Part shown: positions 1-64,000 of the stretch, in pieces
Position numbering within the stretch: the first letter of the stretch is position 1
Layout of the letters: each line of letters starts with the position of its first letter
Source: an uncultured Winogradskyella sp.
GTDB taxonomy: Bacteria; Bacteroidota; Bacteroidia; Flavobacteriales; Flavobacteriaceae
DNA: 64,000 bases
Direction: 5' to 3'
Assembly (NCBI RefSeq): GCF_947498005.1
Contig: NZ_CANMIW010000001.1
Span: 372,001-436,000 of the forward strand
Notes under the pieces: model-generated
What the model was told of the DNA's origin: nothing
Seen by the model: the letters and a program-made list of their open reading frames with translations, nothing else
Databases searched by the model: none
Program-made: the position numbers and the translations under genes

Positions 1-3000
1 AAGCCATTATCTTCTATATTGTTTTTAATTTTTTCAATTAAGACTTGAGCATTTTCAGTTTTGTTGAGGTTATAACTCGTCATAGCCAATAATGCCATTT
101 TATAGGTGTCATTACTTTTAATAGCATCATTGAAAGCTGTTGTATATTCTACAGAAAGATCTGCTTCGATTTTTGCTTCGCTTAATGCGTAAATGATATA
201 CGCATTTGCAACATCAGACGGTGAACTCGCAAAACTATCATAACCCTTTTCACTTTTCTTAAATCCACCTTTTCCATCTTTTCTGCTAAGTAACCATTGT
301 ACAGTTCTATCAATCATTTTTTGATCTACATCTTTGTAAATGGCTTTCATTTCTGTGAATTCTAAAATGCCGTAAGCGGTTAAAGTTTCGTGAGGAGGTG
401 TGTTACCAAACCATTCAAAACCACCTTCTGAGGTTTCAAAACTAATGAGTCGTTTGTATCCTTTTTTGATAAAATCCATTGCTTTGGCTTCAATTTCTGG
501 ATTACTTTTTCCTGATTCTTTCAAATATTTTAATACCATAATATTAGGATATGTAGATGAAGATGTTTGTTCAAAACAGCCATGAGGCTCGCGAATTAAT
601 GCTTCTATACCATTCATTACATCACCAATCACATCAGTATAAATATTAAATTCTGCAGAGAGCGAGTTTTCAACCACATGATTAAGTTGAAACTCAAAAC
701 TTTGAGATTTTGAATCAGATAAAGATAATTCAGTTGGAAAGTAAGGACTTAAAATGGTGGCTTGTTTTTTTACCACATCTTTATAATTTTCAGATATTGT
801 TCTTATGGTAATCTCAACAGCTTCACCTTTTTCAATAGGAATAACTTTAATGTTTTTTGTAACAGCACTATGGCTTTTAATAGTTACGCTATCTTTAAAA
901 GATTCTACTAATTTTAAATGTTTAGGAAGTCTAATTTCTAGTTTAGTTTCTAGTGTTTTTTCGGTGTCATTAGAAATGGTAATTGGTAATGAAATGATGT
1001 CATTTAAAACCATATAATTTGGTGCTTTAAAATCTACATTCAACATTTTTTTGGTCGCATATAATTTATCTTGTTTACCAACAAGTCCATTGAATCCAAT
1101 ACCTTCAGCTGTAATTTTAAAAGATGTAATGGCATCAGAATTATAAAACTCTAGTTCAGCCAAACCTTCAGCATTTGTTTGTACAACTGGATTCCAATAT
1201 ATGGTTTGCCTAAAGTCTGTACGTTCTTCAGGTAGTGCTGTGCCTTCGTATTTTGGCATGTAAAAGGTGTTTGGCGTATGGGTGTATATTGTATTGAAAT
1301 TATAGAATTGATGCACTGCGTAGTTATTATATTTATGGTTGTTTAATCTCTTTTTACGACCATAACTTAGCCCATCTTTTGTGGAAATAACGATGACTCC
1401 ATAAGCGCCTCTACTGCCATATAACGAGGTTGCTGCAGCATCTTTTAAAACTGTAACGGAAGAAACTTGGTTAGAGTCTAAATCTGCAAAAACCGACTCC
1501 TCATAAGGAACGCCATCAATAACAATTAATGGTTCATTGTTTCCCGATAGTGATCCGAAACCTCTTATTCTCACTGTCGGTGAATTTCCTGGTTGACCAC
1601 TTCCATTTACTATATTTACACCAGCAACCTTACCTGATAATACATTAATAACAGAATTATTGGTGTCAAATTGTTCCGCATTAATATGTGCAATAGCACC
1701 AGATAATTGGCTCCTTTTCATTGTACCATAAGCAACGACCACAACTTCTTCTAGGCTACTATCGTCTTGTTCTAAACCAATATGCGCTATGGCTTTTTGT
1801 TTTATAGGTTTCTTTAATAATTTTTCGTTTTTTATAAACGCTTTAAAACCATCCTTGTTTTCTGTGTTATTATTTTCAGTTTCATTGCCGTAATTGCCTT
1901 TTTTTAGAGTTGTTTTTTTTATGACTAAGCTTTCTCCATTGTCTTTATAAGCTAATAAAGTTAGACTCCGGTTTTTCTGATATTTAAAATTGAAAGACCC
2001 ATCTTCTGCAGTTTTAAAAACGAGTACCTTAGTTCCATTATCATCAAAAAGTAATAAATTGGCAGCTGTTGGTTTTCCTTTTTTGTTAAGTACAATGCCA
2101 GATTGAATAGCGCTTTGTTCGGGTAAAAATTCGGCATTGTCTAAAGTGATTTTTGGTTGATCAATATACGTTCGCCAACCATGAGTTAACATTAAATAAT
2201 CTAAAGCTTTCTTTGATTTTACTTCATTAGGATTGAGGTAAAAATTAGGTTTATGAATCTTTCCTTTTAATTCTGAAGACAATAGTAGATAAGACAAAAT
2301 ATGATCTTGTTTATCATCTGCAAATGAGAGTAAATTATGATCTGCAATGGCTAGAGATAAGTTTGCAGGAATTGGCTTATTGTTACTATCATAGGTTTTA
2401 ATTGTAAGCTTAGCTTTTTCTCTCGTATTGTAAGTTTCTTTATCTAAAGTAAGATCAATGTGTAATTGCTTGTGCGAATTGATGAACACCAAGCGTTCTG
2501 CAAAGATGCTATTAAACTCGTTTTTAATGCTGAATTTTGTAATTCCTATTGGAAAATCTTCAGTGTTTAAAACCAGATTTTGATGGTTAGAAATTTTCTT
2601 CTTTGTAAGCGAACCATTGGCATTAGAAACTTCAAGAAATAAATTTGTAGAATAGGTTGAGAATAGATGAACCTGAGTCAAAAGACTATCTGTAATTACA
2701 GAAAACCGTGCACCATTGTTGTGAATTTTTGGAAGTGGAATTAATTCATCAGAGATAAATGGTTCTGTGAGTTGAGCAAAATAAGTTGCACTCTTTTTAG
2801 GATTAAAATTAAAACTTCCCATACCATCGTGAAAACTTTCAAAATTTGAAACTACAACATTATTCTCGTCTAATATATTTCCTTTTACATCTACAGGTTT
2901 TCCAAATTCATTAAGTGCTTTAAAAGCAACTTTGTTTAAAGTACCTGCTATTATTTTTCCACTTTCAGGTAAAAATTGTAAGTCTAAGGTATTTAGAACA

Positions 3001-3716
3001 ACTGGTACAGCTCTAGAGATAGATTCTGTTGTGCCTTTATAATCAACTAATACATTTAAAACAACATCTGAGGATTCTAAATTTTCAGGTAGCGTAAACG
3101 TTGGTTTAAGTTGCCCTTTTTGGTCTGTAATGTCAGATTTGGTAATTATTATTTTTCCTTTTACACTAACTGTGTATGTAATGTTAGTATGAGCTAGAGG
3201 ATTATTTTTTAAATCTTTTACTTCAAAATTAGAGATAACCTTAGCCGATTTCCCATAGCCTTCTTTTTCAAATTTTAAACGCATCAGGAGATTCGGTTTT
3301 ACAACTTTTTGTACTGTAATTTTTTTAGTAAAAAAGGCATCGTCGCCAAAATTATTCATCCAGTTGGTGTAACATTTAAGCGTGTAGATTCCACCAACCC
3401 AATTTTTATCAATATCAAAGTCGCCATAGGCATAACCTTGGTTTATGCTTAATATTAATGATTTTACAACCGCACCTTTTGGCGAAATAAGTTCTGCATG
3501 CATAATATCACTTAAGGTTGAAATGGTATGATCTGTGCCAACCACATAAGACTTAAACCAAATGGTTTCACTTGGGAAGTAGAAGGGTCTATCGGTTTGT
3601 GTATAGATTTTTTCTAATGGATTATTAATGGCTTTGTAAGCTTTAAATGATAAAAAGGATATACCAATGCAAACTATTAATGTTAGAATTTTGATATGTT
3701 GTTTTATATATTTCAT
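1..3716 (-). CDS. Alpha-2-macroglobulin family protein with embedded SusC-type plug domain (3' end outside window)
   Basis: The reading frame is open from ATG 3716 to the left edge, giving at least 1238 residues. In order I see: a signal peptide or membrane anchor (1-25); an MG1/MG2-like start (TQTDRPFYFPSETIWFK, about 40); macroglobulin-like domains ending in LDYLMLTHGWR; a carboxypeptidase-regulatory-like beta sandwich (about 535-605); a full TonB-receptor plug (about 650-780) with EEVVVVAYG, VLSGKVAG, RIRG, VIDGVPY and VLKDAAATSLYGSRGA; then an A2M domain (FRQTIYWNP, about 837) and a thioester domain with GCFEQ, cysteine at 1047. Bacterial A2Ms trap proteases covalently in or near the envelope, and the intact CxEQ argues for a working thioester. 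No beta-barrel follows the plug. It starts 5 bases after the stop of the SusC-like gene, so the two are probably co-transcribed. Domain assignments are motif-based and the fusion is read directly from one frame. Confidence 0.9.
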   Translation of the reverse strand, partial: MKYIKQHIKILTLIVCIGISFLSFKAYKAINNPLEKIYTQTDRPFYFPSETIWFKSYVVGTDHTISTLSDIMHAELISPKGAVVKSLILSINQGYAYGDFDIDKNWVGGIYTLKCYTNWMNNFGDDAFFTKKITVQKVVKPNLLMRLKFEKEGYGKSAKVISNFEVKDLKNNPLAHTNITYTVSVKGKIIITKSDITDQKGQLKPTFTLPENLESSDVVLNVLVDYKGTTESISRAVPVVLNTLDLQFLPESGKIIAGTLNKVAFKALNEFGKPVDVKGNILDENNVVVSNFESFHDGMGSFNFNPKKSATYFAQLTEPFISDELIPLPKIHNNGARFSVITDSLLTQVHLFSTYSTNLFLEVSNANGSLTKKKISNHQNLVLNTEDFPIGITKFSIKNEFNSIFAERLVFINSHKQLHIDLTLDKETYNTREKAKLTIKTYDSNNKPIPANLSLAIADHNLLSFADDKQDHILSYLLLSSELKGKIHKPNFYLNPNEVKSKKALDYLMLTHGWRTYIDQPKITLDNAEFLPEQSAIQSGIVLNKKGKPTAANLLLFDDNGTKVLVFKTAEDGSFNFKYQKNRSLTLLAYKDNGESLVIKKTTLKKGNYGNETENNNTENKDGFKAFIKNEKLLKKPIKQKAIAHIGLEQDDSSLEEVVVVAYGTMKRSQLSGAIAHINAEQFDTNNSVINVLSGKVAGVNIVNGSGQPGNSPTVRIRGFGSLSGNNEPLIVIDGVPYEESVFADLDSNQVSSVTVLKDAAATSLYGSRGAYGVIVISTKDGLSYGRKKRLNNHKYNNYAVHQFYNFNTIYTHTPNTFYMPKYEGTALPEERTDFRQTIYWNPVVQTNAEGLAELEFYNSDAITSFKITAEGIGFNGLVGKQDKLYATKKMLNVDFKAPNYMVLNDIISLPITISNDTEKTLETKLEIRLPKHLKLVESFKDSVTIKSHSAVTKNIKVIPIEKGEAVEITIRTISENYKDVVKKQATILSPYFPTELSLSDSKSQSFEFQLNHVVENSLSAEFNIYTDVIGDVMNGIEALIREPHGCFEQTSSSTYPNIMVLKYLKESGKSNPEIEAKAMDFIKKGYKRLISFETSEGGFEWFGNTPPHETLTAYGILEFTEMKAIYKDVDQKMIDRTVQWLLSRKDGKGGFKKSEKGYDSFASSPSDVANAYIIYALSEAKIEADLSVEYTTAFNDAIKSNDTYKMALLAMTSYNLNKTENAQVLIEKIKNNIEDNG

Positions 3717-3721
3717 CGTTA

Positions 3722-6553
3722 CTATATTTTAAGTTTTGCTCTAAACCCAACTTCAGAAATTATAGGTGTATTAAAAAAGTTGAGGTTATTGCCAGAGTTA
3801 GTATCAAAAAGACTTGAAAACGGCGTAGCGCCTTTATATTTGGTTATCGTTAATAAATTTGTAGCATACAATCCGACTTCAAATTGTCTAAAAAAGGAAT
3901 CATATTCTTTTACGAAATCATAAGAAAGTTCGATTGTTTTAATGTTGAAAAAACTAGCGTCTTCTATAGCTGTTTCTGCAACACCATCAAATCCATACCT
4001 TACAAAACGGTTGTTTTCAATACCATTTGCTGCATTATAAAAATCTACCGTTGTTGTGTTAGGTGTACCTTGCTCTGTAATACCGTTAAAAATATAGTTT
4101 GTGATGGATCTTTGGTCTGCAGACTGCTGAGATACACCAAAATAGTTGAGCACGTTTTGTGTGCCATTCCAAACATCACCTCCTTTTTGGTAGTTGAATA
4201 CTAGATTTAATTTTAGTTTTTTCCAGTGTAATGCGTTAGAAAATCCGAGTGTGAAATCTGGTGTAGGATCACCAATAATTTGTTGTTCAGCATCAACAAT
4301 AGGATAACCATTAGCATCAATAACAATATTATTTTGTTCGTCTCTTTGGTATGCTGTGCCTACAATTACACCTGCAGATTCGCCAACAATTAGGTTTTTT
4401 GAAACGGAATTAAAACCATCGATAGGAACTCGTGTTTGTGTATCATATAATTTTTTTACTTCCGTGTTATTTGTAAAAAATTGTAGTCTAGGAATCCACT
4501 TTAATTCATCGAAATATTTATAAAATTCAAGATTGAATTCAAAACCTTTATTACTAATATCAGCAATGTTTTTAAGCGAAAAATTGTTATTTTCCAAAAC
4601 AGGAAACACACTACCTTCTGTTAGAGAGCCAAAGTAACTGGCTTCAAAATCCCAGTTGATACCCAAAGCGTAGAACCCAATTTCGGCATTAAATGCATAA
4701 TCGTGGTTATTTTCTAGTTCTATACTTTTATTTGTAAACAGGTCTGTATTGCTGGTATAAGTTAAACTTTCAGAAGGCGATAACCCTAAACTATTGTGGC
4801 TTTGATTAGTGTAGAATAAAGGTAATCCGCTAACATCAAAAGCACTGCTTGCGCTTAAATAGATGTATCGAAAATCATAAATATGAATAAGGTCTAATAC
4901 ATCTACGCTTAAAATAGATGTTGGTAAAAACAACTTATTTCCTTGTATTGATGATACATAAGAATCATTACTAAAACTCAACTTAGTACCATGAGAATGC
5001 GAAAATTCTACAAATTGTTTCAGTCTTAAAATATTTTGAAAAAGCGAATTGTTTACTTCGGTTGTGTTACTTGGATTTGAAAATGAAAATTCACTAAATC
5101 CTTCAGATTCTTTAAATTGATACTTAAGATTTTGATGGCTATAGGTTGTAACAGAATTTAGATTTAGGTTAAATTCTCCTAGATCTATCTCGTAATCTAG
5201 TAATAGAGTTGCGTTAAATGTGTTTCTATTAATATGTTTTTTACTTAAATAGCCGTTTTCAAAACCTATTGTGTTAGCAACAGCTCCAAAGCTTTGTTCG
5301 TTCTTGGTAGTTTTATAATTTATATGACTTCGAATTTTGAAATTATCACTAGGCTCAATTTCATTTTGAAGACTAATTACATATAAATCATTATCATCGT
5401 AATTCTTATGATTATTAAAAAGCCATTCAGGATTATTATAACTTGAAGGACTAAAACTTCGTTGGGTATTGTTTGGCAACAAACTGCCTTGATAATTGCT
5501 AAAACTTGTAGGTGTTACCAAAGCGTTTAAAAGCAGATTATTGGTAAAACCATTGATGTTTGGTTGGTTATTATTGCGTTTTCCATATTTAACAAAAGTG
5601 TCCCAGTTTAGTTTACCTGTTCTGTGCTTTGTAGTTTTAAAGCTTAACATTAGCTCATCTGTTTTGGTACGTTGACGTCCAAAAATGTCTTTAGAAATTT
5701 TGTTAGTGTAGTTAAGATTGGTACTCCAATTTTCAGACTCTACATTAAGGTTTAAATTTTGAGATCTTTTTATAGCTGTATTAAAAACAGAGTTCTTATA
5801 AGATTTCGCTTTTTGGCCATTTCCGTTACCTAAAGCAACAAATTGTCCATTTGAATCAAAATTGTAGTCAGAACCATCAAATTCTAGTTGTGCTAATTCC
5901 GGACCATAAGAAAAATAGTTACCAGTTTCTGGTCCTAAGAAGGTAAGTTCGCCATTTTGCGATGCACCTTGACTAAATTTTGTTTGTAAGTCAGGTAAGT
6001 TATTATCCTTTACAAATTGAAAACTTAAAGCAGAGTTTAAAGCAATTTCAAAATATATATCAGGATTAAAATAGGTTAGATTAACAGCATTAGGTTTTAT
6101 ATCAATAGCCTTAATACGCAACAAGGAATTATAGATGTTTTTTGTATTGTAACTGTATTTAGTGTCTTCAATATTGGGTGTTTTTAATTCGTCCCTTTTA
6201 ATGCCACTTACTGCATTGGCATAAGCATCACTGTTTATCGGTCTAATAGGTATTCTAGTAACATAAACGGTGTTTTTTGCACCAAACATACTGGCTGTTA
6301 CCTTAATTTCTCTTGGCGTCATACCTATGTAATTAACAACTAGAATATCGCCAACTAAACATGAAATACTGTAATTACCATCAAAGTCAGTTGTAACACC
6401 ATTAGTCGTTCCTTTAACAATAATTGATGCGCCTGGTAATGGTAATCCATCGTCTTCCGTAGTTAAAGTACCAGTAACAATACCTTCTTGAGCAATGCTA
6501 AAAAGTGGTAATAATAAGAGAATAAATAAAATTTTAATGGCTGTATTATACAT
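3722..6553 (-). CDS. SusC/RagA-like outer-membrane beta-barrel protein lacking a plug domain
   Basis: 943 residues from ATG 6553. An upstream in-frame TTG at 6577 would add eight residues before the signal peptide and overlaps a probable -7 box, so it was not used. A signal peptide (YNTAIKILFILLLLPLFSIAQ) is followed by a CarboxypepD_reg-like domain (GASIIVKGTTNGVTTDFDGNY, about 40-65). The rest is a SusC-type barrel: a barrel-entry segment (NNLPDLQTKFSQG, GPETGNYFSYGP), NYTNKIS strands, and a C-terminal strand ending GFRAKLKI. What is missing is the plug: between about residues 80 and 165 there is no VLSGKVAG, RIRG, DGVP or VLKDAAA motif, and the spacer is too short for a normal ~115-residue plug plus linker. 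The next gene encodes an alpha-2-macroglobulin carrying exactly such a plug. It probably sits in the outer membrane; substrate unknown. No SusD gene is adjacent. Confidence 0.88.
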   Translation of the reverse strand: MYNTAIKILFILLLLPLFSIAQEGIVTGTLTTEDDGLPLPGASIIVKGTTNGVTTDFDGNYSISCLVGDILVVNYIGMTPREIKVTASMFGAKNTVYVTRIPIRPINSDAYANAVSGIKRDELKTPNIEDTKYSYNTKNIYNSLLRIKAIDIKPNAVNLTYFNPDIYFEIALNSALSFQFVKDNNLPDLQTKFSQGASQNGELTFLGPETGNYFSYGPELAQLEFDGSDYNFDSNGQFVALGNGNGQKAKSYKNSVFNTAIKRSQNLNLNVESENWSTNLNYTNKISKDIFGRQRTKTDELMLSFKTTKHRTGKLNWDTFVKYGKRNNNQPNINGFTNNLLLNALVTPTSFSNYQGSLLPNNTQRSFSPSSYNNPEWLFNNHKNYDDNDLYVISLQNEIEPSDNFKIRSHINYKTTKNEQSFGAVANTIGFENGYLSKKHINRNTFNATLLLDYEIDLGEFNLNLNSVTTYSHQNLKYQFKESEGFSEFSFSNPSNTTEVNNSLFQNILRLKQFVEFSHSHGTKLSFSNDSYVSSIQGNKLFLPTSILSVDVLDLIHIYDFRYIYLSASSAFDVSGLPLFYTNQSHNSLGLSPSESLTYTSNTDLFTNKSIELENNHDYAFNAEIGFYALGINWDFEASYFGSLTEGSVFPVLENNNFSLKNIADISNKGFEFNLEFYKYFDELKWIPRLQFFTNNTEVKKLYDTQTRVPIDGFNSVSKNLIVGESAGVIVGTAYQRDEQNNIVIDANGYPIVDAEQQIIGDPTPDFTLGFSNALHWKKLKLNLVFNYQKGGDVWNGTQNVLNYFGVSQQSADQRSITNYIFNGITEQGTPNTTTVDFYNAANGIENNRFVRYGFDGVAETAIEDASFFNIKTIELSYDFVKEYDSFFRQFEVGLYATNLLTITKYKGATPFSSLFDTNSGNNLNFFNTPIISEVGFRAKLKI

Positions 6554-6582
6554 GAGTAAGCGCGTTGGTTTACTCAAATGTA
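6553..6582 (-). promoter_or_regulatory. Probable promoter -7 box and inverted repeat at the SusC-like start
   Basis: On the minus strand TACATTTG (6582-6575) matches the Bacteroidota -7 consensus TAnnTTTG and lies 21 bases before ATG 6553. No clear -33 TTG is seen. It overlaps an inverted repeat TGAGTAA/TTACTCA (6553-6559 and 6570-6576) that could be an operator or a hairpin over the start codon. Confidence 0.45.
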
Positions 6583-6633
6583 TGTTTGAAGATGATATTT
6601 AGAAATACAGAATGAGTGAACTTGCCATTTCAA

Positions 6634-6650
6634 TGAGTAAAGTGTACTCA
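6634..6650. promoter_or_regulatory. TGAGTA/TACTCA palindrome, possible operator
   Basis: TGAGTAAAGTGTACTCA is a perfect 6-base inverted repeat with a 5-base spacer. It repeats the half-sites of the 6553-6576 inverted repeat and lies about 50 bases upstream of the putative -7 box of the SusC-like/A2M operon. Confidence 0.4.
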
Positions 6651-6654
6651 ATAG

Positions 6655-6694
6655 AAAACCTTGCTTTCACATCATATGAAGAAGCAAGGTTTTA
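6655..6694 (-). terminator. Hairpin terminator after the AhpD-like gene
   Basis: AAAACCTTGCTT pairs with AAGCAAGGTTTT around a loop of about 15 bases, 28 bases past the AhpD-like stop. It has short flanking A and T runs on both sides. It separates that gene from the SusC-like operon. Confidence 0.6.
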
Positions 6695-6721
6695 ATAACT
6701 TTTAAAGTGTATTAATATAAT

Positions 6722-7324
6722 CTAATACTGAGAACCATTATGCTTACCAACCTCAAAGCCATGTTTGCCTAAATATTTGTCACCACTTTCAACAGCACCT
6801 TCTTCAATATTAGTTCCCATAGAATCATTCCATCGGTTGAGGTAGCCAAATAGTGAAATAACACCCAACATTTCAACAATTTCACCTTCGTCCCAATGTT
6901 GGTACAAACGCTCTTTTATTTCAGCATTAACAGCATTTGGTACTTGACTTGCAGCTAAACTAAAATCTAATGCAGCACGTTCTGCTTCAGAAAAAGCAGC
7001 ATGTGTTCGGTATTCCCAAATATTATCTAATTGTTCTTGCTCTGCACCATAACGTTCTGCTGCTCTAATAGCATGGGCTTGGCAGTATCTGCAACCTGTC
7101 GCATTACTGCTTACCCAAGCAATCATTCGTTTTAAGGCTGAGGTCACTTTACCTTCATTTGCCATTACAGCTTTATTTAAATTAATAAATGCTTTACTTA
7201 TTGCAGGTCTGCGTTGCATGGTTAATACAGAATTAGGGCAAAAGCCAAGGGTTTCGTTAAAGAATTCTGCTAATTCTTTTGTTTCTAAATCGTGCTCTGC
7301 AGACAAAGGAGTTACTAGTGCCAT
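6722..7324 (-). CDS. Carboxymuconolactone decarboxylase / AhpD-like peroxidase-related protein
   Basis: 200 residues. The AhpD-family signature is present: C78-R-Y-C81-Q-A-H84 in a helix-rich core, followed by AERYGAEQ. AhpD-type proteins use this Cys pair with the His to reduce hydroperoxides or lipoyl partners; the usual family length is about 180-200. It is transcribed divergently from an OsmC-type peroxiredoxin with 66 bases between starts, which supports a shared role in organic peroxide defence. It ends in a hairpin terminator. The physiological electron donor cannot be read from the sequence. Confidence 0.85.
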   Translation of the reverse strand: MALVTPLSAEHDLETKELAEFFNETLGFCPNSVLTMQRRPAISKAFINLNKAVMANEGKVTSALKRMIAWVSSNATGCRYCQAHAIRAAERYGAEQEQLDNIWEYRTHAAFSEAERAALDFSLAASQVPNAVNAEIKERLYQHWDEGEIVEMLGVISLFGYLNRWNDSMGTNIEEGAVESGDKYLGKHGFEVGKHNGSQY

Positions 7325-7341
7325 AGTTATTTTTTTAGTAG

Positions 7342-7349
7342 TATTTTTG
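7342..7349 (+). promoter_or_regulatory. TAnnTTTG -7 box upstream of osmC-like gene
   Basis: TATTTTTG fits the Bacteroidota -7 consensus and would give a leader of about 35 bases for the gene at 7391. No convincing -33 TTG is visible. Confidence 0.45.
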
Positions 7350-7390
7350 AATGAACAAGATAAGAGTTCTAATTTTTAAACTAAAAGAAA

Positions 7391-7813
7391 ATGGCCGATA
7401 AAATAACAACACACTGGAGAGGAAACATGACGTTTGAATCTGATAACCCAAGATGGCCTTCTATAATGATGGATGCGTCTGAAGAGTTTGGTGGTACAGG
7501 TTCTGGTATGGCACCAAAAGCTATGATGTTATCTTCTTTAGCAGGTTGCTCAGGTTTAGACGTAGTATCTACTTTAAATAAAATGAAAGTAGAAATTGAT
7601 GATTTTAAAATGGAAGTTTCTGGCGATTTAACAGATGAGCATCCTAAAATATACCATACAGTGAAAGTAGATTATCATTTTTATGGTTCAGATTTAAATG
7701 AAAAAAAGTGCGAACGTGCCGTGAATTTATCCGTTGAAAAATACTGTGGTGTAATGGAAATGTTTAGACAATTTGCAACGGTAAAGACTGAAATACATTT
7801 TCATAACAAATAA
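7391..7813 (+). CDS. OsmC family peroxiredoxin
   Basis: 140 residues, the typical OsmC/Ohr length. The two catalytic cysteines are seen: C53 in SSLAGCSGLDVV and C119 in SVEKYCGVMEMF. The family reduces organic hydroperoxides in the cytoplasm using a Cys pair across the dimer interface. The CSGLDVVSTLNKMK wording is that of the YhfA/OsmC branch rather than Ohr. It is divergent from the AhpD-like gene. ATG 7391 is the only sensible start, preceded by an A-rich leader instead of a Shine-Dalgarno sequence. Confidence 0.9.
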   Translation: MADKITTHWRGNMTFESDNPRWPSIMMDASEEFGGTGSGMAPKAMMLSSLAGCSGLDVVSTLNKMKVEIDDFKMEVSGDLTDEHPKIYHTVKVDYHFYGSDLNEKKCERAVNLSVEKYCGVMEMFRQFATVKTEIHFHNK

Positions 7814-7862
7814 TGAAGCCTATCATAGATTGCTTGAGATAGTCTTTATTTATAATTAAACG

Positions 7863-8732
7863 ATGCGTATTATGATAACACAACTTAACAAAATAAGCCA
7901 TATTTTAGTTGTATGTATTTTTCTGTTTATGGGTTGCTCATCAGATAATAATACATCTAACGGAACTGACGATGAACAAGGTATGACGGATGATGATCCT
8001 AATGATGATGATCCTTCAGACCTTTATGAGCGTTTTGTGTTTAATGAAGATTTAGTTATAGAACACAGTTGGGATACTGGTGGTTGTGATAGTCCGCCTT
8101 GCAGTACAAATCAAGATGATTTAGACACCGTTTTTGACAACGCACTTCCTGATGAACCTTATTTTTACATGGAAGATGATGAGGAGGAATTAAACTTAGT
8201 TTGCCAATTAGACAAAGGACGTCGTGCCGAGCTTAAACAAATTACAGAAGGGCCTTTAACATCTTATTCTAAAATGGAATTTGAAGGGATTTATTATAAC
8301 ATTCCTTCAGAAGGTATGACGATTGCGCAAGTACATAACAGAGGAGGTAATTCTAATAAACCCTTTTTTAGATTAGAATTACATAACGATAAACTTGAAA
8401 CCGTAATCCGTAAAGATCCAGAAGTAAGTTCTAGTGAGACCACGTTTAGTAAGGTTGATTTTCCATTTGTAAATAATGGCAATTATTCGCAATTTCCTCT
8501 TAATGTGACGTTAGAAAAAAACAATGGCATAGTTAGTATTATGGTTAAGCAAGATGAAGCGGTTCTTATAGACGAGGATTTTGAAGCCGACCCAACAACT
8601 GATTGGGTAAATGATACAGGTATTTCTAATGGCTATTATTTAAAAGCAGGTCTCTATAATGCTGCAACTACACATACAGAAAATATTACCTTAGGTTATA
8701 CTAACTTTCTGTTTGAAAGTGATGATGACTAA
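7863..8732 (+). CDS. Polysaccharide lyase family 7 (alginate-lyase-like) lipoprotein
   Basis: 289 residues. The N-terminus is a lipoprotein signal (ILVVCIFLFMGC, lipobox Cys about 25) followed by a long Asp/Asn/Thr-rich linker, as in surface lipoproteins of Bacteroidota. The three PL7 signature blocks are recognisable in order: R-x-E-L (RRAELK, about 120), Q-V-H (TIAQVH, about 154) and Y-x-K-A-G-x-Y (YYLKAGLYN, about 260). In PL7 these Arg, His and Tyr residues bind and cleave uronate polymers such as alginate by beta elimination. The last block lacks the usual final Gln. It stands alone, with no SusCD pair or other carbohydrate enzymes nearby. ATG 7863 and 7872 are both possible starts. Confidence 0.75.
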   Translation: MRIMITQLNKISHILVVCIFLFMGCSSDNNTSNGTDDEQGMTDDDPNDDDPSDLYERFVFNEDLVIEHSWDTGGCDSPPCSTNQDDLDTVFDNALPDEPYFYMEDDEEELNLVCQLDKGRRAELKQITEGPLTSYSKMEFEGIYYNIPSEGMTIAQVHNRGGNSNKPFFRLELHNDKLETVIRKDPEVSSSETTFSKVDFPFVNNGNYSQFPLNVTLEKNNGIVSIMVKQDEAVLIDEDFEADPTTDWVNDTGISNGYYLKAGLYNAATTHTENITLGYTNFLFESDDD

Positions 8733-8754
8733 ACACTAAAATTCTCTAATAATA

Positions 8755-10446
8755 ATGCGTTGGACGTTAAAACCAAAACCTGAAGCTGTAAAAGTTTCTG
8801 AAATGAAAAAAGCACTTGGTGTTGATGATGTTGTTGCAACTTTACTATTGCAACGTGGCATTGATACGTTTGAAGCAGCCAAAACATTTTTTAGGCCAAG
8901 TTTTAGTGATTTACATGATCCATATTTAATGAAAGATATGGACGTTGCCGTTGCTCGTATTGAAAAAGCCATTGACGCAGGAGAAAACATAATGGTTTAT
9001 GGCGATTATGATGTAGATGGAACAACCTCTGTAGCCTTAATGTCTTCCTATTTAAAAACAAGAATTGATTCTGTTGCCACCTACATTCCTGATCGTTATG
9101 ACGAAGGTTATGGAGTGTCTTATAAAGGTATTGATTTTGCAGACGATAACGATTTTACATTAATTATAGCATTAGATTGTGGTGTAAAAGCCATAGATAA
9201 AGTGGCTTATGCCAAAGAAAAAGGGATTGATTTTATTATCTGTGATCATCATAGACCAGGAGATAAAATTCCAGATGCTGTAGCAGTTTTAGATCCAAAA
9301 CGCGACGACTGTGATTACCCTTTTAAAGAATTATGTGGCTGTGGCGTTGGTTTTAAATTAATAACGGCTTTAGCAGTAAACCAAGGACAAACAGCTGAAG
9401 ATTTAGTAGAATATTTAGATTTAGTTGCTACAGCAATTGGTGCAGATATTGTACCTATTGTAGATGAAAATAGAGCATTGGCCTATCTTGGCCTACAGGT
9501 TATAAACACCAATCCTAGACCAGGAATGAAAGCCATTATTGCTGAGGTTAAAAAGGATATTCTAACCATTACAGATGTCGTTTTCATCATTGCACCAAGA
9601 ATAAATGCAGCAGGAAGAATGAAACATGGCAACCATGCCGTAACACTATTAACTGAAACTGATTTTAATCTAGCAGCAGAATATGCTGTAGATATAGACC
9701 AATTTAATACAGATAGAAGAGAAACCGATAAGCGCATTACTCAAGAAGCTTTAGTTCAAATTGAAGAAAATAATGAACAAGAAGGCTTTACAACCGTTGT
9801 TTATGACGAAACTTGGCACAAAGGAGTAATTGGTATTGTTGCTTCGCGCTTAATAGAAACGTATTACAGACCAACTTTAGTTTTTACAAAAAGTGGCGAT
9901 AAATTAGCGGCTTCTGCACGTTCTGTAAAAGGATTTGATGTGTATAATGCATTAGAAGCATGTTCAGAACATATTGAACAATTTGGAGGTCATAAATATG
10001 CCGCAGGCTTAACCTTACTGCCAGAAAACTACGAAGCCTTTAAAGCAAAGTTTGAAAGTGTTGTAAAAGAAACTATAGACCCAAAACTACTAACACCAGA
10101 ACTCAAAGTTGATTTAGAAATAGAATTAGGAGAAATCAATGATAAATTGATGCGTATCTTAAAGCAGTTTGCACCATATGGACCAGGTAATATGTCGCCA
10201 ACCTTTATGTCGCAAAACATAAAAGATACAGGTTGGGGAAAATGTGTTGGCGAAGATGATAAGCATATTAGGTTAACTGTTACGCAATCTTTTAACGATA
10301 AGATTGTTTGTATTGGTTTTGGTTTAGGCGACAAAATAGATATTATAAAAACTAAAAGGCCATTCAGCGCAGCGTATTCTATTGACGAAAATCACTGGAA
10401 TGGTAATGTGAGTTTACAATTAAAGTTGAAGGATATTAAAGCCTAA
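8755..10446 (+). CDS. recJ: Single-stranded-DNA-specific exonuclease RecJ
   Basis: 563 residues, the normal length. The DHH phosphoesterase motifs are intact: DYDVDG at 84-89, LDCG about 141, DHH at 164-166, and the DHHA1 signature GGHKYAAG about 411. A C-terminal OB-fold region follows. RecJ degrades single-stranded DNA 5' to 3' with Mn/Mg in RecF-pathway recombination and mismatch repair. It begins 22 bases after the PL7-like lipoprotein gene, so read-through is possible. Confidence 0.97.
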   Translation: MRWTLKPKPEAVKVSEMKKALGVDDVVATLLLQRGIDTFEAAKTFFRPSFSDLHDPYLMKDMDVAVARIEKAIDAGENIMVYGDYDVDGTTSVALMSSYLKTRIDSVATYIPDRYDEGYGVSYKGIDFADDNDFTLIIALDCGVKAIDKVAYAKEKGIDFIICDHHRPGDKIPDAVAVLDPKRDDCDYPFKELCGCGVGFKLITALAVNQGQTAEDLVEYLDLVATAIGADIVPIVDENRALAYLGLQVINTNPRPGMKAIIAEVKKDILTITDVVFIIAPRINAAGRMKHGNHAVTLLTETDFNLAAEYAVDIDQFNTDRRETDKRITQEALVQIEENNEQEGFTTVVYDETWHKGVIGIVASRLIETYYRPTLVFTKSGDKLAASARSVKGFDVYNALEACSEHIEQFGGHKYAAGLTLLPENYEAFKAKFESVVKETIDPKLLTPELKVDLEIELGEINDKLMRILKQFAPYGPGNMSPTFMSQNIKDTGWGKCVGEDDKHIRLTVTQSFNDKIVCIGFGLGDKIDIIKTKRPFSAAYSIDENHWNGNVSLQLKLKDIKA

Positions 10447-10466
10447 GAAATTCGTTTAAGGCTTTT
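10438..10466 (+). terminator. Weak hairpin after recJ
   Basis: AAAGCCT and AGGCTTT pair around a 15-base loop and are followed by TTTTC. It overlaps the recJ stop codon. The T run is short, so termination may be partial. Confidence 0.4.
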
Positions 10467-10474
10467 CAAGACCT

Positions 10475-10512
10475 ATCAACTATAAAATACAATAGATTAC
10501 CTATTCGTTGAT
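10475..10512 (+). promoter_or_regulatory. Nested inverted repeat just before the OmpA-family start
   Basis: The outer stem is ATCAAC/GTTGAT (10475-10480 and 10507-10512). The inner stem is AATAG/CTATT (10491-10495 and 10501-10505). It ends 5 bases before ATG 10518. It could be a leader hairpin or a protein-binding site. Confidence 0.35.
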
Positions 10513-10517
10513 AAAAC

Positions 10518-11624
10518 ATGAAACATTTAATTTTCACTTTTTTCATATTCTTTAGTCTTCTTTCATCGAGTCAAAATCTTGTTCTTAATCCAAGTTTTGA
10601 AGATTATGAAAGATGTCCAGAAATCATTGGGCAATTCAGTAGAAATGTAACAGGTTGGTCTATTCCAAATTTAGGATCCACTGATTTTTTTAGTACTTGC
10701 AGCAAAGCTGTTGGGTCTCATAATTACATTGGTTATCAAATGCCCAAAGACGGCAAATCTTATGCCGGTTTTTATGCGTTTTCACCAGATAACTATAGAG
10801 AATATGTTCAAGGAGAGTTAAGTGAATTATTAGAAGAAGGCAAAGCTTATAAGCTTACATTTTATATCAGTTTAGCTGAGAATTCAACAGATGCTCTAAA
10901 AGGTATTCAAGTTTTATTTACAGAGCAGAAGTTGGTGTTGTCTACGAAAAGTTTTAAAGCCATTTCTGAAACCAATATTAACCCTAAAAAACACACGAAT
11001 AAACGTTTTCGTTTACATTCTACTGATTCTGAATTATTTTATAATGATAGAGTTAATTGGACAAAAGTTTCCCTAGAATTTATTGCTGAAGGCTATGAAA
11101 CTCATTTTTTAATAGGAAATTTTAATAATAATAAAAGGACAGAACTACAGGAAATATTAAAAACAACTAAAGCTAAACATCAATTTTCCTATTACTACAT
11201 AGACGACATTTCTATTGAACCCTTAGTAAAAGAAGAAAAAGGAATAATAATTGAGAAAACTAAAGAACCAAAACTTAAAACCAATGAAATCTATACGTTC
11301 AAAAATGTATTGTTCGATATTGATAAAGCAGAATTACTAGTGGCATCAAAAGAAGAACTTAATCAGCTATATTCACATTTAAAAAGTAATCCTAGTTTTA
11401 AAGTTGAAATTTACGGCCATACAGACAATACAGGTATAGAAAATAGAAATAAAGAATTATCTGAGCAACGTGCAAAAGCTGTGGCAGATTATTTAATTTT
11501 ACAAGGTCTAAATACTTCAAGAATAAAATCTTTTGGCTATGGAAGTTCGCAACCTTTGTCAACCAACGATACGGAAGAAGGAAAACAGCAAAATAGACGT
11601 GTAACGTTTAAAATAATAGACTAA
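10518..11624 (+). CDS. OmpA-family outer-membrane protein with N-terminal jelly-roll domain
   Basis: 368 residues. A signal peptide (LIFTFFIFFSLLSSSQ) precedes a galactose-binding-like domain (LVLNPSFEDYERCP, VTGWSIPN, YREYVQGEL; about 20-235) of a kind common in Flavobacteriia. A C-terminal OmpA peptidoglycan-binding domain follows (about 255-368), with NVLFDIDKAEL, EIYGHTDNTG, LSEQRAKAVADYL and QQNRRVTF. The protein should span periplasm or surface and peptidoglycan. Ligand unknown. The MFS gene starts 3 bases after the stop. Confidence 0.88.
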   Translation: MKHLIFTFFIFFSLLSSSQNLVLNPSFEDYERCPEIIGQFSRNVTGWSIPNLGSTDFFSTCSKAVGSHNYIGYQMPKDGKSYAGFYAFSPDNYREYVQGELSELLEEGKAYKLTFYISLAENSTDALKGIQVLFTEQKLVLSTKSFKAISETNINPKKHTNKRFRLHSTDSELFYNDRVNWTKVSLEFIAEGYETHFLIGNFNNNKRTELQEILKTTKAKHQFSYYYIDDISIEPLVKEEKGIIIEKTKEPKLKTNEIYTFKNVLFDIDKAELLVASKEELNQLYSHLKSNPSFKVEIYGHTDNTGIENRNKELSEQRAKAVADYLILQGLNTSRIKSFGYGSSQPLSTNDTEEGKQQNRRVTFKIID

Positions 11625-11627
11625 AAA

Positions 11628-12902
11628 TTGGCAAAAAACGACCCTTACGCAGCATTAAGAATTAAAGAATTCAACATTTTTTTATTAGTAAGATTTGCCT
11701 TAGTTTTTGGTTGGTCTATGCAATTTGTTGTAATTGAATGGCAAGTGTATTCAATGACTAACGACAAATTGAGTCTTGCCATAATAGGTCTATGCGAGTT
11801 TTTACCTGCTTTTTTTCTAGCACCTTTTGCAGGTCATATTGCTGATAAAAAAGAAAAACGAAATCTTTTTGCACTATGTATTGCACTGTTTTCATTTATA
11901 AGTTTTGGATTGTTTTGGTTGACGTCTAATCAAATTGAAACCTCATGGACAACCAATACTATTTTATACAGTATTTATGGTTTGGTGTTTTTTGGTGGTG
12001 TTTTAAGAGCGTTTTTTGGCCCAACTATATTTTCATTAATCGGATTACTCGTTCCAAAGAAAATTTATCCCAACGCAGCAACATGGAGCAGTAGTACTTG
12101 GAAAGGTGCTAGTGTCTTTGGAGCATTATTAGGTGGATTTTTAATCGCTTGGATTGGTGTTCATTATACGCTTGGTATTATATTCTTATTGGTTATGCTG
12201 TCCTTACTGTTAGTATTTGGAATTGCCAAAAAACCAATTTTAAATCAAGGAAATACCGAAACCGTAAAAGAGAGTCTTAAAGCAGGACTCAATTTTGTGT
12301 TTAATGACAAAGTGGTGTTAGGAGCATTAACCTTAGATATGATTGCCGTATTGTTTGGTGGTGCTGTTGCTATTTTTACCGTTTTTGCAAAAGATATATT
12401 AGATGCAGGACCAAAAGGTTTAGGTATTTTACACGCTGCATTATCCTCAGGAAGTATTTTAACCATGTTAGCTACAACATACATTCCTATTGCAAAAAGC
12501 ACAGGAAAAAAATTATTGATTTCAATTTTTGGCTTTGGTCTTTGTATGATCGTTTTTGGTGCTTCAAAATTTATGTGGCTTAGTGTTGTAGCTTTATTCC
12601 TTGCTGGTGTTTTTGATGGAATTTCTATGGTTGTACGTCAAACTATATTACAATTAAAAACGCCAGACCATATGAGAGGACGCGTTGGTGCTGTTAATTC
12701 TATGTTTGTTGGGTCATCTAACGAACTTGGTGCTGTAGAAAGTGGAATAGCAGCCAGATTATTTGGCGCACCTTTAGCCGTTGTGCTTGGCGGAACTGTA
12801 ACACTTATTGTTGTTTCCGTTATAGGACTTAAGAATAAACCTTTAAGAACTCTAGATTTACAACACGATATTGAGGAGCACGAAAAAGAGGATGTCGTTT
12901 AG
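11628..12902 (+). CDS. MFS transporter, DHA3/EntS-like
   Basis: 424 residues with about 12 hydrophobic segments and the MFS loop motif GHIADKKEKR after TM2. EntS/DHA3-type exporters have this general sequence (FWLT, GVLRAFFGPT, PDHMRGRVGAVNSMFVGSSNELG) and export siderophores or drugs. The start is a TTG at 11628; the next in-frame ATG lies inside TM1, so a TTG start (AKNDPYAALRIKEFN) is preferred. The 3-base spacing to the OmpA-family gene suggests co-transcription. Its 3' end overlaps the convergent lpxH by 4 bases. Substrate unknown. Confidence 0.88.
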   Translation: MAKNDPYAALRIKEFNIFLLVRFALVFGWSMQFVVIEWQVYSMTNDKLSLAIIGLCEFLPAFFLAPFAGHIADKKEKRNLFALCIALFSFISFGLFWLTSNQIETSWTTNTILYSIYGLVFFGGVLRAFFGPTIFSLIGLLVPKKIYPNAATWSSSTWKGASVFGALLGGFLIAWIGVHYTLGIIFLLVMLSLLLVFGIAKKPILNQGNTETVKESLKAGLNFVFNDKVVLGALTLDMIAVLFGGAVAIFTVFAKDILDAGPKGLGILHAALSSGSILTMLATTYIPIAKSTGKKLLISIFGFGLCMIVFGASKFMWLSVVALFLAGVFDGISMVVRQTILQLKTPDHMRGRVGAVNSMFVGSSNELGAVESGIAARLFGAPLAVVLGGTVTLIVVSVIGLKNKPLRTLDLQHDIEEHEKEDVV

Positions 12903-13669
12903 TATTTCTTCAATTCAAAAGTAGTTCCGTCAAAAACACCATAGGTGTAATACTGAATCCAATCACCAAGATTCACGTATTTAGACGTTTCGTTAAGTTG
13001 AATTTCAAGCGGTAAATGTCTATGACCAAAAATGAAGAAATCTCTGTGTTTGTCTTCAAGTTTACGTTTGGCATATTGAGCCAACCACTCGTTGTCTTCA
13101 CCTAAAAATTTGGCATCATCATCACCAGAAATCATTTTATTTTTTACAGACATGTATTGCCCAATCTTTAAACCAATATCTGGATGCATCCATCTAAACA
13201 GCCATTTAAAAAAGGGATTAGTAAACACCTTTTTCATGCGTTTGTAGCCTTTGTCTTTAGGGCCTAAACCATCACCATGACCAATAAAAAAGGTTGTATC
13301 GTTAAAAGAGAATTCTTGTGGTTTATGAAAAACAGTAATGTTTAATTCTGTTTTAAAGTAATCTTTCATCCATAAATCATGATTCCCTACAAAGAAATAA
13401 ACTGGAATTCCAGAATCTGTAATTTCAGCTAATTTCCCTAAAGTTCGCGTAAATCCTTTTGGGACCACTGTTTTATATTCAAACCAGAAATCAAATAAAT
13501 CGCCTAGTAGAAAAATAGCAGCAGCATCTTCTTTAATCTCATCTAACCAAGCTACAAATTTTTTTTCACGAGGTTTTGATGCTTCAGGTGTTGGTGCACC
13601 TAAATGATTATCTGATGAGAAGTAGATTTTTTTTCCTTCAGCAAGTATTATGTGATGAGTTTTATTCAT
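12899..13669 (-). CDS. lpxH: UDP-2,3-diacylglucosamine diphosphatase (LpxH-type)
   Basis: 256 residues from ATG 13669. A longer frame needs a TTG at 13693 and would overlap queD by 32 bases. Metallophosphoesterase motifs are in order: SSDNHLG, GDLFDFW, GNHDLWM, GHGDGLG and GHRHLP. LpxH hydrolyses UDP-diacylglucosamine to lipid X in lipid A synthesis at the inner membrane. Its ATG overlaps the queD stop by 8 bases, so the two are translationally coupled. Confidence 0.9.
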   Translation of the reverse strand: MNKTHHIILAEGKKIYFSSDNHLGAPTPEASKPREKKFVAWLDEIKEDAAAIFLLGDLFDFWFEYKTVVPKGFTRTLGKLAEITDSGIPVYFFVGNHDLWMKDYFKTELNITVFHKPQEFSFNDTTFFIGHGDGLGPKDKGYKRMKKVFTNPFFKWLFRWMHPDIGLKIGQYMSVKNKMISGDDDAKFLGEDNEWLAQYAKRKLEDKHRDFFIFGHRHLPLEIQLNETSKYVNLGDWIQYYTYGVFDGTTFELKKY

Positions 13670-14114
13670 TATCCGAAGCGTACCATTCAGCAAAACTCGT
13701 TGATGTTTCAGACAGTTTTAAAGAATGTAATGCTATGTTCTCTGGTAAGTGTTTCTTTATTTTTTCAGCAAAATCAATGACCATCATCTCTGTTGTAGGT
13801 TGATAATCTACGAGTATAATATGATGTTCTTGATTCTTAAGTTCTTTTGCTAAGTTTAAATGTGGTGTATTTTTATTAAAAATCATTGAGTGATCAAAAA
13901 CGTCAATGATTTCTTTATTTACAATCTTTTTAAGATCACCAAAATCTATTACCATTCCAAATTTCACATTAGAATGATCAATAATAGGTTCACCAATTAC
14001 GGTAACAAATAAATGATAACTATGACCATGCAGGTTTTTACATTTACCATCATAACCATAAAGCGCATGACCTGCTTCAAATGAAAACTGTTTTGTTATA
14101 CGAATTTTACTCAT
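13662..14114 (-). CDS. queD: 6-carboxytetrahydropterin synthase QueD / PTPS family
   Basis: 150 residues. Zinc ligands appear in FEAGH (about 15) and HGHSYHL (about 29-33), with a Cys in GKCKNLHGH and a C-terminal SLKLSET motif. QueD makes 6-carboxytetrahydropterin in queuosine synthesis; related PTPS members act in other pterin pathways, so the specific role rests on similarity. The start codon overlaps the stop of a 32-residue membrane microprotein (TAATG), placing queD in a tight operon with lpxH downstream. Confidence 0.85.
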   Translation of the reverse strand: MSKIRITKQFSFEAGHALYGYDGKCKNLHGHSYHLFVTVIGEPIIDHSNVKFGMVIDFGDLKKIVNKEIIDVFDHSMIFNKNTPHLNLAKELKNQEHHIILVDYQPTTEMMVIDFAEKIKKHLPENIALHSLKLSETSTSFAEWYASDNE

Positions 14115-14212
14115 TATCGTCTTTTATTACGGTTATAGAAATATACAATTATTAGCACCAATCCTAGGACTAAAAACAAGCCGTTTCCGCCTAAAAAGTT
14201 AAGAATATCCAT
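14114..14212 (-). CDS. Predicted 32-residue single-span membrane microprotein
   Basis: A short frame reading MDILNFLGGNG, then a ~17-residue hydrophobic span (LFLVLGLVLIIVYFY) and a basic tail NRNKRR. Its TAA overlaps the queD ATG (TAATG) and its ATG lies 1 base after the stop of the 58-residue gene upstream. This coupling on both sides is the main evidence that it is translated. Hydrophobic span followed by positive charges suggests N-out, C-in topology. Family unknown. Confidence 0.65.
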   Translation of the reverse strand: MDILNFLGGNGLFLVLGLVLIIVYFYNRNKRR

Positions 14213-14213
14213 A

Positions 14214-14390
14214 TTAATTATCTTTATATCTGTTTTTGTTATATCTATAAATGACAAAAGCTATAATAACTAAAACCACAAAAGGTAATAGCGTGCCAAT
14301 AAAAACGCCAATACTGTAATTGTCATCTGGCGCCTGCTTCAGTTTTTCGTCTATTTTGGTGTTTTGAATTAAGGCAATTAGAAAACTCAT
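14214..14390 (-). CDS. Predicted 58-residue single-span membrane protein
   Basis: ATG 14390 to TAA 14214. A polar N-terminal part (IALIQNTKIDEKLKQAPDD) is followed by a membrane span (IGVFIGTLLPFVVLVIIAFVIY) and a basic tail RYNKNRYKD. It lies 28 bases after the MATE gene and 1 base before the 32-residue gene. Both small proteins share the plan of span plus basic tail. I do not recognise the family; small subunits of membrane complexes look like this, but nothing nearby identifies a partner. Confidence 0.65.
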   Translation of the reverse strand: MSFLIALIQNTKIDEKLKQAPDDNYSIGVFIGTLLPFVVLVIIAFVIYRYNKNRYKDN

Positions 14391-14418
14391 TTATAGAAAT
14401 TTAATTTCTCGAACAAAT

Positions 14419-15753
14419 TTAAGTGTTTTGAGCAAGGCTTTTGAATGTTTTCCTAAATTTTATGATTAAGGGTAAACCACGAGCTATCATCCAAAGTGTA
14501 AATGCTATAAAAATGCCAGTAAGTTTATAGTTTTGAGCATCTGTCCAATATATAACAGGAATAAATATAACTAATGTTGAGAATAGCAACACGTTTCTTA
14601 AATATTTCATTTTACCAAGACCTTTAAAAACACCATCAAAAATAAATGCCAAAGCACATAAGGGTTGCATGGCTAGAATAATCCAAAATATATTGTAGAA
14701 TTCTTTTAAAACGTATTCATCGTTACTGAATAAACGACCCAAAGGATAATAAAATAGAGCACCAATTAATCCTATAAATAAGCCAACAATAATACCATAT
14801 TTAATGAGTTTATTGCTTAATTCAATTAGTGTTTTATAATTTTTAGCACCATATAGTTTACCTGATAAAATATTACCAGCGCTAGCATAACCATCAATAA
14901 GAAACGCACCAAAAAACCAGAGGTTTATGGCAATAGTATAGGCTGCAATGTAACTTTCGCCATATTTGGTGGCAAAACTTGTCCCAAAATATAAAGCGGC
15001 ATTTAAAGCCAGTGTTCTTACAAATAAATTTAGAATCATTAGTGTAAAACGTTTCATTTCGTGATTAAATGGAAATGAAACCAATAATGGAATATTCGTT
15101 TTTTTAAGCAAGTAATACGCAGAAAGTACAGCCATAATTATTTGAGCAATAACGCTCGCATAAGCAGCACCTTCAATATGCAATGCAGGAATAAAATCTT
15201 GAATTCCGTAAACTAAAACAAAGTCTAGAATAATATTTGAAATAGCACCAGAAATAGCAATCAACATTGGGTAGTAAGTGTTTTGAAGACCTCTAAACGT
15301 CCCAAAAACAGCAATAGTAAAAAGTGTAAAAGGAAATCCAAATACACGAATTTGATAATAATCAATGCAAAATTCTAAAATGCTTCCTGAAGCGTTGTAA
15401 AGCTTAAATATTTGAGATGCTAAAGGAAAAGAAACAGCAATAATTATAAGACTTAAACTTGTAATAACAAATATAGCTTGTGCTGGTAAGTTTTTAACGG
15501 CTTCTACATTTCCTGCACCTAAATATTGAGAAATGATAGAAGAAATAGAACTGCGTGCTTGTCCTAAAACCCAAATGAGCATAGACATAAATGTACTCAC
15601 AATACCAATAGCGGCTAAAGATTCTGTGGCATTAAATTCCATGTTGCGAATTATAGCCAAATCGGTTAACGACAGAATAGGTTCAGAAATTCCAGCAATA
15701 ATTGCAGGAACAGCTAATGTATTTATCTGTTTTAAAGTTATAGATCTGCTCAC
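14419..15753 (-). CDS. MATE family efflux transporter
   Basis: 444 residues from GTG 15753. A longer frame would need a TTG at 15771 inside the upstream gene. The GTG overlaps the upstream stop in the classic GTGA arrangement, and the resulting SRSITLKQINTLAVPAI start is typical for flavobacterial MATE proteins. About 12 membrane spans, with GIVSTFMSMLIWVLGQARSSISSIISQYLGAG in the first half and GTFRGLQNTYYPM. It should act as a Na+- or H+-driven antiporter in the inner membrane. Substrate unknown. Confidence 0.9.
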   Translation of the reverse strand: MSRSITLKQINTLAVPAIIAGISEPILSLTDLAIIRNMEFNATESLAAIGIVSTFMSMLIWVLGQARSSISSIISQYLGAGNVEAVKNLPAQAIFVITSLSLIIIAVSFPLASQIFKLYNASGSILEFCIDYYQIRVFGFPFTLFTIAVFGTFRGLQNTYYPMLIAISGAISNIILDFVLVYGIQDFIPALHIEGAAYASVIAQIIMAVLSAYYLLKKTNIPLLVSFPFNHEMKRFTLMILNLFVRTLALNAALYFGTSFATKYGESYIAAYTIAINLWFFGAFLIDGYASAGNILSGKLYGAKNYKTLIELSNKLIKYGIIVGLFIGLIGALFYYPLGRLFSNDEYVLKEFYNIFWIILAMQPLCALAFIFDGVFKGLGKMKYLRNVLLFSTLVIFIPVIYWTDAQNYKLTGIFIAFTLWMIARGLPLIIKFRKTFKSLAQNT

Positions 15754-16250
15754 AATATCAATTCGTAACAATGGAAGGGGAATTCACTCTGTTTTGGGAA
15801 GTGTATATCACCTAATCGTTTATACCCGCGAAGTTCGTAAAACTTTTGGTTTCTTTTGTTCTGTGAAAAGGTGTCTAATCTTATAGAGGTATAGTTGTTT
15901 TCTATGGCAAATTGTTCTGCATAACTCATTAGTTGTTGAGCATAACCATTACCTTGATATTTTGGGTGTACAGCCAAACGATGAATATAAATGTTGTTTT
16001 GGTTTGAAGTTATCCATTTTATTGATTCATATTCTGCATCCATATATGTAGAAATAACAATAGTTCCATTGACTTTACCATTAATTTCTAATACATAAAG
16101 TTCCTTTCGATTAATATCATTTTGAAATGCGAATTTAGTTGGATAATGACTGTTCCATTGGTAAATGTGATTTGCTATCATAGCTTTAGCACAAGCTTTT
16201 GTTAGTAACAAAATAGAATCTATATCTTTTTCATGTGCTTTACGAATCAT
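15750..16250 (-). CDS. GNAT family N-acetyltransferase
   Basis: 166 residues. The acetyl-CoA binding motif A is seen in IHRLAVHPKYQGNGYAQQL (Q/R-x-x-G-x-G/A type), followed by the motif B region NQKFYELRGYKRLG. It is translationally coupled to the MATE gene by a GTGA overlap. Such enzymes acetylate small amines, antibiotics or protein N-termini; pairing with an exporter hints at detoxification, which is inference only. Confidence 0.85.
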   Translation of the reverse strand: MIRKAHEKDIDSILLLTKACAKAMIANHIYQWNSHYPTKFAFQNDINRKELYVLEINGKVNGTIVISTYMDAEYESIKWITSNQNNIYIHRLAVHPKYQGNGYAQQLMSYAEQFAIENNYTSIRLDTFSQNKRNQKFYELRGYKRLGDIHFPKQSEFPFHCYELIL

Positions 16251-16284
16251 TTTTAATGTTTATTTTTGTTTAAAATTATTTCAG

Positions 16285-17082
16285 ATGAAAACGATATTAG
16301 TTCCTGTTGGGTCTTCAAAAAATGCACAATCGCATTTACAGTATGCCGTAGATTTTGCTAAAGCATTTGGTGCAAAAGTATATGTAGTTCAAATATATAA
16401 TGTTTATACTAAGGCTGGCACAATGATTAAAATAGATCCTATTTTAGAGGCTGAATCTAAATCTTTTTTAGAAACACATGTATCCTCTATTGACACTAAA
16501 GGTGTTGATGTGATTATTAGAACTTTTAAGGGAAAATTAATTGATACCTTAGAAAAAGTTTGTGATGCATTGAAGGTAGATTTAATAATTCTTGAGCCAA
16601 GAACTAATTCAATAAAAGATGAAGTTTATTTAGGGAAGACGTCTGGAAAAATTATAAAGCAAACGCAGATTCCGGCTTTGATTGTGCCAGAAGGCTATAC
16701 GTTTAAACCATTTGAAAAGTTATTGATAGCTTTAAAATCGGCAATTATAAAAAAAGACAATGTGCTTTATCCATTGGCTTCGATAAAAGCTCAATTTAAT
16801 GCTGCTGTCACTTTACTTTTAGTAAAAACACCACATCATAAAAAACACGATTTTGATGTTAATGATGAGTTACAGTCTCTTGTCTCATCAACTAAATATG
16901 CAGATAGTCCAACAACTTTTATGGCCTTTTTGGAACATCATAAAGAAAATAACCCAGATTTATTATGTGTGGTTAGGCGTAAGCGAGGATTCTTTAAGAA
17001 GCTTTGGGAAAAAAATACCATTTTAAAGAAAGACTTCCATAGTACTAAAATGCCTGTTTTAGTGTTGAGTGGATTGAAGTAA
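16285..17082 (+). CDS. Universal stress protein (UspA family)
   Basis: 265 residues. The first Usp domain (1-140) begins MKTILVPVGSSKNAQ and includes KVDLIILEPR and a G-x-x-x-G-K-I-type turn (YLGKTSGKIIKQTQIPALIVPEG). A more divergent second half ends KMPVLVLSGL, so it looks like a tandem Usp protein with a degenerate second domain. The ATP-binding G2xG9GST pattern is only partial. TATTTTTG at 16261-16268 is a plausible -7 box. Confidence 0.82.
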   Translation: MKTILVPVGSSKNAQSHLQYAVDFAKAFGAKVYVVQIYNVYTKAGTMIKIDPILEAESKSFLETHVSSIDTKGVDVIIRTFKGKLIDTLEKVCDALKVDLIILEPRTNSIKDEVYLGKTSGKIIKQTQIPALIVPEGYTFKPFEKLLIALKSAIIKKDNVLYPLASIKAQFNAAVTLLLVKTPHHKKHDFDVNDELQSLVSSTKYADSPTTFMAFLEHHKENNPDLLCVVRRKRGFFKKLWEKNTILKKDFHSTKMPVLVLSGLK

Positions 17083-17092
17083 ACAGACAAGT

Positions 17093-17935
17093 TTACCTTT
17101 TTATAAAATCAATTACTTGGTCTACAACAGCATTCAATTCATTAGAAAGCTCGCTTTTATTCCAAGGATGTTTAGTGTTAAACACATGGTCTGCGTTATC
17201 AATTATTTTGTATTCGCTATTAGGATTCCATTGATGTAAAGCTTCGGCTTCATCAATTTTTACGGAAGTATCATCAGAGCCATGAATAATTAAATGTGGT
17301 ATGTTTAAACGTCTCTCTGCAGATTCAATATGAAGGCGTTCTTCGTTGGCTTTAAAATCTTCAAAAAACTGATAGAAATGTGGCATTTGTTGTTTAGTTC
17401 TTCCATTTAAAACATACTTAACACCTTCTTTTTTCCATGAGTCTAAATCACCAATAGTTGCAGTGCGTTTGCCAAAGTCACACACGCTTGCTAAGGTTAT
17501 GAGTTTGGTAATTCTATGGTCTTCTGAGGCTTTTAAGATTGTAATTCCACCACCACGACTATGACCAATAAGCGAAATGTTTTGGATATTGATATTAGAG
17601 TTGCTTTTGAAATAATCTTGAGTCCAGGTTATAACCGCATCTAAATCGTCTAACTCCTTAGTATAATTGTTATTTCCAAAAGCTTCCAAATCAGGAAAAT
17701 CTATGGGATTGTCCATAGTACCACCATTATGAGAAAAGTTGAATTTAATAAAACAGAATCCAGCTTTAGCTAAAGTTTCAGACATAAGATCCCAAGCTCC
17801 CCAATCTTTAAATCCTTTATAACCATGACTAAAAATAACAACAGATTGATTTTCTATGTTTTCAGAATAAAAAGTATCAATTAATATTGGTTTTTTGTTG
17901 TCTCTTTCTAGAATTATGTTCTTATCGATTTTCAT
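17093..17935 (-). CDS. Alpha/beta hydrolase
   Basis: 280 residues. The nucleophile elbow is GHSRGGG (about residue 124), with an oxyanion region FSHGYKGFKDWG near the N-terminus, an acid in LIIHGSDDTSV and a His in NADHVFNTKHPW. The whole has a peptidase S9/dienelactone hydrolase look. Its ATG overlaps the stop of the AddB-like gene (TAATG), so it is probably translated from the same transcript. Substrate unknown. Confidence 0.85.
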   Translation of the reverse strand: MKIDKNIILERDNKKPILIDTFYSENIENQSVVIFSHGYKGFKDWGAWDLMSETLAKAGFCFIKFNFSHNGGTMDNPIDFPDLEAFGNNNYTKELDDLDAVITWTQDYFKSNSNINIQNISLIGHSRGGGITILKASEDHRITKLITLASVCDFGKRTATIGDLDSWKKEGVKYVLNGRTKQQMPHFYQFFEDFKANEERLHIESAERRLNIPHLIIHGSDDTSVKIDEAEALHQWNPNSEYKIIDNADHVFNTKHPWNKSELSNELNAVVDQVIDFIKR

Positions 17936-20691
17936 TAGTCGAGTTCTTTTTCAATGAAATTAATCTCAGGATTACATATTTCAAGAATCAATTTTTTTAG
18001 TTCAATTTCAAAATTATCTAAAGTCTCTTGAGTGATAAGTTGATCTTTAGATCGCGAATTTGATGATGGCTTTTTTCCAAATTTTAAGAAACCTTCATTT
18101 AAATTTTTAAATGAAATTATGCCAGCATTAATTGGTAATTCAATGCGGTTTTGTTGTTTCATCATATATGCGTAGCACAACACTTGAAAAGACTTACTGT
18201 ATTTATCATAATCTGTGGTTAAATCTTCCCAGTCAACAACTTCTACTTTATTTTGAGTCACTTTACCAGACTTGTAATCTATAACTCGTGTAAGACCATT
18301 AAAGCTATCAACTCTATCTACTTTTCCTCTAAGTTTAACAGGAAAATCTAAACCTTCAATTTTAATTTCTATATGTTCATCGGCTTCAATGGAGAGTATC
18401 TTTATTTCGTGGCCTTGTTTTACACTTTCAATTTCTTTATTTAGGAAATTAGTGATGTAACGTTGGGCAATTTCAAAAATGATGAGGTTTTTTCCGGTTG
18501 AAAATCCACCTTTATTATAAAGCGTTTCAAAGTGTTTTGTAACCATCGCTTTAACTTGGCTCTTAAACATTTTAAGATGCTCTAAGGTAAGAACAGAACC
18601 TTCAATTGGTTTGTAAAAATCTTCTAAAGAATTATGTATTACTGAACCCAAAGTGTTGGCTGCAATGTTTTCTTCTACCTCGTCAAATTCTTTAATACCT
18701 AATATTTTATCGTAATAGAAATCTATAGGATTACGTATGTAATTGGTTAATGAGGATGGCGAATAACCTTTGTTAGATAAAACTTTTATTTGCTCTATAA
18801 CGGCAGGTGTCTTTATTATTTCTTGTAACTTTTGCTCTACAATTGGTACTTCTGGGGAAACTATTTTGTGCTGAACGTCATGAATCCCTTCAATATCTAA
18901 TTGGGTAATGAACCTACTTTTTTCGCCACCTTTTAGTGCATCTACTTCTGTATTATATAAAATGTAAACGTTTTTTGCACGTTGTAGTAGTCGGTAGAAG
19001 TGATAGGTGTAAACGGCATCTTTTTCTTTAAAGGTTGGTAGATTATTTTCTGTTTTAACGTCAAACGGAATAAAGGAATTATTAGTTTTTCCCGATGGTA
19101 AAATGCCTTCATTCACAGAGCTGATGATAACAGTTTCAAAATCTAGAACTCGAGACTCTAACATTCCCATAATTTGAAGCCCTTCTAACGGTTCGCCTTT
19201 AAAATCTAAAGTTTCTGAACTTAATAGTTCTTTATAAATGGATTGTAATGCTACAATGGAATTGAGATATTGATACGTATTATTGACTTCCTTAATCTGA
19301 TTGAATAAGGTATTAAAACGGTATAAATATTCTAACTCAAGACTAAATTTTTGTTTGTCATCGTTGTAATACGATTTCATTTTTAAAATCAGTTCTAGAC
19401 AATGATTTAATGCAATATTTGGTGAATTATTCCAAGTTTTAAAAAGTAAGTCTAAATATTCGGAATGTGAATTATCTATATTTTTTAATTCGGTAACTGT
19501 TAAATAAACTAAATTTTGCTGTTGAATATGAAGTACAATCTTACTTGAAATGTTACCCGTTTCAGTTTCAAACAATGGATAAACAGTTGGATGCGATAGA
19601 ATACTAATCACATCTTTGAAATAAAACTGCTTTAAGTTGTTTTTGTGGGCCGAAAATAATAGCTGAAATAAAGAAGCTAAAGGCACAAACTCTAACGGTA
19701 AACCCATAGTAACATTTAGTTTTTTAATGTTACTGGGAATAGAGTTAAGAACTGGTAATAATAATTGCTCTTCGCCTAAAACTACGGCTATTTTTGATAA
19801 ATTATTGTCTTTTTGTGTGATGTCCTCTAATATTTGACCTATATATTTTGCTTGGCCAACAAGTTTTGGGATTCCGATGGCCTGAATGTTTTTTACTTCA
19901 GAATAATGAGAGGTAGTCCAATTAAACGGATGAGTTTCAAAGTAATTCCATTGATTTTTATGTTGTCTCGTAAACCAACCTGCATCATGGATGTTATCAT
20001 TTATAAAAGCCTTGTCAATATCCCAATAGATATGAGAGGTTGTATTTTTTAATAAACTTTGTATAATTGTAGATTCAGCTGTATTGAGAGCGTTGAATCC
20101 TAAAAATACATGAGTTTTATTAGAGCTTTCAATATAGGAATCTAGGTTTTTTACGGCCGTTCTATAAATTAGTCCTTGATAACCTTGTTTAATTTTTAAA
20201 AGGTTTTCTACAAAGGCTATATAATAGTTTTTAAGCTGTTTCCAGAACTTTAAGTGATTCTTCACTAATTCTGTTGGGTTAGTTTCTAACGACCAGTGAT
20301 TAAGCTCTTGAATGTCTTTTAAGTAATCAAAGATATGCTCGTGTGGTATAAGGTAACGATCTATCTCATTAAAGTCTTGTAATAAGATTTGAGCCCATTT
20401 AGAAAAAGAATCGAATGTTTCTTGTTCGTTTTTAGGTGTAATTTTTATATACGTTTCGTAGAGTCTAAATAATAAGTCTGTATTTGGTAAATTTTGTAGA
20501 CCAGATAAGTCTTCTACAAATTCTTCAATACTGACGATTTGTGGTGCAAAAATAGGTTGATCTATTAGCGTAGATAAATGATGTTTAAGAAAAACACCAG
20601 CACGTTTACTGGGAAGGATAAAATTTAAATCTTCTAGATTTAACTCTTTTTGTTTAAGATCTATTAATACGGATTTTATAAAACCAATCAT
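17935..20691 (-). CDS. AddB/RexB-like PD-(D/E)XK nuclease-helicase subunit
   Basis: 918 residues. The N-terminus reads NFILPSKRAGVFLKHHL, typical of the inactivated helicase half of AddB. Middle motifs include LQIMGMLESRVLDFETVIISSVNEGILP. The C-terminus has the nuclease core YSPSSLTNYIRNPIDFYYDKIL and RVDSFNGLTRVIDYKSGKV, the D-x-K pair being visible in DYKSG. With the AddA-like protein at 23530 it should form the double-strand-break end resection complex. In contrast to most AddAB loci, the two genes are separated by ompA and kbl. Confidence 0.85.
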   Translation of the reverse strand: MIGFIKSVLIDLKQKELNLEDLNFILPSKRAGVFLKHHLSTLIDQPIFAPQIVSIEEFVEDLSGLQNLPNTDLLFRLYETYIKITPKNEQETFDSFSKWAQILLQDFNEIDRYLIPHEHIFDYLKDIQELNHWSLETNPTELVKNHLKFWKQLKNYYIAFVENLLKIKQGYQGLIYRTAVKNLDSYIESSNKTHVFLGFNALNTAESTIIQSLLKNTTSHIYWDIDKAFINDNIHDAGWFTRQHKNQWNYFETHPFNWTTSHYSEVKNIQAIGIPKLVGQAKYIGQILEDITQKDNNLSKIAVVLGEEQLLLPVLNSIPSNIKKLNVTMGLPLEFVPLASLFQLLFSAHKNNLKQFYFKDVISILSHPTVYPLFETETGNISSKIVLHIQQQNLVYLTVTELKNIDNSHSEYLDLLFKTWNNSPNIALNHCLELILKMKSYYNDDKQKFSLELEYLYRFNTLFNQIKEVNNTYQYLNSIVALQSIYKELLSSETLDFKGEPLEGLQIMGMLESRVLDFETVIISSVNEGILPSGKTNNSFIPFDVKTENNLPTFKEKDAVYTYHFYRLLQRAKNVYILYNTEVDALKGGEKSRFITQLDIEGIHDVQHKIVSPEVPIVEQKLQEIIKTPAVIEQIKVLSNKGYSPSSLTNYIRNPIDFYYDKILGIKEFDEVEENIAANTLGSVIHNSLEDFYKPIEGSVLTLEHLKMFKSQVKAMVTKHFETLYNKGGFSTGKNLIIFEIAQRYITNFLNKEIESVKQGHEIKILSIEADEHIEIKIEGLDFPVKLRGKVDRVDSFNGLTRVIDYKSGKVTQNKVEVVDWEDLTTDYDKYSKSFQVLCYAYMMKQQNRIELPINAGIISFKNLNEGFLKFGKKPSSNSRSKDQLITQETLDNFEIELKKLILEICNPEINFIEKELD

Positions 20692-20703
20692 TTTATAAAA
20701 ATA

Positions 20704-20732
20704 AAAAACGCTCCGAACTTCGGAGCGTTTTT
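20704..20732 (-). terminator. Intrinsic terminator after the OmpA/TSP3 gene
   Basis: CGCTCCG (20709-20715) pairs with CGGAGCG (20721-20727), flanked by A and T runs. It lies between the OmpA stop and the AddB-like start and could work in both directions. Confidence 0.85.
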
Positions 20733-20760
20733 CAACTTTATTTTAGAATGTAATTTGTGA

Positions 20761-22158
20761 TTAGTTTTTCAACTTCACTTCTACACGTCTGTTTTCTTTT
20801 CTACCAGCTGCTGTTCTATTGTTAGCAATTGGAGTAGACTCACCAAAACCAGCTGCTGTTAATCTATCAGCTGCAATACCATTAGAAATTAAATAATCTC
20901 TAACTGCATTTGCTCTTCTTTCTGATAACGCTTGGTTACTTGAAGATGAACCTTGACTATCTGTATGACCTTCGATAGAGAAATCTGCTCTTGGGTATTC
21001 TTTTAAGATAGCTGTCATTGCTTGTAATACTTGATCAGTTGATTTCTGGAAACTAGCTTTACCTGACTGGAATAAGATTGTTCTTGCATACTCATTTAAA
21101 GTATTCATTACTTCTTCAGTTGGCTTAACTTCAGGACAACCGTTATTGGCAGCTGTACCAGCTTCGCTAGGACATTTATCATCTTTATCTAAGATACCAT
21201 CACCATCAGTATCAGGCCAAGGACATCCGTTATTAGCAGCAGGACCTGCTTCGTTAGGACAGTTATCAGAACCATCAGCAACACCGTCACCATCAGCATC
21301 TGGACAACCAGCTAAAGTTTTTAAACCAGCTACATTAGGACATTTATCATCCTTATCCATTACACCATCACCATCAGCATCAGGACATCCATTAAATTCT
21401 GCTAAACCAGCAGTGTTAGGACAGTCATCTTTAGAATCTTGGATACCGTCATTATCAGAATCAGGACAACCATTAAAGATTTCTAATCCAGCTTCTTCTG
21501 GACAAGCATCGTCTTTGTCATAAATACCGTCGCCATCAGTATCAGTACCACCAAATTTAAATGATACACCAACTGAATGTTGGAAATGCTTTTTCATGTT
21601 ATCTTCAAAAGCATGCTTGTAAGTAGATTGTACATCGATACCAATTTGCTCAGTAAGCCAAAATTTAAGTCCTAAAGAACCGTTTAATGTACCTGCACCA
21701 GAATCGTCTAACCAAGTGTAACCACCACCAATACCAACGTAAGGGTCGATAACTTTAGAGTTAATTACTTCCATTAAACTATATGATACTCTACCATCTA
21801 AAGCATAATAACTTAAGTCATCAACTCTATTTGTTGATTCTGCTCCAGAAAATGCGTCAACGTTAGATCCTACTTTATCAATTTTATTTAAAGAACCTGT
21901 AGCTGTGAATGTGAACCCATCACTAAGGTATCTTGAAACTGCAATCGTAGAAAGAGATGGAAATACGTTCCAATGATCTTCTGCGTTAAAGTACTCGTCA
22001 AAATAATCTCCTTGTGGAGTATCTTCTCCAACTGGATAAAAGTCAACAGCGTTAGCTCCGACTGTAATAGACCATGGATTGTTCTTGTCTTGAGCATTAG
22101 AAGTGCTAAAACTTGCAATAAGCACGGCAACAAAAAATAATCTGCTAAGATTTTTCAT
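20761..22158 (-). CDS. Major OmpA-family porin with thrombospondin type 3 repeats
   Basis: 465 residues. Signal peptide (FFVAVLIASFSTSNAQ), an OmpA-like 8-strand barrel (about 25-205), then five to six Asp-rich calcium-binding TSP3 repeats of the form DxDGDGxxDxxDxCP (about 208-345), and an OmpA peptidoglycan-binding domain (about 355-465) with FSIEGHTDSQG, LSERRANAVRDYL and ENRRVEV. This is the P60-like outer-membrane protein that is abundant in flavobacteria. It has its own strong promoter and terminator. Confidence 0.93.
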   Translation of the reverse strand: MKNLSRLFFVAVLIASFSTSNAQDKNNPWSITVGANAVDFYPVGEDTPQGDYFDEYFNAEDHWNVFPSLSTIAVSRYLSDGFTFTATGSLNKIDKVGSNVDAFSGAESTNRVDDLSYYALDGRVSYSLMEVINSKVIDPYVGIGGGYTWLDDSGAGTLNGSLGLKFWLTEQIGIDVQSTYKHAFEDNMKKHFQHSVGVSFKFGGTDTDGDGIYDKDDACPEEAGLEIFNGCPDSDNDGIQDSKDDCPNTAGLAEFNGCPDADGDGVMDKDDKCPNVAGLKTLAGCPDADGDGVADGSDNCPNEAGPAANNGCPWPDTDGDGILDKDDKCPSEAGTAANNGCPEVKPTEEVMNTLNEYARTILFQSGKASFQKSTDQVLQAMTAILKEYPRADFSIEGHTDSQGSSSSNQALSERRANAVRDYLISNGIAADRLTAAGFGESTPIANNRTAAGRKENRRVEVKLKN

Positions 22159-22195
22159 ATTGTAATTAATTTAAATTTTAAGTGTTAATTGTATG

Positions 22196-22226
22196 CAAAA
22201 GTAAGTTGTTAAATGTTATTAACAAA
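22196..22226 (-). promoter_or_regulatory. Consensus Bacteroidota promoter of the OmpA/TSP3 gene
   Basis: On the minus strand TTTG (22226-22223), a 19-base spacer and TACTTTTG (22203-22196) match the -33/-7 consensus. The start site would fall about 30 bases before ATG 22158. A second TACTTTTG lies about 30 bases further upstream. Confidence 0.75.
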
Positions 22227-22294
22227 GACAAAAGTATAAAATTATTACGTTCATAACCCTAATTTTACTCGTTTGAGATAATATATTTAGTATA

Positions 22295-23488
22295 TCAGAT
22301 AACATTCAATGCTTTCCCAACTTTAATGAATGCGGAGATGGCTTTGTCAAGTTGTTCTTGGTTATGAGCCGCTGATAGTTGTACTCTTATTCTTGCTTTA
22401 TCTTTTGGAACCACAGGGTAGAAGAAACCTATAACGTAGATACCTTCTTCTAATAACATATTTGCCATATTTTGAGATAATTTTGCATCATATAACATTA
22501 CTGGAACAATAGCAGAATCTCCATCTACAATATCAAAACCTGCTTCTTTCATTCCTTTTTTAAAGTATTTGGTATTCCAATCTACTTTATCCCTTAAGGA
22601 GGTGTCATTCTTTAACATGTCAAAAACTTTAATTGAAGCACCAACAATAGCTGGTGCTAAAGAATTTGAGAACAAGTAAGGTCTAGAGCGTTGACGTAAC
22701 AATTCTACAATTTCTTTTTTAGCGGTGGTATAACCACCCATTGCGCCACCCATCGCTTTACCTAATGTTCCGGTAATAATATCTATTCTGCCTAAAACAC
22801 CTTTTTCTTCTAAAGTTCCTATACCAGATTCTCCAATAAAACCTGTTGCGTGGCATTCATCAATCATTACCATGGCATCATACTTATCTGCTAAATCACA
22901 GATTTTGTCTAAAGGTGCTACTAAGCCATCCATTGAAAATACACCATCAGTTACAATGATTTTGAAACGTGCACCATTAGCGTTAGCTTCAATTAACTGT
23001 GTTTCTAAATCTGCCATATCATTATTTTGGTAACGATATCTTGCTGCTTTACATAATCTGACACCATCAATGATTGAAGCGTGATTTAAAGAATCTGAAA
23101 TAATAGCATCTTCCTTGGTTAAAAGCGGTTCAAAAACGCCACCATTAGCATCAAAAGCAGCTGCGTATAATATGGTGTCTTCTGTGCCGTAGAAATCGGC
23201 TATTTTTTGTTCTAATTCTTTGTGTATATCTTGTGTGCCACAAATAAAACGAACTGAAGACATACCAAATCCGTGTGTATCCATAGTGTCTTTTGCCGCT
23301 TGAATAACTTCTGGATGCGATGACAAGCCTAAATAATTGTTAGCACAAAAGTTTAAAACTTTTTGTCCCGTGTTTAAAGTGATTTCGGCACCTTGAGGAG
23401 ACGTTATTATGCGCTCTTCTTTGAAAAGGCCAGCTTCTTTTATAGATTCTATTTCTTCTTGTAAATGATTTTTTATGTTTCCGTACAT
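22295..23488 (-). CDS. kbl: Glycine C-acetyltransferase (2-amino-3-ketobutyrate CoA ligase)
   Basis: 397 residues. An alpha-oxoamine synthase with fold-type I PLP features: [43 protein letters not shown] and the PLP lysine in [11 protein letters not shown]. It cleaves 2-amino-3-ketobutyrate with CoA to glycine and acetyl-CoA in threonine breakdown. No threonine dehydrogenase gene is adjacent. TACCTTTG at 23519-23512 is a possible -7 box of its own. Confidence 0.95.
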
Positions 23489-23529
23489 GACTGTAAATTT
23501 TGATTGTTTTGCAAAGGTACTATGAATAA

Positions 23530-26500
23530 TTAGACTTCTAGAACTTCAACTGTATCATTTATATACACCAATAATATTTGTGTTACATGGAGTTGCATTC
23601 CATTTAAAACCGCTTCATAATTGTTAAGTTGATATGAATGAGATTCTTTAGCATCACCAGTTTTGTAATCTATAATTATAGCTTCATTTTTCGAATTGAT
23701 ATTTAATCGGTCTGGTCTTAAAAGTTGACCAGTATTTGTAATGATGTCGCGCTCGTTGTAGGTTTTAAAATCGTCTTTATAGTATGTTTCTAATTTAGGG
23801 TGGTTTAAAACTTCTAAAACTAATTTTTTTAATGATTCGCTATTCTTAGTGGTAATATCGCCAGAGATCAACAAATCTTTAAATGCAGAATCAATGTCGC
23901 CAATAGTTATTATTTTCGATAAAATTAAATGCACCAAGTTACCGCGTTCAATGGCAGATTCTTGTTGGGTGTCCCAGAGCAATCCAGATTTGGTAACAAT
24001 TTTTAGGTTATGATCCTCTTTAGGAACCGAAATTAATTTAAGAGGAATGGACGTACCGTTCTTTTTTGAAACATCTTCGTTAGGTTTTAAGGTTCCATAA
24101 CTGTATTCTAATTGATTGTCATTCCATTTATTATCGCTAATTAGAAAGTAAATAAACTGACCAGCATAAGTGTCTTTATTAATTATACCTTTAGAGCTTA
24201 TATCCTTTTTAGAAATAATATATAATTGCTCAACGGCTCTTGTTAAAACCACATAGAGCAAATTGAGGTTGTCTAATTCTAATTGCGATTGGTGTACACT
24301 ATAAATCTCTGTTCCTATTTCTCCAAAGTGCTCTACGTCTTTATTATAGTTGAGTAATAAGGTATCAAAACCATTATAGTTTTGAGCTTCAACCGGAAAC
24401 CAAACCTTTGGTTCTAATTCCCTATATATATTAAGATCAGCAAACGGAAAAATAACAACAGGGAATTCTAATCCTTTAGACTTATGAATGGTCATTATCT
24501 CAACAGCATTCATATTCTCTGGTGTAACAACGCTTAGTTTTTCTGCTTTGTTTTCAAAATAATTAATAAAACCAGCAATATCTGCATTTTGTTTTTGAGT
24601 GAATTCTAATACAACATCTAAGTAAAACTGAAGGTAAGCATCAGAGTCTATATTAAGATTAAAGCATCTTACAATATGCTCTACCAATTCATATAAAGGC
24701 AATTGGAGACATTGGTTTTTATCAATATAGATATCTAGCTGTTTTAATTCTAAAAACATATCATCCAGACTTCCCTTAATGTACGAAGTGAAAAATTGGT
24801 GTTTATCTTCAATATGAAGCTGCTCAGCCAAATATGAAAGGACTTCAATTTTTAAGCTATCATTTGTAGGTTGAATTAATAATTTTAAAAATGAATTAAT
24901 AAAATTAACCTTGTCAGAATTTTTTAATAATAACGTTTCCGAAGATGTAATTTTAATGCCTTTTTCATTTAAGTAATTCGCAATTGCAACACCTTCTTTT
25001 CGTTTTCTAACCAAAACACAAATATCATTTAATGGAAATCCGTTAGCCAAACATTCGTTTATAGTTGCTAAAACTTCTATGGCATATAACTCATTAATGT
25101 CATCTTCTTTTTCTGGATCTAAAAAATTCAGGCTTACGTAACCTTCAGAAGAATTGTGAGTGTTTTGTTTTGCCTTTTTAAATAAATCAGCGTAGGTAAC
25201 TTCACTAAATGCCGTAGTGCTTAAATAATCAAAAAAAGAATTATTAAATTCAATTACGGCTTTTGAGCTTCTATAATTGGTCTCTAAAGACAATACCTCT
25301 GGCTCAATTTGAAAAGGATTACTAATTTTGTTACCTAGTTTTATAAACTGTTCTGCATCACCACCTCTCCATCTATAAATGGCTTGTTTGGCGTCACCAA
25401 CGAGCATTGCGTCACCATTAGCTGCAGAAAGTGCATTATCTAATAAAGGTACTAAATTTTCCCATTGCATTTTAGAGGTGTCTTGAAACTCATCAATAAA
25501 ATAATGTTTGAATTTTTCACCTAAACGTTCATAAATAAAGGGTGTAGGCTGTGTTTTTATTTCTTCACTTATAATAGTGTTGAATTCTGAAATCAACATT
25601 TTATTCTGATCCGATTTTAAAATATCTAACTCTTTTTTTATAGCATTTAATACTGAAAGCGGTGTAATGTTTTTATAGAATCCCTTTTTAAGCTTTAATT
25701 CAAAAATTGAAGCTTTTGAGGAGATAAAATCTTTAGCCAATTGCGGTTGAATACTTTCTATAGTTGAAGCTACATCATCAGATACGCGTTTTGGGTATAT
25801 GGTATGTCCTTCTATTAAATTATTTTGCCAAGCGGTTTCAAAACCAACTTCAAAATTCTTATTACTTAATTTTTCAAAATATTTAGGAAGATAGCTGCTG
25901 CTAAAATCGTTGAATTGTAATCCTGATTCTTCGATAAGAGTTAATGCTGAACTTGCTTTACTTATGATATTTTCTTCAATTTGAAGAATCTCTTTAGATA
26001 ATTGTTGCTTTAGATTTTTAAAATCTTCAAGTGTTTTGTTTTTAAAAGTTTTAATTGCAGAAAGATCATTCTCATTAACTAAAAGTTTCGAAATTTTATT
26101 AAAATCATAACTGATATCCCAGCTCTTATCATCATCTGCTTTTTCAATTGCAAAGTCGACTAATACTTGGGTTAACGTTTTGTCGTTTCCTGCTTTAGAA
26201 ATCAAACTATCTACCGCTTCGTTGAGAAGCCTATCTTGGTCAAGTTCTACTTCAAAGTTTATAGGTAAATTTAAATCGTGAGCAAATGTTCTAATTACTC
26301 TATGTGTAAAACCATCAATAGTAGAAATGTCAAATGCTCCATAATTATGGATGATGTGTTTTAGAATGTTCTTAGATTTTTTTTGTAAATATTCAGGCTT
26401 AATGTCTAATTCTTTGCAAATTGCATCAAACATAGGATGCGGATTTGATAAGCTTTCCTCTAATGAAAAAGACCTTAGCATATCAATAATTCGCTCTTTC

Positions 26501-26661
26501 ATTTCGCCAACGGCTTTGTTGGTAAATGTAATGGCCAAAATAGATTTAAATTGATTGTTGTTTTTAGCCTGAACAAGTATTTTTATATAGGCTTTAGCTA
26601 AGGTATATGTTTTGCCACTACCTGCTGATGCATCGTATATTTTGTAAGTTGAATTATGCAA
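23530..26661 (-). CDS. AddA/RecB-like UvrD-type helicase-nuclease
   Basis: 1043 residues. SF1 helicase motifs: Walker [12 protein letters not shown] (about 11), FIDEFQDTS (Walker B), [22 protein letters not shown] and [16 protein letters not shown]. The C-terminal RecB nuclease core [21 protein letters not shown] has the D-x-K pair. It is the ATP-driven partner of the AddB-like protein encoded at 17935. A frame starting at this ATG puts Walker A at the very N-terminus, as in the family. Confidence 0.9.
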
Positions 26662-26728
26662 GAGAAAATTTTTATACCAAAATAGGGAATCTTAATAGTT
26701 TATTAAGAGAAAATCACGCACAAAATTG

Positions 26729-26736
26729 TAAATTTG
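26729..26736 (+). promoter_or_regulatory. TAnnTTTG -7 box of the superoxide dismutase gene
   Basis: TAAATTTG matches the -7 consensus and lies 40 bases before ATG 26777. No clear -33 TTG is seen at the expected spacing. Confidence 0.5.
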
Positions 26737-26776
26737 AGATCAAAGAAATTATTAATCAATAAAAAATATAATTATT

Positions 26777-27385
26777 ATGGCTTTCGAACTACCGAAATTA
26801 AAATATGCTTATGATGCTTTAGAACCAAATATTGATGCTCGTACAATGGAGATTCACTATTCTAAACATCACCAAGGCTACACAAATAAATTAAATGCCG
26901 CAATTGAAGGAACTGATCTTGAGGGGAAATCAATTGAGGATATCCTTGGAAACCTAGATATGAGTAATGGAGGTGTAAGAAATAATGGTGGTGGTTTTTA
27001 TAATCACTCATTATTTTGGGAAGTTATGAATCCTGAAGGAAAAGGGCGTTTGTCTGGAGAATTAAAAGATGCTATTGAAGCAGAATTTGGTTCTTTTGAT
27101 GCGTTTAAAGATGCTTTTTCTAAAGCTGCAGCTACGCAATTTGGTTCTGGTTGGGCTTGGTTGTGTGTGCATAAAGGAGGGAAAGTAGAAGTTTGTTCTA
27201 CACCAAACCAAGATAATCCATTAATGCCAGGTGTTACTTGCGAGGGTACTCCTATATTAGGATTAGATGTTTGGGAGCATGCTTATTATTTAAATTACCA
27301 AAACAGAAGACCAGATTATATTGAAGCATTTTTTAATGTAATCAACTGGAATGAAGTTGAAAGACGATATGCTGAAGCTAAGTAA
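26777..27385 (+). CDS. sodB: Fe/Mn superoxide dismutase
   Basis: 202 residues, the normal subunit size. All four metal ligands are seen: H27 ([12 protein letters not shown]), H77 (FYNHSLFW), D164 and H168 ([12 protein letters not shown]). It converts superoxide to peroxide and oxygen. No signal peptide, so cytoplasmic. The metal cannot be decided with certainty from sequence alone; the symbol sodB is tentative and sodA is equally possible. Monocistronic, with its own promoter box and a strong terminator. Confidence 0.93.
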
Positions 27386-27401
27386 GTTAAAGGTATTATA
27401 T

Positions 27402-27436
27402 AAAAAAACCGAGTCTTATAAGACTCGGTTTTTTTT
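27402..27436 (+). terminator. Intrinsic terminator after the superoxide dismutase gene
   Basis: AACCGAGTCTT pairs with AAGACTCGGTT in an almost loopless palindrome, with A and T runs on either side. It begins 17 bases after the stop codon. Confidence 0.9.
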
Positions 27437-27472
27437 ATGCTCAAAAATAATTTTAATTGGGAATTGGGTATG

Positions 27473-27544
27473 AAAAAGGGCGAACAGATGTTCACCCTTT
27501 TTGCCCCAAATCTACCATAAACTTAACCTACTTATGTTATGGTG
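27473..27544 (-). ncRNA. Predicted small RNA, copy 2
   Basis: Read on the minus strand, the unit starts CACCATAACATAAGTAGG and ends in a hairpin GGGTGAAC...GTTCGCCC followed by five T. The first 47 bases match copy 1 at 46 positions. The terminator hairpin has a different sequence but keeps its pairing. A promoter TTG-N17-TATATTTG lies directly upstream. Flavobacteria are known to carry structured RNAs of the Flavo-1 type; whether this is one was not testable here. Confidence 0.65.
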
Positions 27545-27547
27545 AAT

Positions 27548-27575
27548 CAAATATAAGAGGACAATACCTATGCAA
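27548..27575 (-). promoter_or_regulatory. Promoter of predicted small RNA copy 2
   Basis: TTG (27575-27573), a 17-base spacer and TATATTTG (27555-27548), read on the minus strand. The -7 box ends 3 bases before the conserved CACCATAAC. Confidence 0.65.
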
Positions 27576-27692
27576 TCAATTTTTTGGATAAACGACCTAT
27601 ATATTAGTCTAAGCGTGGAATGCTTATGCTTTGTTTGCTGATAAGTGAAAAATAGAGGGGTTTAAGAAATTTAGACTTTAAAATTAGTCCAT

Positions 27693-27765
27693 AAAAAAAG
27701 GTGAACGAAGTTCACCTTTTTTTGCCCCAAATCTACCATGAACTTAACCTACTTATGTTATGGTG
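27693..27765 (-). ncRNA. Predicted small RNA, copy 1
   Basis: Minus-strand unit beginning CACCATAACATAAGTAGG and ending in GGTGAAC-TTC-GTTCACC followed by a run of T. It is 46/47 identical to copy 2 in the body. ACCATAA near the 5' end can pair with TTATGGT-like sequence about 20 bases on; in this copy one A-C mismatch weakens that stem. It also lies immediately downstream of purF and so may double as the purF terminator. Confidence 0.65.
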
Positions 27766-27768
27766 GTA

Positions 27769-27797
27769 CCAATGTATATTTTATTTGTTAAAACGAA
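27769..27797 (-). promoter_or_regulatory. Promoter-like boxes of predicted small RNA copy 1
   Basis: TTCG (27797-27794), a 17-base spacer and TACATTGG (27776-27769). The spacing is identical to copy 2 but each box has a deviation from consensus, so it is probably weaker. Confidence 0.5.
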
Positions 27798-27875
27798 CCT
27801 AAATATTGGATGAAATGCATTTTTTTTGGATATAATGTCGTTTTTTTCGGTTAAAATGCTTATTCAGACTGCTAT

Positions 27876-29774
27876 TTAGTACGCTCTTTCTTTATTTCCT
27901 TCATAAAAATTGATAAAAGCTCTGTTAACAACTCTATTACCTCCAGGTGTTGGGTAATCGCCTGTAAAGTACCAATCTCCCAAATTTTTAGGACATGCTT
28001 TGTGTAAGTTATCAACAGGTTGAAAAATAATTTTTACATCTGCATTTATAGATTCGTCACCTAATAATTCTGAAATTTTATCAGAGATTTGTTCGTCAGT
28101 AAAATTGTCATAAACCTCCTTTACGTAATTTATTACTTCAACATCTTTTAAATTGATTTGACGAATACATTTTTTATAAACGTCATCAATAATATTATAT
28201 TGATTATTGTCTTTTAGCAACTCTAACGCTGCTCTAAAGGCAATTAATGATTCTAAGTTAGCCATATCAATACCATAACAATCTGGATAGCGAATTTGAG
28301 GTGCAGAAGATACCACAACAATCTTTTTAGGATTTAACCTATCCATCATTTTAATAATACTTTTCTTAAGCGTAGTTCCTCTAACAATACTATCGTCAAT
28401 AATAACTAAGTTGTCATTTGGTTTTATTACCCCATAGGTAACGTCATAGACGTGTGCTACTAAATCGTCTCTACTACTATCTTCAGTAATAAACGTTCTC
28501 AGTTTTACATCTTTTATGGCTATTTTCTCAATTCTTGGGAATTCAGATAAAATCTCAGTTACTTTTTCTGCAGATAATTTCCCTCCACCATTTAAAATGG
28601 ATTTTGTTTTCTTTTCGTTGAGGTGATCTTCTACACTTTCTATCATACCAAAAAACGAAGTTTCAGCAGTATTGGGAATGTATGAGAAAACGGTATTTTT
28701 GGTGTCGTTATCAATGGCGTCAAGAACTTTTGGCATTAGTAAGCGACCTAGTTTTTTACGTTCTTGATAAATTTCAGCATCACTACCTCTAGAGAAATAT
28801 ATACGCTCAAAGGAGCAGGCTTTGCGCTCTAACGGTTCTAATATTTTTTTAATCTTAGTTGCTCCAGATTTTTTAGTAATAATGGCATGTCCTGGATCTA
28901 ATTCTTTAACAGCATCAAAAGGAACATTAAATACCGTTTGAATTACAGGACGCTCAGATGCTACAACAACAACTTCATCGTCTTTATAATAGTATGCAGG
29001 TCTTATACCAGCAGGATCTCTTAAAACAAAAGAATCACCATGACCTAATAAACCTGCCATAGCGTAACCACCATCCCAGTTTTTTGCTGCTCGTTTTAGA
29101 ATTTTACTTACCTTTAAACGTTCTGCAATCAAAGGAGAACATTCGTTTTTATTGTAACCTTCCTTTTTAAGATCTCGGTAAATTTTTGAAACAGCATCAT
29201 CTAAAAAATGGCCAATCTTTTCCATTACAGTAATGGTGTCTGCTTTCTCTTTAGGATGCTGACCTAAATCAATTAAGTTATCAAATAACTCATTAACATT
29301 TGTCATGTTAAAGTTACCAGCAACAATAAGGTTTCTATGCATCCAGTTGTTTTGTCTTAGAAATGGATGAACACTTTCTACACTGTTTTTACCAAATGTA
29401 CCATAGCGTACATGACCTAATAATACTTCACCTATATATGGAATATGCTTTTTTTGTAAATCTACATTATCTTGATATTCAGGATTTTTTGTCAATTCAT
29501 CATTAATGCGTTCATTAATTTGGGCAAAAATGTCTTGAATCGGTTGTTGCGCAATAGAGCGTACACGACTAATATAACGCTCGCCAGGTTTTGTGTCTAA
29601 TTTAATACTTGCAAAACCAGCACCATCTTGTCCACGGTTGTGCTGTTTTTCCATCATTAAATACATTTTATTAACACCATAAAAAGCACTTCCATACTTT
29701 TCTTTATAATATTCTAAAGGTTTTAAAAGTCTAATGAGTGCAATTCCGCATTCATGTTTTAAAGCATCGCTCAT
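27876..29774 (-). CDS. purF: Amidophosphoribosyltransferase, long Bacteroidota form
   Basis: 632 residues, longer than the ~500 of most PurF proteins but usual for Bacteroidota. The glutaminase nucleophile is Cys9 in KHECGIALI, implying removal of an 8-residue propeptide. The central part has NRGQDGAGF, VRYGTFG and GDSFVLRDPAGIRPAYYY. The PRPP loop is VIIDDSIVRGTTL. It catalyses the first step of purine synthesis. purN lies 2 kb upstream on the same strand. Confidence 0.92.
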   Translation of the reverse strand: MSDALKHECGIALIRLLKPLEYYKEKYGSAFYGVNKMYLMMEKQHNRGQDGAGFASIKLDTKPGERYISRVRSIAQQPIQDIFAQINERINDELTKNPEYQDNVDLQKKHIPYIGEVLLGHVRYGTFGKNSVESVHPFLRQNNWMHRNLIVAGNFNMTNVNELFDNLIDLGQHPKEKADTITVMEKIGHFLDDAVSKIYRDLKKEGYNKNECSPLIAERLKVSKILKRAAKNWDGGYAMAGLLGHGDSFVLRDPAGIRPAYYYKDDEVVVVASERPVIQTVFNVPFDAVKELDPGHAIITKKSGATKIKKILEPLERKACSFERIYFSRGSDAEIYQERKKLGRLLMPKVLDAIDNDTKNTVFSYIPNTAETSFFGMIESVEDHLNEKKTKSILNGGGKLSAEKVTEILSEFPRIEKIAIKDVKLRTFITEDSSRDDLVAHVYDVTYGVIKPNDNLVIIDDSIVRGTTLKKSIIKMMDRLNPKKIVVVSSAPQIRYPDCYGIDMANLESLIAFRAALELLKDNNQYNIIDDVYKKCIRQINLKDVEVINYVKEVYDNFTDEQISDKISELLGDESINADVKIIFQPVDNLHKACPKNLGDWYFTGDYPTPGGNRVVNRAFINFYEGNKERAY

Positions 29775-29822
29775 GTTGTGTAATCTGCTATTGTTAGTGT
29801 TTAGTCTTTAAATAATTAGAAT

Positions 29823-29856
29823 AAAAAAACGCGCTCAATTTTGAGCGCGTTTTTTT
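29823..29856 (-). terminator. Intrinsic terminator after the PfkB kinase gene
   Basis: ACGCGCTCAA pairs with TTGAGCGCGT, flanked by seven A and seven T. The T/A run overlaps the kinase stop codon. It separates this gene from purF. Confidence 0.9.
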
Positions 29857-30781
29857 AACTTAATTCTATATCAAATTGTGTTAGACTCTTAAACTGGTCT
29901 AATCGTTTATAAATTTCTTTATCCGTTAAATTCTGCATTCGCTCTGTTCCAAATTTTTCAACACAAAACGAAGCAAGTGTGGATCCATAGATAACTGCTG
30001 TTTTCATATTTTCAAAAGAGAAATCTCCTGTTTTTGCTAAATAGCCAGCAAAGCCACCAGCAAAAGTATCACCAGCACCTGTAGGATCAAAAACTTCTTC
30101 TAAAGGAAGTGCAGGAGCATAAAACACATTGTCATCATGAAACAATAATGCGCCATGTTCTCCTTTTTTTATAACTACATATTTAGGTCCCATTTGGTGA
30201 ATTTTTCTTGCAGCAACCACTAATGAGTATTCTCCTGTTAATTGTCTTGCTTCTTCATCATTTATGGTAATAACATCAACATTCTTGATTACAGAAAGTA
30301 AATCATCTAATGCAATGTCCATCCAGAAATTCATAGTGTCTAAAATGGCCAATTTTGGTTTTTTAGTCATTTGGTCTAATACACCTTGTTGTACAAGTGG
30401 GTGTAAATTGCCTAACATAACAACTTCTGAATCTTTGTAGTTTTCAGGAACAATTGGATTAAAATGTTCTAATACATTAAGCTCAGTAACTAAAGTATCA
30501 CGTGAGTTCATGTCATTATGGTATTTGCCACTCCAAAAGAACGTTTTACCGTCCTTAACGATTTCTACACCTTCAATATCAATATTTCTATTTGCTAAAA
30601 GGTCTAAATATTCTTGAGGAAAATCGCCTCCAACTACAGAAACTGCAGCAGAATCAACGTTAAAATTTGAAGCAGATAAACCTATATAAGTTGCTGCACC
30701 ACCAAGAATTTTATCAGTTTTTCCAAAAGGGGTTTCAATAGCATCAAATGCCACAGTACCTACAATCACTAATTTACTCAT
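29855..30781 (-). CDS. PfkB family carbohydrate/nucleoside kinase
   Basis: 308 residues. The PfkB signatures are GGAATYIGLSASNF near the N-terminus and DPTGAGDTFAGGFAGYL near the C-terminus, where the Asp of GAGD is the catalytic base. The family phosphorylates ribose, adenosine, fructose and similar compounds. Its place between purF and purN suggests a nucleoside or ribose substrate, but this is context only. ATG 30781 is well placed before the beta1 strand KLVIVGTVAFD. Confidence 0.88.
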   Translation of the reverse strand: MSKLVIVGTVAFDAIETPFGKTDKILGGAATYIGLSASNFNVDSAAVSVVGGDFPQEYLDLLANRNIDIEGVEIVKDGKTFFWSGKYHNDMNSRDTLVTELNVLEHFNPIVPENYKDSEVVMLGNLHPLVQQGVLDQMTKKPKLAILDTMNFWMDIALDDLLSVIKNVDVITINDEEARQLTGEYSLVVAARKIHQMGPKYVVIKKGEHGALLFHDDNVFYAPALPLEEVFDPTGAGDTFAGGFAGYLAKTGDFSFENMKTAVIYGSTLASFCVEKFGTERMQNLTDKEIYKRLDQFKSLTQFDIELS

Positions 30782-30861
30782 TACCTACGTTTGAATTAAG
30801 TTGCAAATTTACGTAAAATATATTCCTTGTGAAATACTAAATTTTATAAAGCTAATGAGAT

Positions 30862-31506
30862 CTATTTTCGGCCAAAATCAGCAGGAATTTCTCCCCAAGC
30901 TTTAGTTTCCCATTTAACAATTGTTGTAGAATACTCATTGGTTTTCAACCATTGTACCGCACGATCAACTAAATCATAAACGGGTTTGTTTTTTGCATTT
31001 CGCTCTAATTTAGAATTACATGTTTTTTTTCGTACCCAACTCATAGCTGTTCTAGAGTCTGTATACATTATACGCTCACTCTTATGTTGTTTCAAAAAAG
31101 CTAAACCATGTACCAAGGCTAAAAATTCACCAATATTATTAGTCCCTTGTTCAAAAGGGCCTTGAATAAAGAGTTGTTTTTTTGTTTTAGTGTCTACACC
31201 TCTGTATTCCATTATACCAGGATTGCCACTTGAAGCTGCATCTACTGAAATAGAATTATAATTGGGTTGCCCAATTTTTTTTAATTCCGCTTCCGAGAGT
31301 TCACTTTTAAAAGATTTTGATTTTCCGATATAATCAAAATAATTCCCTTTTAATGCTTCTTTAGCAGCTTCAAAGGTTGCAAAAGATTTGTATTGCGCAC
31401 CTTGAAAATCTTTTATTTGAGCTTTACAATCGTTCCACTTTTCAAAAACACCAGTTTTATGTCCTTTCCAAACGGTATAATATTTTTTTTTCTTTTTACT
31501 CATCAT
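30862..31506 (-). CDS. rnhA: Ribonuclease H with N-terminal viroplasmin-type hybrid-binding domain
   Basis: 214 residues. A basic start (MSKKKKKYY) leads into the RNA:DNA hybrid-binding domain (VWKGHKTGVFEKWNDCKAQIKDFQGAQYKSF, about 7-50). The RNase H fold follows from about 77, with acidic residues in ISVDAASSGNPG, NNIGEFLALVHGL and MYTDSRTAMSW matching the catalytic Asp-Glu-Asp, and a C-terminal DFGRK. It removes RNA from hybrids. The first two codons are both ATG; either could be used. Confidence 0.9.
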   Translation of the reverse strand: MMSKKKKKYYTVWKGHKTGVFEKWNDCKAQIKDFQGAQYKSFATFEAAKEALKGNYFDYIGKSKSFKSELSEAELKKIGQPNYNSISVDAASSGNPGIMEYRGVDTKTKKQLFIQGPFEQGTNNIGEFLALVHGLAFLKQHKSERIMYTDSRTAMSWVRKKTCNSKLERNAKNKPVYDLVDRAVQWLKTNEYSTTIVKWETKAWGEIPADFGRK

Positions 31507-31589
31507 TCAGTTCTCATGAAAACATGAATCTTAAATTTTACCCTTCACAGTTTCGAAGGCATATTGACTTATAATTTATTAATTATGTT

Positions 31590-32153
31590 TTATAATAATA
31601 ATTTGTCTACTACTTTAGGAAAATGCTCCATTTCTAACAAATGAATCTTTTGAGCGACATTTTCTGCAGAATCCATAGGTAAAACCTTACATTTTGCTTG
31701 AAAAATAATTGCACCTTCATCATAATTTTCATTTACATAATGTATGGTAATACCAGTTTCGGTTTCTTTGCTTTTAACTACAGCATCATGCACATGCATA
31801 CCAAACATTCCTTTTCCTCCATATTTAGGCAACAATGCAGGATGAATGTTAATGACCTTATTAGGGAACTCTTTTAGTATAAATTCTGGGAACTTCCATA
31901 GAAATCCTGCTAATACTATAAGATCTGGACGCGAAGCCTTTAGTATATTTAAGACATCATCAGATTTTGAAAACGCAATTCTATTAAATGATAAGGCGCT
32001 AACTTTCAGTTTTTTACAACGATCTAAAACTTTGGCATGAGGATTGTTAGTTAGTACCTGAATAACAGACGCATTATCGCTGTTGTGAAAAAACTTTATT
32101 AAATTTTCAGCATTAGAGCCGCTTCCGGACGCAAAAATTACTACACGTTTCAT
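31590..32153 (-). CDS. purN: Phosphoribosylglycinamide formyltransferase
   Basis: 187 residues, the usual length. Motifs: IFASGSGSNAENLI (phosphate binding), VLAGFLW, and the active-site run INIHPALLPKYGGKGMFGMHVHDAV, which holds the catalytic Asn-His, followed by GITIHYVNENYDEG. It transfers a formyl group from 10-formyl-THF to GAR in purine synthesis. It is divergent from acpP. Confidence 0.95.
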   Translation of the reverse strand: MKRVVIFASGSGSNAENLIKFFHNSDNASVIQVLTNNPHAKVLDRCKKLKVSALSFNRIAFSKSDDVLNILKASRPDLIVLAGFLWKFPEFILKEFPNKVINIHPALLPKYGGKGMFGMHVHDAVVKSKETETGITIHYVNENYDEGAIIFQAKCKVLPMDSAENVAQKIHLLEMEHFPKVVDKLLL

Positions 32154-32298
32154 TTACAGGTATATTTCTTCAATTATTCAAACAAAAAAAAGAATAATAA
32201 TTAACAATTAGTAGCAAATACCAAATACTTTATCTTTATTTTTACTAAAATTAAAAACACATTTTATCGGTAAAGATGAAAATTCAAATAAAGTTTTT

Positions 32299-32306
32299 TA
32301 TTTTTG
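32299..32306 (+). promoter_or_regulatory. TAnnTTTG -7 box of the acpP operon
   Basis: TATTTTTG lies 32 bases before ATG 32338, giving a short A-rich leader. No clear -33 TTG is seen. Confidence 0.5.
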
Positions 32307-32337
32307 CCATCTAATTAAAACTTAAAATTAAAAAATT

Positions 32338-32571
32338 ATGTCAGACATTGCATCAAGAGTAAAAGCGATTATCGTAGATAAATTAGGTGTTGATGAAAAC
32401 GAGGTTGTAACTGAAGCTAGCTTCACAAACGATTTAGGAGCGGATTCATTAGACACTGTAGAATTAATAATGGAATTTGAAAAAGAATTTGATATTCAAA
32501 TCCCAGACGATCAAGCTGAGAATATTGCAACAGTTGGTCAAGCTGTTTCTTATATAGAAGAAGCTAAATAA
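32338..32571 (+). CDS. acpP: Acyl carrier protein
   Basis: 77 residues. The phosphopantetheine site is S37 in [16 protein letters not shown]. The protein is acidic with the normal four-helix pattern. It carries fatty-acid intermediates. fabF follows after 13 bases, the standard arrangement. Confidence 0.98.
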
Positions 32572-32584
32572 TAACTTTATTTTT

Positions 32585-33835
32585 ATGGAATTAAAGCGAG
32601 TTGTAGTAACAGGTTTAGGTGCACTAACACCAATAGGAAATACCAAAGATGAATATTGGGAAGGTCTTATTAGTGGCAAAAGTGGTGCTGCACCTGTAAC
32701 ACATTTTGATGCTGAAAAGTTCAAAACACAATTTGCTTGTGAAATAAAAAACTTTGAAGTTACTGACTTTATTGATAGAAAATTAGCGCGACAAATGGAT
32801 AAGTTTTCGCAGTATGCAATGGTTGCTTCAGATGAAGCAATTGCAGACTCAAAACTAGACCTAGAAGCGATAAACAAATTAAGAGTTGGAGTAATTTGGG
32901 GAGCTGGTATTGGTGGCTTAGAAACTTTTCAAGATGAAGTTTTAAACTATGCTGCTGGTGACGGAACACCTCGATTTAATCCACGTTTTATACCAAAAAT
33001 GATTGCTGATATAGCACCAGGAAACATATCTATAAAATATGGTTTTATGGGTCCAAATTATACTACTGTATCTGCATGTGCATCTTCTGCAAATTCAATG
33101 ATCGATGCTTTAAACACTATACGTTTAGGGTCTTGTGATGTGATTATTACAGGCGGAAGTGAAGCTGCAGTAACTATAGCTGGTATGGGAGGATTTAATG
33201 CTATGCACGCAATGAGTACTCGAAACGATGACCCTAAAACGGCCTCTAGACCATTTGATGCAAATCGAGACGGTTTTGTATTAGGCGAAGGAGCAGGAGC
33301 TATTGTTTTAGAAGAGTATGAACATGCTAAGGCAAGAGGAGCTAAAATCTATGCAGAAGTTGTAGGTGGTGGTTTATCTTCAGATGCATATCATATGACT
33401 GCGCCACATCCTGACGGAATTGGTGTTGTTGCGGTAATGAAAAATTGTTTAGAAAATGCTGGCCTAAATCCCGAAGATGTAGATCATATTAATACACACG
33501 GTACATCTACACCATTAGGTGATGTTGCCGAGTTAAAAGCTATATCAGAAGTATTTGGCAGTCATGCTAAAAACATAAATATTAATTCTACTAAATCTAT
33601 GACTGGTCACTTGTTGGGTGCTGCTGGTGCTGTTGAAGCCATTGCTTCAATTATGGCTATGCAACATGGTATTGTGCCACCAACAATTAACCACGAAACG
33701 GTAGACGAAAACATAGATCCAGAATTAAATTTAACACTCAATAAACCTCAGAAACGAGATATAAAAATTGCAATGAGTAATACATTTGGATTTGGCGGTC
33801 ATAACGCTTGTGTAGTATTCAAAAAATTAGACTAA
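32585..33835 (+). CDS. fabF: 3-oxoacyl-ACP synthase II
   Basis: 416 residues. The Cys-His-His triad is visible: C165 in VSACASSANSMIDA, His in THGTSTPLGD and His in GHLLGAAGAVEA. A C-terminal NTFGFGGHNAC motif completes the thiolase fold. It elongates acyl-ACP with malonyl-ACP. Same operon as acpP; rnc starts 7 bases after the stop. Confidence 0.98.
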   Translation: MELKRVVVTGLGALTPIGNTKDEYWEGLISGKSGAAPVTHFDAEKFKTQFACEIKNFEVTDFIDRKLARQMDKFSQYAMVASDEAIADSKLDLEAINKLRVGVIWGAGIGGLETFQDEVLNYAAGDGTPRFNPRFIPKMIADIAPGNISIKYGFMGPNYTTVSACASSANSMIDALNTIRLGSCDVIITGGSEAAVTIAGMGGFNAMHAMSTRNDDPKTASRPFDANRDGFVLGEGAGAIVLEEYEHAKARGAKIYAEVVGGGLSSDAYHMTAPHPDGIGVVAVMKNCLENAGLNPEDVDHINTHGTSTPLGDVAELKAISEVFGSHAKNININSTKSMTGHLLGAAGAVEAIASIMAMQHGIVPPTINHETVDENIDPELNLTLNKPQKRDIKIAMSNTFGFGGHNACVVFKKLD

Positions 33836-33842
33836 ATCCCGA

Positions 33843-34583
33843 ATGAGCTTCATTCGTAACATATTAAATTCCCGTTCTCAAGAAGACGGGAATTTTTTTT
33901 TATTACTTAAAGAAATCCTTGGTTTTAAGCCAAAATCAAAGTCATTTTATATAAAAGCATTTACGCATCGCTCAATGAATATCAAGGACGAATTGGGTAA
34001 TGCAATCAATTACGAGAGATTAGAATTTGTTGGCGATGCCATGCTTAGTTCTGTAATTGCTGCGTATTTATTTGAAAAAGTACCTCATGGAGATGAAGGG
34101 TATTTAACCAAAATGCGATCTAAAGTTGTGAGTAGAGAGCATTTAAATAAGTTGGGTGAAGAGTTACGACTTATAGATTTAGTACAAAGTAGAATTCCGA
34201 TTTCAAATTTTGGAGATAATATTCACGGTAACTTATTTGAGGCTCTTGTAGGTGCTATTTATTTAGACAAAGGATATAATACTTGTGAAAAATTTATTTA
34301 CAAACGTGTTATACATCCACACGTAGATATTGAAACATTAGAAGGTAAAGTAATTAGCTATAAGAGCTTATTAATAGAGTGGTGCCAAAAGGAAAAAAAC
34401 ACGTTTGACTATCAGGTCTATGATGACACAGGAAACGATGAACTTAAACATTTTTCTGTAAAACTTTCAATAAATGAAAAGGTGGTATCTAAAGCCAGAG
34501 CAACATCTAAGAAAAAGGCAGAGGAAAAAGCATCAAAACGTGCGTTTTTTGCGTTTCAAAATGAAATAACCAGACTTCATTAA
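33843..34583 (+). CDS. rnc: Ribonuclease III
   Basis: 246 residues. The RNase III signature is NYERLEFVGDAML, with a second acidic helix in HGNLFEALVGAIYLDKGY. A double-stranded-RNA-binding domain occupies the C-terminus (SYKSLLIEWCQKE, ASKKKAEEKASKRAF, about 170-240). It processes rRNA and double-stranded RNA. It is part of the acpP-fabF-rnc run that is widely conserved in Bacteroidota. Confidence 0.96.
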   Translation: MSFIRNILNSRSQEDGNFFLLLKEILGFKPKSKSFYIKAFTHRSMNIKDELGNAINYERLEFVGDAMLSSVIAAYLFEKVPHGDEGYLTKMRSKVVSREHLNKLGEELRLIDLVQSRIPISNFGDNIHGNLFEALVGAIYLDKGYNTCEKFIYKRVIHPHVDIETLEGKVISYKSLLIEWCQKEKNTFDYQVYDDTGNDELKHFSVKLSINEKVVSKARATSKKKAEEKASKRAFFAFQNEITRLH

Positions 34584-34760
34584 GTATTTTTAATTCTTAA
34601 AAATTACGATAACGTTTTCGTAGATTTTCTTAAATAAGATTAACCCTTTCTTAATAAAACTAAGCTTTTATTGTACTATATTTACATCATTATGCCAATT
34701 AAACATTAAGGTTTTTAATTCTAGAATTAAAAATTGAATTAGTATCAAAGTTGTAAACAT

Positions 34761-35240
34761 ATGGCTTTACACAAACTTCAGGTAGATGATTTTTATGATG
34801 ATTCCTATAAATTAATAGCAATTCATTGTAGGTTAGAAGATTATCGATTAGCTTATTTGCTCAATAAACACTTAGAGCTTAAGTTAGCACGCCAAGAAAA
34901 GGATATTGACTTTAAATATTTAGAGTCTTCATATAGCATTTTTGAATGGGATAATGAAACAGAATATATACAATGGAATTTAATTTCTAATGTATGTAAA
35001 AAGGAAGAAGTAAGTTTATCTAGTAGTGGAACTTTATTTGATAAGCCAGAAAAAGTTTTAAAAACCTTTAATCTAATTACAGAATTTAAGAAAGTTGATT
35101 TTTTTTTAAAAATTTCAGATGAAATAAATAATGTACAAGAAAAACTTATACTAAATAAACTACAAGCTATTCCGCAAATAATAACGAGTTATACGGTAAA
35201 TCCGTTACAAATAAAGTCGAAAGACAATTTAATTTTTTGA
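34761..35240 (+). CDS. IPExxxVDY family protein
   Basis: 159 residues, cytoplasmic. It has the family layout: KLQVDDFYDDSYKLIAIHC at the start, a central FEWDNE, and a C-terminal IPQIITSYTVNP...SKDNLIF, a variant of the name-giving motif. The family has no known function; it lies between rnc and pyk in many Flavobacteriia, as here. pyk starts 4 bases after its stop, so the two are very probably co-transcribed. Confidence 0.75.
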   Translation: MALHKLQVDDFYDDSYKLIAIHCRLEDYRLAYLLNKHLELKLARQEKDIDFKYLESSYSIFEWDNETEYIQWNLISNVCKKEEVSLSSSGTLFDKPEKVLKTFNLITEFKKVDFFLKISDEINNVQEKLILNKLQAIPQIITSYTVNPLQIKSKDNLIF

Positions 35241-35244
35241 ATCG

Positions 35245-36684
35245 ATGTCAAATAAAAAAACAAAAATAGTAGCTACATTAGGTCCAGCAACTAGCACTAA
35301 AGAAGTGCTAAAGGCAATGCTAGATGAAGGATGTAATGTGTTTAGGATTAACTTTTCTCATGCAGATTACAAAGATGTTGAGGAGCGCATAAAAATGATT
35401 AGAGAACTTAATGAAGAGTTTGGTTACAATGCATCTATCTTAGGAGATTTACAAGGTCCTAAATTACGTGTAGGTGTAATGAAAGGTGAAGTTGTTGTAA
35501 ATGAAGGTGATGAAATTATTTTTGCAACTGGTGAGCGTTTTGAAGGAACAAAAGAGCGCGTTTATATGACCTATGATAACTTTCCTCAAGATGCTAAAGC
35601 TGGTGAGCGAATTTTATTAGATGATGGAAAGTTAATTTTTGAAGTTGTTTCAACGGATAAAAAGTCTGAAGTAAAAGCAAGAGTTATTCAAGGAGGACCT
35701 TTAAAATCTAAAAAAGGTGTTAACCTTCCTAACACAAATATCTCTCAGCCTGCTTTAACAGAAAAAGATATAGATGATGCAATTTTTGCAATTAGTCAAA
35801 AAGTAGATTGGATTGCTTTATCATTTGTCCGCCATGCGGAAGATTTAATGCAACTGGAAAGTTTAATTAATGAGCATAGTGATCAAAAAATTCCTATTAT
35901 CGCAAAAATTGAAAAGCCAGAAGCTGTTGAAAATATCGACAAAATTGTTGCTTATTGTGATGGTTTAATGGTTGCACGTGGAGATTTAGGTGTAGAGATT
36001 CCTGCAGAGGAAGTACCACTTATACAAAAACAATTAGTGTTAAGAGCGAAACGCGCAAGAATTCCAGTAATTATTGCTACACAAATGATGGAAACAATGA
36101 TCACAAGCCTTACGCCAACAAGAGCAGAGGTAAATGATGTTGCAAATTCCGTTATGGATGGTGCAGATGCTGTAATGTTATCTGGAGAAACATCTGTTGG
36201 TCAGTATCCTGTTCAAGTGATTCGACAAATGTCTAATATAATACGTAGTGTTGAAGATTCACCTTTAATTGAAGTGCCACAATCGCCACCACATATTCGT
36301 ACTAAGCGTTATGTAACGAAAGCGATTTGCTATCATGCTGCTAATATGGCAAATGAAATTAATGCGAAGGCGATTTCTACATTAACTAATAGTGGATATA
36401 CTGCATTTCAAATATCGGCATGGAGGCCTTCAGCTCATATTTTAGTATTTACTTCAAATAGGAGAATATTAACTCAGTTAAGTCTACTTTGGGGAGTTAC
36501 TGCATTTTATTATGACAAATTTGTAAGTACAGATGAAACAATTGAAGATGTAAATGCCATGGCATGTAAAAAAGGCTATTTAGATGTTGGTGATATGCTA
36601 ATTAGTTTAGCTGCTATGCCAATACAAGATAAAGGTATGGTAAACACCTTGCGTGTTTCGGAAATTGAAAGCTGTAGTTTTTAA
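35245..36684 (+). CDS. pyk: Pyruvate kinase
   Basis: 479 residues. Motifs: KIVATLGPAT at the start, NFSHADYKDVEER, ILGDLQGPKLRVG, IIAKIEKPEAVENID with the catalytic Lys, MVARGDLGVEIPAEEVPLIQ, and DGADAVMLSGETSVGQYP. It converts PEP and ADP to pyruvate and ATP. It ends in a good terminator. Confidence 0.98.
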   Translation: MSNKKTKIVATLGPATSTKEVLKAMLDEGCNVFRINFSHADYKDVEERIKMIRELNEEFGYNASILGDLQGPKLRVGVMKGEVVVNEGDEIIFATGERFEGTKERVYMTYDNFPQDAKAGERILLDDGKLIFEVVSTDKKSEVKARVIQGGPLKSKKGVNLPNTNISQPALTEKDIDDAIFAISQKVDWIALSFVRHAEDLMQLESLINEHSDQKIPIIAKIEKPEAVENIDKIVAYCDGLMVARGDLGVEIPAEEVPLIQKQLVLRAKRARIPVIIATQMMETMITSLTPTRAEVNDVANSVMDGADAVMLSGETSVGQYPVQVIRQMSNIIRSVEDSPLIEVPQSPPHIRTKRYVTKAICYHAANMANEINAKAISTLTNSGYTAFQISAWRPSAHILVFTSNRRILTQLSLLWGVTAFYYDKFVSTDETIEDVNAMACKKGYLDVGDMLISLAAMPIQDKGMVNTLRVSEIESCSF

Positions 36685-36705
36685 TTATTAATACATATTA
36701 AATAT

Positions 36706-36742
36706 TAAAAGAGCGACTGAATATATTCAGCCGCTCTTTTTT
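36706..36742 (+). terminator. Intrinsic terminator after pyk
   Basis: GAGCGACTGAATATATTCAGCCGCTC forms a stem with one A-C mismatch, flanked by A and T runs. It separates pyk from the convergent small gene. Confidence 0.85.
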
Positions 36743-36767
36743 AATGTACTAAAATTAGTTGTCATAT

Positions 36768-37109
36768 TCACTTGTTAAAATACATGTATAATAATACAGT
36801 AATGATTACTATTAGAATTAGTAAGATATAAGTTTTTGAGTTGGAAGAATTGCTAGAAAGGACATGACTGCCCTTGGTTCGTTGAGATAGTTTATTCTTA
36901 TCTTTTAATGATGTTATAGTTGGTTTTGAAATTGTTTGTCCATCGTAATAATTGGGATTCATCGTTAAATTATCGATTATATATTTACATTCCTTTAAAC
37001 CTAAATTTGTTGTTTCTTTTAATTTTTTAATAGCTTGAATCTTTTGCTTGTTATTGATTAGGTTTAAAAATTCTTGTTTGTTAATAACGTTGTCATTTAT
37101 TTTAATCAT
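36768..37109 (-). CDS. Tail-anchored protein with ribosomal L7/L12 C-terminal-like domain
   Basis: 113 residues. The N-terminal part (INNKQKIQAIKKLKETTNLGLKECKYIID, about 18-46) closely follows the L7/L12 C-terminal pattern KIxxIKxxRxxTxLGLKEAKxxV. A polar Ser/Asn-rich linker follows (about 55-90), then a C-terminal membrane span (YILLILIVIITVLLYMYF) ending two residues later. No signal peptide, so probably tail-anchored with the L12-like domain in the cytoplasm. Function unknown. It lies 10 bases after the dinB stop's strand partner, in the same orientation. Confidence 0.7.
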   Translation of the reverse strand: MIKINDNVINKQEFLNLINNKQKIQAIKKLKETTNLGLKECKYIIDNLTMNPNYYDGQTISKPTITSLKDKNKLSQRTKGSHVLSSNSSNSKTYILLILIVIITVLLYMYFNK

Positions 37110-37119
37110 TTTTTAATCT

Positions 37120-38223
37120 TTAAAATTCAAATTTTAATTGCACACTAACCGCAGACGTATCTTCTTTTTTTACTTTTTTAATTTCTGTATTTAAATTAGA
37201 TAATGATATACCTAAAAGTCGAACAGAATTATTTAGGGAATCTTGATATAATAAGTCTTTCGCTGCCTCTAAAATAATGGCTTTCTCACTGACATAGTAT
37301 GGTAAAGTTTTGCTTCTAGTTTGTAATGTGAAATCACTGTACTTAATTTTTAATGTAATTGTTTTACCTGCGACTTTACTTTTATGTAATCGTTTGGTCA
37401 CTTCCTCTGCGATATGGTCTAATTTTTCGAGCATAAAAATTTCTGAGGATAGATTTTTGCTAAAAGTACGTTCTGCGGCTAATGATTTTCTAATGCGATT
37501 AGGTTTTACTTCACTGTTATGTATACCACGAACTACTTGATAATAGTGGCGACCAGATTTACCAAAGTGTTCCTCTAAATATTCTGCTGATTTCAACTTT
37601 AAATCTTTTCCTGTAAAAATTCCTTTTTGGTACATTTTTTCTGCGGTTACTTTACCGACACCATAAAATTTTCTAATATCTAATTCTTCAAGAAAATGTA
37701 ACACGTTTTCAGGGTTTACTGTTTTTTGACCATTTGGTTTATTATAATCACTTGCGACCTTGGCTATAAATTTATTGATGGATATACCTGCTGAAGCTGT
37801 TAAGCCTACTTCTGCATAAATACGTGTTCTTATCTTCTGAGCTAATAAAGTGGCACTAGGAAGCCCAATTTTGTTTTCTGTTACATCCAAATAAGCTTCA
37901 TCTAAGGATAAGGGTTCTACCAAGTCCGTATAATCTAAAAAAATCTTTCTAATTTGTTTTGAGATTTCCGTGTAACGTGCAAAATCGGTTTTTACAAAGA
38001 TTAAATCTGGACATAATTTTATGGCTAAACGACCAGACATGGCACTCTTTACGCCAAACTTTCTGGCCTCATAACTTGCTGCACTTATTACACCTCTAGT
38101 TCCTCCACCACCAACTGCTATTGGTTTTCCTTGCAATTCAGGATTATCCATTTGAGCTACAGACGCATAAAATGCATCCATATCTACATGAATTATCTTT
38201 CTAATTGGTAAATCGTTAGGCAT
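37120..38223 (-). CDS. dinB: DNA polymerase IV
   Basis: 367 residues. Y-family motifs: HVDMDAFYASVAQ (metal-binding Asp), YEARKFGVKSAMS, and SLDEAYLDVTE with the catalytic Asp-Glu. A little-finger domain follows. The C-terminus SVQLKFEF may contain a clamp-binding QLxxF-like motif. It performs translesion synthesis. Divergent from the CYTH gene, with 51 bases between starts. Confidence 0.96.
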   Translation of the reverse strand: MPNDLPIRKIIHVDMDAFYASVAQMDNPELQGKPIAVGGGGTRGVISAASYEARKFGVKSAMSGRLAIKLCPDLIFVKTDFARYTEISKQIRKIFLDYTDLVEPLSLDEAYLDVTENKIGLPSATLLAQKIRTRIYAEVGLTASAGISINKFIAKVASDYNKPNGQKTVNPENVLHFLEELDIRKFYGVGKVTAEKMYQKGIFTGKDLKLKSAEYLEEHFGKSGRHYYQVVRGIHNSEVKPNRIRKSLAAERTFSKNLSSEIFMLEKLDHIAEEVTKRLHKSKVAGKTITLKIKYSDFTLQTRSKTLPYYVSEKAIILEAAKDLLYQDSLNNSVRLLGISLSNLNTEIKKVKKEDTSAVSVQLKFEF

Positions 38224-38274
38224 AGTGTAAATTTAGCCAATAAATGGCTGGAAATAATAATTTTTAATCTTCTA

Positions 38275-38745
38275 ATGATAGAAATAGAACGCAAATTCTT
38301 AGTGAAATCTGAAGCTTTTAAAACTGAGGCTTCTGCAAGTTATACCATAAAACAAGGGTTTTTAAATAGCCACAAGGAGAGGACTGTTAGGGTAAGATTA
38401 AAAAAAAATAGCGGTTTTATAACCATAAAAGGAAAATCTACATCTAATGGATTATCTAGGTTTGAGTGGGAAAAAGAAATTTCAAAACAAGAAGCAGAAA
38501 ATTTGTTAACCCTTTGTGAAGATGGAATTATTGATAAAATACGCTATGAAGTTGTTTTTGGTAAACACATTTTTGAAGTAGATGTTTTCTCTGGCGTCAA
38601 TGAGGGTTTGTGTATTGCAGAGGTAGAATTAAACTCTGAAAACGAGTTTTTTGAAAAACCACATTGGTTAGGTATTGAGGTTACTGGTGATATACGATAT
38701 TACAATTCTCAATTAAGCAAAGATCCCTTTAAATCATGGAAATAA
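38275..38745 (+). CDS. CYTH domain protein
   Basis: 156 residues. The family signature ExExK is at the N-terminus (EIERKFLV), followed by paired acidic and basic strands (RVRLKKN, TIKGK, EWEKEI, EVDVF, CIAEVEL). The CYTH/triphosphate tunnel metalloenzyme fold binds triphosphates with divalent metal; small bacterial members often hydrolyse tripolyphosphate or are class IV cyclase-like. The specific substrate is unknown. Confidence 0.88.
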   Translation: MIEIERKFLVKSEAFKTEASASYTIKQGFLNSHKERTVRVRLKKNSGFITIKGKSTSNGLSRFEWEKEISKQEAENLLTLCEDGIIDKIRYEVVFGKHIFEVDVFSGVNEGLCIAEVELNSENEFFEKPHWLGIEVTGDIRYYNSQLSKDPFKSWK

Positions 38746-38776
38746 AAAACCTATTCAATGAATTGAATAGGTTTTA
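38746..38776 (+). terminator. Intrinsic terminator after the CYTH gene
   Basis: AAAACCTATTCAAT pairs with ATTGAATAGGTTTT, starting directly after the stop codon. It can also serve the convergent OmpA gene on the minus strand. Confidence 0.85.
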
Positions 38777-38802
38777 ATAAATTATAGTTTTTTAGTTGTG
38801 TA

Positions 38803-40716
38803 TTACTCTGTAGCAGCAGTTTGAGTCACAATTAAAAATTCAGAACGTCTATTATCAGCATGTTGTTCTTTTGTACAACCATTTGAACAATCTACTTTTG
38901 GTTCAGATTCTCCTTTACCTTCTCCAGAAATACGAGCTTCATCAATTCCTTGAGAAATTACATATTGAACAGTAGTTTTTGCTCTTCTATCAGAAAGATT
39001 AGCATTATAGGTTTCTGAACCTCTCTGATCTGTATGAGAAGTTGCTTTTATAACCATTTCAGGATATTTTTTCATAATCTGAACTAATTTATCTAGTTCA
39101 AAAGCGCCTTCTGCTGTTATATTAGATTTATCAAACTCAAAGTAGATAGGTGATAGTACAACCTGCTCAGCTTCAATAATTTTCTCAATAGGATCTAAGG
39201 AAATCTGAACATTAGTTTCTTCATCGTTGGTTCCTTTTACTGGTACTTTTTTACTTTCAAAGTCTTCCATTACTACTTCTAGTTCAGAATCTTTATCACA
39301 CTCAACGATAAATTCTGCAATACCTTCTTCATTCGTTGTTTTAGAAACTACTTTATTGCCTTCATCATCAAATAATGACACTGATGCACCACTTATTGGC
39401 TCACGTGTTTTATCATCTAAAACCGTTGCTGAAATTAAAACATCACATAAAGGTTGTAATTTTTTAAATTCGTAAATGTCATCGCTTCCTTTTCCGCCCT
39501 CTCTGTTAGAAGATACATAACCTTCAGCGGCTTCTTCATCTATAATAAATGCAAAGTCATCTGCATTACTGTTAATAGGAATACCTACATTTCTAATAGG
39601 CGCCATTTTTCCATCAATCTCTTTAGTATAAAACACATCTAACCCTCCTAAACCTAAATGACCGTTTGAAGAAAAGTATAATGTGTTATTACTACTGATA
39701 TAAGGAAACATTTCTTGTCCTTCAGTATTTACTTTTTGACCTAAGTTAATAGCTTCACCAATAGTACCATCTTCATTAATAGCAGCTTTGTAAATATCAA
39801 AATCTCCATATCCACCTGGTTGGTTTGATGCGAAGAATAATGTTTTACCATCATTACTTACTGTTGGGTTTTTAACAGAGTAGTTTTGACTATTTACAGA
39901 TAAACTTTCTACAGTATCCCAATCATCACCAAGTTTAGTAGCTTTAAATAAATAAAGTTGGCTGTAACGTGTACTACTTAAAGAATCTTTTTCATACGCT
40001 TTTTCAAAATAACTTTCTCTTGAAAAATACATAGTATTACCATCTGGTGAAAACGACACAAGTCCTTCATGAAATCTTGTGTTAATTTTATTATTAGCTA
40101 ATTCAGCTTCTTGATAAGAACCATCAGTATTTTTATTGATAGTATAAATATCTAAGAAAGGCTGATCATTCCACCCATAAGTTTTACGACTGTCGTTACG
40201 ACTAGAGGTAATATATAACTTGTTATCTTGTAATGTTCCACCGAAGTCAGACTGAGTAGAATTAAAATCTGAATTCTGCACGTTAAACTTTTTACCTTGC
40301 TCTAAAATCTTTGGAAGGTAATTAGGATTTTTTCTAAATGCAGTTGCTCTATCATCAGCTGGACGCATTGTTGCAAATTTGTCCATTTGTGTATTAGATT
40401 CAGCATATTTTCCATTTGCTTTTAGCATTTGAGCGTATTTATAGACCATTTCTGGTTGATCTGATGTCTCCAATGCTTTTGCATAGTAGCGTTCTGCGGC
40501 TTCGGTATTAAAGATGTTATAATAGCTTTCAGCTAATTGACTGTATACATATGTATCTGCCTTACCTTCTTCTACTAATTCGTTATAACTTTCAGCAGCC
40601 TTAACAAATTCAAATCGTGCAAAGTATTTATCTGCTTTTTTTGTGCTAGCGTTTTGAGCAGTTAAGCAAAAGCTACTCATCAACGTAATAAATAATAATG
40701 TTTTAAAGTTTTTCAT
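38803..40716 (-). CDS. PorE-like OmpA-family protein of a T9SS type B cassette
   Basis: 637 residues. Signal peptide (TLLFITLMSSFCLTAQ), TPR-like helices (about 25-130), WD40/PD40-type beta-propeller repeats (YITSSRND, SFSPDGNTMYFSRE, NDGKTLFFASNQPGGYGDFDIY, NTLYFSSNGHLGLGGLDVF; about 165-400), a carboxypeptidase-regulatory-like domain (ISATVLDDKTREPISGASVSL, about 425-505) and an OmpA domain (KATSHTDQRGSETYN, LSDRRAKTTVQYV, NRRSEF; about 520-637). PorE of the type IX secretion system has this plan. It is the last gene of a three-gene minus-strand cassette. Confidence 0.85.
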   Translation of the reverse strand: MKNFKTLLFITLMSSFCLTAQNASTKKADKYFARFEFVKAAESYNELVEEGKADTYVYSQLAESYYNIFNTEAAERYYAKALETSDQPEMVYKYAQMLKANGKYAESNTQMDKFATMRPADDRATAFRKNPNYLPKILEQGKKFNVQNSDFNSTQSDFGGTLQDNKLYITSSRNDSRKTYGWNDQPFLDIYTINKNTDGSYQEAELANNKINTRFHEGLVSFSPDGNTMYFSRESYFEKAYEKDSLSSTRYSQLYLFKATKLGDDWDTVESLSVNSQNYSVKNPTVSNDGKTLFFASNQPGGYGDFDIYKAAINEDGTIGEAINLGQKVNTEGQEMFPYISSNNTLYFSSNGHLGLGGLDVFYTKEIDGKMAPIRNVGIPINSNADDFAFIIDEEAAEGYVSSNREGGKGSDDIYEFKKLQPLCDVLISATVLDDKTREPISGASVSLFDDEGNKVVSKTTNEEGIAEFIVECDKDSELEVVMEDFESKKVPVKGTNDEETNVQISLDPIEKIIEAEQVVLSPIYFEFDKSNITAEGAFELDKLVQIMKKYPEMVIKATSHTDQRGSETYNANLSDRRAKTTVQYVISQGIDEARISGEGKGESEPKVDCSNGCTKEQHADNRRSEFLIVTQTAATE

Positions 40717-40735
40717 AATTGTTTAGCTTAACTGA

Positions 40736-41644
40736 TTAAAAGTATCTTGGTGAACGAGAAACACGTTTTGGGAAATTAAGGTCAAATAATAAAAAGACCT
40801 CGTGTGATGCAGGTGCATACGCTTTAATATCTGACGAAATAAAGTCATAAGCATATCCAACTCTTAAGGATGGCGTTAATGCAAAATTCATCATACCAGC
40901 AACAGAATCATCGAGTCTATAAGATGCTCCAATTTCAAACTTTTTATAAAATCTAGCGTTAACATTAATATCAAATGATGTTGGCGCATCAAAAGCAGAT
41001 TTTACCATAAATGATGGTTTAAGTTCTGTATTAGGAGAAAGATCGAACACATAACCACCCGTAAAGAAGTAATGCTGTGTTTCTGATCCGATTTTTAATC
41101 CGTTATTATCTAAATGAACAGAAGATAATAAGTTAGGTACAGATAATGATAAATAATACTTTTCTGTGTAATAAAAGAAACCAGCTCCAATGTTAGGCGT
41201 CGTTTCACTTATATCTTGAGCGAAGAATGGATCTGTTGGATCAACCACTTCAACACCTGTATTTAATCCTATATCGTGAAAGGTAGCACCGGCTTTAATA
41301 CCAAAAGCTAATCTATGTTCTCCTCCTAATTGCAATGTATAGGATACATCTACGTACGCATTCGTTTCGGTTACTGGACCAATATGATCTGATATTACAG
41401 ATAAACCAAGACCCATATTTTCGCCGACAGGTGAATGTCCGAAAAATGTTCCTGTTTCTGGTCCACCATCAATTTTTGACCATTGGTTTCTGTATAATAA
41501 TCCAAAAGAAAGATTTTCTTTTGAGCCTGCATAAGCAGGGTTTATTATATTCATATTATACATGTACTGCGTGTACTGAGGGTCTTGTTGCCCATGCATT
41601 TGAAATGCTAAAAGCAAAACCGCTATAATAGAGAGTTTTTTCAT
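40736..41644 (-). CDS. PorP/SprF family type IX secretion membrane protein
   Basis: 302 residues. Signal peptide (KLSIIAVLLLAFQMHGQ) then the family start QDPQYTQYMYNMNIINPAYAGS, which is diagnostic, followed by an outer-membrane barrel pattern ending in RYF. SprF-like proteins are needed for secretion and surface attachment of a cognate type B T9SS substrate, usually the neighbouring gene. Here that partner is the 1769-residue protein immediately upstream (26 bases). Confidence 0.92.
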   Translation of the reverse strand: MKKLSIIAVLLLAFQMHGQQDPQYTQYMYNMNIINPAYAGSKENLSFGLLYRNQWSKIDGGPETGTFFGHSPVGENMGLGLSVISDHIGPVTETNAYVDVSYTLQLGGEHRLAFGIKAGATFHDIGLNTGVEVVDPTDPFFAQDISETTPNIGAGFFYYTEKYYLSLSVPNLLSSVHLDNNGLKIGSETQHYFFTGGYVFDLSPNTELKPSFMVKSAFDAPTSFDINVNARFYKKFEIGASYRLDDSVAGMMNFALTPSLRVGYAYDFISSDIKAYAPASHEVFLLFDLNFPKRVSRSPRYF

Positions 41645-41670
41645 TATAATAAGTTGATTCTGTTAGTTGA

Positions 41671-44600
41671 TTATCTGTTAATATATACCCAAGAACTTTT
41701 AGACATAGCACCACCTTCATAAACTACCGTGTAGAAATATGTTCCTACAGGTAATTCTTTTCCGTCGTTTGTTTGTCCATACCATTCATTAGTATAGTTG
41801 TTTTTAGAGTATACAAGTGTTCCGTTTCTATTAAATATTTCAAGTTTCGTAACATTAAAACTTGTTAAATCAAATGTGTCATTTTGACCAGGTGAAACAC
41901 CAGGAGAAATACCTTCTGGGAATACACACGATTCTAATTCTATAACCTCAACTGAAATTGTATTGATACAGCCTGTTGCGTTAAACTCTATTGTTGCAGC
42001 GTATTCACCTGCAATTAATACTGAATCTAAAGTTAATCCACTTCCGCTTACTGCAATTCCATCTAAAGACCAATTAACTGTAACATCGGCAGCTGTAAAG
42101 TTTGTTGGTACAATACCAATAGTTATTGGTACAGTTGCATTAGGACAAACTGCGTATGTTAATTCTGAATCAAAAGATGCTAAAGGAACAACATTAACCT
42201 CTAAGTTAAACGATGTTGTGTTGTAACAACCATTATCTGTATTCTCCGCACGTACAAAAATTGTTTCTCCACTACTTGAGTAAGGACTTGCGAGAGGGCT
42301 TGCGTCTGCATCTGCATCTGCTTGAGATATATGATATGTAATTTCTACATTGGCATCTGTATTAACTTCATCATTGATAGATAATAAATTAAAAGTAGTA
42401 ACACCATCAACATTTCCATCTAAATCATCACAGATAACAAAATCTGCTGGTTGATTTACAGTTGGTCTTGGGTTTACAATTAATTCCACTTGAGATAATT
42501 GACGACAACCAAGGAAATCGTTAGTTACTGCATCGGCATCTTCAATTCTCATAATTAATGTCTCACCAGATGATGTGTATGAAGTTGATACAGGATCTAT
42601 TCTTTGGTTAGCATTCGCTGTACTCGTATAATATGATACTGTATAGTCGTCACCTAATCCTAACGAAGTTGTTAATGCTTCTAGGTCAAATATTTCAGAT
42701 CCATCTGCTTCAGGTCCATCACATACTGTAATGTTTTGAGGTGCAATAGTACCAGGATCTTCATATAGATTAATAACTACGATCTGAGAAAAAGCTTCAG
42801 AACCACATTGATTATCAAATGCTTGTACTTGGTAGTTGTCCGATTCTGTTACAACTAGAGAAGAAGACGTTTCTCCATCTAATACAAAACCATTTTTATA
42901 CCAAACAAATTCATCTGCAAAAGGAGAATCTGTTAATATAGTCACAGAATCAAATCCACAAACTGATACTTCATCAATTTCTGTTGGGTCGTTGTTAGGA
43001 TCTATTATAACTTCATCACTCGCAATTTGTGCATCGATTTCAGCTTCAATTGTTCCGTTGTCAGTAGCACCAGCATTAGTTTGTTCTATGGTAATATTAC
43101 CAGCTCCACCATTAAAATTAGTTACTAGTAACATGTAGATTTCTCCGCTAAGTGCATTATCAATAGATAAATTTTCTATTGACGCTCCTGAATAACTACA
43201 ATCAACAATGTTTCCTAAAGGATAGAAACCTGTATCAGGATTGTTAGAGAAAGGACAAGTTGGACAATCCTCTAATAATATGTCCGTACATGCTTGATTA
43301 ACTGATGTAAATGGACCCCAAATAACAAAATCAACATCTAATCCGTTTCCGTTTTCATCAGTTTGTTCAATTTGAATTTCAATAGGTCCTGAGTCCCCTA
43401 CTTGAATAATATTCCAAGTTGGGTTTGGTATAGATCCTAAACAAGCAACTTGGCCAGTACTTGGAATTCCAATGATATTTGGTGTTGTTAAGGCACCTCC
43501 AACAGAACAGAAGTTTTCGGCATTGTCACAAATGATATTTGTTGGTGCAGGTCTAATACATAAATCAAAAGTTGATGTTTCTGGTTGACTTCCTCCGCTA
43601 AATACACGGATATAATAAGTATTTCCTACAACTAAAGATGGTGTAACAGTAGCATCATCATCAGTACAGTAAATTTCTGTTAAACTTCCACAAGAACCTT
43701 CGTAAAGTGCGTGGTCTATATTTGTTGTACCACCTACAACATTCACAATAGAGATAATTTGAATTTCATCTAGTGCTTCAAAAGTAAACCATACATCATC
43801 GTCTGGAGATCCAGTACAACTTCCATCTGGTACACCCGAAGGCGTAGCTGCCAATATAGTTCCTGAAGTAACCATATCACAAGTACTAGTTGCATTAACC
43901 ACTGCCGTTATTGCTGTAGAACAATCGTCATTAGCAGGTGGACATGCTAAAACTTCAAATGTTTCACTACTAATTACACAGTTATTGTCTTGCTCATTCG
44001 TTACAAAAACCTTAGCTGAACTTCCAAAAGGGAAAGGACCAACTTGATAAACACCTGTTGCCGTTGCTTGAACTGAACTAGCATCTAAACTGTTTGTGAG
44101 AGCTAAAGAAGTAGCATCTCCTAAACTTGTTACATTAACTTCAATATAAAATTGATCGTTATCACAATCTGGTACTACTGTATAATCGGCTTCTGCTAAA
44201 GTACAGTTCAATTGTTGTATGTTAACTGTAAAATCTAATGTTACACCCCAAGATCCATCATAACAAGGATCAGGAGTGGTTTGACCAAAGTCAGCCGATC
44301 CAACACGCATTCTGTGTTCTCCAATAGGTGCCGTAACTGGCATCACAAATGAAGCATCCATTAAATGAGGTGTACTTGCACCGGAAGATTCTCCTTGGAA
44401 AACAAGTTCTGTATCATCAAATATTAAATTGTCATCAAAATCAATCCAAACATTAACGTCGTAAGTGAAACTGTGACCAAACTCTATTTCTAAATTTGTA
44501 TTAATTCCTTGGAAAACGTTTACTGTTGGTGTTGTATGATTTTCATAAGTCAAATCACCTAAACTCGTAAATGTCGTCACTCCTAAATTGGCATAATTAA

Positions 44601-46980
44601 TACCAGTTCCATCGTTACTTGATGGTATTGACTCACAATATCCAGTAAAGAAATCAAAAGGACCAAAATAAGAACTTTCATCACCAGGTCCACAAATTGC
44701 TGATACGTAGAACTCATAATTTGTATCTGGATTTAAACCTGTAAGAATATAAGGATTAGTAGTTACTCCAGGCTCAATTGTTCCAGTGCCTAAAGCAAAA
44801 CCAGCTTCACCATATTGAATATTCCAAGATGTTGAAGTTCCATTCTCTGTCCAACCAACTTCAGTTGAAGTTAAACTTAAATTATTTGCAGTTAAGTCTG
44901 ATGGTTCTGGGCAAGTAGGGATTCCTCTTACTCTAAAATTGTCAACAAATACATCAACATCTTCTGGGTCATTCACAGTTCCATCTGAAGCTAAAATTCC
45001 AAATTGAACTATTTGTCCACTATATGCTGTTAAATCAACAACAGGATGTTCACCAGTAACAGGAACAACTGAGGTGTTGTCATAAGTTAAAAGAGAAATC
45101 CATGTGGCACCATTATCATTTGTCATTAATAATTGAACTGTATCATCAGAACCTAAAGTACCTGCTGTTGTAGAATTTGCAAATAGCATTATTCCAAAAT
45201 CAAACTCAACTTGAAAAGGACCACCTGTTAAATCAAATTGAGGAGAAATAATCCAGTCACTTCTAACATCGCCTTGATATATGTTTATTCTAAAAGAACC
45301 TGTCGTTCCATTGTTTAAAAATCCATCTGCAGCCCAAAGTCCAGCACCTAAATCCATAGGTCCAGTAGTTGCATCTCCACTATCTGCTTCTTCCCAACAG
45401 TCAGCTGGTATATCTGTAAAATTTTGAATGTAATCTGGAATAAAAATATCACAAAGTGTTTCAAAAGCAAAAGGTCCTGCCCAACCACTAAGTTCACTAC
45501 CACAATTAGCTTGTACATAATATTCGTAGCTCGTAACTGCACTTAATCCTGAAGCCGTATATGGGTTTGTAATACCTACATCTGTTGGCGTACCAGTAGC
45601 AGGTGTACCTGCCGTAACTATTTCAATATTCCATAATGCGACTGTTCCGTCTTGAGACCAACTTAATTCCGCTCCATTAGAAGTGATAGCATTTGCCATT
45701 AAAGCTGTTGGATTGAAACATGTTGGAGCTTCATCAAATGTAACATCATCAATTGCAATGTCATCATAAAAATCTCCACTTTCTGTTTCCGAAAAGATAA
45801 ACCTTGCTTGTACATCTCCAGTAATAGTAAGCGTACTTAAATCAATAACTTTAAGTTCCCAGCCAGAAGTGTTAGTGTTGTAGGTCGCCATCATGTTCCA
45901 TGCAGCACCATCCCAAACTTCTACGTCTAAAGTACTGTTGGCATTTCCTTCATTATCACTAATTTCATAAAATGAAAGTGCAGGTGCTGTTAAGCCACTA
46001 ACATCTACTAATGGTGTTGTTAAAGTACTCGGATCATCAGTTCCTGAAGAATCGACAAATGCAAAATAATTATTTGTAGTGGTACTTCCTAACATTGTAC
46101 CATTGTCTCCAATATGGTCAAATCCAGGGTCATCAGCATACTCCCATTCTTCGGCACCTCCATTAGACCAACATAATGGTATATCTCCTGCGTTTTCAAA
46201 ACCTTCAGTATATGGTGCAATAAAAGTTACACACTCTGTAGTCATGATAAATGGACCTACCCATAAACTTTCGTCTCCAGGCCCACAATTTGCTTGGTAA
46301 TAGATATAGTACGTTGTTGCGGGTGTTAAACCTGTTAATGTTGTGTTAGGCGAACCAGTTACAGAAATTGCATTCTCTTCTTCGCTATTACCAGGTGTGA
46401 AATCTGTACCACTGTTATATTCTATATTCCAATCTGTTTCAGAATCTCCAGCCGTCCAATCCAAGATCGCTGAATTAGAAGTAACGTTAGAAGAACTAAT
46501 ATCGTAAGGGTCAATACATGTTGGACTTTCAAATAAAGTAACAACTATGTTTTCCCAATCTGCATCAGAACCACCAAAACTTTGATTCATTACTAAATCT
46601 ATAAACCCATCTACAGTAGGATCATAAATTGCAGTAAATTCACCAACAAAAGTTAATGTAGTACTTGCATTACTAGTTAATCCTCCTGTAGTAGGTGGAT
46701 CTATAGTAATTGTACCTGAAGTTGTTGTTACCGTTAAGTCTGCTTCTGAAGACCAAGGGTTTCCACCTCCAACAACCCAATCTACTGAAACTGAAAATGA
46801 ATTGTAAGATCCCGTTGAGGATGCTGGTACCGCAGCAGTATTTGCTGCATCATTTAAGTTAATAGTAACAGGAGTTCCTGAGGCCACGTTTGTAGGCCCT
46901 ACTATTGGAGGGAAATTATACTGGGCATTTGCTGTGAAAATAAACCCAAGCATGATTAAAAATAGAGTAATCTTTTTCAT
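41671..46980 (-). CDS. Giant secreted adhesin-like protein with T9SS type B sorting domain
   Basis: 1769 residues. Signal peptide (ITLFLIMLGFIFTANAQ); an N-terminal beta domain; fibronectin type III-like modules (about 155-250, 422-508, 692-780, each with SxxxL.W and YEYYVQA/YYIYYQA-type strands); two MAM/jelly-roll-like modules between them (YTEGFENAGDIPLCW...AIDDVTFDEAPTC; YIQNFTDIPADCW...DVFVDNFRV); a GEVED-type module (WIDFDDNLIFDDTELVF, HRMRVGSADF; about 785-935); pre-peptidase-like and Ig/PKD-like modules; and a C-terminal CHU_C domain (about 1680-1769: FPEGISPGVSPGQNDTFDL, KLEIFNRNGTLVYSKNNY, VGTYFYTVVY). It should be exported by the T9SS and held on the surface by the PorP/SprF-like partner. 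Ligand unknown. Confidence 0.92.
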   Translation of the reverse strand: MKKITLFLIMLGFIFTANAQYNFPPIVGPTNVASGTPVTINLNDAANTAAVPASSTGSYNSFSVSVDWVVGGGNPWSSEADLTVTTTSGTITIDPPTTGGLTSNASTTLTFVGEFTAIYDPTVDGFIDLVMNQSFGGSDADWENIVVTLFESPTCIDPYDISSSNVTSNSAILDWTAGDSETDWNIEYNSGTDFTPGNSEEENAISVTGSPNTTLTGLTPATTYYIYYQANCGPGDESLWVGPFIMTTECVTFIAPYTEGFENAGDIPLCWSNGGAEEWEYADDPGFDHIGDNGTMLGSTTTNNYFAFVDSSGTDDPSTLTTPLVDVSGLTAPALSFYEISDNEGNANSTLDVEVWDGAAWNMMATYNTNTSGWELKVIDLSTLTITGDVQARFIFSETESGDFYDDIAIDDVTFDEAPTCFNPTALMANAITSNGAELSWSQDGTVALWNIEIVTAGTPATGTPTDVGITNPYTASGLSAVTSYEYYVQANCGSELSGWAGPFAFETLCDIFIPDYIQNFTDIPADCWEEADSGDATTGPMDLGAGLWAADGFLNNGTTGSFRINIYQGDVRSDWIISPQFDLTGGPFQVEFDFGIMLFANSTTAGTLGSDDTVQLLMTNDNGATWISLLTYDNTSVVPVTGEHPVVDLTAYSGQIVQFGILASDGTVNDPEDVDVFVDNFRVRGIPTCPEPSDLTANNLSLTSTEVGWTENGTSTSWNIQYGEAGFALGTGTIEPGVTTNPYILTGLNPDTNYEFYVSAICGPGDESSYFGPFDFFTGYCESIPSSNDGTGINYANLGVTTFTSLGDLTYENHTTPTVNVFQGINTNLEIEFGHSFTYDVNVWIDFDDNLIFDDTELVFQGESSGASTPHLMDASFVMPVTAPIGEHRMRVGSADFGQTTPDPCYDGSWGVTLDFTVNIQQLNCTLAEADYTVVPDCDNDQFYIEVNVTSLGDATSLALTNSLDASSVQATATGVYQVGPFPFGSSAKVFVTNEQDNNCVISSETFEVLACPPANDDCSTAITAVVNATSTCDMVTSGTILAATPSGVPDGSCTGSPDDDVWFTFEALDEIQIISIVNVVGGTTNIDHALYEGSCGSLTEIYCTDDDATVTPSLVVGNTYYIRVFSGGSQPETSTFDLCIRPAPTNIICDNAENFCSVGGALTTPNIIGIPSTGQVACLGSIPNPTWNIIQVGDSGPIEIQIEQTDENGNGLDVDFVIWGPFTSVNQACTDILLEDCPTCPFSNNPDTGFYPLGNIVDCSYSGASIENLSIDNALSGEIYMLLVTNFNGGAGNITIEQTNAGATDNGTIEAEIDAQIASDEVIIDPNNDPTEIDEVSVCGFDSVTILTDSPFADEFVWYKNGFVLDGETSSSLVVTESDNYQVQAFDNQCGSEAFSQIVVINLYEDPGTIAPQNITVCDGPEADGSEIFDLEALTTSLGLGDDYTVSYYTSTANANQRIDPVSTSYTSSGETLIMRIEDADAVTNDFLGCRQLSQVELIVNPRPTVNQPADFVICDDLDGNVDGVTTFNLLSINDEVNTDANVEITYHISQADADADASPLASPYSSSGETIFVRAENTDNGCYNTTSFNLEVNVVPLASFDSELTYAVCPNATVPITIGIVPTNFTAADVTVNWSLDGIAVSGSGLTLDSVLIAGEYAATIEFNATGCINTISVEVIELESCVFPEGISPGVSPGQNDTFDLTSFNVTKLEIFNRNGTLVYSKNNYTNEWYGQTNDGKELPVGTYFYTVVYEGGAMSKSSWVYINR

Positions 46981-47012
46981 TATTAATCGGTTTGTTAAGA
47001 ATTATTTAATGC

Positions 47013-47036
47013 TCTCACAATCAGTATATTGTAAGA
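47013..47036 (-). promoter_or_regulatory. Leader hairpin upstream of the giant adhesin gene
   Basis: CTCTTACAAT and ATTGTGAGAG (minus strand) pair with one A-C mismatch around a 6-base loop. It sits in the presumed ~130-base leader, 33 bases before the start codon. Confidence 0.35.
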
Positions 47037-47114
47037 GAATTTATTGGTGTTTGATAAAATTTTGCTGTAAAGCACAAGTTTGACGTTGGTTAGACGCTTA
47101 AAACAATGTGAAGT

Positions 47115-47142
47115 CGAATATATAAAAAATGGCTATTAACAA
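47115..47142 (-). promoter_or_regulatory. Candidate promoter of the T9SS type B cassette
   Basis: TTG (47142-47140), 17 bases, and TATATTCG (47122-47115). One base differs from TAnnTTTG. It would give a leader of about 130 bases for the gene starting at 46980. Confidence 0.45.
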
Positions 47143-47204
47143 GATGTTAACAATGTTATAATAGATTAACTACCGTTATAATCGACAAATGGTTTGGCTG
47201 TTTT

Positions 47205-48155
47205 TTAAGAAGTCTTTAATTGAAGGAAAACAGGGAAATGATCGCTATATCCACCTGTATATTTTCTACCTACAAAGGTTCTAAATGGCTGTCCCTTAAA
47301 TTTACCTTTATATTGAGTAAGAAACTTACTGTTAAACACTTCAGCGTTGTGATAAATTAATGAAGAACTACTAACATCAAAAAAATTGGTTGAAAATAAA
47401 ATTTGATCAAACATATTCCATTGAAAATTATGATTTAGGCTGCCATTACTTCTAGACCAAACCGTTTTAAAAGGATTAAATAAATTACCTTGTTCTTGCA
47501 GTGATAGTATGCTTTTACTATTTGGGTTATCATTAAAATCACCCATTACTATAATTTTAGCTTCAGGTTTTTCTTCTTTTAGTTTTTTAATTATTGATAT
47601 TACAACGTTAGCTGCGGCAATACGTTTAAATTCAGTTTCTTTTTCACCCTCTCTTTTTGAAGACCAATGATTTACAATTACGTTAATATTTTCGTTATTC
47701 AATAGACCTTGTACTAACAATACGTCTCGTGTATAATCTTGTTCTCCTTTGTCGTTTTCTAGATAAACTGAAAATGTTTCAGAATTTATAACTTGAAAAC
47801 GATCGCTTTTGTAGATTAGCGCTACATCAACTCCGCGTTCGTCCATAGAATCATAATGTATATAGCTATAATTTTCCTCAATAAGATTTTTACTGTTAAC
47901 TAAATCTTTTACTACTTTTTCGTTTTCAACTTCAGCTAAACCAATTATGTCAGGAGCGGAATTAGAGTTCTCGTTTCCTATTTTAGAAATTACTGTTCCT
48001 AATTTCAATAGTTTTTTTTGATAACGCTTCGGTGTCCAGCGTTTTAAGGAATTCGGTAAAAAATCATCATCATGAGTTAAAGGGTCGTTTTTGGTATCAA
48101 ATAAGTTTTCAATATTATAAAACGCTAAAGTGTAAATTTCAGGATTATTAATCAT
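47205..48155 (-). CDS. Endonuclease/exonuclease/phosphatase family protein
   Basis: 316 residues. EEP-fold motifs: FYNIENLFDTKNDP, GLAEVENEKVV (metal Glu), NVIVNHWSSKREGE, IIVMGDFNDNP and the C-terminal GYSDHFPVFLQL with the catalytic Asp-His. No signal peptide visible. Members cleave phosphodiester bonds in DNA, RNA or lipids; the substrate is not evident. Divergent from hflX with 72 bases between starts. Confidence 0.88.
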   Translation of the reverse strand: MINNPEIYTLAFYNIENLFDTKNDPLTHDDDFLPNSLKRWTPKRYQKKLLKLGTVISKIGNENSNSAPDIIGLAEVENEKVVKDLVNSKNLIEENYSYIHYDSMDERGVDVALIYKSDRFQVINSETFSVYLENDKGEQDYTRDVLLVQGLLNNENINVIVNHWSSKREGEKETEFKRIAAANVVISIIKKLKEEKPEAKIIVMGDFNDNPNSKSILSLQEQGNLFNPFKTVWSRSNGSLNHNFQWNMFDQILFSTNFFDVSSSSLIYHNAEVFNSKFLTQYKGKFKGQPFRTFVGRKYTGGYSDHFPVFLQLKTS

Positions 48156-48185
48156 GGATTAAATATAGGTTTTTATAATGTTACA

Positions 48186-48212
48186 TTGAAATGATTCAAT
48201 TGTTTAACTTTG
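48186..48212 (+). promoter_or_regulatory. Candidate promoter of hflX
   Basis: TTG (48186-48188), 16 bases, TAACTTTG (48205-48212). The start site would fall about 10 bases before ATG 48228. Confidence 0.55.
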
Positions 48213-48227
48213 TACTTTAATTAATTT

Positions 48228-49439
48228 ATGATAGAAAAAAAAGATATTGCCTTAGAGAAAGTCGTTTTAATTGGTATCATTACTCAAGATCAAGATGAGG
48301 AGACCTCTAAAGAGTATTTAGACGAATTAGAATTTTTGACCTATACTGCAGGTGGTGAGGTTGTAAAACGTTACACGCAGAAAATGAGTATGCCTAATCC
48401 TAAGACCTTTATTGGTACGGGAAAAATGGAAGACGTCACTAAGTTTGTTAAGGAAAATGACATAGGAACAGTAATTTTTGATGATGAATTATCACCTGCT
48501 CAAGAGCGAAATATTAGTAAAATTCTAAATTGTAAAATTTTAGACAGAACTAATCTTATCCTAGATATTTTTGCGCAACGTGCCCAAACGAGTTATGCAA
48601 GAACGCAAGTAGAATTAGCGCAATGCGAATATTTGTTGCCTAGATTAAAAGGTATGTGGACTCACCTAGAACGACAAAAAGGTGGAATTGGTATGCGCGG
48701 ACCTGGAGAAACTGAGATTGAAACAGATAGACGTATTGTACGTGATAAAATATCATTATTAAAATCCAAGATTAAAACCATTGATAAGCAAATGGCTGTA
48801 CAACGTGGTAATCGTGGAAAAATGGTGCGTGTTGCCTTGGTTGGCTACACCAATGTTGGGAAATCTACTTTGATGAATGTTATTAGTAAAAGTGACGTTT
48901 TTGCTGAGAATAAATTATTTGCAACTTTAGATACAACAGTAAGAAAAGTAGTTATCGGGAATCTACCTTTTTTAGTTAGTGATACTGTTGGTTTTATAAG
49001 AAAATTACCAACCCAATTAGTAGAATCTTTTAAGAGTACGTTAGATGAAGTACGCGAGGCAGATTTATTATTACACGTTGTAGATATATCGCACACCAAC
49101 TTTGAAGAACATATAAATTCTGTAAATCAGATTTTAGACGATATAAAAAGCAAGGATAAGCCTACTATCATGGTTTTTAATAAGATTGATGCTTATGAGC
49201 CAGAGCCTTTTGATGACGATGATTTGATTGCGGAACGAACGGAAGCAAATTATTCTATTGACGAGTGGAAACGAACTTGGATGAATAGAGTTGGAGATAA
49301 TACTTTATTTATCTCTGCATTAAATAAGGAGAACATGGAAGAGTTTAGAAAACGAGTTTATAAAGAAGTAAGAGAAATACATGTAACACGATTTCCTTAT
49401 AATCACTTCTTATATCCTGATGTTGAGGATATAGAATAA
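48228..49439 (+). CDS. hflX: Ribosome-associated GTPase HflX
   Basis: 403 residues. N-terminal HflX domain (EYLDELEFLTYTAGGEVV, KMSMPNPKTFIGTGK, FDDELSPAQERNI), the linker motif GGIGMRGPGETEIETDRR, then a GTPase domain: G1 GYTNVGKSTL, G3 DTVGFIRKLP, G4 NKID. HflX rescues stalled 70S ribosomes under heat stress. Normal length. Confidence 0.97.
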   Translation: MIEKKDIALEKVVLIGIITQDQDEETSKEYLDELEFLTYTAGGEVVKRYTQKMSMPNPKTFIGTGKMEDVTKFVKENDIGTVIFDDELSPAQERNISKILNCKILDRTNLILDIFAQRAQTSYARTQVELAQCEYLLPRLKGMWTHLERQKGGIGMRGPGETEIETDRRIVRDKISLLKSKIKTIDKQMAVQRGNRGKMVRVALVGYTNVGKSTLMNVISKSDVFAENKLFATLDTTVRKVVIGNLPFLVSDTVGFIRKLPTQLVESFKSTLDEVREADLLLHVVDISHTNFEEHINSVNQILDDIKSKDKPTIMVFNKIDAYEPEPFDDDDLIAERTEANYSIDEWKRTWMNRVGDNTLFISALNKENMEEFRKRVYKEVREIHVTRFPYNHFLYPDVEDIE

Positions 49440-49463
49440 CTATTAAATTAAAACTATATAAAT

Positions 49464-49497
49464 AAAAAAAGAGGTCTCATTAAGACCTCTTTTTTTA
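49464..49497. terminator. Bidirectional terminator between hflX and the DUF3078 gene
   Basis: AGAGGTCT and AGACCTCT pair, flanked by seven A and seven T. It serves two convergent genes. Confidence 0.9.
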
Positions 49498-49514
49498 TTC
49501 TAAATAAGTTTGAT

Positions 49515-50459
49515 TTAGAACTTGTAGCTTAAACCAAATGTATAATATGACTGTAACTTGTTATCAAGATTATCAAATGTTGGTTCAGCGTCAGTTCCTG
49601 CTGGATCCCATTGATTGAAGGCGTAATTAAGTGCTTCTTGCTGATTGCTTCTTAAACCAAAATCAAAACCAACACCAATCATTTTCCAAAGTGTGTAGCT
49701 AAACGAGTTAGTCCATGTCCAGTTTGATAATTCACTAGATTTGTAACTCTGGAATGTAGAGAAGTTTGTCTTAAAGTTTATTGCTCCAATTTGTCTAGTA
49801 TAATCCGCAACAATTTTTGCACCCATAGAAGATTCAAAAACAGCATCATTTTTAGCAAATACAAAGTTGTAGTTTAATGGGTGAATCACTACTATTAAGT
49901 TTTCAATAGGAGTCCAAGTAGCACCAACACCAACGTCTAAATACCCAGGATCATTAAAGTTGTCTAAAAGCGTAGTTCTATATTCCATTAACCCAGAAAT
50001 AGCCCATGTTTTGCTTAAATTTCTACCATAAAGAGATGAGATGTTGAAAACGTCTGTACCGTTTTTGAAGCTATCGTCATCGTCATCATCATTTTTGTCA
50101 TCAAACTTTATCCAGTTTAAGTTAGTTAATAAAGAGTTTCTCCAAAAATATTTGTCTTCAATTTTATTAGCAAATGCATTTAATGTAATACCAAAACTAC
50201 CAGAAGCTAAATCTGGAGTTCCTTGACCGTACCAATTGCTAAAATTAGAAAGGCTACCACCAATGGTACCAAAAGCACCTGTTCTCCAGCCTGGTAAAGC
50301 ATCTATTTGTGCTTGTAAAGCGTTTGCTTCTCCTTGAAATTTGTCAGCTTCAGCTTGTTTTTCAGCTTTTTGAGCTTCCAATTCTTCTTTTGTTTGAGCA
50401 AATGCAACCGTAGTTACAGCAAATAATAAAAGAAGGGAAAAAAGTAATTTCTTGTTCAT
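49515..50459 (-). CDS. DUF3078 outer-membrane protein
   Basis: 314 residues. Signal peptide (LLFSLLLLFAVTTVAFAQ), a short Lys/Glu/Ala-rich coiled coil (KEELEAQKAEKQAEADKFQGEA, about 23-50), then a beta-barrel-like region with WRTGAFGTIGGSLSNFSNWYGQG and an aromatic C-terminus SYYTFGLSYKF. An Asp run (DDDDDD about 127) may bind cations. Function unknown; it sits beside DUF2480 and the suf genes in many Flavobacteriia. TATATTTG at 50507-50500 is a probable -7 box. Confidence 0.8.
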   Translation of the reverse strand: MNKKLLFSLLLLFAVTTVAFAQTKEELEAQKAEKQAEADKFQGEANALQAQIDALPGWRTGAFGTIGGSLSNFSNWYGQGTPDLASGSFGITLNAFANKIEDKYFWRNSLLTNLNWIKFDDKNDDDDDDSFKNGTDVFNISSLYGRNLSKTWAISGLMEYRTTLLDNFNDPGYLDVGVGATWTPIENLIVVIHPLNYNFVFAKNDAVFESSMGAKIVADYTRQIGAINFKTNFSTFQSYKSSELSNWTWTNSFSYTLWKMIGVGFDFGLRSNQQEALNYAFNQWDPAGTDAEPTFDNLDNKLQSYYTFGLSYKF

Positions 50460-50499
50460 AATGGATTAAATTTTAATAAAATAATTTGTAATTAATTTG

Positions 50500-50507
50500 C
50501 AAATATA
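50500..50507 (-). promoter_or_regulatory. TAnnTTTG -7 box of the DUF3078 gene
   Basis: TATATTTG on the minus strand, 41 bases before ATG 50459. No -33 TTG at the expected spacing. Confidence 0.5.
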
Positions 50508-50585
50508 AGTGATTATTAGATTTAGTTCTTTTTTTTTCAATTAAATCACCATTCTTAAGACACTTGAAATTTATTAAGGTCACTT

Positions 50586-51098
50586 TTATTTTTTACTTTT
50601 CTTGAATAAAGGCACGGAAGAGCATGCTTCTCCAAACATAATAGATTTTGCAATTGGCTTTAGTTTTTGGGTTAACAAAATTAAAGCGTTGGAAGGCACA
50701 GGTTTGTGAGAGCATCCTTTAATAATTACAGGTAAGTTATTATAAATGGAAAGATCTAATTTTGAAATAATATCATTATATAATACCGTTTCTAAATCTG
50801 ATAAAGAACCAATAAGGGATAATTTAGCATATGATTGAAGCTCAATTGAGATTAACATGTACGCCCAATCTGGTACAATTGCATCAGTAGAGCAATGCAA
50901 AGCAACAAAACAATCTTGGTATTGTGACCAATTATGTTCTGCAACAAATACTCTAAAGTCTTTTTCCCTTAGTACTAAACCTTCAAGTAACCAATCTTTT
51001 ATATCAAAAAGAATGCGCCTTCCTTCGGGATAGTAATCTTCTAAGTCAATAACTTTTAGCTTACTATTTGTGACTCTGTTAATTATTTCTCCTTTCAT
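50586..51098 (-). CDS. DUF2480 family protein
   Basis: 170 residues, cytoplasmic. It reads as the family does: GEIINRVTNSKLKVIDLEDYYPEG at the start, WLLEGLVLREKDFR and HCSTDAIVPDWAYMLI in the middle, and a Cys-containing C-terminus (GEACSSVPLFKK). Function unknown. It lies downstream of the SUF genes on the same strand, which is its usual place in Bacteroidota, so an auxiliary role in Fe-S metabolism is conceivable. Confidence 0.8.
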   Translation of the reverse strand: MKGEIINRVTNSKLKVIDLEDYYPEGRRILFDIKDWLLEGLVLREKDFRVFVAEHNWSQYQDCFVALHCSTDAIVPDWAYMLISIELQSYAKLSLIGSLSDLETVLYNDIISKLDLSIYNNLPVIIKGCSHKPVPSNALILLTQKLKPIAKSIMFGEACSSVPLFKKSKK

Positions 51099-51173
51099 AA
51101 ATCTTAATAACTATATACTCAATGATTACTAGGATAATATTTTATTGATTGAAAGTTCTTAAACAATTAGGCT

Positions 51174-51500
51174 CTACAACATTCCAAGTTCTAACTTAGC
51201 CTCTTCACTCATTAAGTCTTGCGTCCATGGTGGATCAAAAGTAATTTCTACTTCAGCATCTTTGACTTCGTTAAGTGATTTAACTTTCTCTTCAACTTCT
51301 AATGGCAATGTTTCAGCAACAGGGCAGTTTGGTGTAGTTAACGTCATTAAAATTTTAACTTCAAAATCTTCGTTTACAAAAACATCGTAAATTAAACCAA
51401 GTTCGTAAATATCTACTGGGATTTCAGGATCGTATATGGTTTTTAGTACTCTAAGAATTTTTTCTCCTAAAACTGCTGTATCTATGGTTGCATCGCTCAT
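51174..51500 (-). CDS. sufT: SufT/MIP18-type Fe-S assembly factor (DUF59)
   Basis: 108 residues. The DUF59 core is intact: TIYDPEIPVDIYELGLIYDV, LTTPNCPVAE with the conserved Cys, and ITFDPPWTQDLMSEEAKLELG. SufT-like proteins help mature Fe-S proteins. It lies 76 bases after sufE on the same strand. Confidence 0.88.
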   Translation of the reverse strand: MSDATIDTAVLGEKILRVLKTIYDPEIPVDIYELGLIYDVFVNEDFEVKILMTLTTPNCPVAETLPLEVEEKVKSLNEVKDAEVEITFDPPWTQDLMSEEAKLELGML

Positions 51501-51576
51501 GGCAAATTATATTTTTTGTTCCTATAAAAATAGGAGTGATATTAATAAATATTAGATTTTTATAAAAAAAATCTAA

Positions 51577-51999
51577 TTAATTAAGTTGTGTTTGGTATGC
51601 TATGGCATACATTTTTAATTGTTTTATCATACTAACTAAGCCATTGGCTCTTGTAGGTGACAAATGTTCTTTTAAGCCTATTTGATCTATAAAATCAGTA
51701 TTTGCTTCGAGAATATCTTTTGGATGTTGGTTAGAAAAAACTCTAATCAAAATAGCAATGATTCCTTTTGTAATTATGGCATCACTATCTGCAGTAAAGT
51801 TTACCTTTTCCTCATCCATATTGGCATGGACCCAAACTTTGCTTTGGCAACCTTTGATTATATTATCTTCGGTCTTATATTTTTCCTCAATTAAAGGTAA
51901 GTCCTTTCCGAGGTCAATCATATACTGGTAGCGTTCCTCCCAATCTTCAAACATAGAAAACTCGTCAATAATTTCGTTTTGTACTTCTTCAATAGTCAT
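51577..51999 (-). CDS. sufE: Cysteine desulfuration protein SufE
   Basis: 140 residues. The acceptor Cys51 is in NIIKGCQSKVWV, with the family's ITKGIIAILIRVFSNQ helix and a C-terminal GLKEHLSPTRANGL. It accepts persulfide from SufS and enhances its activity. sufS lies upstream with one lipoprotein gene between. Confidence 0.95.
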   Translation of the reverse strand: MTIEEVQNEIIDEFSMFEDWEERYQYMIDLGKDLPLIEEKYKTEDNIIKGCQSKVWVHANMDEEKVNFTADSDAIITKGIIAILIRVFSNQHPKDILEANTDFIDQIGLKEHLSPTRANGLVSMIKQLKMYAIAYQTQLN

Positions 52000-52038
52000 A
52001 GTCTCATTCTTTTGTGCAAAATTACGAAATCGTTAGTT

Positions 52039-52857
52039 TTAATCCGTGTTTTCTTTAATGGATAACACTTTATTAACTAAAGCCATTATAGCACTTGGAG
52101 GATTACCATGATCAAATGTTGGCGTCATATATTCGATATCGCCAATAATTATGGCTAAAGATGCGTGCAAAGCACCATCTGTTTGATGACTTGTAGAAGG
52201 CGGAATTAAATCTTGAATTGTTTCAACATCTATTGCGTTTATTAATTCAGTAATTGCATTCCAATCTTTGGCATCAGTTGAAAATGTGCTAATATCTTGG
52301 AGGCCTTTGTCATTTGATAATAAAACGTTTGTTTTTGAAATTGAAACAAAATTATATGTCGTTTTAGAACTCGTAACATATTTTACTGCAGTCTTATCAT
52401 TAACCTCAGTTGTTGCAGTACTTTTTTTTGAAGAAGCCATTACATTGCTTCCTTTTATAAGAATAGATTCATCAATAGAAAATGAAATGGAATTTTCGTT
52501 AATAGAATATGAGTTAACTGAATTTAAAGCCTTTAAAAATTGACGTTCTACAACTGAAGCCGTTCCTGGGCAGAATTTCTTAGACGCACCAATATTTTGA
52601 AAAGTTAGCGTATTATTTTCTAATGTGTAATTGCCAAAAAAGCTATTACAACCTGCAAATCCAGTAACTTTATTTGATGCTTCATCAAAATTAATAGTGA
52701 TTTTGTTTGAAGACACATCCATGTCTTTAACATTTACAATGTAATAAGTTCCAGAGAGCGAGGTTTGCATTTTTTTGCTGTTTTCAATCGCTTTTTTTGA
52801 TGAATCACAAGAATTCAACGTTGTTAAAAGCATAAATAAACTTAGTAAAATTTTCAT
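52039..52857 (-). CDS. META/HslJ-domain lipoprotein
   Basis: 272 residues. Lipoprotein signal KILLSLFMLLTTLNSC (lipobox Cys17). A META domain follows (about 36-130): LSGTYYIVNVKD, ITINFDEASNKVTGFAGCNSFFGNYTLE and FCPGTASVVERQFLKAL. The C-terminal part (about 160-272) is less typical (LINAIDVETIQDLIPPSTSHQTDGALHASL). HslJ-like proteins affect envelope stress and drug resistance. It is inserted between sufS and sufE on the same strand, which is unexpected for an envelope lipoprotein. Confidence 0.82.
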   Translation of the reverse strand: MKILLSLFMLLTTLNSCDSSKKAIENSKKMQTSLSGTYYIVNVKDMDVSSNKITINFDEASNKVTGFAGCNSFFGNYTLENNTLTFQNIGASKKFCPGTASVVERQFLKALNSVNSYSINENSISFSIDESILIKGSNVMASSKKSTATTEVNDKTAVKYVTSSKTTYNFVSISKTNVLLSNDKGLQDISTFSTDAKDWNAITELINAIDVETIQDLIPPSTSHQTDGALHASLAIIIGDIEYMTPTFDHGNPPSAIMALVNKVLSIKENTD

Positions 52858-52902
52858 CTATAAAGTGTTTACTACTGTAAGTTACATATTTAATGCCAAA
52901 GT

Positions 52903-54117
52903 CTAAGAGAGCATCATAATCGCTTTCTTCAAGGCTACAATAAAAGCGTCAATTTCTTCTTTGGTATTATAAAACATAAAGGATGCTCTAATGGTTCCTG
53001 GAATTTTATAAAAATCCATAATGGGTTGCGCACAATGATGACCAGTACGCACAGCAATTCCCATTTTGTCTAAGATGGTTCCTATATCATAAGGATGAAT
53101 AGTCCCAACGTTAAAAGAAATTACAGAGGTTTTTTCTTTTGCGGTACCGTAGATTTTTAAACCTTCAATTTGTTGTAATTGTTCAGATCCGTAGTCTAAA
53201 AGTTCTTGTTCGTATTTGGCTATGTTTTCAAAACCAATATTATTCATGTAATCAATGGCAGCTCCAAACGCAATACCACCGCAAATGTTTGGTGTACCAG
53301 CTTCGAATTTGTGAGGTAAACCTGCGTAGGTTGTTTTTTCAAAAGAAACTTCTGCAATCATTTCGCCTCCACCTTGGTAAGGTGGTAATTTGTTTAGCCA
53401 TGCTTCTTTCCCATAAAGCATGCCGACACCTGTAGGTCCGCATAATTTATGTGCAGAACACACATAGAAATCAACATCTAATGCTTGAACGTCTGGTTTA
53501 ATATGCGGACAAGATTGTGCACCATCTACTAAAACAGCAGCTCCAACCGCATGTGCTTTTTCTATAATATATTCAATAGGATTAATAGTCCCTAAGGCAT
53601 TTGAAATATGGTTAACAAAAACCAATTTGGTGTTTTCATTTAGAAGTGCATCATAGTCAGAAAGGATTAATTCGCCATTTTCATTCATAGGAATCACCTT
53701 TAAACTTGCACCTGTACGCTCGCAAAGCATTTGCCATGGCACAATATTACTGTGGTGTTCTAATGCTGAGACTATAATTTCATCGCCTTTTTTCAAAAGA
53801 GAAGAAAATCCGTTAGCAACTAAATTGATACTATGCGTTGTACCAGAAGTGAATATGATTTCATGACTTTCTTTCGCATTAAAGTGATTCTGAATTTTAA
53901 TACGTGCTTGCTCATAAGCATCAGTCGCTTCTTGGCTTAAACTATGTACACCTCTATGGATATTAGCATTGAAATTACTGTAATAATCTACAATAACGTC
54001 AATAACCTGTTGTGGTGTTTGCGAAGTTGCTGCATTATCGAAATATATGAGTGGTTTCCCGTTAACTGTTCTGTTGAGAATGGGGAAGTCTTTTCTTATT
54101 TTTTGTACGTCTAACAT
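52903..54117 (-). CDS. sufS: Cysteine desulfurase SufS
   Basis: 404 residues. Class V aminotransferase fold: YFDNAATSQTPQQV, NIHRGVHSLSQEAT, VDGAQSCPH, the PLP lysine in CSAHKLCGPTG, and the persulfide Cys in TGHHCAQPIM. It supplies sulfur for Fe-S clusters together with SufE. TATCTTTG at 54143-54136 may be its -7 box, which would let it be expressed independently of sufABCD. Confidence 0.96.
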   Translation of the reverse strand: MLDVQKIRKDFPILNRTVNGKPLIYFDNAATSQTPQQVIDVIVDYYSNFNANIHRGVHSLSQEATDAYEQARIKIQNHFNAKESHEIIFTSGTTHSINLVANGFSSLLKKGDEIIVSALEHHSNIVPWQMLCERTGASLKVIPMNENGELILSDYDALLNENTKLVFVNHISNALGTINPIEYIIEKAHAVGAAVLVDGAQSCPHIKPDVQALDVDFYVCSAHKLCGPTGVGMLYGKEAWLNKLPPYQGGGEMIAEVSFEKTTYAGLPHKFEAGTPNICGGIAFGAAIDYMNNIGFENIAKYEQELLDYGSEQLQQIEGLKIYGTAKEKTSVISFNVGTIHPYDIGTILDKMGIAVRTGHHCAQPIMDFYKIPGTIRASFMFYNTKEEIDAFIVALKKAIMMLS

Positions 54118-54210
54118 GGGCTTAATTCCTAGTTACAAAGATACAACGCATTGTTCTTAAAGAAAAACTTATAAGTATTCATTAAACTTTTTAACATACA
54201 TTTTATTAGG

Positions 54211-54231
54211 ATACATTTTTATAAAATGTAT
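54211..54231. promoter_or_regulatory. Palindrome upstream of padR, candidate operator
   Basis: ATACATTTTTATAAAATGTAT is a perfect 9-base inverted repeat with a 3-base centre. PadR regulators bind ACAT/ATGT-type palindromes. TATATTTG (54229-54236), a -7 consensus, overlaps it, so autoregulation is plausible. Confidence 0.5.
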
Positions 54232-54240
54232 ATTTGTGAT

Positions 54241-54573
54241 ATGTATAGTAAAGAATTAACAAAAGGAACATTGCAACCGATCATTTTAAAGCTTATAAAT
54301 GAAAAGGGTAGAATGTATGGTTACGAGATTACACAAGAAGTGAAAATGATGACTTCAGGGAAAATAGATATTTCAGAAGGTGCTTTGTATCCGATTTTAC
54401 ATAAGCTTGAAGCGAAAAAGGTCTTAGAAACGGAAAAAATTTTTATCGGTAAGCGTGTTAGGAAATATTATAAAGTAACTAAAGAAGGGAAGAAGATGGT
54501 AGAGACTGTAACTGAAGAAATCAATGATTTTATTGAAACCTTAAATTTAATTTTTAATCCAAAACCGATATAA
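54241..54573 (+). CDS. PadR family transcriptional regulator
   Basis: 110 residues from ATG 54241. An in-frame ATG at 54226 lies inside the palindrome and beside the -7 box, so the second start (MYSKELTKGTLQPIILKLI) is preferred; it also matches the family start. Winged helix: MYGYEITQEVK, ISEGALYPILHKLEAKKVLE, RKYYKVTKEGKK. In Bacteroidota such PadR genes head operons of HAAS-type membrane proteins, as here: the next gene starts 2 bases after the stop. Confidence 0.93.
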   Translation: MYSKELTKGTLQPIILKLINEKGRMYGYEITQEVKMMTSGKIDISEGALYPILHKLEAKKVLETEKIFIGKRVRKYYKVTKEGKKMVETVTEEINDFIETLNLIFNPKPI

Positions 54574-54575
54574 TC

Positions 54576-55004
54576 ATGGAATTATCAGAAAAGCATATCG
54601 CGTTTATTGAGAACAGTTTGTCTTTATACGGTGTGAAAAACATTGAATTAAGGGATGATTTACTAGACCATATCTGCACATTTATAGAAAATCAAGATTC
54701 CGATGATTTCAATAAACTGTATCAGCAAGCCTTACAGAAATTTGGTGGTTACACTAGTTTTCAGAATTTACAATTGGAAACTAATCATCAAAAATTAGCT
54801 AAAGAAATCATTACTGTAAATAAGGTGAAATTCTCTGTTGGATTTTTAGTCATCCTATTATTGGTAGTCAGCTTAGTTTTTCAAATTATGGACTGGCCTT
54901 ATGCAAATGCTTATCTACTTGGTGCAATTATAGTTTCAGTACTTGTGATACTTCCTGCTCATTTTTATGCAGCTTATAAAAAATCTATTCATAAATATTC
55001 ATAA
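54576..55004 (+). CDS. HAAS-like membrane protein of the PadR operon
   Basis: 142 residues. The N-terminal half is a soluble helical domain (LRDDLLDHICTFIENQDSDDFNKLYQQALQKFGG, about 20-57) like the HAAS/permease-prefix domains that accompany PadR regulators. The C-terminal half has two membrane spans around DWPYANAYLLGA, ending HFYAAYKKS. The DWPYAN turn resembles the span-turn of GldL-type proteins. Likely role: sensing or relaying a membrane signal to PadR; unproven. Confidence 0.72.
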   Translation: MELSEKHIAFIENSLSLYGVKNIELRDDLLDHICTFIENQDSDDFNKLYQQALQKFGGYTSFQNLQLETNHQKLAKEIITVNKVKFSVGFLVILLLVVSLVFQIMDWPYANAYLLGAIIVSVLVILPAHFYAAYKKSIHKYS

Positions 55005-55014
55005 ATCATTTATC

Positions 55015-55188
55015 ATGAAAAAATCATTCTACATCCTCGGATTTATTACTTTTTTTATTCTCGGTATTGGTGCTATGTTCGAGTTTTTGACTTGGCCATA
55101 TAGAGGTATCATTGTTTTTATTGGCTTTCTATTTCTTAATTTCGGATTGATTCCTACTTATTTTTATCAAAAATATAAGCAATGTTAA
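55015..55188 (+). CDS. Small two-span membrane protein of the PadR operon
   Basis: 57 residues. ATG 55015 was chosen because an in-frame ATG at 54967 lies inside the preceding gene. Two membrane spans flank a TWPYRG turn (FYILGFITFFILGIGAMFEFLTWPYRG), ending PTYFYQKYKQ. It matches the membrane half of the preceding gene (WPY turn, then P-x-x-F-Y-x-x-Y-K), so it looks like a shortened duplicate. Its stop overlaps the next start. Confidence 0.68.
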   Translation: MKKSFYILGFITFFILGIGAMFEFLTWPYRGIIVFIGFLFLNFGLIPTYFYQKYKQC

Positions 55189-56843
55189 ACATAAGAAAGA
55201 CTTGTTTGTTCGTTTGTCTATTTGTCTTTTTATGTTCGATAGCGCAAACAAATGCAAATCAAAAAATTGATGAATTATTAGCATCTTATGTTTCTAATGA
55301 TAAGCCAGGATTGAGCATAAAGGTGATTAATCAAGGGCAATCTATCTATTCTAAAGGCTTTGGGCTTTCAAATTTAGATTATAACATTAAGAATTCAGAT
55401 TCTACAGTTTTTAGTTTAGCATCCATAGCAAAACAATTCACAGCTTCGGCTATTTGGGCTTTGGCAAATGATGGTAAAATCAATTTAGATGATGATATTA
55501 GAATGTATTTGCCTGAATTTCCAGAGTACGAAGAAACCATTAGGATAAAACATTTACTGAACCACACGAGTGGCATTCGTAATTATCATACGTTAATGTA
55601 CTTAGCTGGTTTTGATTACGATACTCAATATTATGATAACAATTCGGTTTTAGATTTAGCCATTAAACAGAAAAATTTAAACCATTTAGTTGGCGAAAAA
55701 GTAAGTTATTCTAATACCAATTATAATTTGTTAGCCATAATTATTGAGCGTATTTCAGGGCAAAACCTGAATGAATATTTGAAACATAAAATATTGAATC
55801 CATTAAAAATGAATTCAACTTTTGTAAGAGTTGAACATGGAAAACCAATAAAAAATAAAGCTGTTGGATATAAAAGAAATCAAGTTGGCTACAAGTTTAA
55901 TACTAATGATCAATTGAGTTATGGTGCAGGAAGCATGGGTTCCTCAGTAAATGACATGGCTATTTGGATGCAAATGCTAAATACCCAGATTTTAGAATTT
56001 AAACCTTTAGCAGAATTTTTAAAAACGCCTGAAACTCTAATTTCAGGAAAGAAGGCGAAATATGCTCGTGGATTAATGTTAGATAATTATAAAGGTTATG
56101 AAACTTTAAATCACAATGGATTTGGTTTTGGTGGACGTTCACAATTAATTACAGTTCTAGAAAAGCAAATAGGAATAATAGTTCTAACAAATTCACAAGA
56201 GATAGATGCACCAAGAATAGCGTATCAAATTTTAGATATTTTGATAGAAAATGACGAAAGGATTAAAAATGAAACGGAAGAGGAAGAGGAAATGGTATTC
56301 AAAGCACAAAAGTTTAAAGAATTTATTGGCGAATACAAAGAAATCAACAGTGATATGACTATGAAAATTTTTGTAGAAAAGGATTCTTTAAAATCTATAG
56401 GTTCTATGGGTAGAACGTCTACTGCTCTTGTGCAGTATGACGAAAATAAATTTCACAGAGCACAAAGCCAGAATGTGAAATTTGATTTCACACCTAGTGC
56501 ATCTCACGATATGATTATTTCATTTGGTGGAACGCCATTTTATTTTGAACACGCTAAATTTATAGATGCTGAATCGGTTGATATTTCTCATTTTACAGGT
56601 AAATTTTATTCTGAAGAGTTAGATGTAATCTATCATTTTTTCATTGAAGATGAAACACTGAAATTAACTTATAAAGGAAATGGAAATATTAGTTTGCATG
56701 CTGTTCAGTTAAATGACTTTGGAAATAATGACAGAACACTTTATCATTTTCTAAAAGATGAAAATGACAAAGTTACAGGTATGTTTTTATCTTGTGATGG
56801 CACTGTGAAGGAGATAGTATTTAAAAAAGAAAAGGATCGCTAA
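55182..56843 (+). CDS. Serine hydrolase, beta-lactamase/penicillin-binding family class C
   Basis: 553 residues. Signal peptide (TCLFVCLFVFLCSIAQ), then SxxK S81-I-A-K84 in FSLASIAKQFT, YxN at 176-178 (VSYSNTNYN) and an H-N-G third motif about 313 (LNHNGFGFGG). The catalytic domain ends about 360; a C-terminal beta-rich region (about 375-553) is of the type following many such hydrolases. Periplasmic or extracellular; it may act on D-amino-acid peptides or esters. ATG overlaps the preceding stop by 7 bases, so it belongs to the padR operon. Confidence 0.9.
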   Translation: MLNIRKTCLFVCLFVFLCSIAQTNANQKIDELLASYVSNDKPGLSIKVINQGQSIYSKGFGLSNLDYNIKNSDSTVFSLASIAKQFTASAIWALANDGKINLDDDIRMYLPEFPEYEETIRIKHLLNHTSGIRNYHTLMYLAGFDYDTQYYDNNSVLDLAIKQKNLNHLVGEKVSYSNTNYNLLAIIIERISGQNLNEYLKHKILNPLKMNSTFVRVEHGKPIKNKAVGYKRNQVGYKFNTNDQLSYGAGSMGSSVNDMAIWMQMLNTQILEFKPLAEFLKTPETLISGKKAKYARGLMLDNYKGYETLNHNGFGFGGRSQLITVLEKQIGIIVLTNSQEIDAPRIAYQILDILIENDERIKNETEEEEEMVFKAQKFKEFIGEYKEINSDMTMKIFVEKDSLKSIGSMGRTSTALVQYDENKFHRAQSQNVKFDFTPSASHDMIISFGGTPFYFEHAKFIDAESVDISHFTGKFYSEELDVIYHFFIEDETLKLTYKGNGNISLHAVQLNDFGNNDRTLYHFLKDENDKVTGMFLSCDGTVKEIVFKKEKDR

Positions 56844-56860
56844 ATAGCAATCCTTTTTTA
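56829..56860 (+). terminator. Terminator overlapping the end of the serine hydrolase gene
   Basis: AAAAGGAT-GCTAAATAGC-ATCCTTTT forms a stem with one mismatch, followed by six T. The stop codon is in its loop region. Confidence 0.75.
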
Positions 56861-56915
56861 TATAATATTTGGACCTGTAAGGTTTCCAGAACCAGACAGT
56901 TTTTTTCTAAACTAT

Positions 56916-58229
56916 TTACAAATCAAACCCAAGGTTAACGCCTAATTTCTTAGCGATTATAGAGGTAATTCTATTTTTAAGTTCTGGTATTTTAACCGAA
57001 TCCATAACGTTGTTGCTAAATGCAAACATCAATAAAGCGCGTGCTTCCTTTTCTGGAATTCCTCTAGAACGTAAATAAAACATAGCACTTTCATCTAACT
57101 GACCAATAGTACAGCCGTGAGAACATTTTACATCATCTGCAAAAATTTCAAGCTGTGGTTTCGTGTTGATACTTGCTTTATCACTCATTAAAATGTTGTT
57201 ATTAGCTTGAAACGCATTGGTTTTCTGTGCTAATTTTTCAACAACCACTTTTCCGTTAAATACACCTGTTGCGTTGTCATCAAAAATACCTTTGTAATCT
57301 TGGTGGCTTTCGCAATTTGGTTCTATATGGTGTACTAATGTGTTATGGTCTACGTGTTGCTTATCTCCAATAATGGTAATCCCTTTCATGGTAGAATCTA
57401 TACGTTCTCCATTTTGATAAAAGTTAAGATTGTTTCTCGTTAATTTACCACCAAAAGAAAAGGTATGCACTTTGGCTAAACTCTCTTGTTTCTGATTTAC
57501 GTAAGTGTTATCAATTAAGGACGCACTTTGCTTATCATTCTGAATTTTGTAATAATCTACAATAGCACGTTTATTAGTAAAGATTTCAGTTACAGAATTC
57601 GTTAAAACAGGATTGTCTGTTAAACTCTGATGACGCTCTATAATCTGAACATGTGCATTCTCGTTAACTATAATTAAGTTACGTGGTTGTAACATTACTG
57701 CAGCCTCATTTCCTGTTGAAAAATGAATAATTTGAATTGGTTTATCTACAACTTTATGCTTTGGGATATTGATATATGCACCTTCTTGTGAAAATGCCGT
57801 ATTTAAAGAAGATAAACCATCTTTACTAGCAATTTTATTGAAGTAATTATCAATAATTACTTTGTATTTTGGTTTTGTAAGCGCAGCAGACATTAAGCAA
57901 ACGTCTAAACCATCATGCGTGGTTTGTGATAAATGCGAAGAGTACTTACCATCTATAAAGATGATTTTATATGAATCGATTTCATGAATAAAATACTTCT
58001 TGATATCTTTAAATTCTAACGCATTTTCATTTTTAGGGAATACGCTGTAATCTTGTTTTAAAACAGAATTTAAGGATGTGTATTTCCAATCTTCTAATTT
58101 CTTAGTTGGAAATCCTTCTACTTCAAACGTCTTTATGGCTTCAGTACGAATATCATGTATGGAAGAGTGCACATCTACTGTGTCTTCAAATGCCATAAAT
58201 GACGATACTAATTTTTCTTTTAAACTCAT
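56916..58229 (-). CDS. sufD: Fe-S cluster assembly protein SufD
   Basis: 437 residues. SufBD core: EGFPTKKLEDWKYTSL at the N-terminus, then VDHNTLVHHIEPNCESHQDYKGIFDDNATGVFNG and CSHGCTIGQLDESAMFYLRSRGI with the conserved His/Cys. It forms the SufBC2D scaffold. It is separated from sufC by a 162-base spacer with inverted repeats. Confidence 0.95.
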   Translation of the reverse strand: MSLKEKLVSSFMAFEDTVDVHSSIHDIRTEAIKTFEVEGFPTKKLEDWKYTSLNSVLKQDYSVFPKNENALEFKDIKKYFIHEIDSYKIIFIDGKYSSHLSQTTHDGLDVCLMSAALTKPKYKVIIDNYFNKIASKDGLSSLNTAFSQEGAYINIPKHKVVDKPIQIIHFSTGNEAAVMLQPRNLIIVNENAHVQIIERHQSLTDNPVLTNSVTEIFTNKRAIVDYYKIQNDKQSASLIDNTYVNQKQESLAKVHTFSFGGKLTRNNLNFYQNGERIDSTMKGITIIGDKQHVDHNTLVHHIEPNCESHQDYKGIFDDNATGVFNGKVVVEKLAQKTNAFQANNNILMSDKASINTKPQLEIFADDVKCSHGCTIGQLDESAMFYLRSRGIPEKEARALLMFAFSNNVMDSVKIPELKNRITSIIAKKLGVNLGFDL

Positions 58230-58232
58230 TCT

Positions 58233-58380
58233 TGTTCAGTTTTCAGGTTTCAGTCGCAGTTTTAGTTGTATAAACTGGGATCGTAATCTGTGTCCTATGT
58301 TATTATTTAAAGAAGTTACAAAAAGATTGAGTAATCAGTTCTGAGTTAGCACTTACAAACTGAGACTGAATACTGCAACT
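58233..58380. repeat. Imperfect inverted repeat in the sufC-sufD spacer
   Basis: TTCAGTCGCAGTTTTAGT (from 58249) is matched in inverse by ACTTACAAACTGAGACTGAA (58351-58370), with about 80 bases between arms. Short ACTG/CAGT units recur in both arms. A third, perfect inverted repeat AGCGCAGAGCGCT (58381-58393) overlaps the sufC stop. Confidence 0.5.
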
Positions 58381-58391
58381 AGCGCAGAGCG

Positions 58392-59144
58392 CTATGCGTT
58401 AACTTCTTCTTTAATCCAATCGTAACCTTTAGCTTCTAACTCGTGTGCTAATTCTTTTCCTCCAGATTTTACAATCTTTCCGTTGTATAAAACATGAACA
58501 AAATCTGGTACAATATGGTCTAATAAACGTTGGTAGTGGGTAATTACAATAACAGCGTTGTCTTTAGATTTTAATTTATTGACACCATTGGCTACAATAC
58601 GAAGTGCATCAATGTCTAAACCAGAATCCGTTTCATCTAAGATGGCTAATTTTGGCTCTAACATGGCCATTTGAAAAATCTCGTTACGTTTCTTTTCTCC
58701 ACCAGAGAATCCTTCGTTTAGAGAACGTGATAAAAACTTTCGATCAATTTCTAAAAGTTCAGATTTGTCTCTAATCATTTTTAACATATCCTTGGCAGGC
58801 ATATCTTCTAAACCTTTAGCCTTACGTGTTTCGTTGATTGCAGTTTTCATAAAGTTAGTGACGCTAACTCCAGGGATTTCTACAGGATATTGAAATGATA
58901 AAAACACACCTTTGTGAGCACGTTCTTCAGCGGCTAATTCTTCAATATCTTCATCTTCTAATAAGATATTTCCTTCTGTAACTTCGTATTCTTCTTTACC
59001 AGCAATTACGGAAGCTAAAGTACTTTTACCTGAACCGTTTGGTCCCATGATAGCATGAACTTCTCCTGCTTTTACTTCTAGATTAATACCTTTTAATATG
59101 GCTTTGTCTTCTATACTTGCGTGCAAGTTATTGATCTTTAACAT
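58392..59144 (-). CDS. sufC: Fe-S cluster assembly ATPase SufC
   Basis: 250 residues. ABC ATPase motifs: Walker A MGPNGSGKSTLA, Q-loop FQYPVEIPG, signature EGFSGGEKKRNE, Walker B LAILDETDSGLD and switch His in VITHYQ. It powers the SufBCD scaffold. It lies 4 bases after the lipoprotein gene and is thus co-transcribed with it. Confidence 0.97.
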   Translation of the reverse strand: MLKINNLHASIEDKAILKGINLEVKAGEVHAIMGPNGSGKSTLASVIAGKEEYEVTEGNILLEDEDIEELAAEERAHKGVFLSFQYPVEIPGVSVTNFMKTAINETRKAKGLEDMPAKDMLKMIRDKSELLEIDRKFLSRSLNEGFSGGEKKRNEIFQMAMLEPKLAILDETDSGLDIDALRIVANGVNKLKSKDNAVIVITHYQRLLDHIVPDFVHVLYNGKIVKSGGKELAHELEAKGYDWIKEEVNA

Positions 59145-59148
59145 AATC

Positions 59149-59556
59149 TTATTTTGCTAATTTTATAACGTCTTTTGAATCTGGGTCTAGTGTTTCCACC
59201 TTTAATATTTCTTTTATTTCAACTCTAAAAGGCCAACCCTCTTCGCCTTCTGGTTTTTTAAATTTTCTTACTCTAACAGTTACAGAAACCATATCTGTAG
59301 ATTCTTTCTTTAGAGGCTTAACTTCCTTTTCTAAAAGTTGTAAGTTATCATCAATGACAACACCATAAATTTCACTAGCCGTTTGTAAAACTGCTGCGTC
59401 TTCAAAATAAACGTAGTCTCCTTTCATGGTTATAAAACCATCATTTTCGTCATACGATTTTGCTCGGTTTTCTTCGAGGTCAATGTCTTGCTTAGTTTCG
59501 TTCTTACATGAGAACATCACTAAAGCTAAAATGATAATTAAATTTACTTTTTTCAT
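59149..59556 (-). CDS. Small lipoprotein embedded in the suf operon
   Basis: 135 residues. Lipoprotein signal NLIIILALVMFSC (lipobox Cys about 17). The mature part is a small beta-rich domain (ITMKGDYVYFEDAAVLQTASEIYGVVIDD, about 42-70; VSVTVRVRKFKKPEGEEGWPFRVEIKEIL, about 90-120), reminiscent of an NlpE-type OB fold, but I do not assign it firmly. It sits between sufB and sufC with 4 bases to sufC. An envelope lipoprotein inside a cytoplasmic assembly operon is odd; function unknown. Confidence 0.7.
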   Translation of the reverse strand: MKKVNLIIILALVMFSCKNETKQDIDLEENRAKSYDENDGFITMKGDYVYFEDAAVLQTASEIYGVVIDDNLQLLEKEVKPLKKESTDMVSVTVRVRKFKKPEGEEGWPFRVEIKEILKVETLDPDSKDVIKLAK

Positions 59557-59563
59557 AATATGT

Positions 59564-59590
59564 TGTCATTCCTGCGAAAGCTAATGTCCA
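59564..59590. repeat. Possible remnant of a flavobacterial REP-like element
   Basis: GTCATTCCTGCGAAAGC, in the 40-base gap between sufB and the lipoprotein gene, resembles the left arm of the ATTCCTGCGAAAGCAGGAAT palindrome that is dispersed in flavobacterial genomes. The right arm is missing. Confidence 0.4.
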
Positions 59591-59596
59591 TTGTTA

Positions 59597-61045
59597 TTAT
59601 CCAACAGAACCTTCTAGACTTATTTCTAATAATTTTTGAGCTTCTACAGCAAACTCCATCGGTAATTTATTTAGGACTTCTTTACTAAACCCATTGACGA
59701 TTAACGCTATTGCTTTTTCCGTATCGATACCTCTTTGATTACAATAAAATATTTGGTCTTCACCAATTTTACTTGTTGTTGCTTCGTGCTCAATCATGGC
59801 ACTTTTATTTTTCGCTTCAATATATGGGAAGGTATGTGCACCACATTCATTACCCATTAATAAACTATCACATTGCGAAAAATTACGCGCATTTTCAGCT
59901 CTAGAATTAATTTGAACCAATCCACGATACGAGTTTTGCGACTTACCAGCAGAAATTCCTTTAGATATAATTGTTGATTTTGTGTTTTTACCTAAGTGAA
60001 TCATTTTAGTACCAGTATCGGCTTGCTGATAATTATTTGTTACAGCAATAGAATAAAATTCGCCTACTGAATTATCACCTTTTAAAACACAAGAAGGGTA
60101 TTTCCAGGTTACTGCAGAACCTGTTTCAACTTGTGTCCAAGATATTTTTGCGTTTTTTTCACAAAGGCCTCTTTTGGTTACAAAGTTAAAAACACCGCCT
60201 TTTCCTTCAGCGTTTCCTGGATACCAGTTTTGTACAGTAGAATATTTTATTTCGGCATCATCTAATGCTATCAACTCTACAACAGCTGCGTGTAATTGAT
60301 TTTCGTCTCTACTTGGTGCTGTACAGCCTTCTAAATAAGATACATAGCTGCCTTCATCAGCAATAACAAGTGTTCTTTCAAACTGTCCTGTACCTGCTTG
60401 GTTAATTCTAAAGTACGTTGACAATTCCATTGGGCAACGTACACCTTTTGGGATATAACAGAAACTACCATCACTAAATACAGCAGAATTTAAAGCTGCG
60501 TAAAAGTTATCTTTTTGTGGAACTACTGTTCCTAGATGTTTTCTTACCAATTCTGGATGTTCTTTAATGGCTTCAGAAATACTCATAAAAATAATGCCTT
60601 TTTCGCCTAAAGTCTTTTTAAAAGTTGTAGCTACAGAAACTGAATCTACAACGACATCCATAGCAACACCAGCTAATTTCTTTTGCTCATCTAGGGAAAT
60701 ACCAAGTTTTTCAAAAGTGGCTAATAATTCTGGATCTACTTCGTCAATACTATCGTACTTTGGTTTACTGTTTGGTGCAGAATAATAAGATATCCCTTGA
60801 AAATCTGGTTTCTGATAGTGAACGTTAGCCCACTCTGGCTCTTCCATTTCTTTCCAAACTTTAAATGCTTCAAGTCGCCATTGGGTCATCCATTCTGGTT
60901 CTTCTTTCTTCTTAGAAATAGCAATTACAATTTCTTCATTAAGCCCAACAGGAAATGTTTCAGATTCAATATCTGTGTAAAAACCGTATTCGTATTCTTT
61001 GGTTTTTAGCTCTTCCCTTAAGTCGTCTTCAGTATATTTTGACAT
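59597..61045 (-). CDS. sufB: Fe-S cluster assembly protein SufB
   Basis: 482 residues, normal length. Conserved parts: [73 protein letters not shown], and [20 protein letters not shown] with the conserved Cys. It is the core scaffold for cluster assembly. sufA lies 15 bases upstream. Confidence 0.97.
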
Positions 61046-61060
61046 GTCTTTATTTTAATT

Positions 61061-61390
61061 TTAAAGTGAAAAAGATTCACCGCAACCGCAAGTTCGGTTG
61101 GCATTAGGGTTATTAAAAACGAAACCAGTTCCGTTTAATCCACCTGAATATTCTAAAGTTGTACCAATGAGGTATAAAAAACTCTTTTTATCTACAATAA
61201 TTTTCACGTCGTTATCTTCAAAAACCTTGTCCTCTTCTGCTTGTGATTTGTCAAATTTTAAATCATAAGACAAGCCAGAACATCCACCGCTTTTTACACC
61301 TACTCTAACGTAGTCTGTATTTGGGTTGAAGCCGTCATCTGTCATAAGCTCTATGACTTTCTTTTTAGCGTGATCTGAGACTTTAATCAT
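61061..61390 (-). CDS. sufA: A-type Fe-S carrier (SufA/IscA family)
   Basis: 109 residues. The three conserved cysteines are C37 (GGCSGL), C101 and C103 (TCGCGESF). It carries or transfers Fe-S clusters to targets. It is the first gene of the suf operon; a -7 box lies about 70 bases upstream. Confidence 0.95.
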   Translation of the reverse strand: MIKVSDHAKKKVIELMTDDGFNPNTDYVRVGVKSGGCSGLSYDLKFDKSQAEEDKVFEDNDVKIIVDKKSFLYLIGTTLEYSGGLNGTGFVFNNPNANRTCGCGESFSL

Positions 61391-61457
61391 ATCGTTTAAT
61401 AAATTTGTTCTGATACCAGTTTACTTTGTTCTAAAATAAATTGGTTTAAATTGAGTG

Positions 61458-61465
61458 CAAATATA
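61458..61465 (-). promoter_or_regulatory. TAnnTTTG -7 box of the suf operon
   Basis: TATATTTG on the minus strand, about 70 bases before ATG 61390. No -33 TTG at standard spacing; regulation cannot be read from the sequence. Confidence 0.5.
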
Positions 61466-61558
61466 CGATATAACAAAGGTTAAACCATAGGCACTAACAT
61501 TATATTAGTATATGATTTGATAAGATTTGTCTATTGAAGTTGTGCGAATAAAATTTAG

Positions 61559-61798
61559 CTAAGAAGTTGCTTTGAGTTTATTAAATCGTTTTGTAAGTCT
61601 ATATAGCTCTTGGAGCGTGTTTTTTAACTGTGAATTGTGAACTGTATTATTTTCAAAATTTCCATGAGAATCCGTATTAACCACAGCATCGCAATGCGTG
61701 CAAGTGAGTTCTAATGAATAATCTATATTGGTTTTAGATCTCACATAATTATGCCCAAAGATGGCACAGGGTAATAACTCTGTTGATGTAGGTTTCAT
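61559..61798 (-). CDS. Small Cys/His protein, divergent member of a local family
   Basis: 79 residues. CAIFGHNY (about 11-18) and TCTHCDAVV (about 33-41) match the C-x-L/I-F-G-H-x-Y and C-x-x-C blocks of the two proteins encoded at 63112 and 63423. A basic, helical C-terminus follows (LQELYRLTKRFNKLK). The pattern suggests a small zinc-binding protein; I do not know its function. No signal peptide. Confidence 0.65.
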   Translation of the reverse strand: MKPTSTELLPCAIFGHNYVRSKTNIDYSLELTCTHCDAVVNTDSHGNFENNTVHNSQLKNTLQELYRLTKRFNKLKATS

Positions 61799-62063
61799 TC
61801 TATTAATTATCTAAACTTGGGATGACCAATTTATAAAATCAATATTAAAAAGAGTTAAAATGCTTAAATTTTCGATGAAATGCATTGTGATTTGTGATTT
61901 TTGAGTGTTTTAGTCAATTTTGAAGGATAATTTTAGGTTTATTTATAATGAGCAATTGGCTATTTTTAGTTCATAGTTATAAGGAATTGAGGTGGTTCAC
62001 TACAAAATCGGAGAAATAGTCATAAATAATGTTATTAATACATACTATTAAAAAAAAGCATAA

Positions 62064-62071
62064 TATTTTTG
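62064..62071 (+). promoter_or_regulatory. -7 box very close to the thiL start
   Basis: TATTTTTG ends 4 bases before ATG 62076. If used, the thiL mRNA would be leaderless or nearly so. Confidence 0.4.
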
Positions 62072-62075
62072 CAAT

Positions 62076-63128
62076 ATGATTGAAGATAAAAACCCACAGC
62101 GAACACCTTTGAGTGAATTAGGTGAATTTAAACTTATAGAGCATTTAACAGATCATTTTAAAATTACACAAAAATCTACTATTAAAGGAATTGGTGACGA
62201 TGCTGCAGTTTTAAATTTTGGTAAGAGTCAAATTGTTGTATCAACCGATTTATTAGTGGAAGGTGTGCATTTCGATTTAAGCTACGCACCATTAAAGCAT
62301 CTTGGTTATAAAGCCGTCGTCGTTAATCTATCTGATATTTATGCTATGAATGCCATGGCTACTCAAATTACGGTATCAATTGCGGTTTCTAATCGCTTTC
62401 CTTTAGAAGCGTTAGAAGAATTATACGCAGGCATTACTACTGCTGCAAAAATATATAATGTTGATGTAATAGGTGGAGACACAACATCTTCAACCTCTGG
62501 ATTAATAATTTCCGTAACAGCAATTGGTAAAGTTGAAAAAGGAAATGAGGTTTTAAGATCCGCAGCTAAACCTAACGATTTATTGGTGGTAACTGGTGAT
62601 TTAGGAGGTGCTTTTATGGGATTACAAGTTTTAGAACGCGAAAAAGAAGTTTTTAAGGTTAACCCGAATAATCAGCCAGATTTATCAATGTATACGTACA
62701 TTATTGAACGTCAATTAAAACCTGAAGCTCGAAAAGATATTGTGGAATTATTGAAAGAACTGAAGGTAAAGCCAACAAGTATGATTGATGTTAGTGACGG
62801 AATATCTTCTGAAATTTTACATTTATGTAAACAAAGTAAAGTGGGAGCTGATGTTTATGAGAATAAAATCCCTTTAGATCCTCAAGTAATCTCTACATGC
62901 GAGGAGTTCAATGTAGATAGCACTACGATTGCTTTAAATGGAGGAGAGGATTATGAGTTGTTAATGACAGTGTCTCAAGAAGATTTTCCTAAAATAAAAG
63001 GCAATCCTAATTTAACCGTTATTGGTTATATAACAGAAGAAGATAGAGGTATGCATCTCGTAACGAGAGCAGATGAAAAGATTCCTATAATAGCAAAAGG
63101 TTGGAATGCACTTAAAGATCAATCATAA
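62076..63128 (+). CDS. thiL: Thiamine-monophosphate kinase
   Basis: 350 residues. AIR synthase-like fold: LGEFKLIEHLT, GIGDDAAVL (metal Asp pair), STDLLVEGVHFDLSY, VNLSDIYAMNA, GGDTTSS, DVSDGISSEILHLCKQ and NGGEDYELLMT. It phosphorylates thiamine phosphate to thiamine diphosphate. No other thiamine genes nearby. Its 3' end overlaps the convergent small gene by 17 bases. Confidence 0.95.
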   Translation: MIEDKNPQRTPLSELGEFKLIEHLTDHFKITQKSTIKGIGDDAAVLNFGKSQIVVSTDLLVEGVHFDLSYAPLKHLGYKAVVVNLSDIYAMNAMATQITVSIAVSNRFPLEALEELYAGITTAAKIYNVDVIGGDTTSSTSGLIISVTAIGKVEKGNEVLRSAAKPNDLLVVTGDLGGAFMGLQVLEREKEVFKVNPNNQPDLSMYTYIIERQLKPEARKDIVELLKELKVKPTSMIDVSDGISSEILHLCKQSKVGADVYENKIPLDPQVISTCEEFNVDSTTIALNGGEDYELLMTVSQEDFPKIKGNPNLTVIGYITEEDRGMHLVTRADEKIPIIAKGWNALKDQS

Positions 63129-63342
63129 AAAGTTTACGACCCTTTTCTAAACGTTTGTTATGCACCCTGTGCAAAACAGCATTGATTTCTTTGAATTTTG
63201 GTGTTAGTGGAATAAAATGCCCATCACCATCGATAGTCATTTCAGATTTGCAGTTTTTACACTTATACTCTTTTACATGATAAGTAACATTTTTGGAGAC
63301 TTTATAGTCGTGACCAAATAATGAGCAATAAACGTGTTTCAT
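63112..63342 (-). CDS. Small Cys/His protein, paralogue of 63423
   Basis: 76 residues: CSLFGHDYKVSKNVTYHV, then CKNCKSEM and a polar C-terminus with PLTPKFKEINAVLHRV. One Cys and one His in CxLFGH plus CxxC could bind one zinc. The closest relative is the gene 80 bases upstream. It resembles the small phage-related CxLFGHxW proteins in outline, but no phage genes are present. Its end overlaps thiL on the other strand. Confidence 0.7.
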   Translation of the reverse strand: MKHVYCSLFGHDYKVSKNVTYHVKEYKCKNCKSEMTIDGDGHFIPLTPKFKEINAVLHRVHNKRLEKGRKLFMIDL

Positions 63343-63422
63343 TAATTCTTAATTATAGAGGGATTAATATAATTGAGGGTGTAGAAATATATGAATTTAA
63401 GTTGCTAATAAGTTATCAACAC

Positions 63423-63665
63423 TTAATAAATCGACGAACTGATTAGTTTTTGCTGTAAACGTACTGTTCTGTTATTATAAATACGTTCTAATGCTAGATT
63501 GATTTCTTGACGTTTTTCTGTTAACTCCGTAAGTTTCCCTGTACTACTTGTGGTTAATTGTTTTTTACAACAGCTACATGTGTACTCTTTTACATGATGA
63601 GTTACTTTTTTGGTTAATTTATAATTATGACCAAATAAATCGCAATATACTTTTGTAAGTTTCAT
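63423..63665 (-). CDS. Small Cys/His protein, paralogue of 63112
   Basis: 80 residues: VYCDLFGHNYKLTKKVTHHVKEYTC, CKKQLT and TELTEKRQEINLALERIYNNR. About half of the positions match the 63112 product, including CxLFGHxY, the VTxHVKEYxC run and the C-x-x-C. A recent tandem duplication is likely. Function unknown. Confidence 0.7.
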   Translation of the reverse strand: MKLTKVYCDLFGHNYKLTKKVTHHVKEYTCSCCKKQLTTSSTGKLTELTEKRQEINLALERIYNNRTVRLQQKLISSSIY

Positions 63666-63742
63666 AATAAATTGTTTACAAATTATTTGTTAAGAGGAAT
63701 GTAAACTTATGGAAAAAAGCAAAAACAAAACGTTAAAAGGGT

Positions 63743-64000
63743 TTATTTTTCGATAAAACGCATCAATAAGTAAGATAATTCTGATTTATTTTCAATATGA
63801 CTCATATGCCCTTCAGAAAGTTCGTGGTAAATGATATCCGTATTTTCAATTTGAGATTTTATTCTTTCTCCATTTATCAAGGGATCTTTCTTCCCAATGA
63901 TTATTATTTTTTTCGATTTTAAACTTTTAAAGACCTCAAAATAGTCTGGTCTAAGTTTCATGCCTTCTGAAGCAGCAATGTAACCTTGAACAGGTGTTTT
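63743..64000 (-). CDS. Alpha/beta hydrolase, C-terminal part (5' end outside window)
   Basis: The frame is open to the right edge (TPVQGYIAASEGMKLRPDY...), so the Met at 63961 is internal. It has the typical late part of the fold: KKIIIIGKKDPLINGERI (acid strand) and the catalytic His in SEGHMSHIENKSEL. The nucleophile Ser lies outside the window. Substrate unknown. Confidence 0.75.
   Translation of the reverse strand, partial: KTPVQGYIAASEGMKLRPDYFEVFKSLKSKKIIIIGKKDPLINGERIKSQIENTDIIYHELSEGHMSHIENKSELSYLLMRFIEK

Follow-up and report, generated by a model that had tools for sequence, protein, structure and literature searches.

How is a SusC-type barrel closed when its own chain carries no plug, and what does a complete SusC-type plug do in the protease-trap-like protein encoded next to it? 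Two genes at the beginning of the window, a 64,000-nt stretch of DNA from an uncultured Winogradskyella sp., raise these questions together. In every described TonB-dependent transporter known to us, plug and barrel are parts of one chain. A SusC-type barrel is built of 22 strands, and a barrel of this size is expected to be leaky when unplugged.

A barrel without a plug beside a macroglobulin that carries one

The upstream gene of the pair encodes a 943-aa protein when read from the ATG at position 6553 (951 aa from the TTG at 6577), in which a signal peptide precedes a CarboxypepD_reg domain and a SusC-type barrel. Its features, and the gap that separates it from the second gene, are the following:

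3722..6553, minus strand: plugless SusC-type outer-membrane protein (ORF, Pfam, TIGR04056, match to 5fq6)
6275..6490, minus strand: N-terminal CarboxypepD_reg-like domain (NTE), residues 22-93 (Pfam PF13715, E 2.3e-13)
6032..6274, minus strand: linker, residues 94-174, at the plug site of full-length SusC (HMM, profile-profile comparison, rate)
3725..6031, minus strand: SusC-type barrel, residues 175-943, 768 aa (TIGR04056, 5fq6 match, tree)
3717..3721, no strand: intergenic gap, 5 nt (ORF coordinates)

We have assigned the barrel to SusC by three means: TIGR04056 (SusC), for which the best stretch covers residues 602-949 (profile 636-979, E 1.6e-51), i.e., the barrel section; a match to the SusC-family structure 5fq6 (profile 207-909, E 4.6e-35); and the position of the protein in the tree described below. 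The generic barrel models of Pfam gave no match in the window's barrel protein. The barrel portion is of full size, with 768 aa as compared to 762-811 aa in the full-length SusCs with which it was compared. No SusD-like gene lies beside the barrel gene: its downstream neighbour is the macroglobulin gene, while upstream there is a gene for a carboxymuconolactone decarboxylase family protein.

The plug is missing from this protein. Pfam gave no Plug match in it at E<=1, CarboxypepD_reg being its only Pfam domain. We derived a plug HMM from the macroglobulins of the pairs (see below) and ran it on the paired barrels and on nearby full-length SusCs; in the latter, it detected a plug right after CarboxypepD_reg, at 119-144 bits, and in the paired barrels it detected none. 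When barrel residues 93-200 were compared, profile to profile, with the N-terminal halves of SusCs, again no plug was matched, the barrel-entry strand (28 columns) being all that aligned. The TonB box is absent from the barrel protein and is found in the macroglobulin instead. The sequence-only reading of this DNA had described the barrel protein as lacking a plug, and the description held in the Pfam, TIGR04056, local HMM and profile-profile tests. A divergent but complete plug, which would have told against that description, was looked for and not found; such a plug hidden in the barrel protein is ruled out by Pfam, NCBIfam, local HMMs and profile-profile comparison. The linker at the plug site, some 80 residues long, is the fastest-evolving part of the barrel protein and contains no recognisable domain.

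The second gene starts at position 3716, directly downstream of the barrel gene and co-directional with it. As read from the genome, it encodes 1520 aa, of which the last part (~845 nt) lies past the window edge:

1..3716, minus strand: alpha-2-macroglobulin-type protein with inserted plug (ORF and genome reading)
3366..3611, minus strand: MG2, residues 36-117 (Pfam PF01835)
1767..1904, minus strand: variable pre-plug linker, residues 605-650 (alignment)
1368..1766, minus strand: SusC-type plug with TonB box, residues 651-783 (PF07715, TIGR04056, TIGR04057)
1737..1754, minus strand: TonB box LEEVVV, residues 655-660 (sequence comparison)
1227..1367, minus strand: variable post-plug linker, residues 784-830, a candidate for the bait cut by proteases (alignment)
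936..1205, minus strand: A2M/MG7, residues 838-927 (Pfam PF00207)
21..644, minus strand: thioester domain (TED), residues 1025-1232 in the window, continuing past it (PF07678, E 1.4e-26)
567..581, minus strand: thioester motif GCFEQ, residues 1046-1050 (sequence comparison)

The MG2, MG7 and TED of a type I alpha-2-macroglobulin are thus all present. The TED matches known structures of A2M and CD109, and the GCFEQ (CxEQ) motif is intact in all paired macroglobulins whose sequence extends that far. The inserted plug is recognised by Pfam (PF07715; residues 670-774, E 5.7e-16), by comparison with solved SusC plugs (E 4.7e-39) and by TIGR04056, which in the macroglobulin matches with its plug section only (residues 637-783, profile 60-207, E 4.8e-57); no barrel was found in this protein. 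Pfam and TIGR04056 hence agree with the earlier description of an A2M-type protein that has a complete SusC-type plug and no barrel, and the complementary lesions in plug and barrel, 5 bases apart, are as that description gave them, in coordinates and in motifs. The plug is placed between the two variable linkers, just before MG7, in the interval that we take to be the bait region of the alpha-2-macroglobulin family. It is because of its position that the post-plug linker is given a putative role as bait. The N-termini of the paired macroglobulins are signal-peptide-like, with no lipobox conserved among them.

Distribution and descent of the pair

The pair occurs in 47 genomes, 27 of them Flavobacteriaceae and the other 20 members of a second family, the total including one genome of the latter (G326) that came from the phylum scan. 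In every pair examined, the barrel and macroglobulin genes are adjacent and co-directional, the barrel is plugless and the macroglobulin bears the plug. The same complementary arrangement in 47 genomes excludes chance or a local lesion. An absence of gene pairing in relatives would have counted against the sequence-only reading; the pairing proved to be strict, plug and barrel being reciprocally distributed and co-occurring in 47 of 47 genomes. Both genes are under purifying selection, with a dN/dS well below 1 for the plug. Assembly error, frameshift and pseudogene formation are ruled out by this selection and by the intact reading frames across the 47 genomes; the few copies of the pair that are cut are cut by contig ends only.

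Amongst 120 sampled Flavobacteriaceae genera, the two genes are present, and adjacent, in eight genomes, and both are missing from the other 112. A TED-bearing macroglobulin was identified in 16 out of 397 Flavobacteriaceae genomes, and a plugless barrel adjoins it in all 16. This barrel scored above the search threshold in 15 of them; in the other (G653), it has diverged and is an 806-aa plugless protein encoded 4 nt upstream. The other strong barrel matches that we examined are full-length SusCs with plugs of their own. An order-level scan yielded 20 further pairs, 19 of which are in the second family, where one genus carries the pair widely; all 20 were examined and have the same arrangement. 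Within the window's genus (named members Winogradskyella), the pair is present in 12 of 68 species and is, therefore, an accessory locus. The gap between the two genes measures 2-5 nt in most pairs, with 0, 13 and 39 nt also found, as well as, in one case, an overlap if the predicted start is correct; the tight spacing is kept although the flanking genes differ.

Some other loci are recorded here for their gene content. A distant TED-bearing relative of 1568 aa (L036:5174-9880) has CarboxypepD_reg repeats and a long linker in place of the plug; no plug was recognised in that interval, no barrel is encoded next door, and the protein has a TonB-box-like VQEVIV at residue 814. In one species, a secreted 156-aa ORF with two tandem half-plug repeats (L037:1623-2093) lies directly upstream of a plugless barrel. 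In one genus of Flavobacteriaceae (g121), two genes (L119:6536-7672), one for an ECF sigma factor and the other for 210 aa without a plug, are located in divergent orientation upstream of the plugless barrel; a 210-aa ORF (L034:12601-13233) occupies the equivalent place in the same genus, a match in position and length only.

In the tree, the paired barrels group together in a single, well-supported clade. Their nearest relatives belong to a SusC subfamily with its own plug, which is adjoined by SusD wherever the neighbour was checked. Most groupings agree between the trees of the macroglobulin body and of the barrel, as they should if the two are inherited together. The plug tree suggested that macroglobulins may have re-acquired plugs repeatedly from different SusCs; it is poorly resolved, and a single origin of the plug is not rejected (AU p 0.13).

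Within Winogradskyella, plug and linkers (residues ~605-825) occur as divergent alleles, one set in L056, L057 and L059 and the other in L058 and L060, between MG flanks that are nearly identical. When L056 is compared with L058, the plugs are 76% identical and the MG and TED domains 94-95%, while synonymous divergence amounts to 1.03 in the plug versus ~0.2 elsewhere. This approximately fivefold excess points to recombination of the plug cassette within the genus. Over the 12 Winogradskyella alleles, the excess divergence of the plug tracks the NTE (r 0.57) and the linker (r 0.64) of the barrel protein, and does not track the flanking MG domains or the MG7 of its own chain. After removal of near-duplicates and of non-linear rate effects, the correlation is r 0.67 for the linker (permutation p 0.001) and r 0.31 for the NTE (p 0.055). 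Covariation of the plug with the barrel NTE and linker is, in these 12 related alleles, suggestive only, and part of it could come from recombination and shared clade structure instead. Across genera, a partial Mantel test of plug against barrel gave r 0.30 (p 0.015); we have set this result aside as evidence, since it is weak and does not exceed what the other macroglobulin domains give.

A plug probably supplied in trans, and other explanations

Judging from the sequences, the products of the two genes probably form a single TonB-dependent receptor, split in nature over two chains, in which the plug of a periplasmic protease trap closes the barrel in trans. The lesions are reciprocal and strictly paired, which makes plugging in trans the simplest account of them. 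It is also physically possible, as shown by an engineered case in which an FpvAI barrel without its plug regains function when a soluble FpvAI plug is provided in trans (PMC10994204). The sequence-only reading had proposed that the plug may act in trans: what stands of this by observation is the plugless barrel and the strict pairing, while the docking itself we infer. AlphaFold2 models, from alignments of four closely related sequences, have a mean pLDDT of 25 for the barrel and 36 for the macroglobulin fragment.

The plug of an ordinary SusC has its two ends on the periplasmic side; docked likewise, the macroglobulin's plug would leave the macroglobulin body at the periplasmic mouth of the channel. 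The macroglobulin plug would enter the lumen of its partner barrel from the periplasm, and it would be this plug, not a lipid anchor, that keeps the macroglobulin at the outer membrane. By pulling on the macroglobulin's TonB box, TonB would then gate the barrel. A protease that comes through the channel, or attacks the exposed linkers on either side of the plug, would cleave the bait, trigger the thioester and be captured, and a cut in the post-plug linker would leave plug and MG7/TED on different halves of the protein; for this trapping step, we draw on what is known of the family and on the intact thioester motif. Protease capture may, we infer, be coupled in this manner to transport, or the attack by a protease be sensed.

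A variant of the locus in the second family touches on the latter idea. There (L114-L118), the order is ECF sigma factor, single-TM plug protein, in some loci a VWA/YfbK lipoprotein, plugless barrel and macroglobulin. The intervals concerned are L114:4360-8001, L115:172-5138, L116:34-4915, L117:332-3187 and L118:6065-8001, along with L113:8280-9386. The single-TM protein encoded next to the sigma factor has a SusC plug scoring 91-105 bits in four of them and a partial or degenerate one in L118 and L113; its longer forms have an added VWA domain and, in some, a T9SS sorting tail. From its position and topology, it is probably an anti-sigma factor. These additional genes are absent from the locus in the window's genome. 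With two plug-bearing proteins for each barrel, competition and signalling would be possible, and the operon variant lends some indirect support to the sensing of proteases. A fuller model, in which the receptor is split such that plug and TonB box occupy the bait position of a thioester trap, and in which the second-family plug protein competes for the barrel and reports the state of the trap, is one that we put forward tentatively, as somewhat less likely than not.

Plug-like domains also exist in Bacteroidota proteins that have no adjoining barrel partner, so that a plug alone is no proof of insertion into a barrel. TED-less MG-domain proteins of ~820-930 aa (L038-L053, L071-L073) are common in Bacteroidota, and many of them have a degenerate plug ahead of a truncated MG7; no plugless barrel lies beside these MG-plug proteins in the loci examined. 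The window's own genome harbours, in addition, a 218-aa ORF (L063:3518-4174) with a CarboxypepD_reg-like start and a partial plug, and no barrel. These proteins fit an explanation by which the macroglobulin plug would be a stand-alone domain for recruitment or TonB binding and the barrel would be closed by its own N-terminal domain and linker 94-174, a stretch without a known fold that could fill the lumen. Paired and unpaired plugs differ, however, in what they have kept. The fraction of SusC-invariant residues retained is 0.87 in 46 distinct paired plugs versus 0.61 in 14 unpaired TED-less MG-plug proteins; the Glu of the TonB box is retained in 45 of the 46 distinct paired plugs (98%), and the arginine and glycine of RG in all 46 (100%). 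With a SusC-only plug HMM, the paired plugs score 88-162 bits and the matching unpaired proteins 34-93 bits, and the TonB-box end is mostly gone from the latter. A stand-alone role leaves unexplained both the constant adjacency to a plugless barrel and the retention, in paired plugs, of the SusC invariants and TonB box that unpaired ones have lost; we consider it unlikely.

Alternatively, the barrel might be a channel for export or display, akin to two-partner secretion, through which part of the macroglobulin would be threaded out to form a surface trap anchored by the plug. The pore gene does come first in the pair, and another anchor would be useful to proteins whose signal-peptide-like N-termini have no conserved lipobox; moreover, the TonB-dependent transporter Oar is reported to be required for the secretion of a protease (PMC6434023). 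Nothing else at the locus points to export, however, and no T9SS sorting domain was found in the macroglobulin (examined in the L035 orthologue, of which the C-terminus is complete). With both ends of a SusC plug being periplasmic, the two halves of the macroglobulin would also be on that side, and we regard an export channel as quite improbable. Hardly credible, finally, is a relic, left when a SusC lost its plug and the neighbouring macroglobulin gained one by chance, with both proteins independent now: the patchy occurrence in the genus (12 of 68 species), which suggests an accessory locus, and the membership of both proteins in widespread families are compatible with it, but the strict pairing across large divergence, the near-overlapping genes, the purifying selection on both and the leak expected of an unplugged barrel of this size speak against it.

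Related systems and significance

With the SusC/RagA transporters (5fq6, 5t3r, 8aa4), the pair shares the CarboxypepD_reg domain, the barrel size, the C-terminal barrel profile and the plug/TonB-box family; it differs from these single-chain proteins in that the plug and its TonB box belong to a second polypeptide and no SusD-like gene adjoins. With type I alpha-2-macroglobulins such as E. coli ECAM, it shares MG2, MG7, a TED with CxEQ, and secretion to what is probably a periplasmic location. ECAM itself has an inner-membrane anchor (PMC4498604). The protein described here, in contrast to the ECAM type, holds an entire plug with its TonB box where the bait region is placed, and has no conserved lipobox. 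The TED-less MG-plug proteins resemble it in their order of MG domains, plug-like region and MG7 start, and are set apart by the lack of a TED, the degenerate plug, the mostly missing TonB box and the absence of an adjoining plugless barrel in the loci examined.

Barrel and plug as separate chains that work together are also found in the split FpvAI receptor (PMC10994204), but that split was engineered and uses the receptor's own plug, whereas here it is natural and the plug is part of a protease-trap-like protein. In the T9SS translocon, the large outer-membrane barrel of SprA is sealed by a separate Plug protein (PMC10994853); what is shared is the use of a separate sealing protein, whereas SprA serves protein secretion as a translocon and is not of SusC type. 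In the open-licence literature, we found neither natural plugless transporters nor plug-bearing macroglobulins.

If the two genes do form one receptor, gating of a TonB-dependent transporter can be delegated to a second protein, and the pair would give direct access to the question of how a plug enters its barrel and leaves it again. Gating, TonB energy and protease capture would meet in a single molecule. The pair would also suggest how some Bacteroidota may guard their large outer-membrane channels against proteases.
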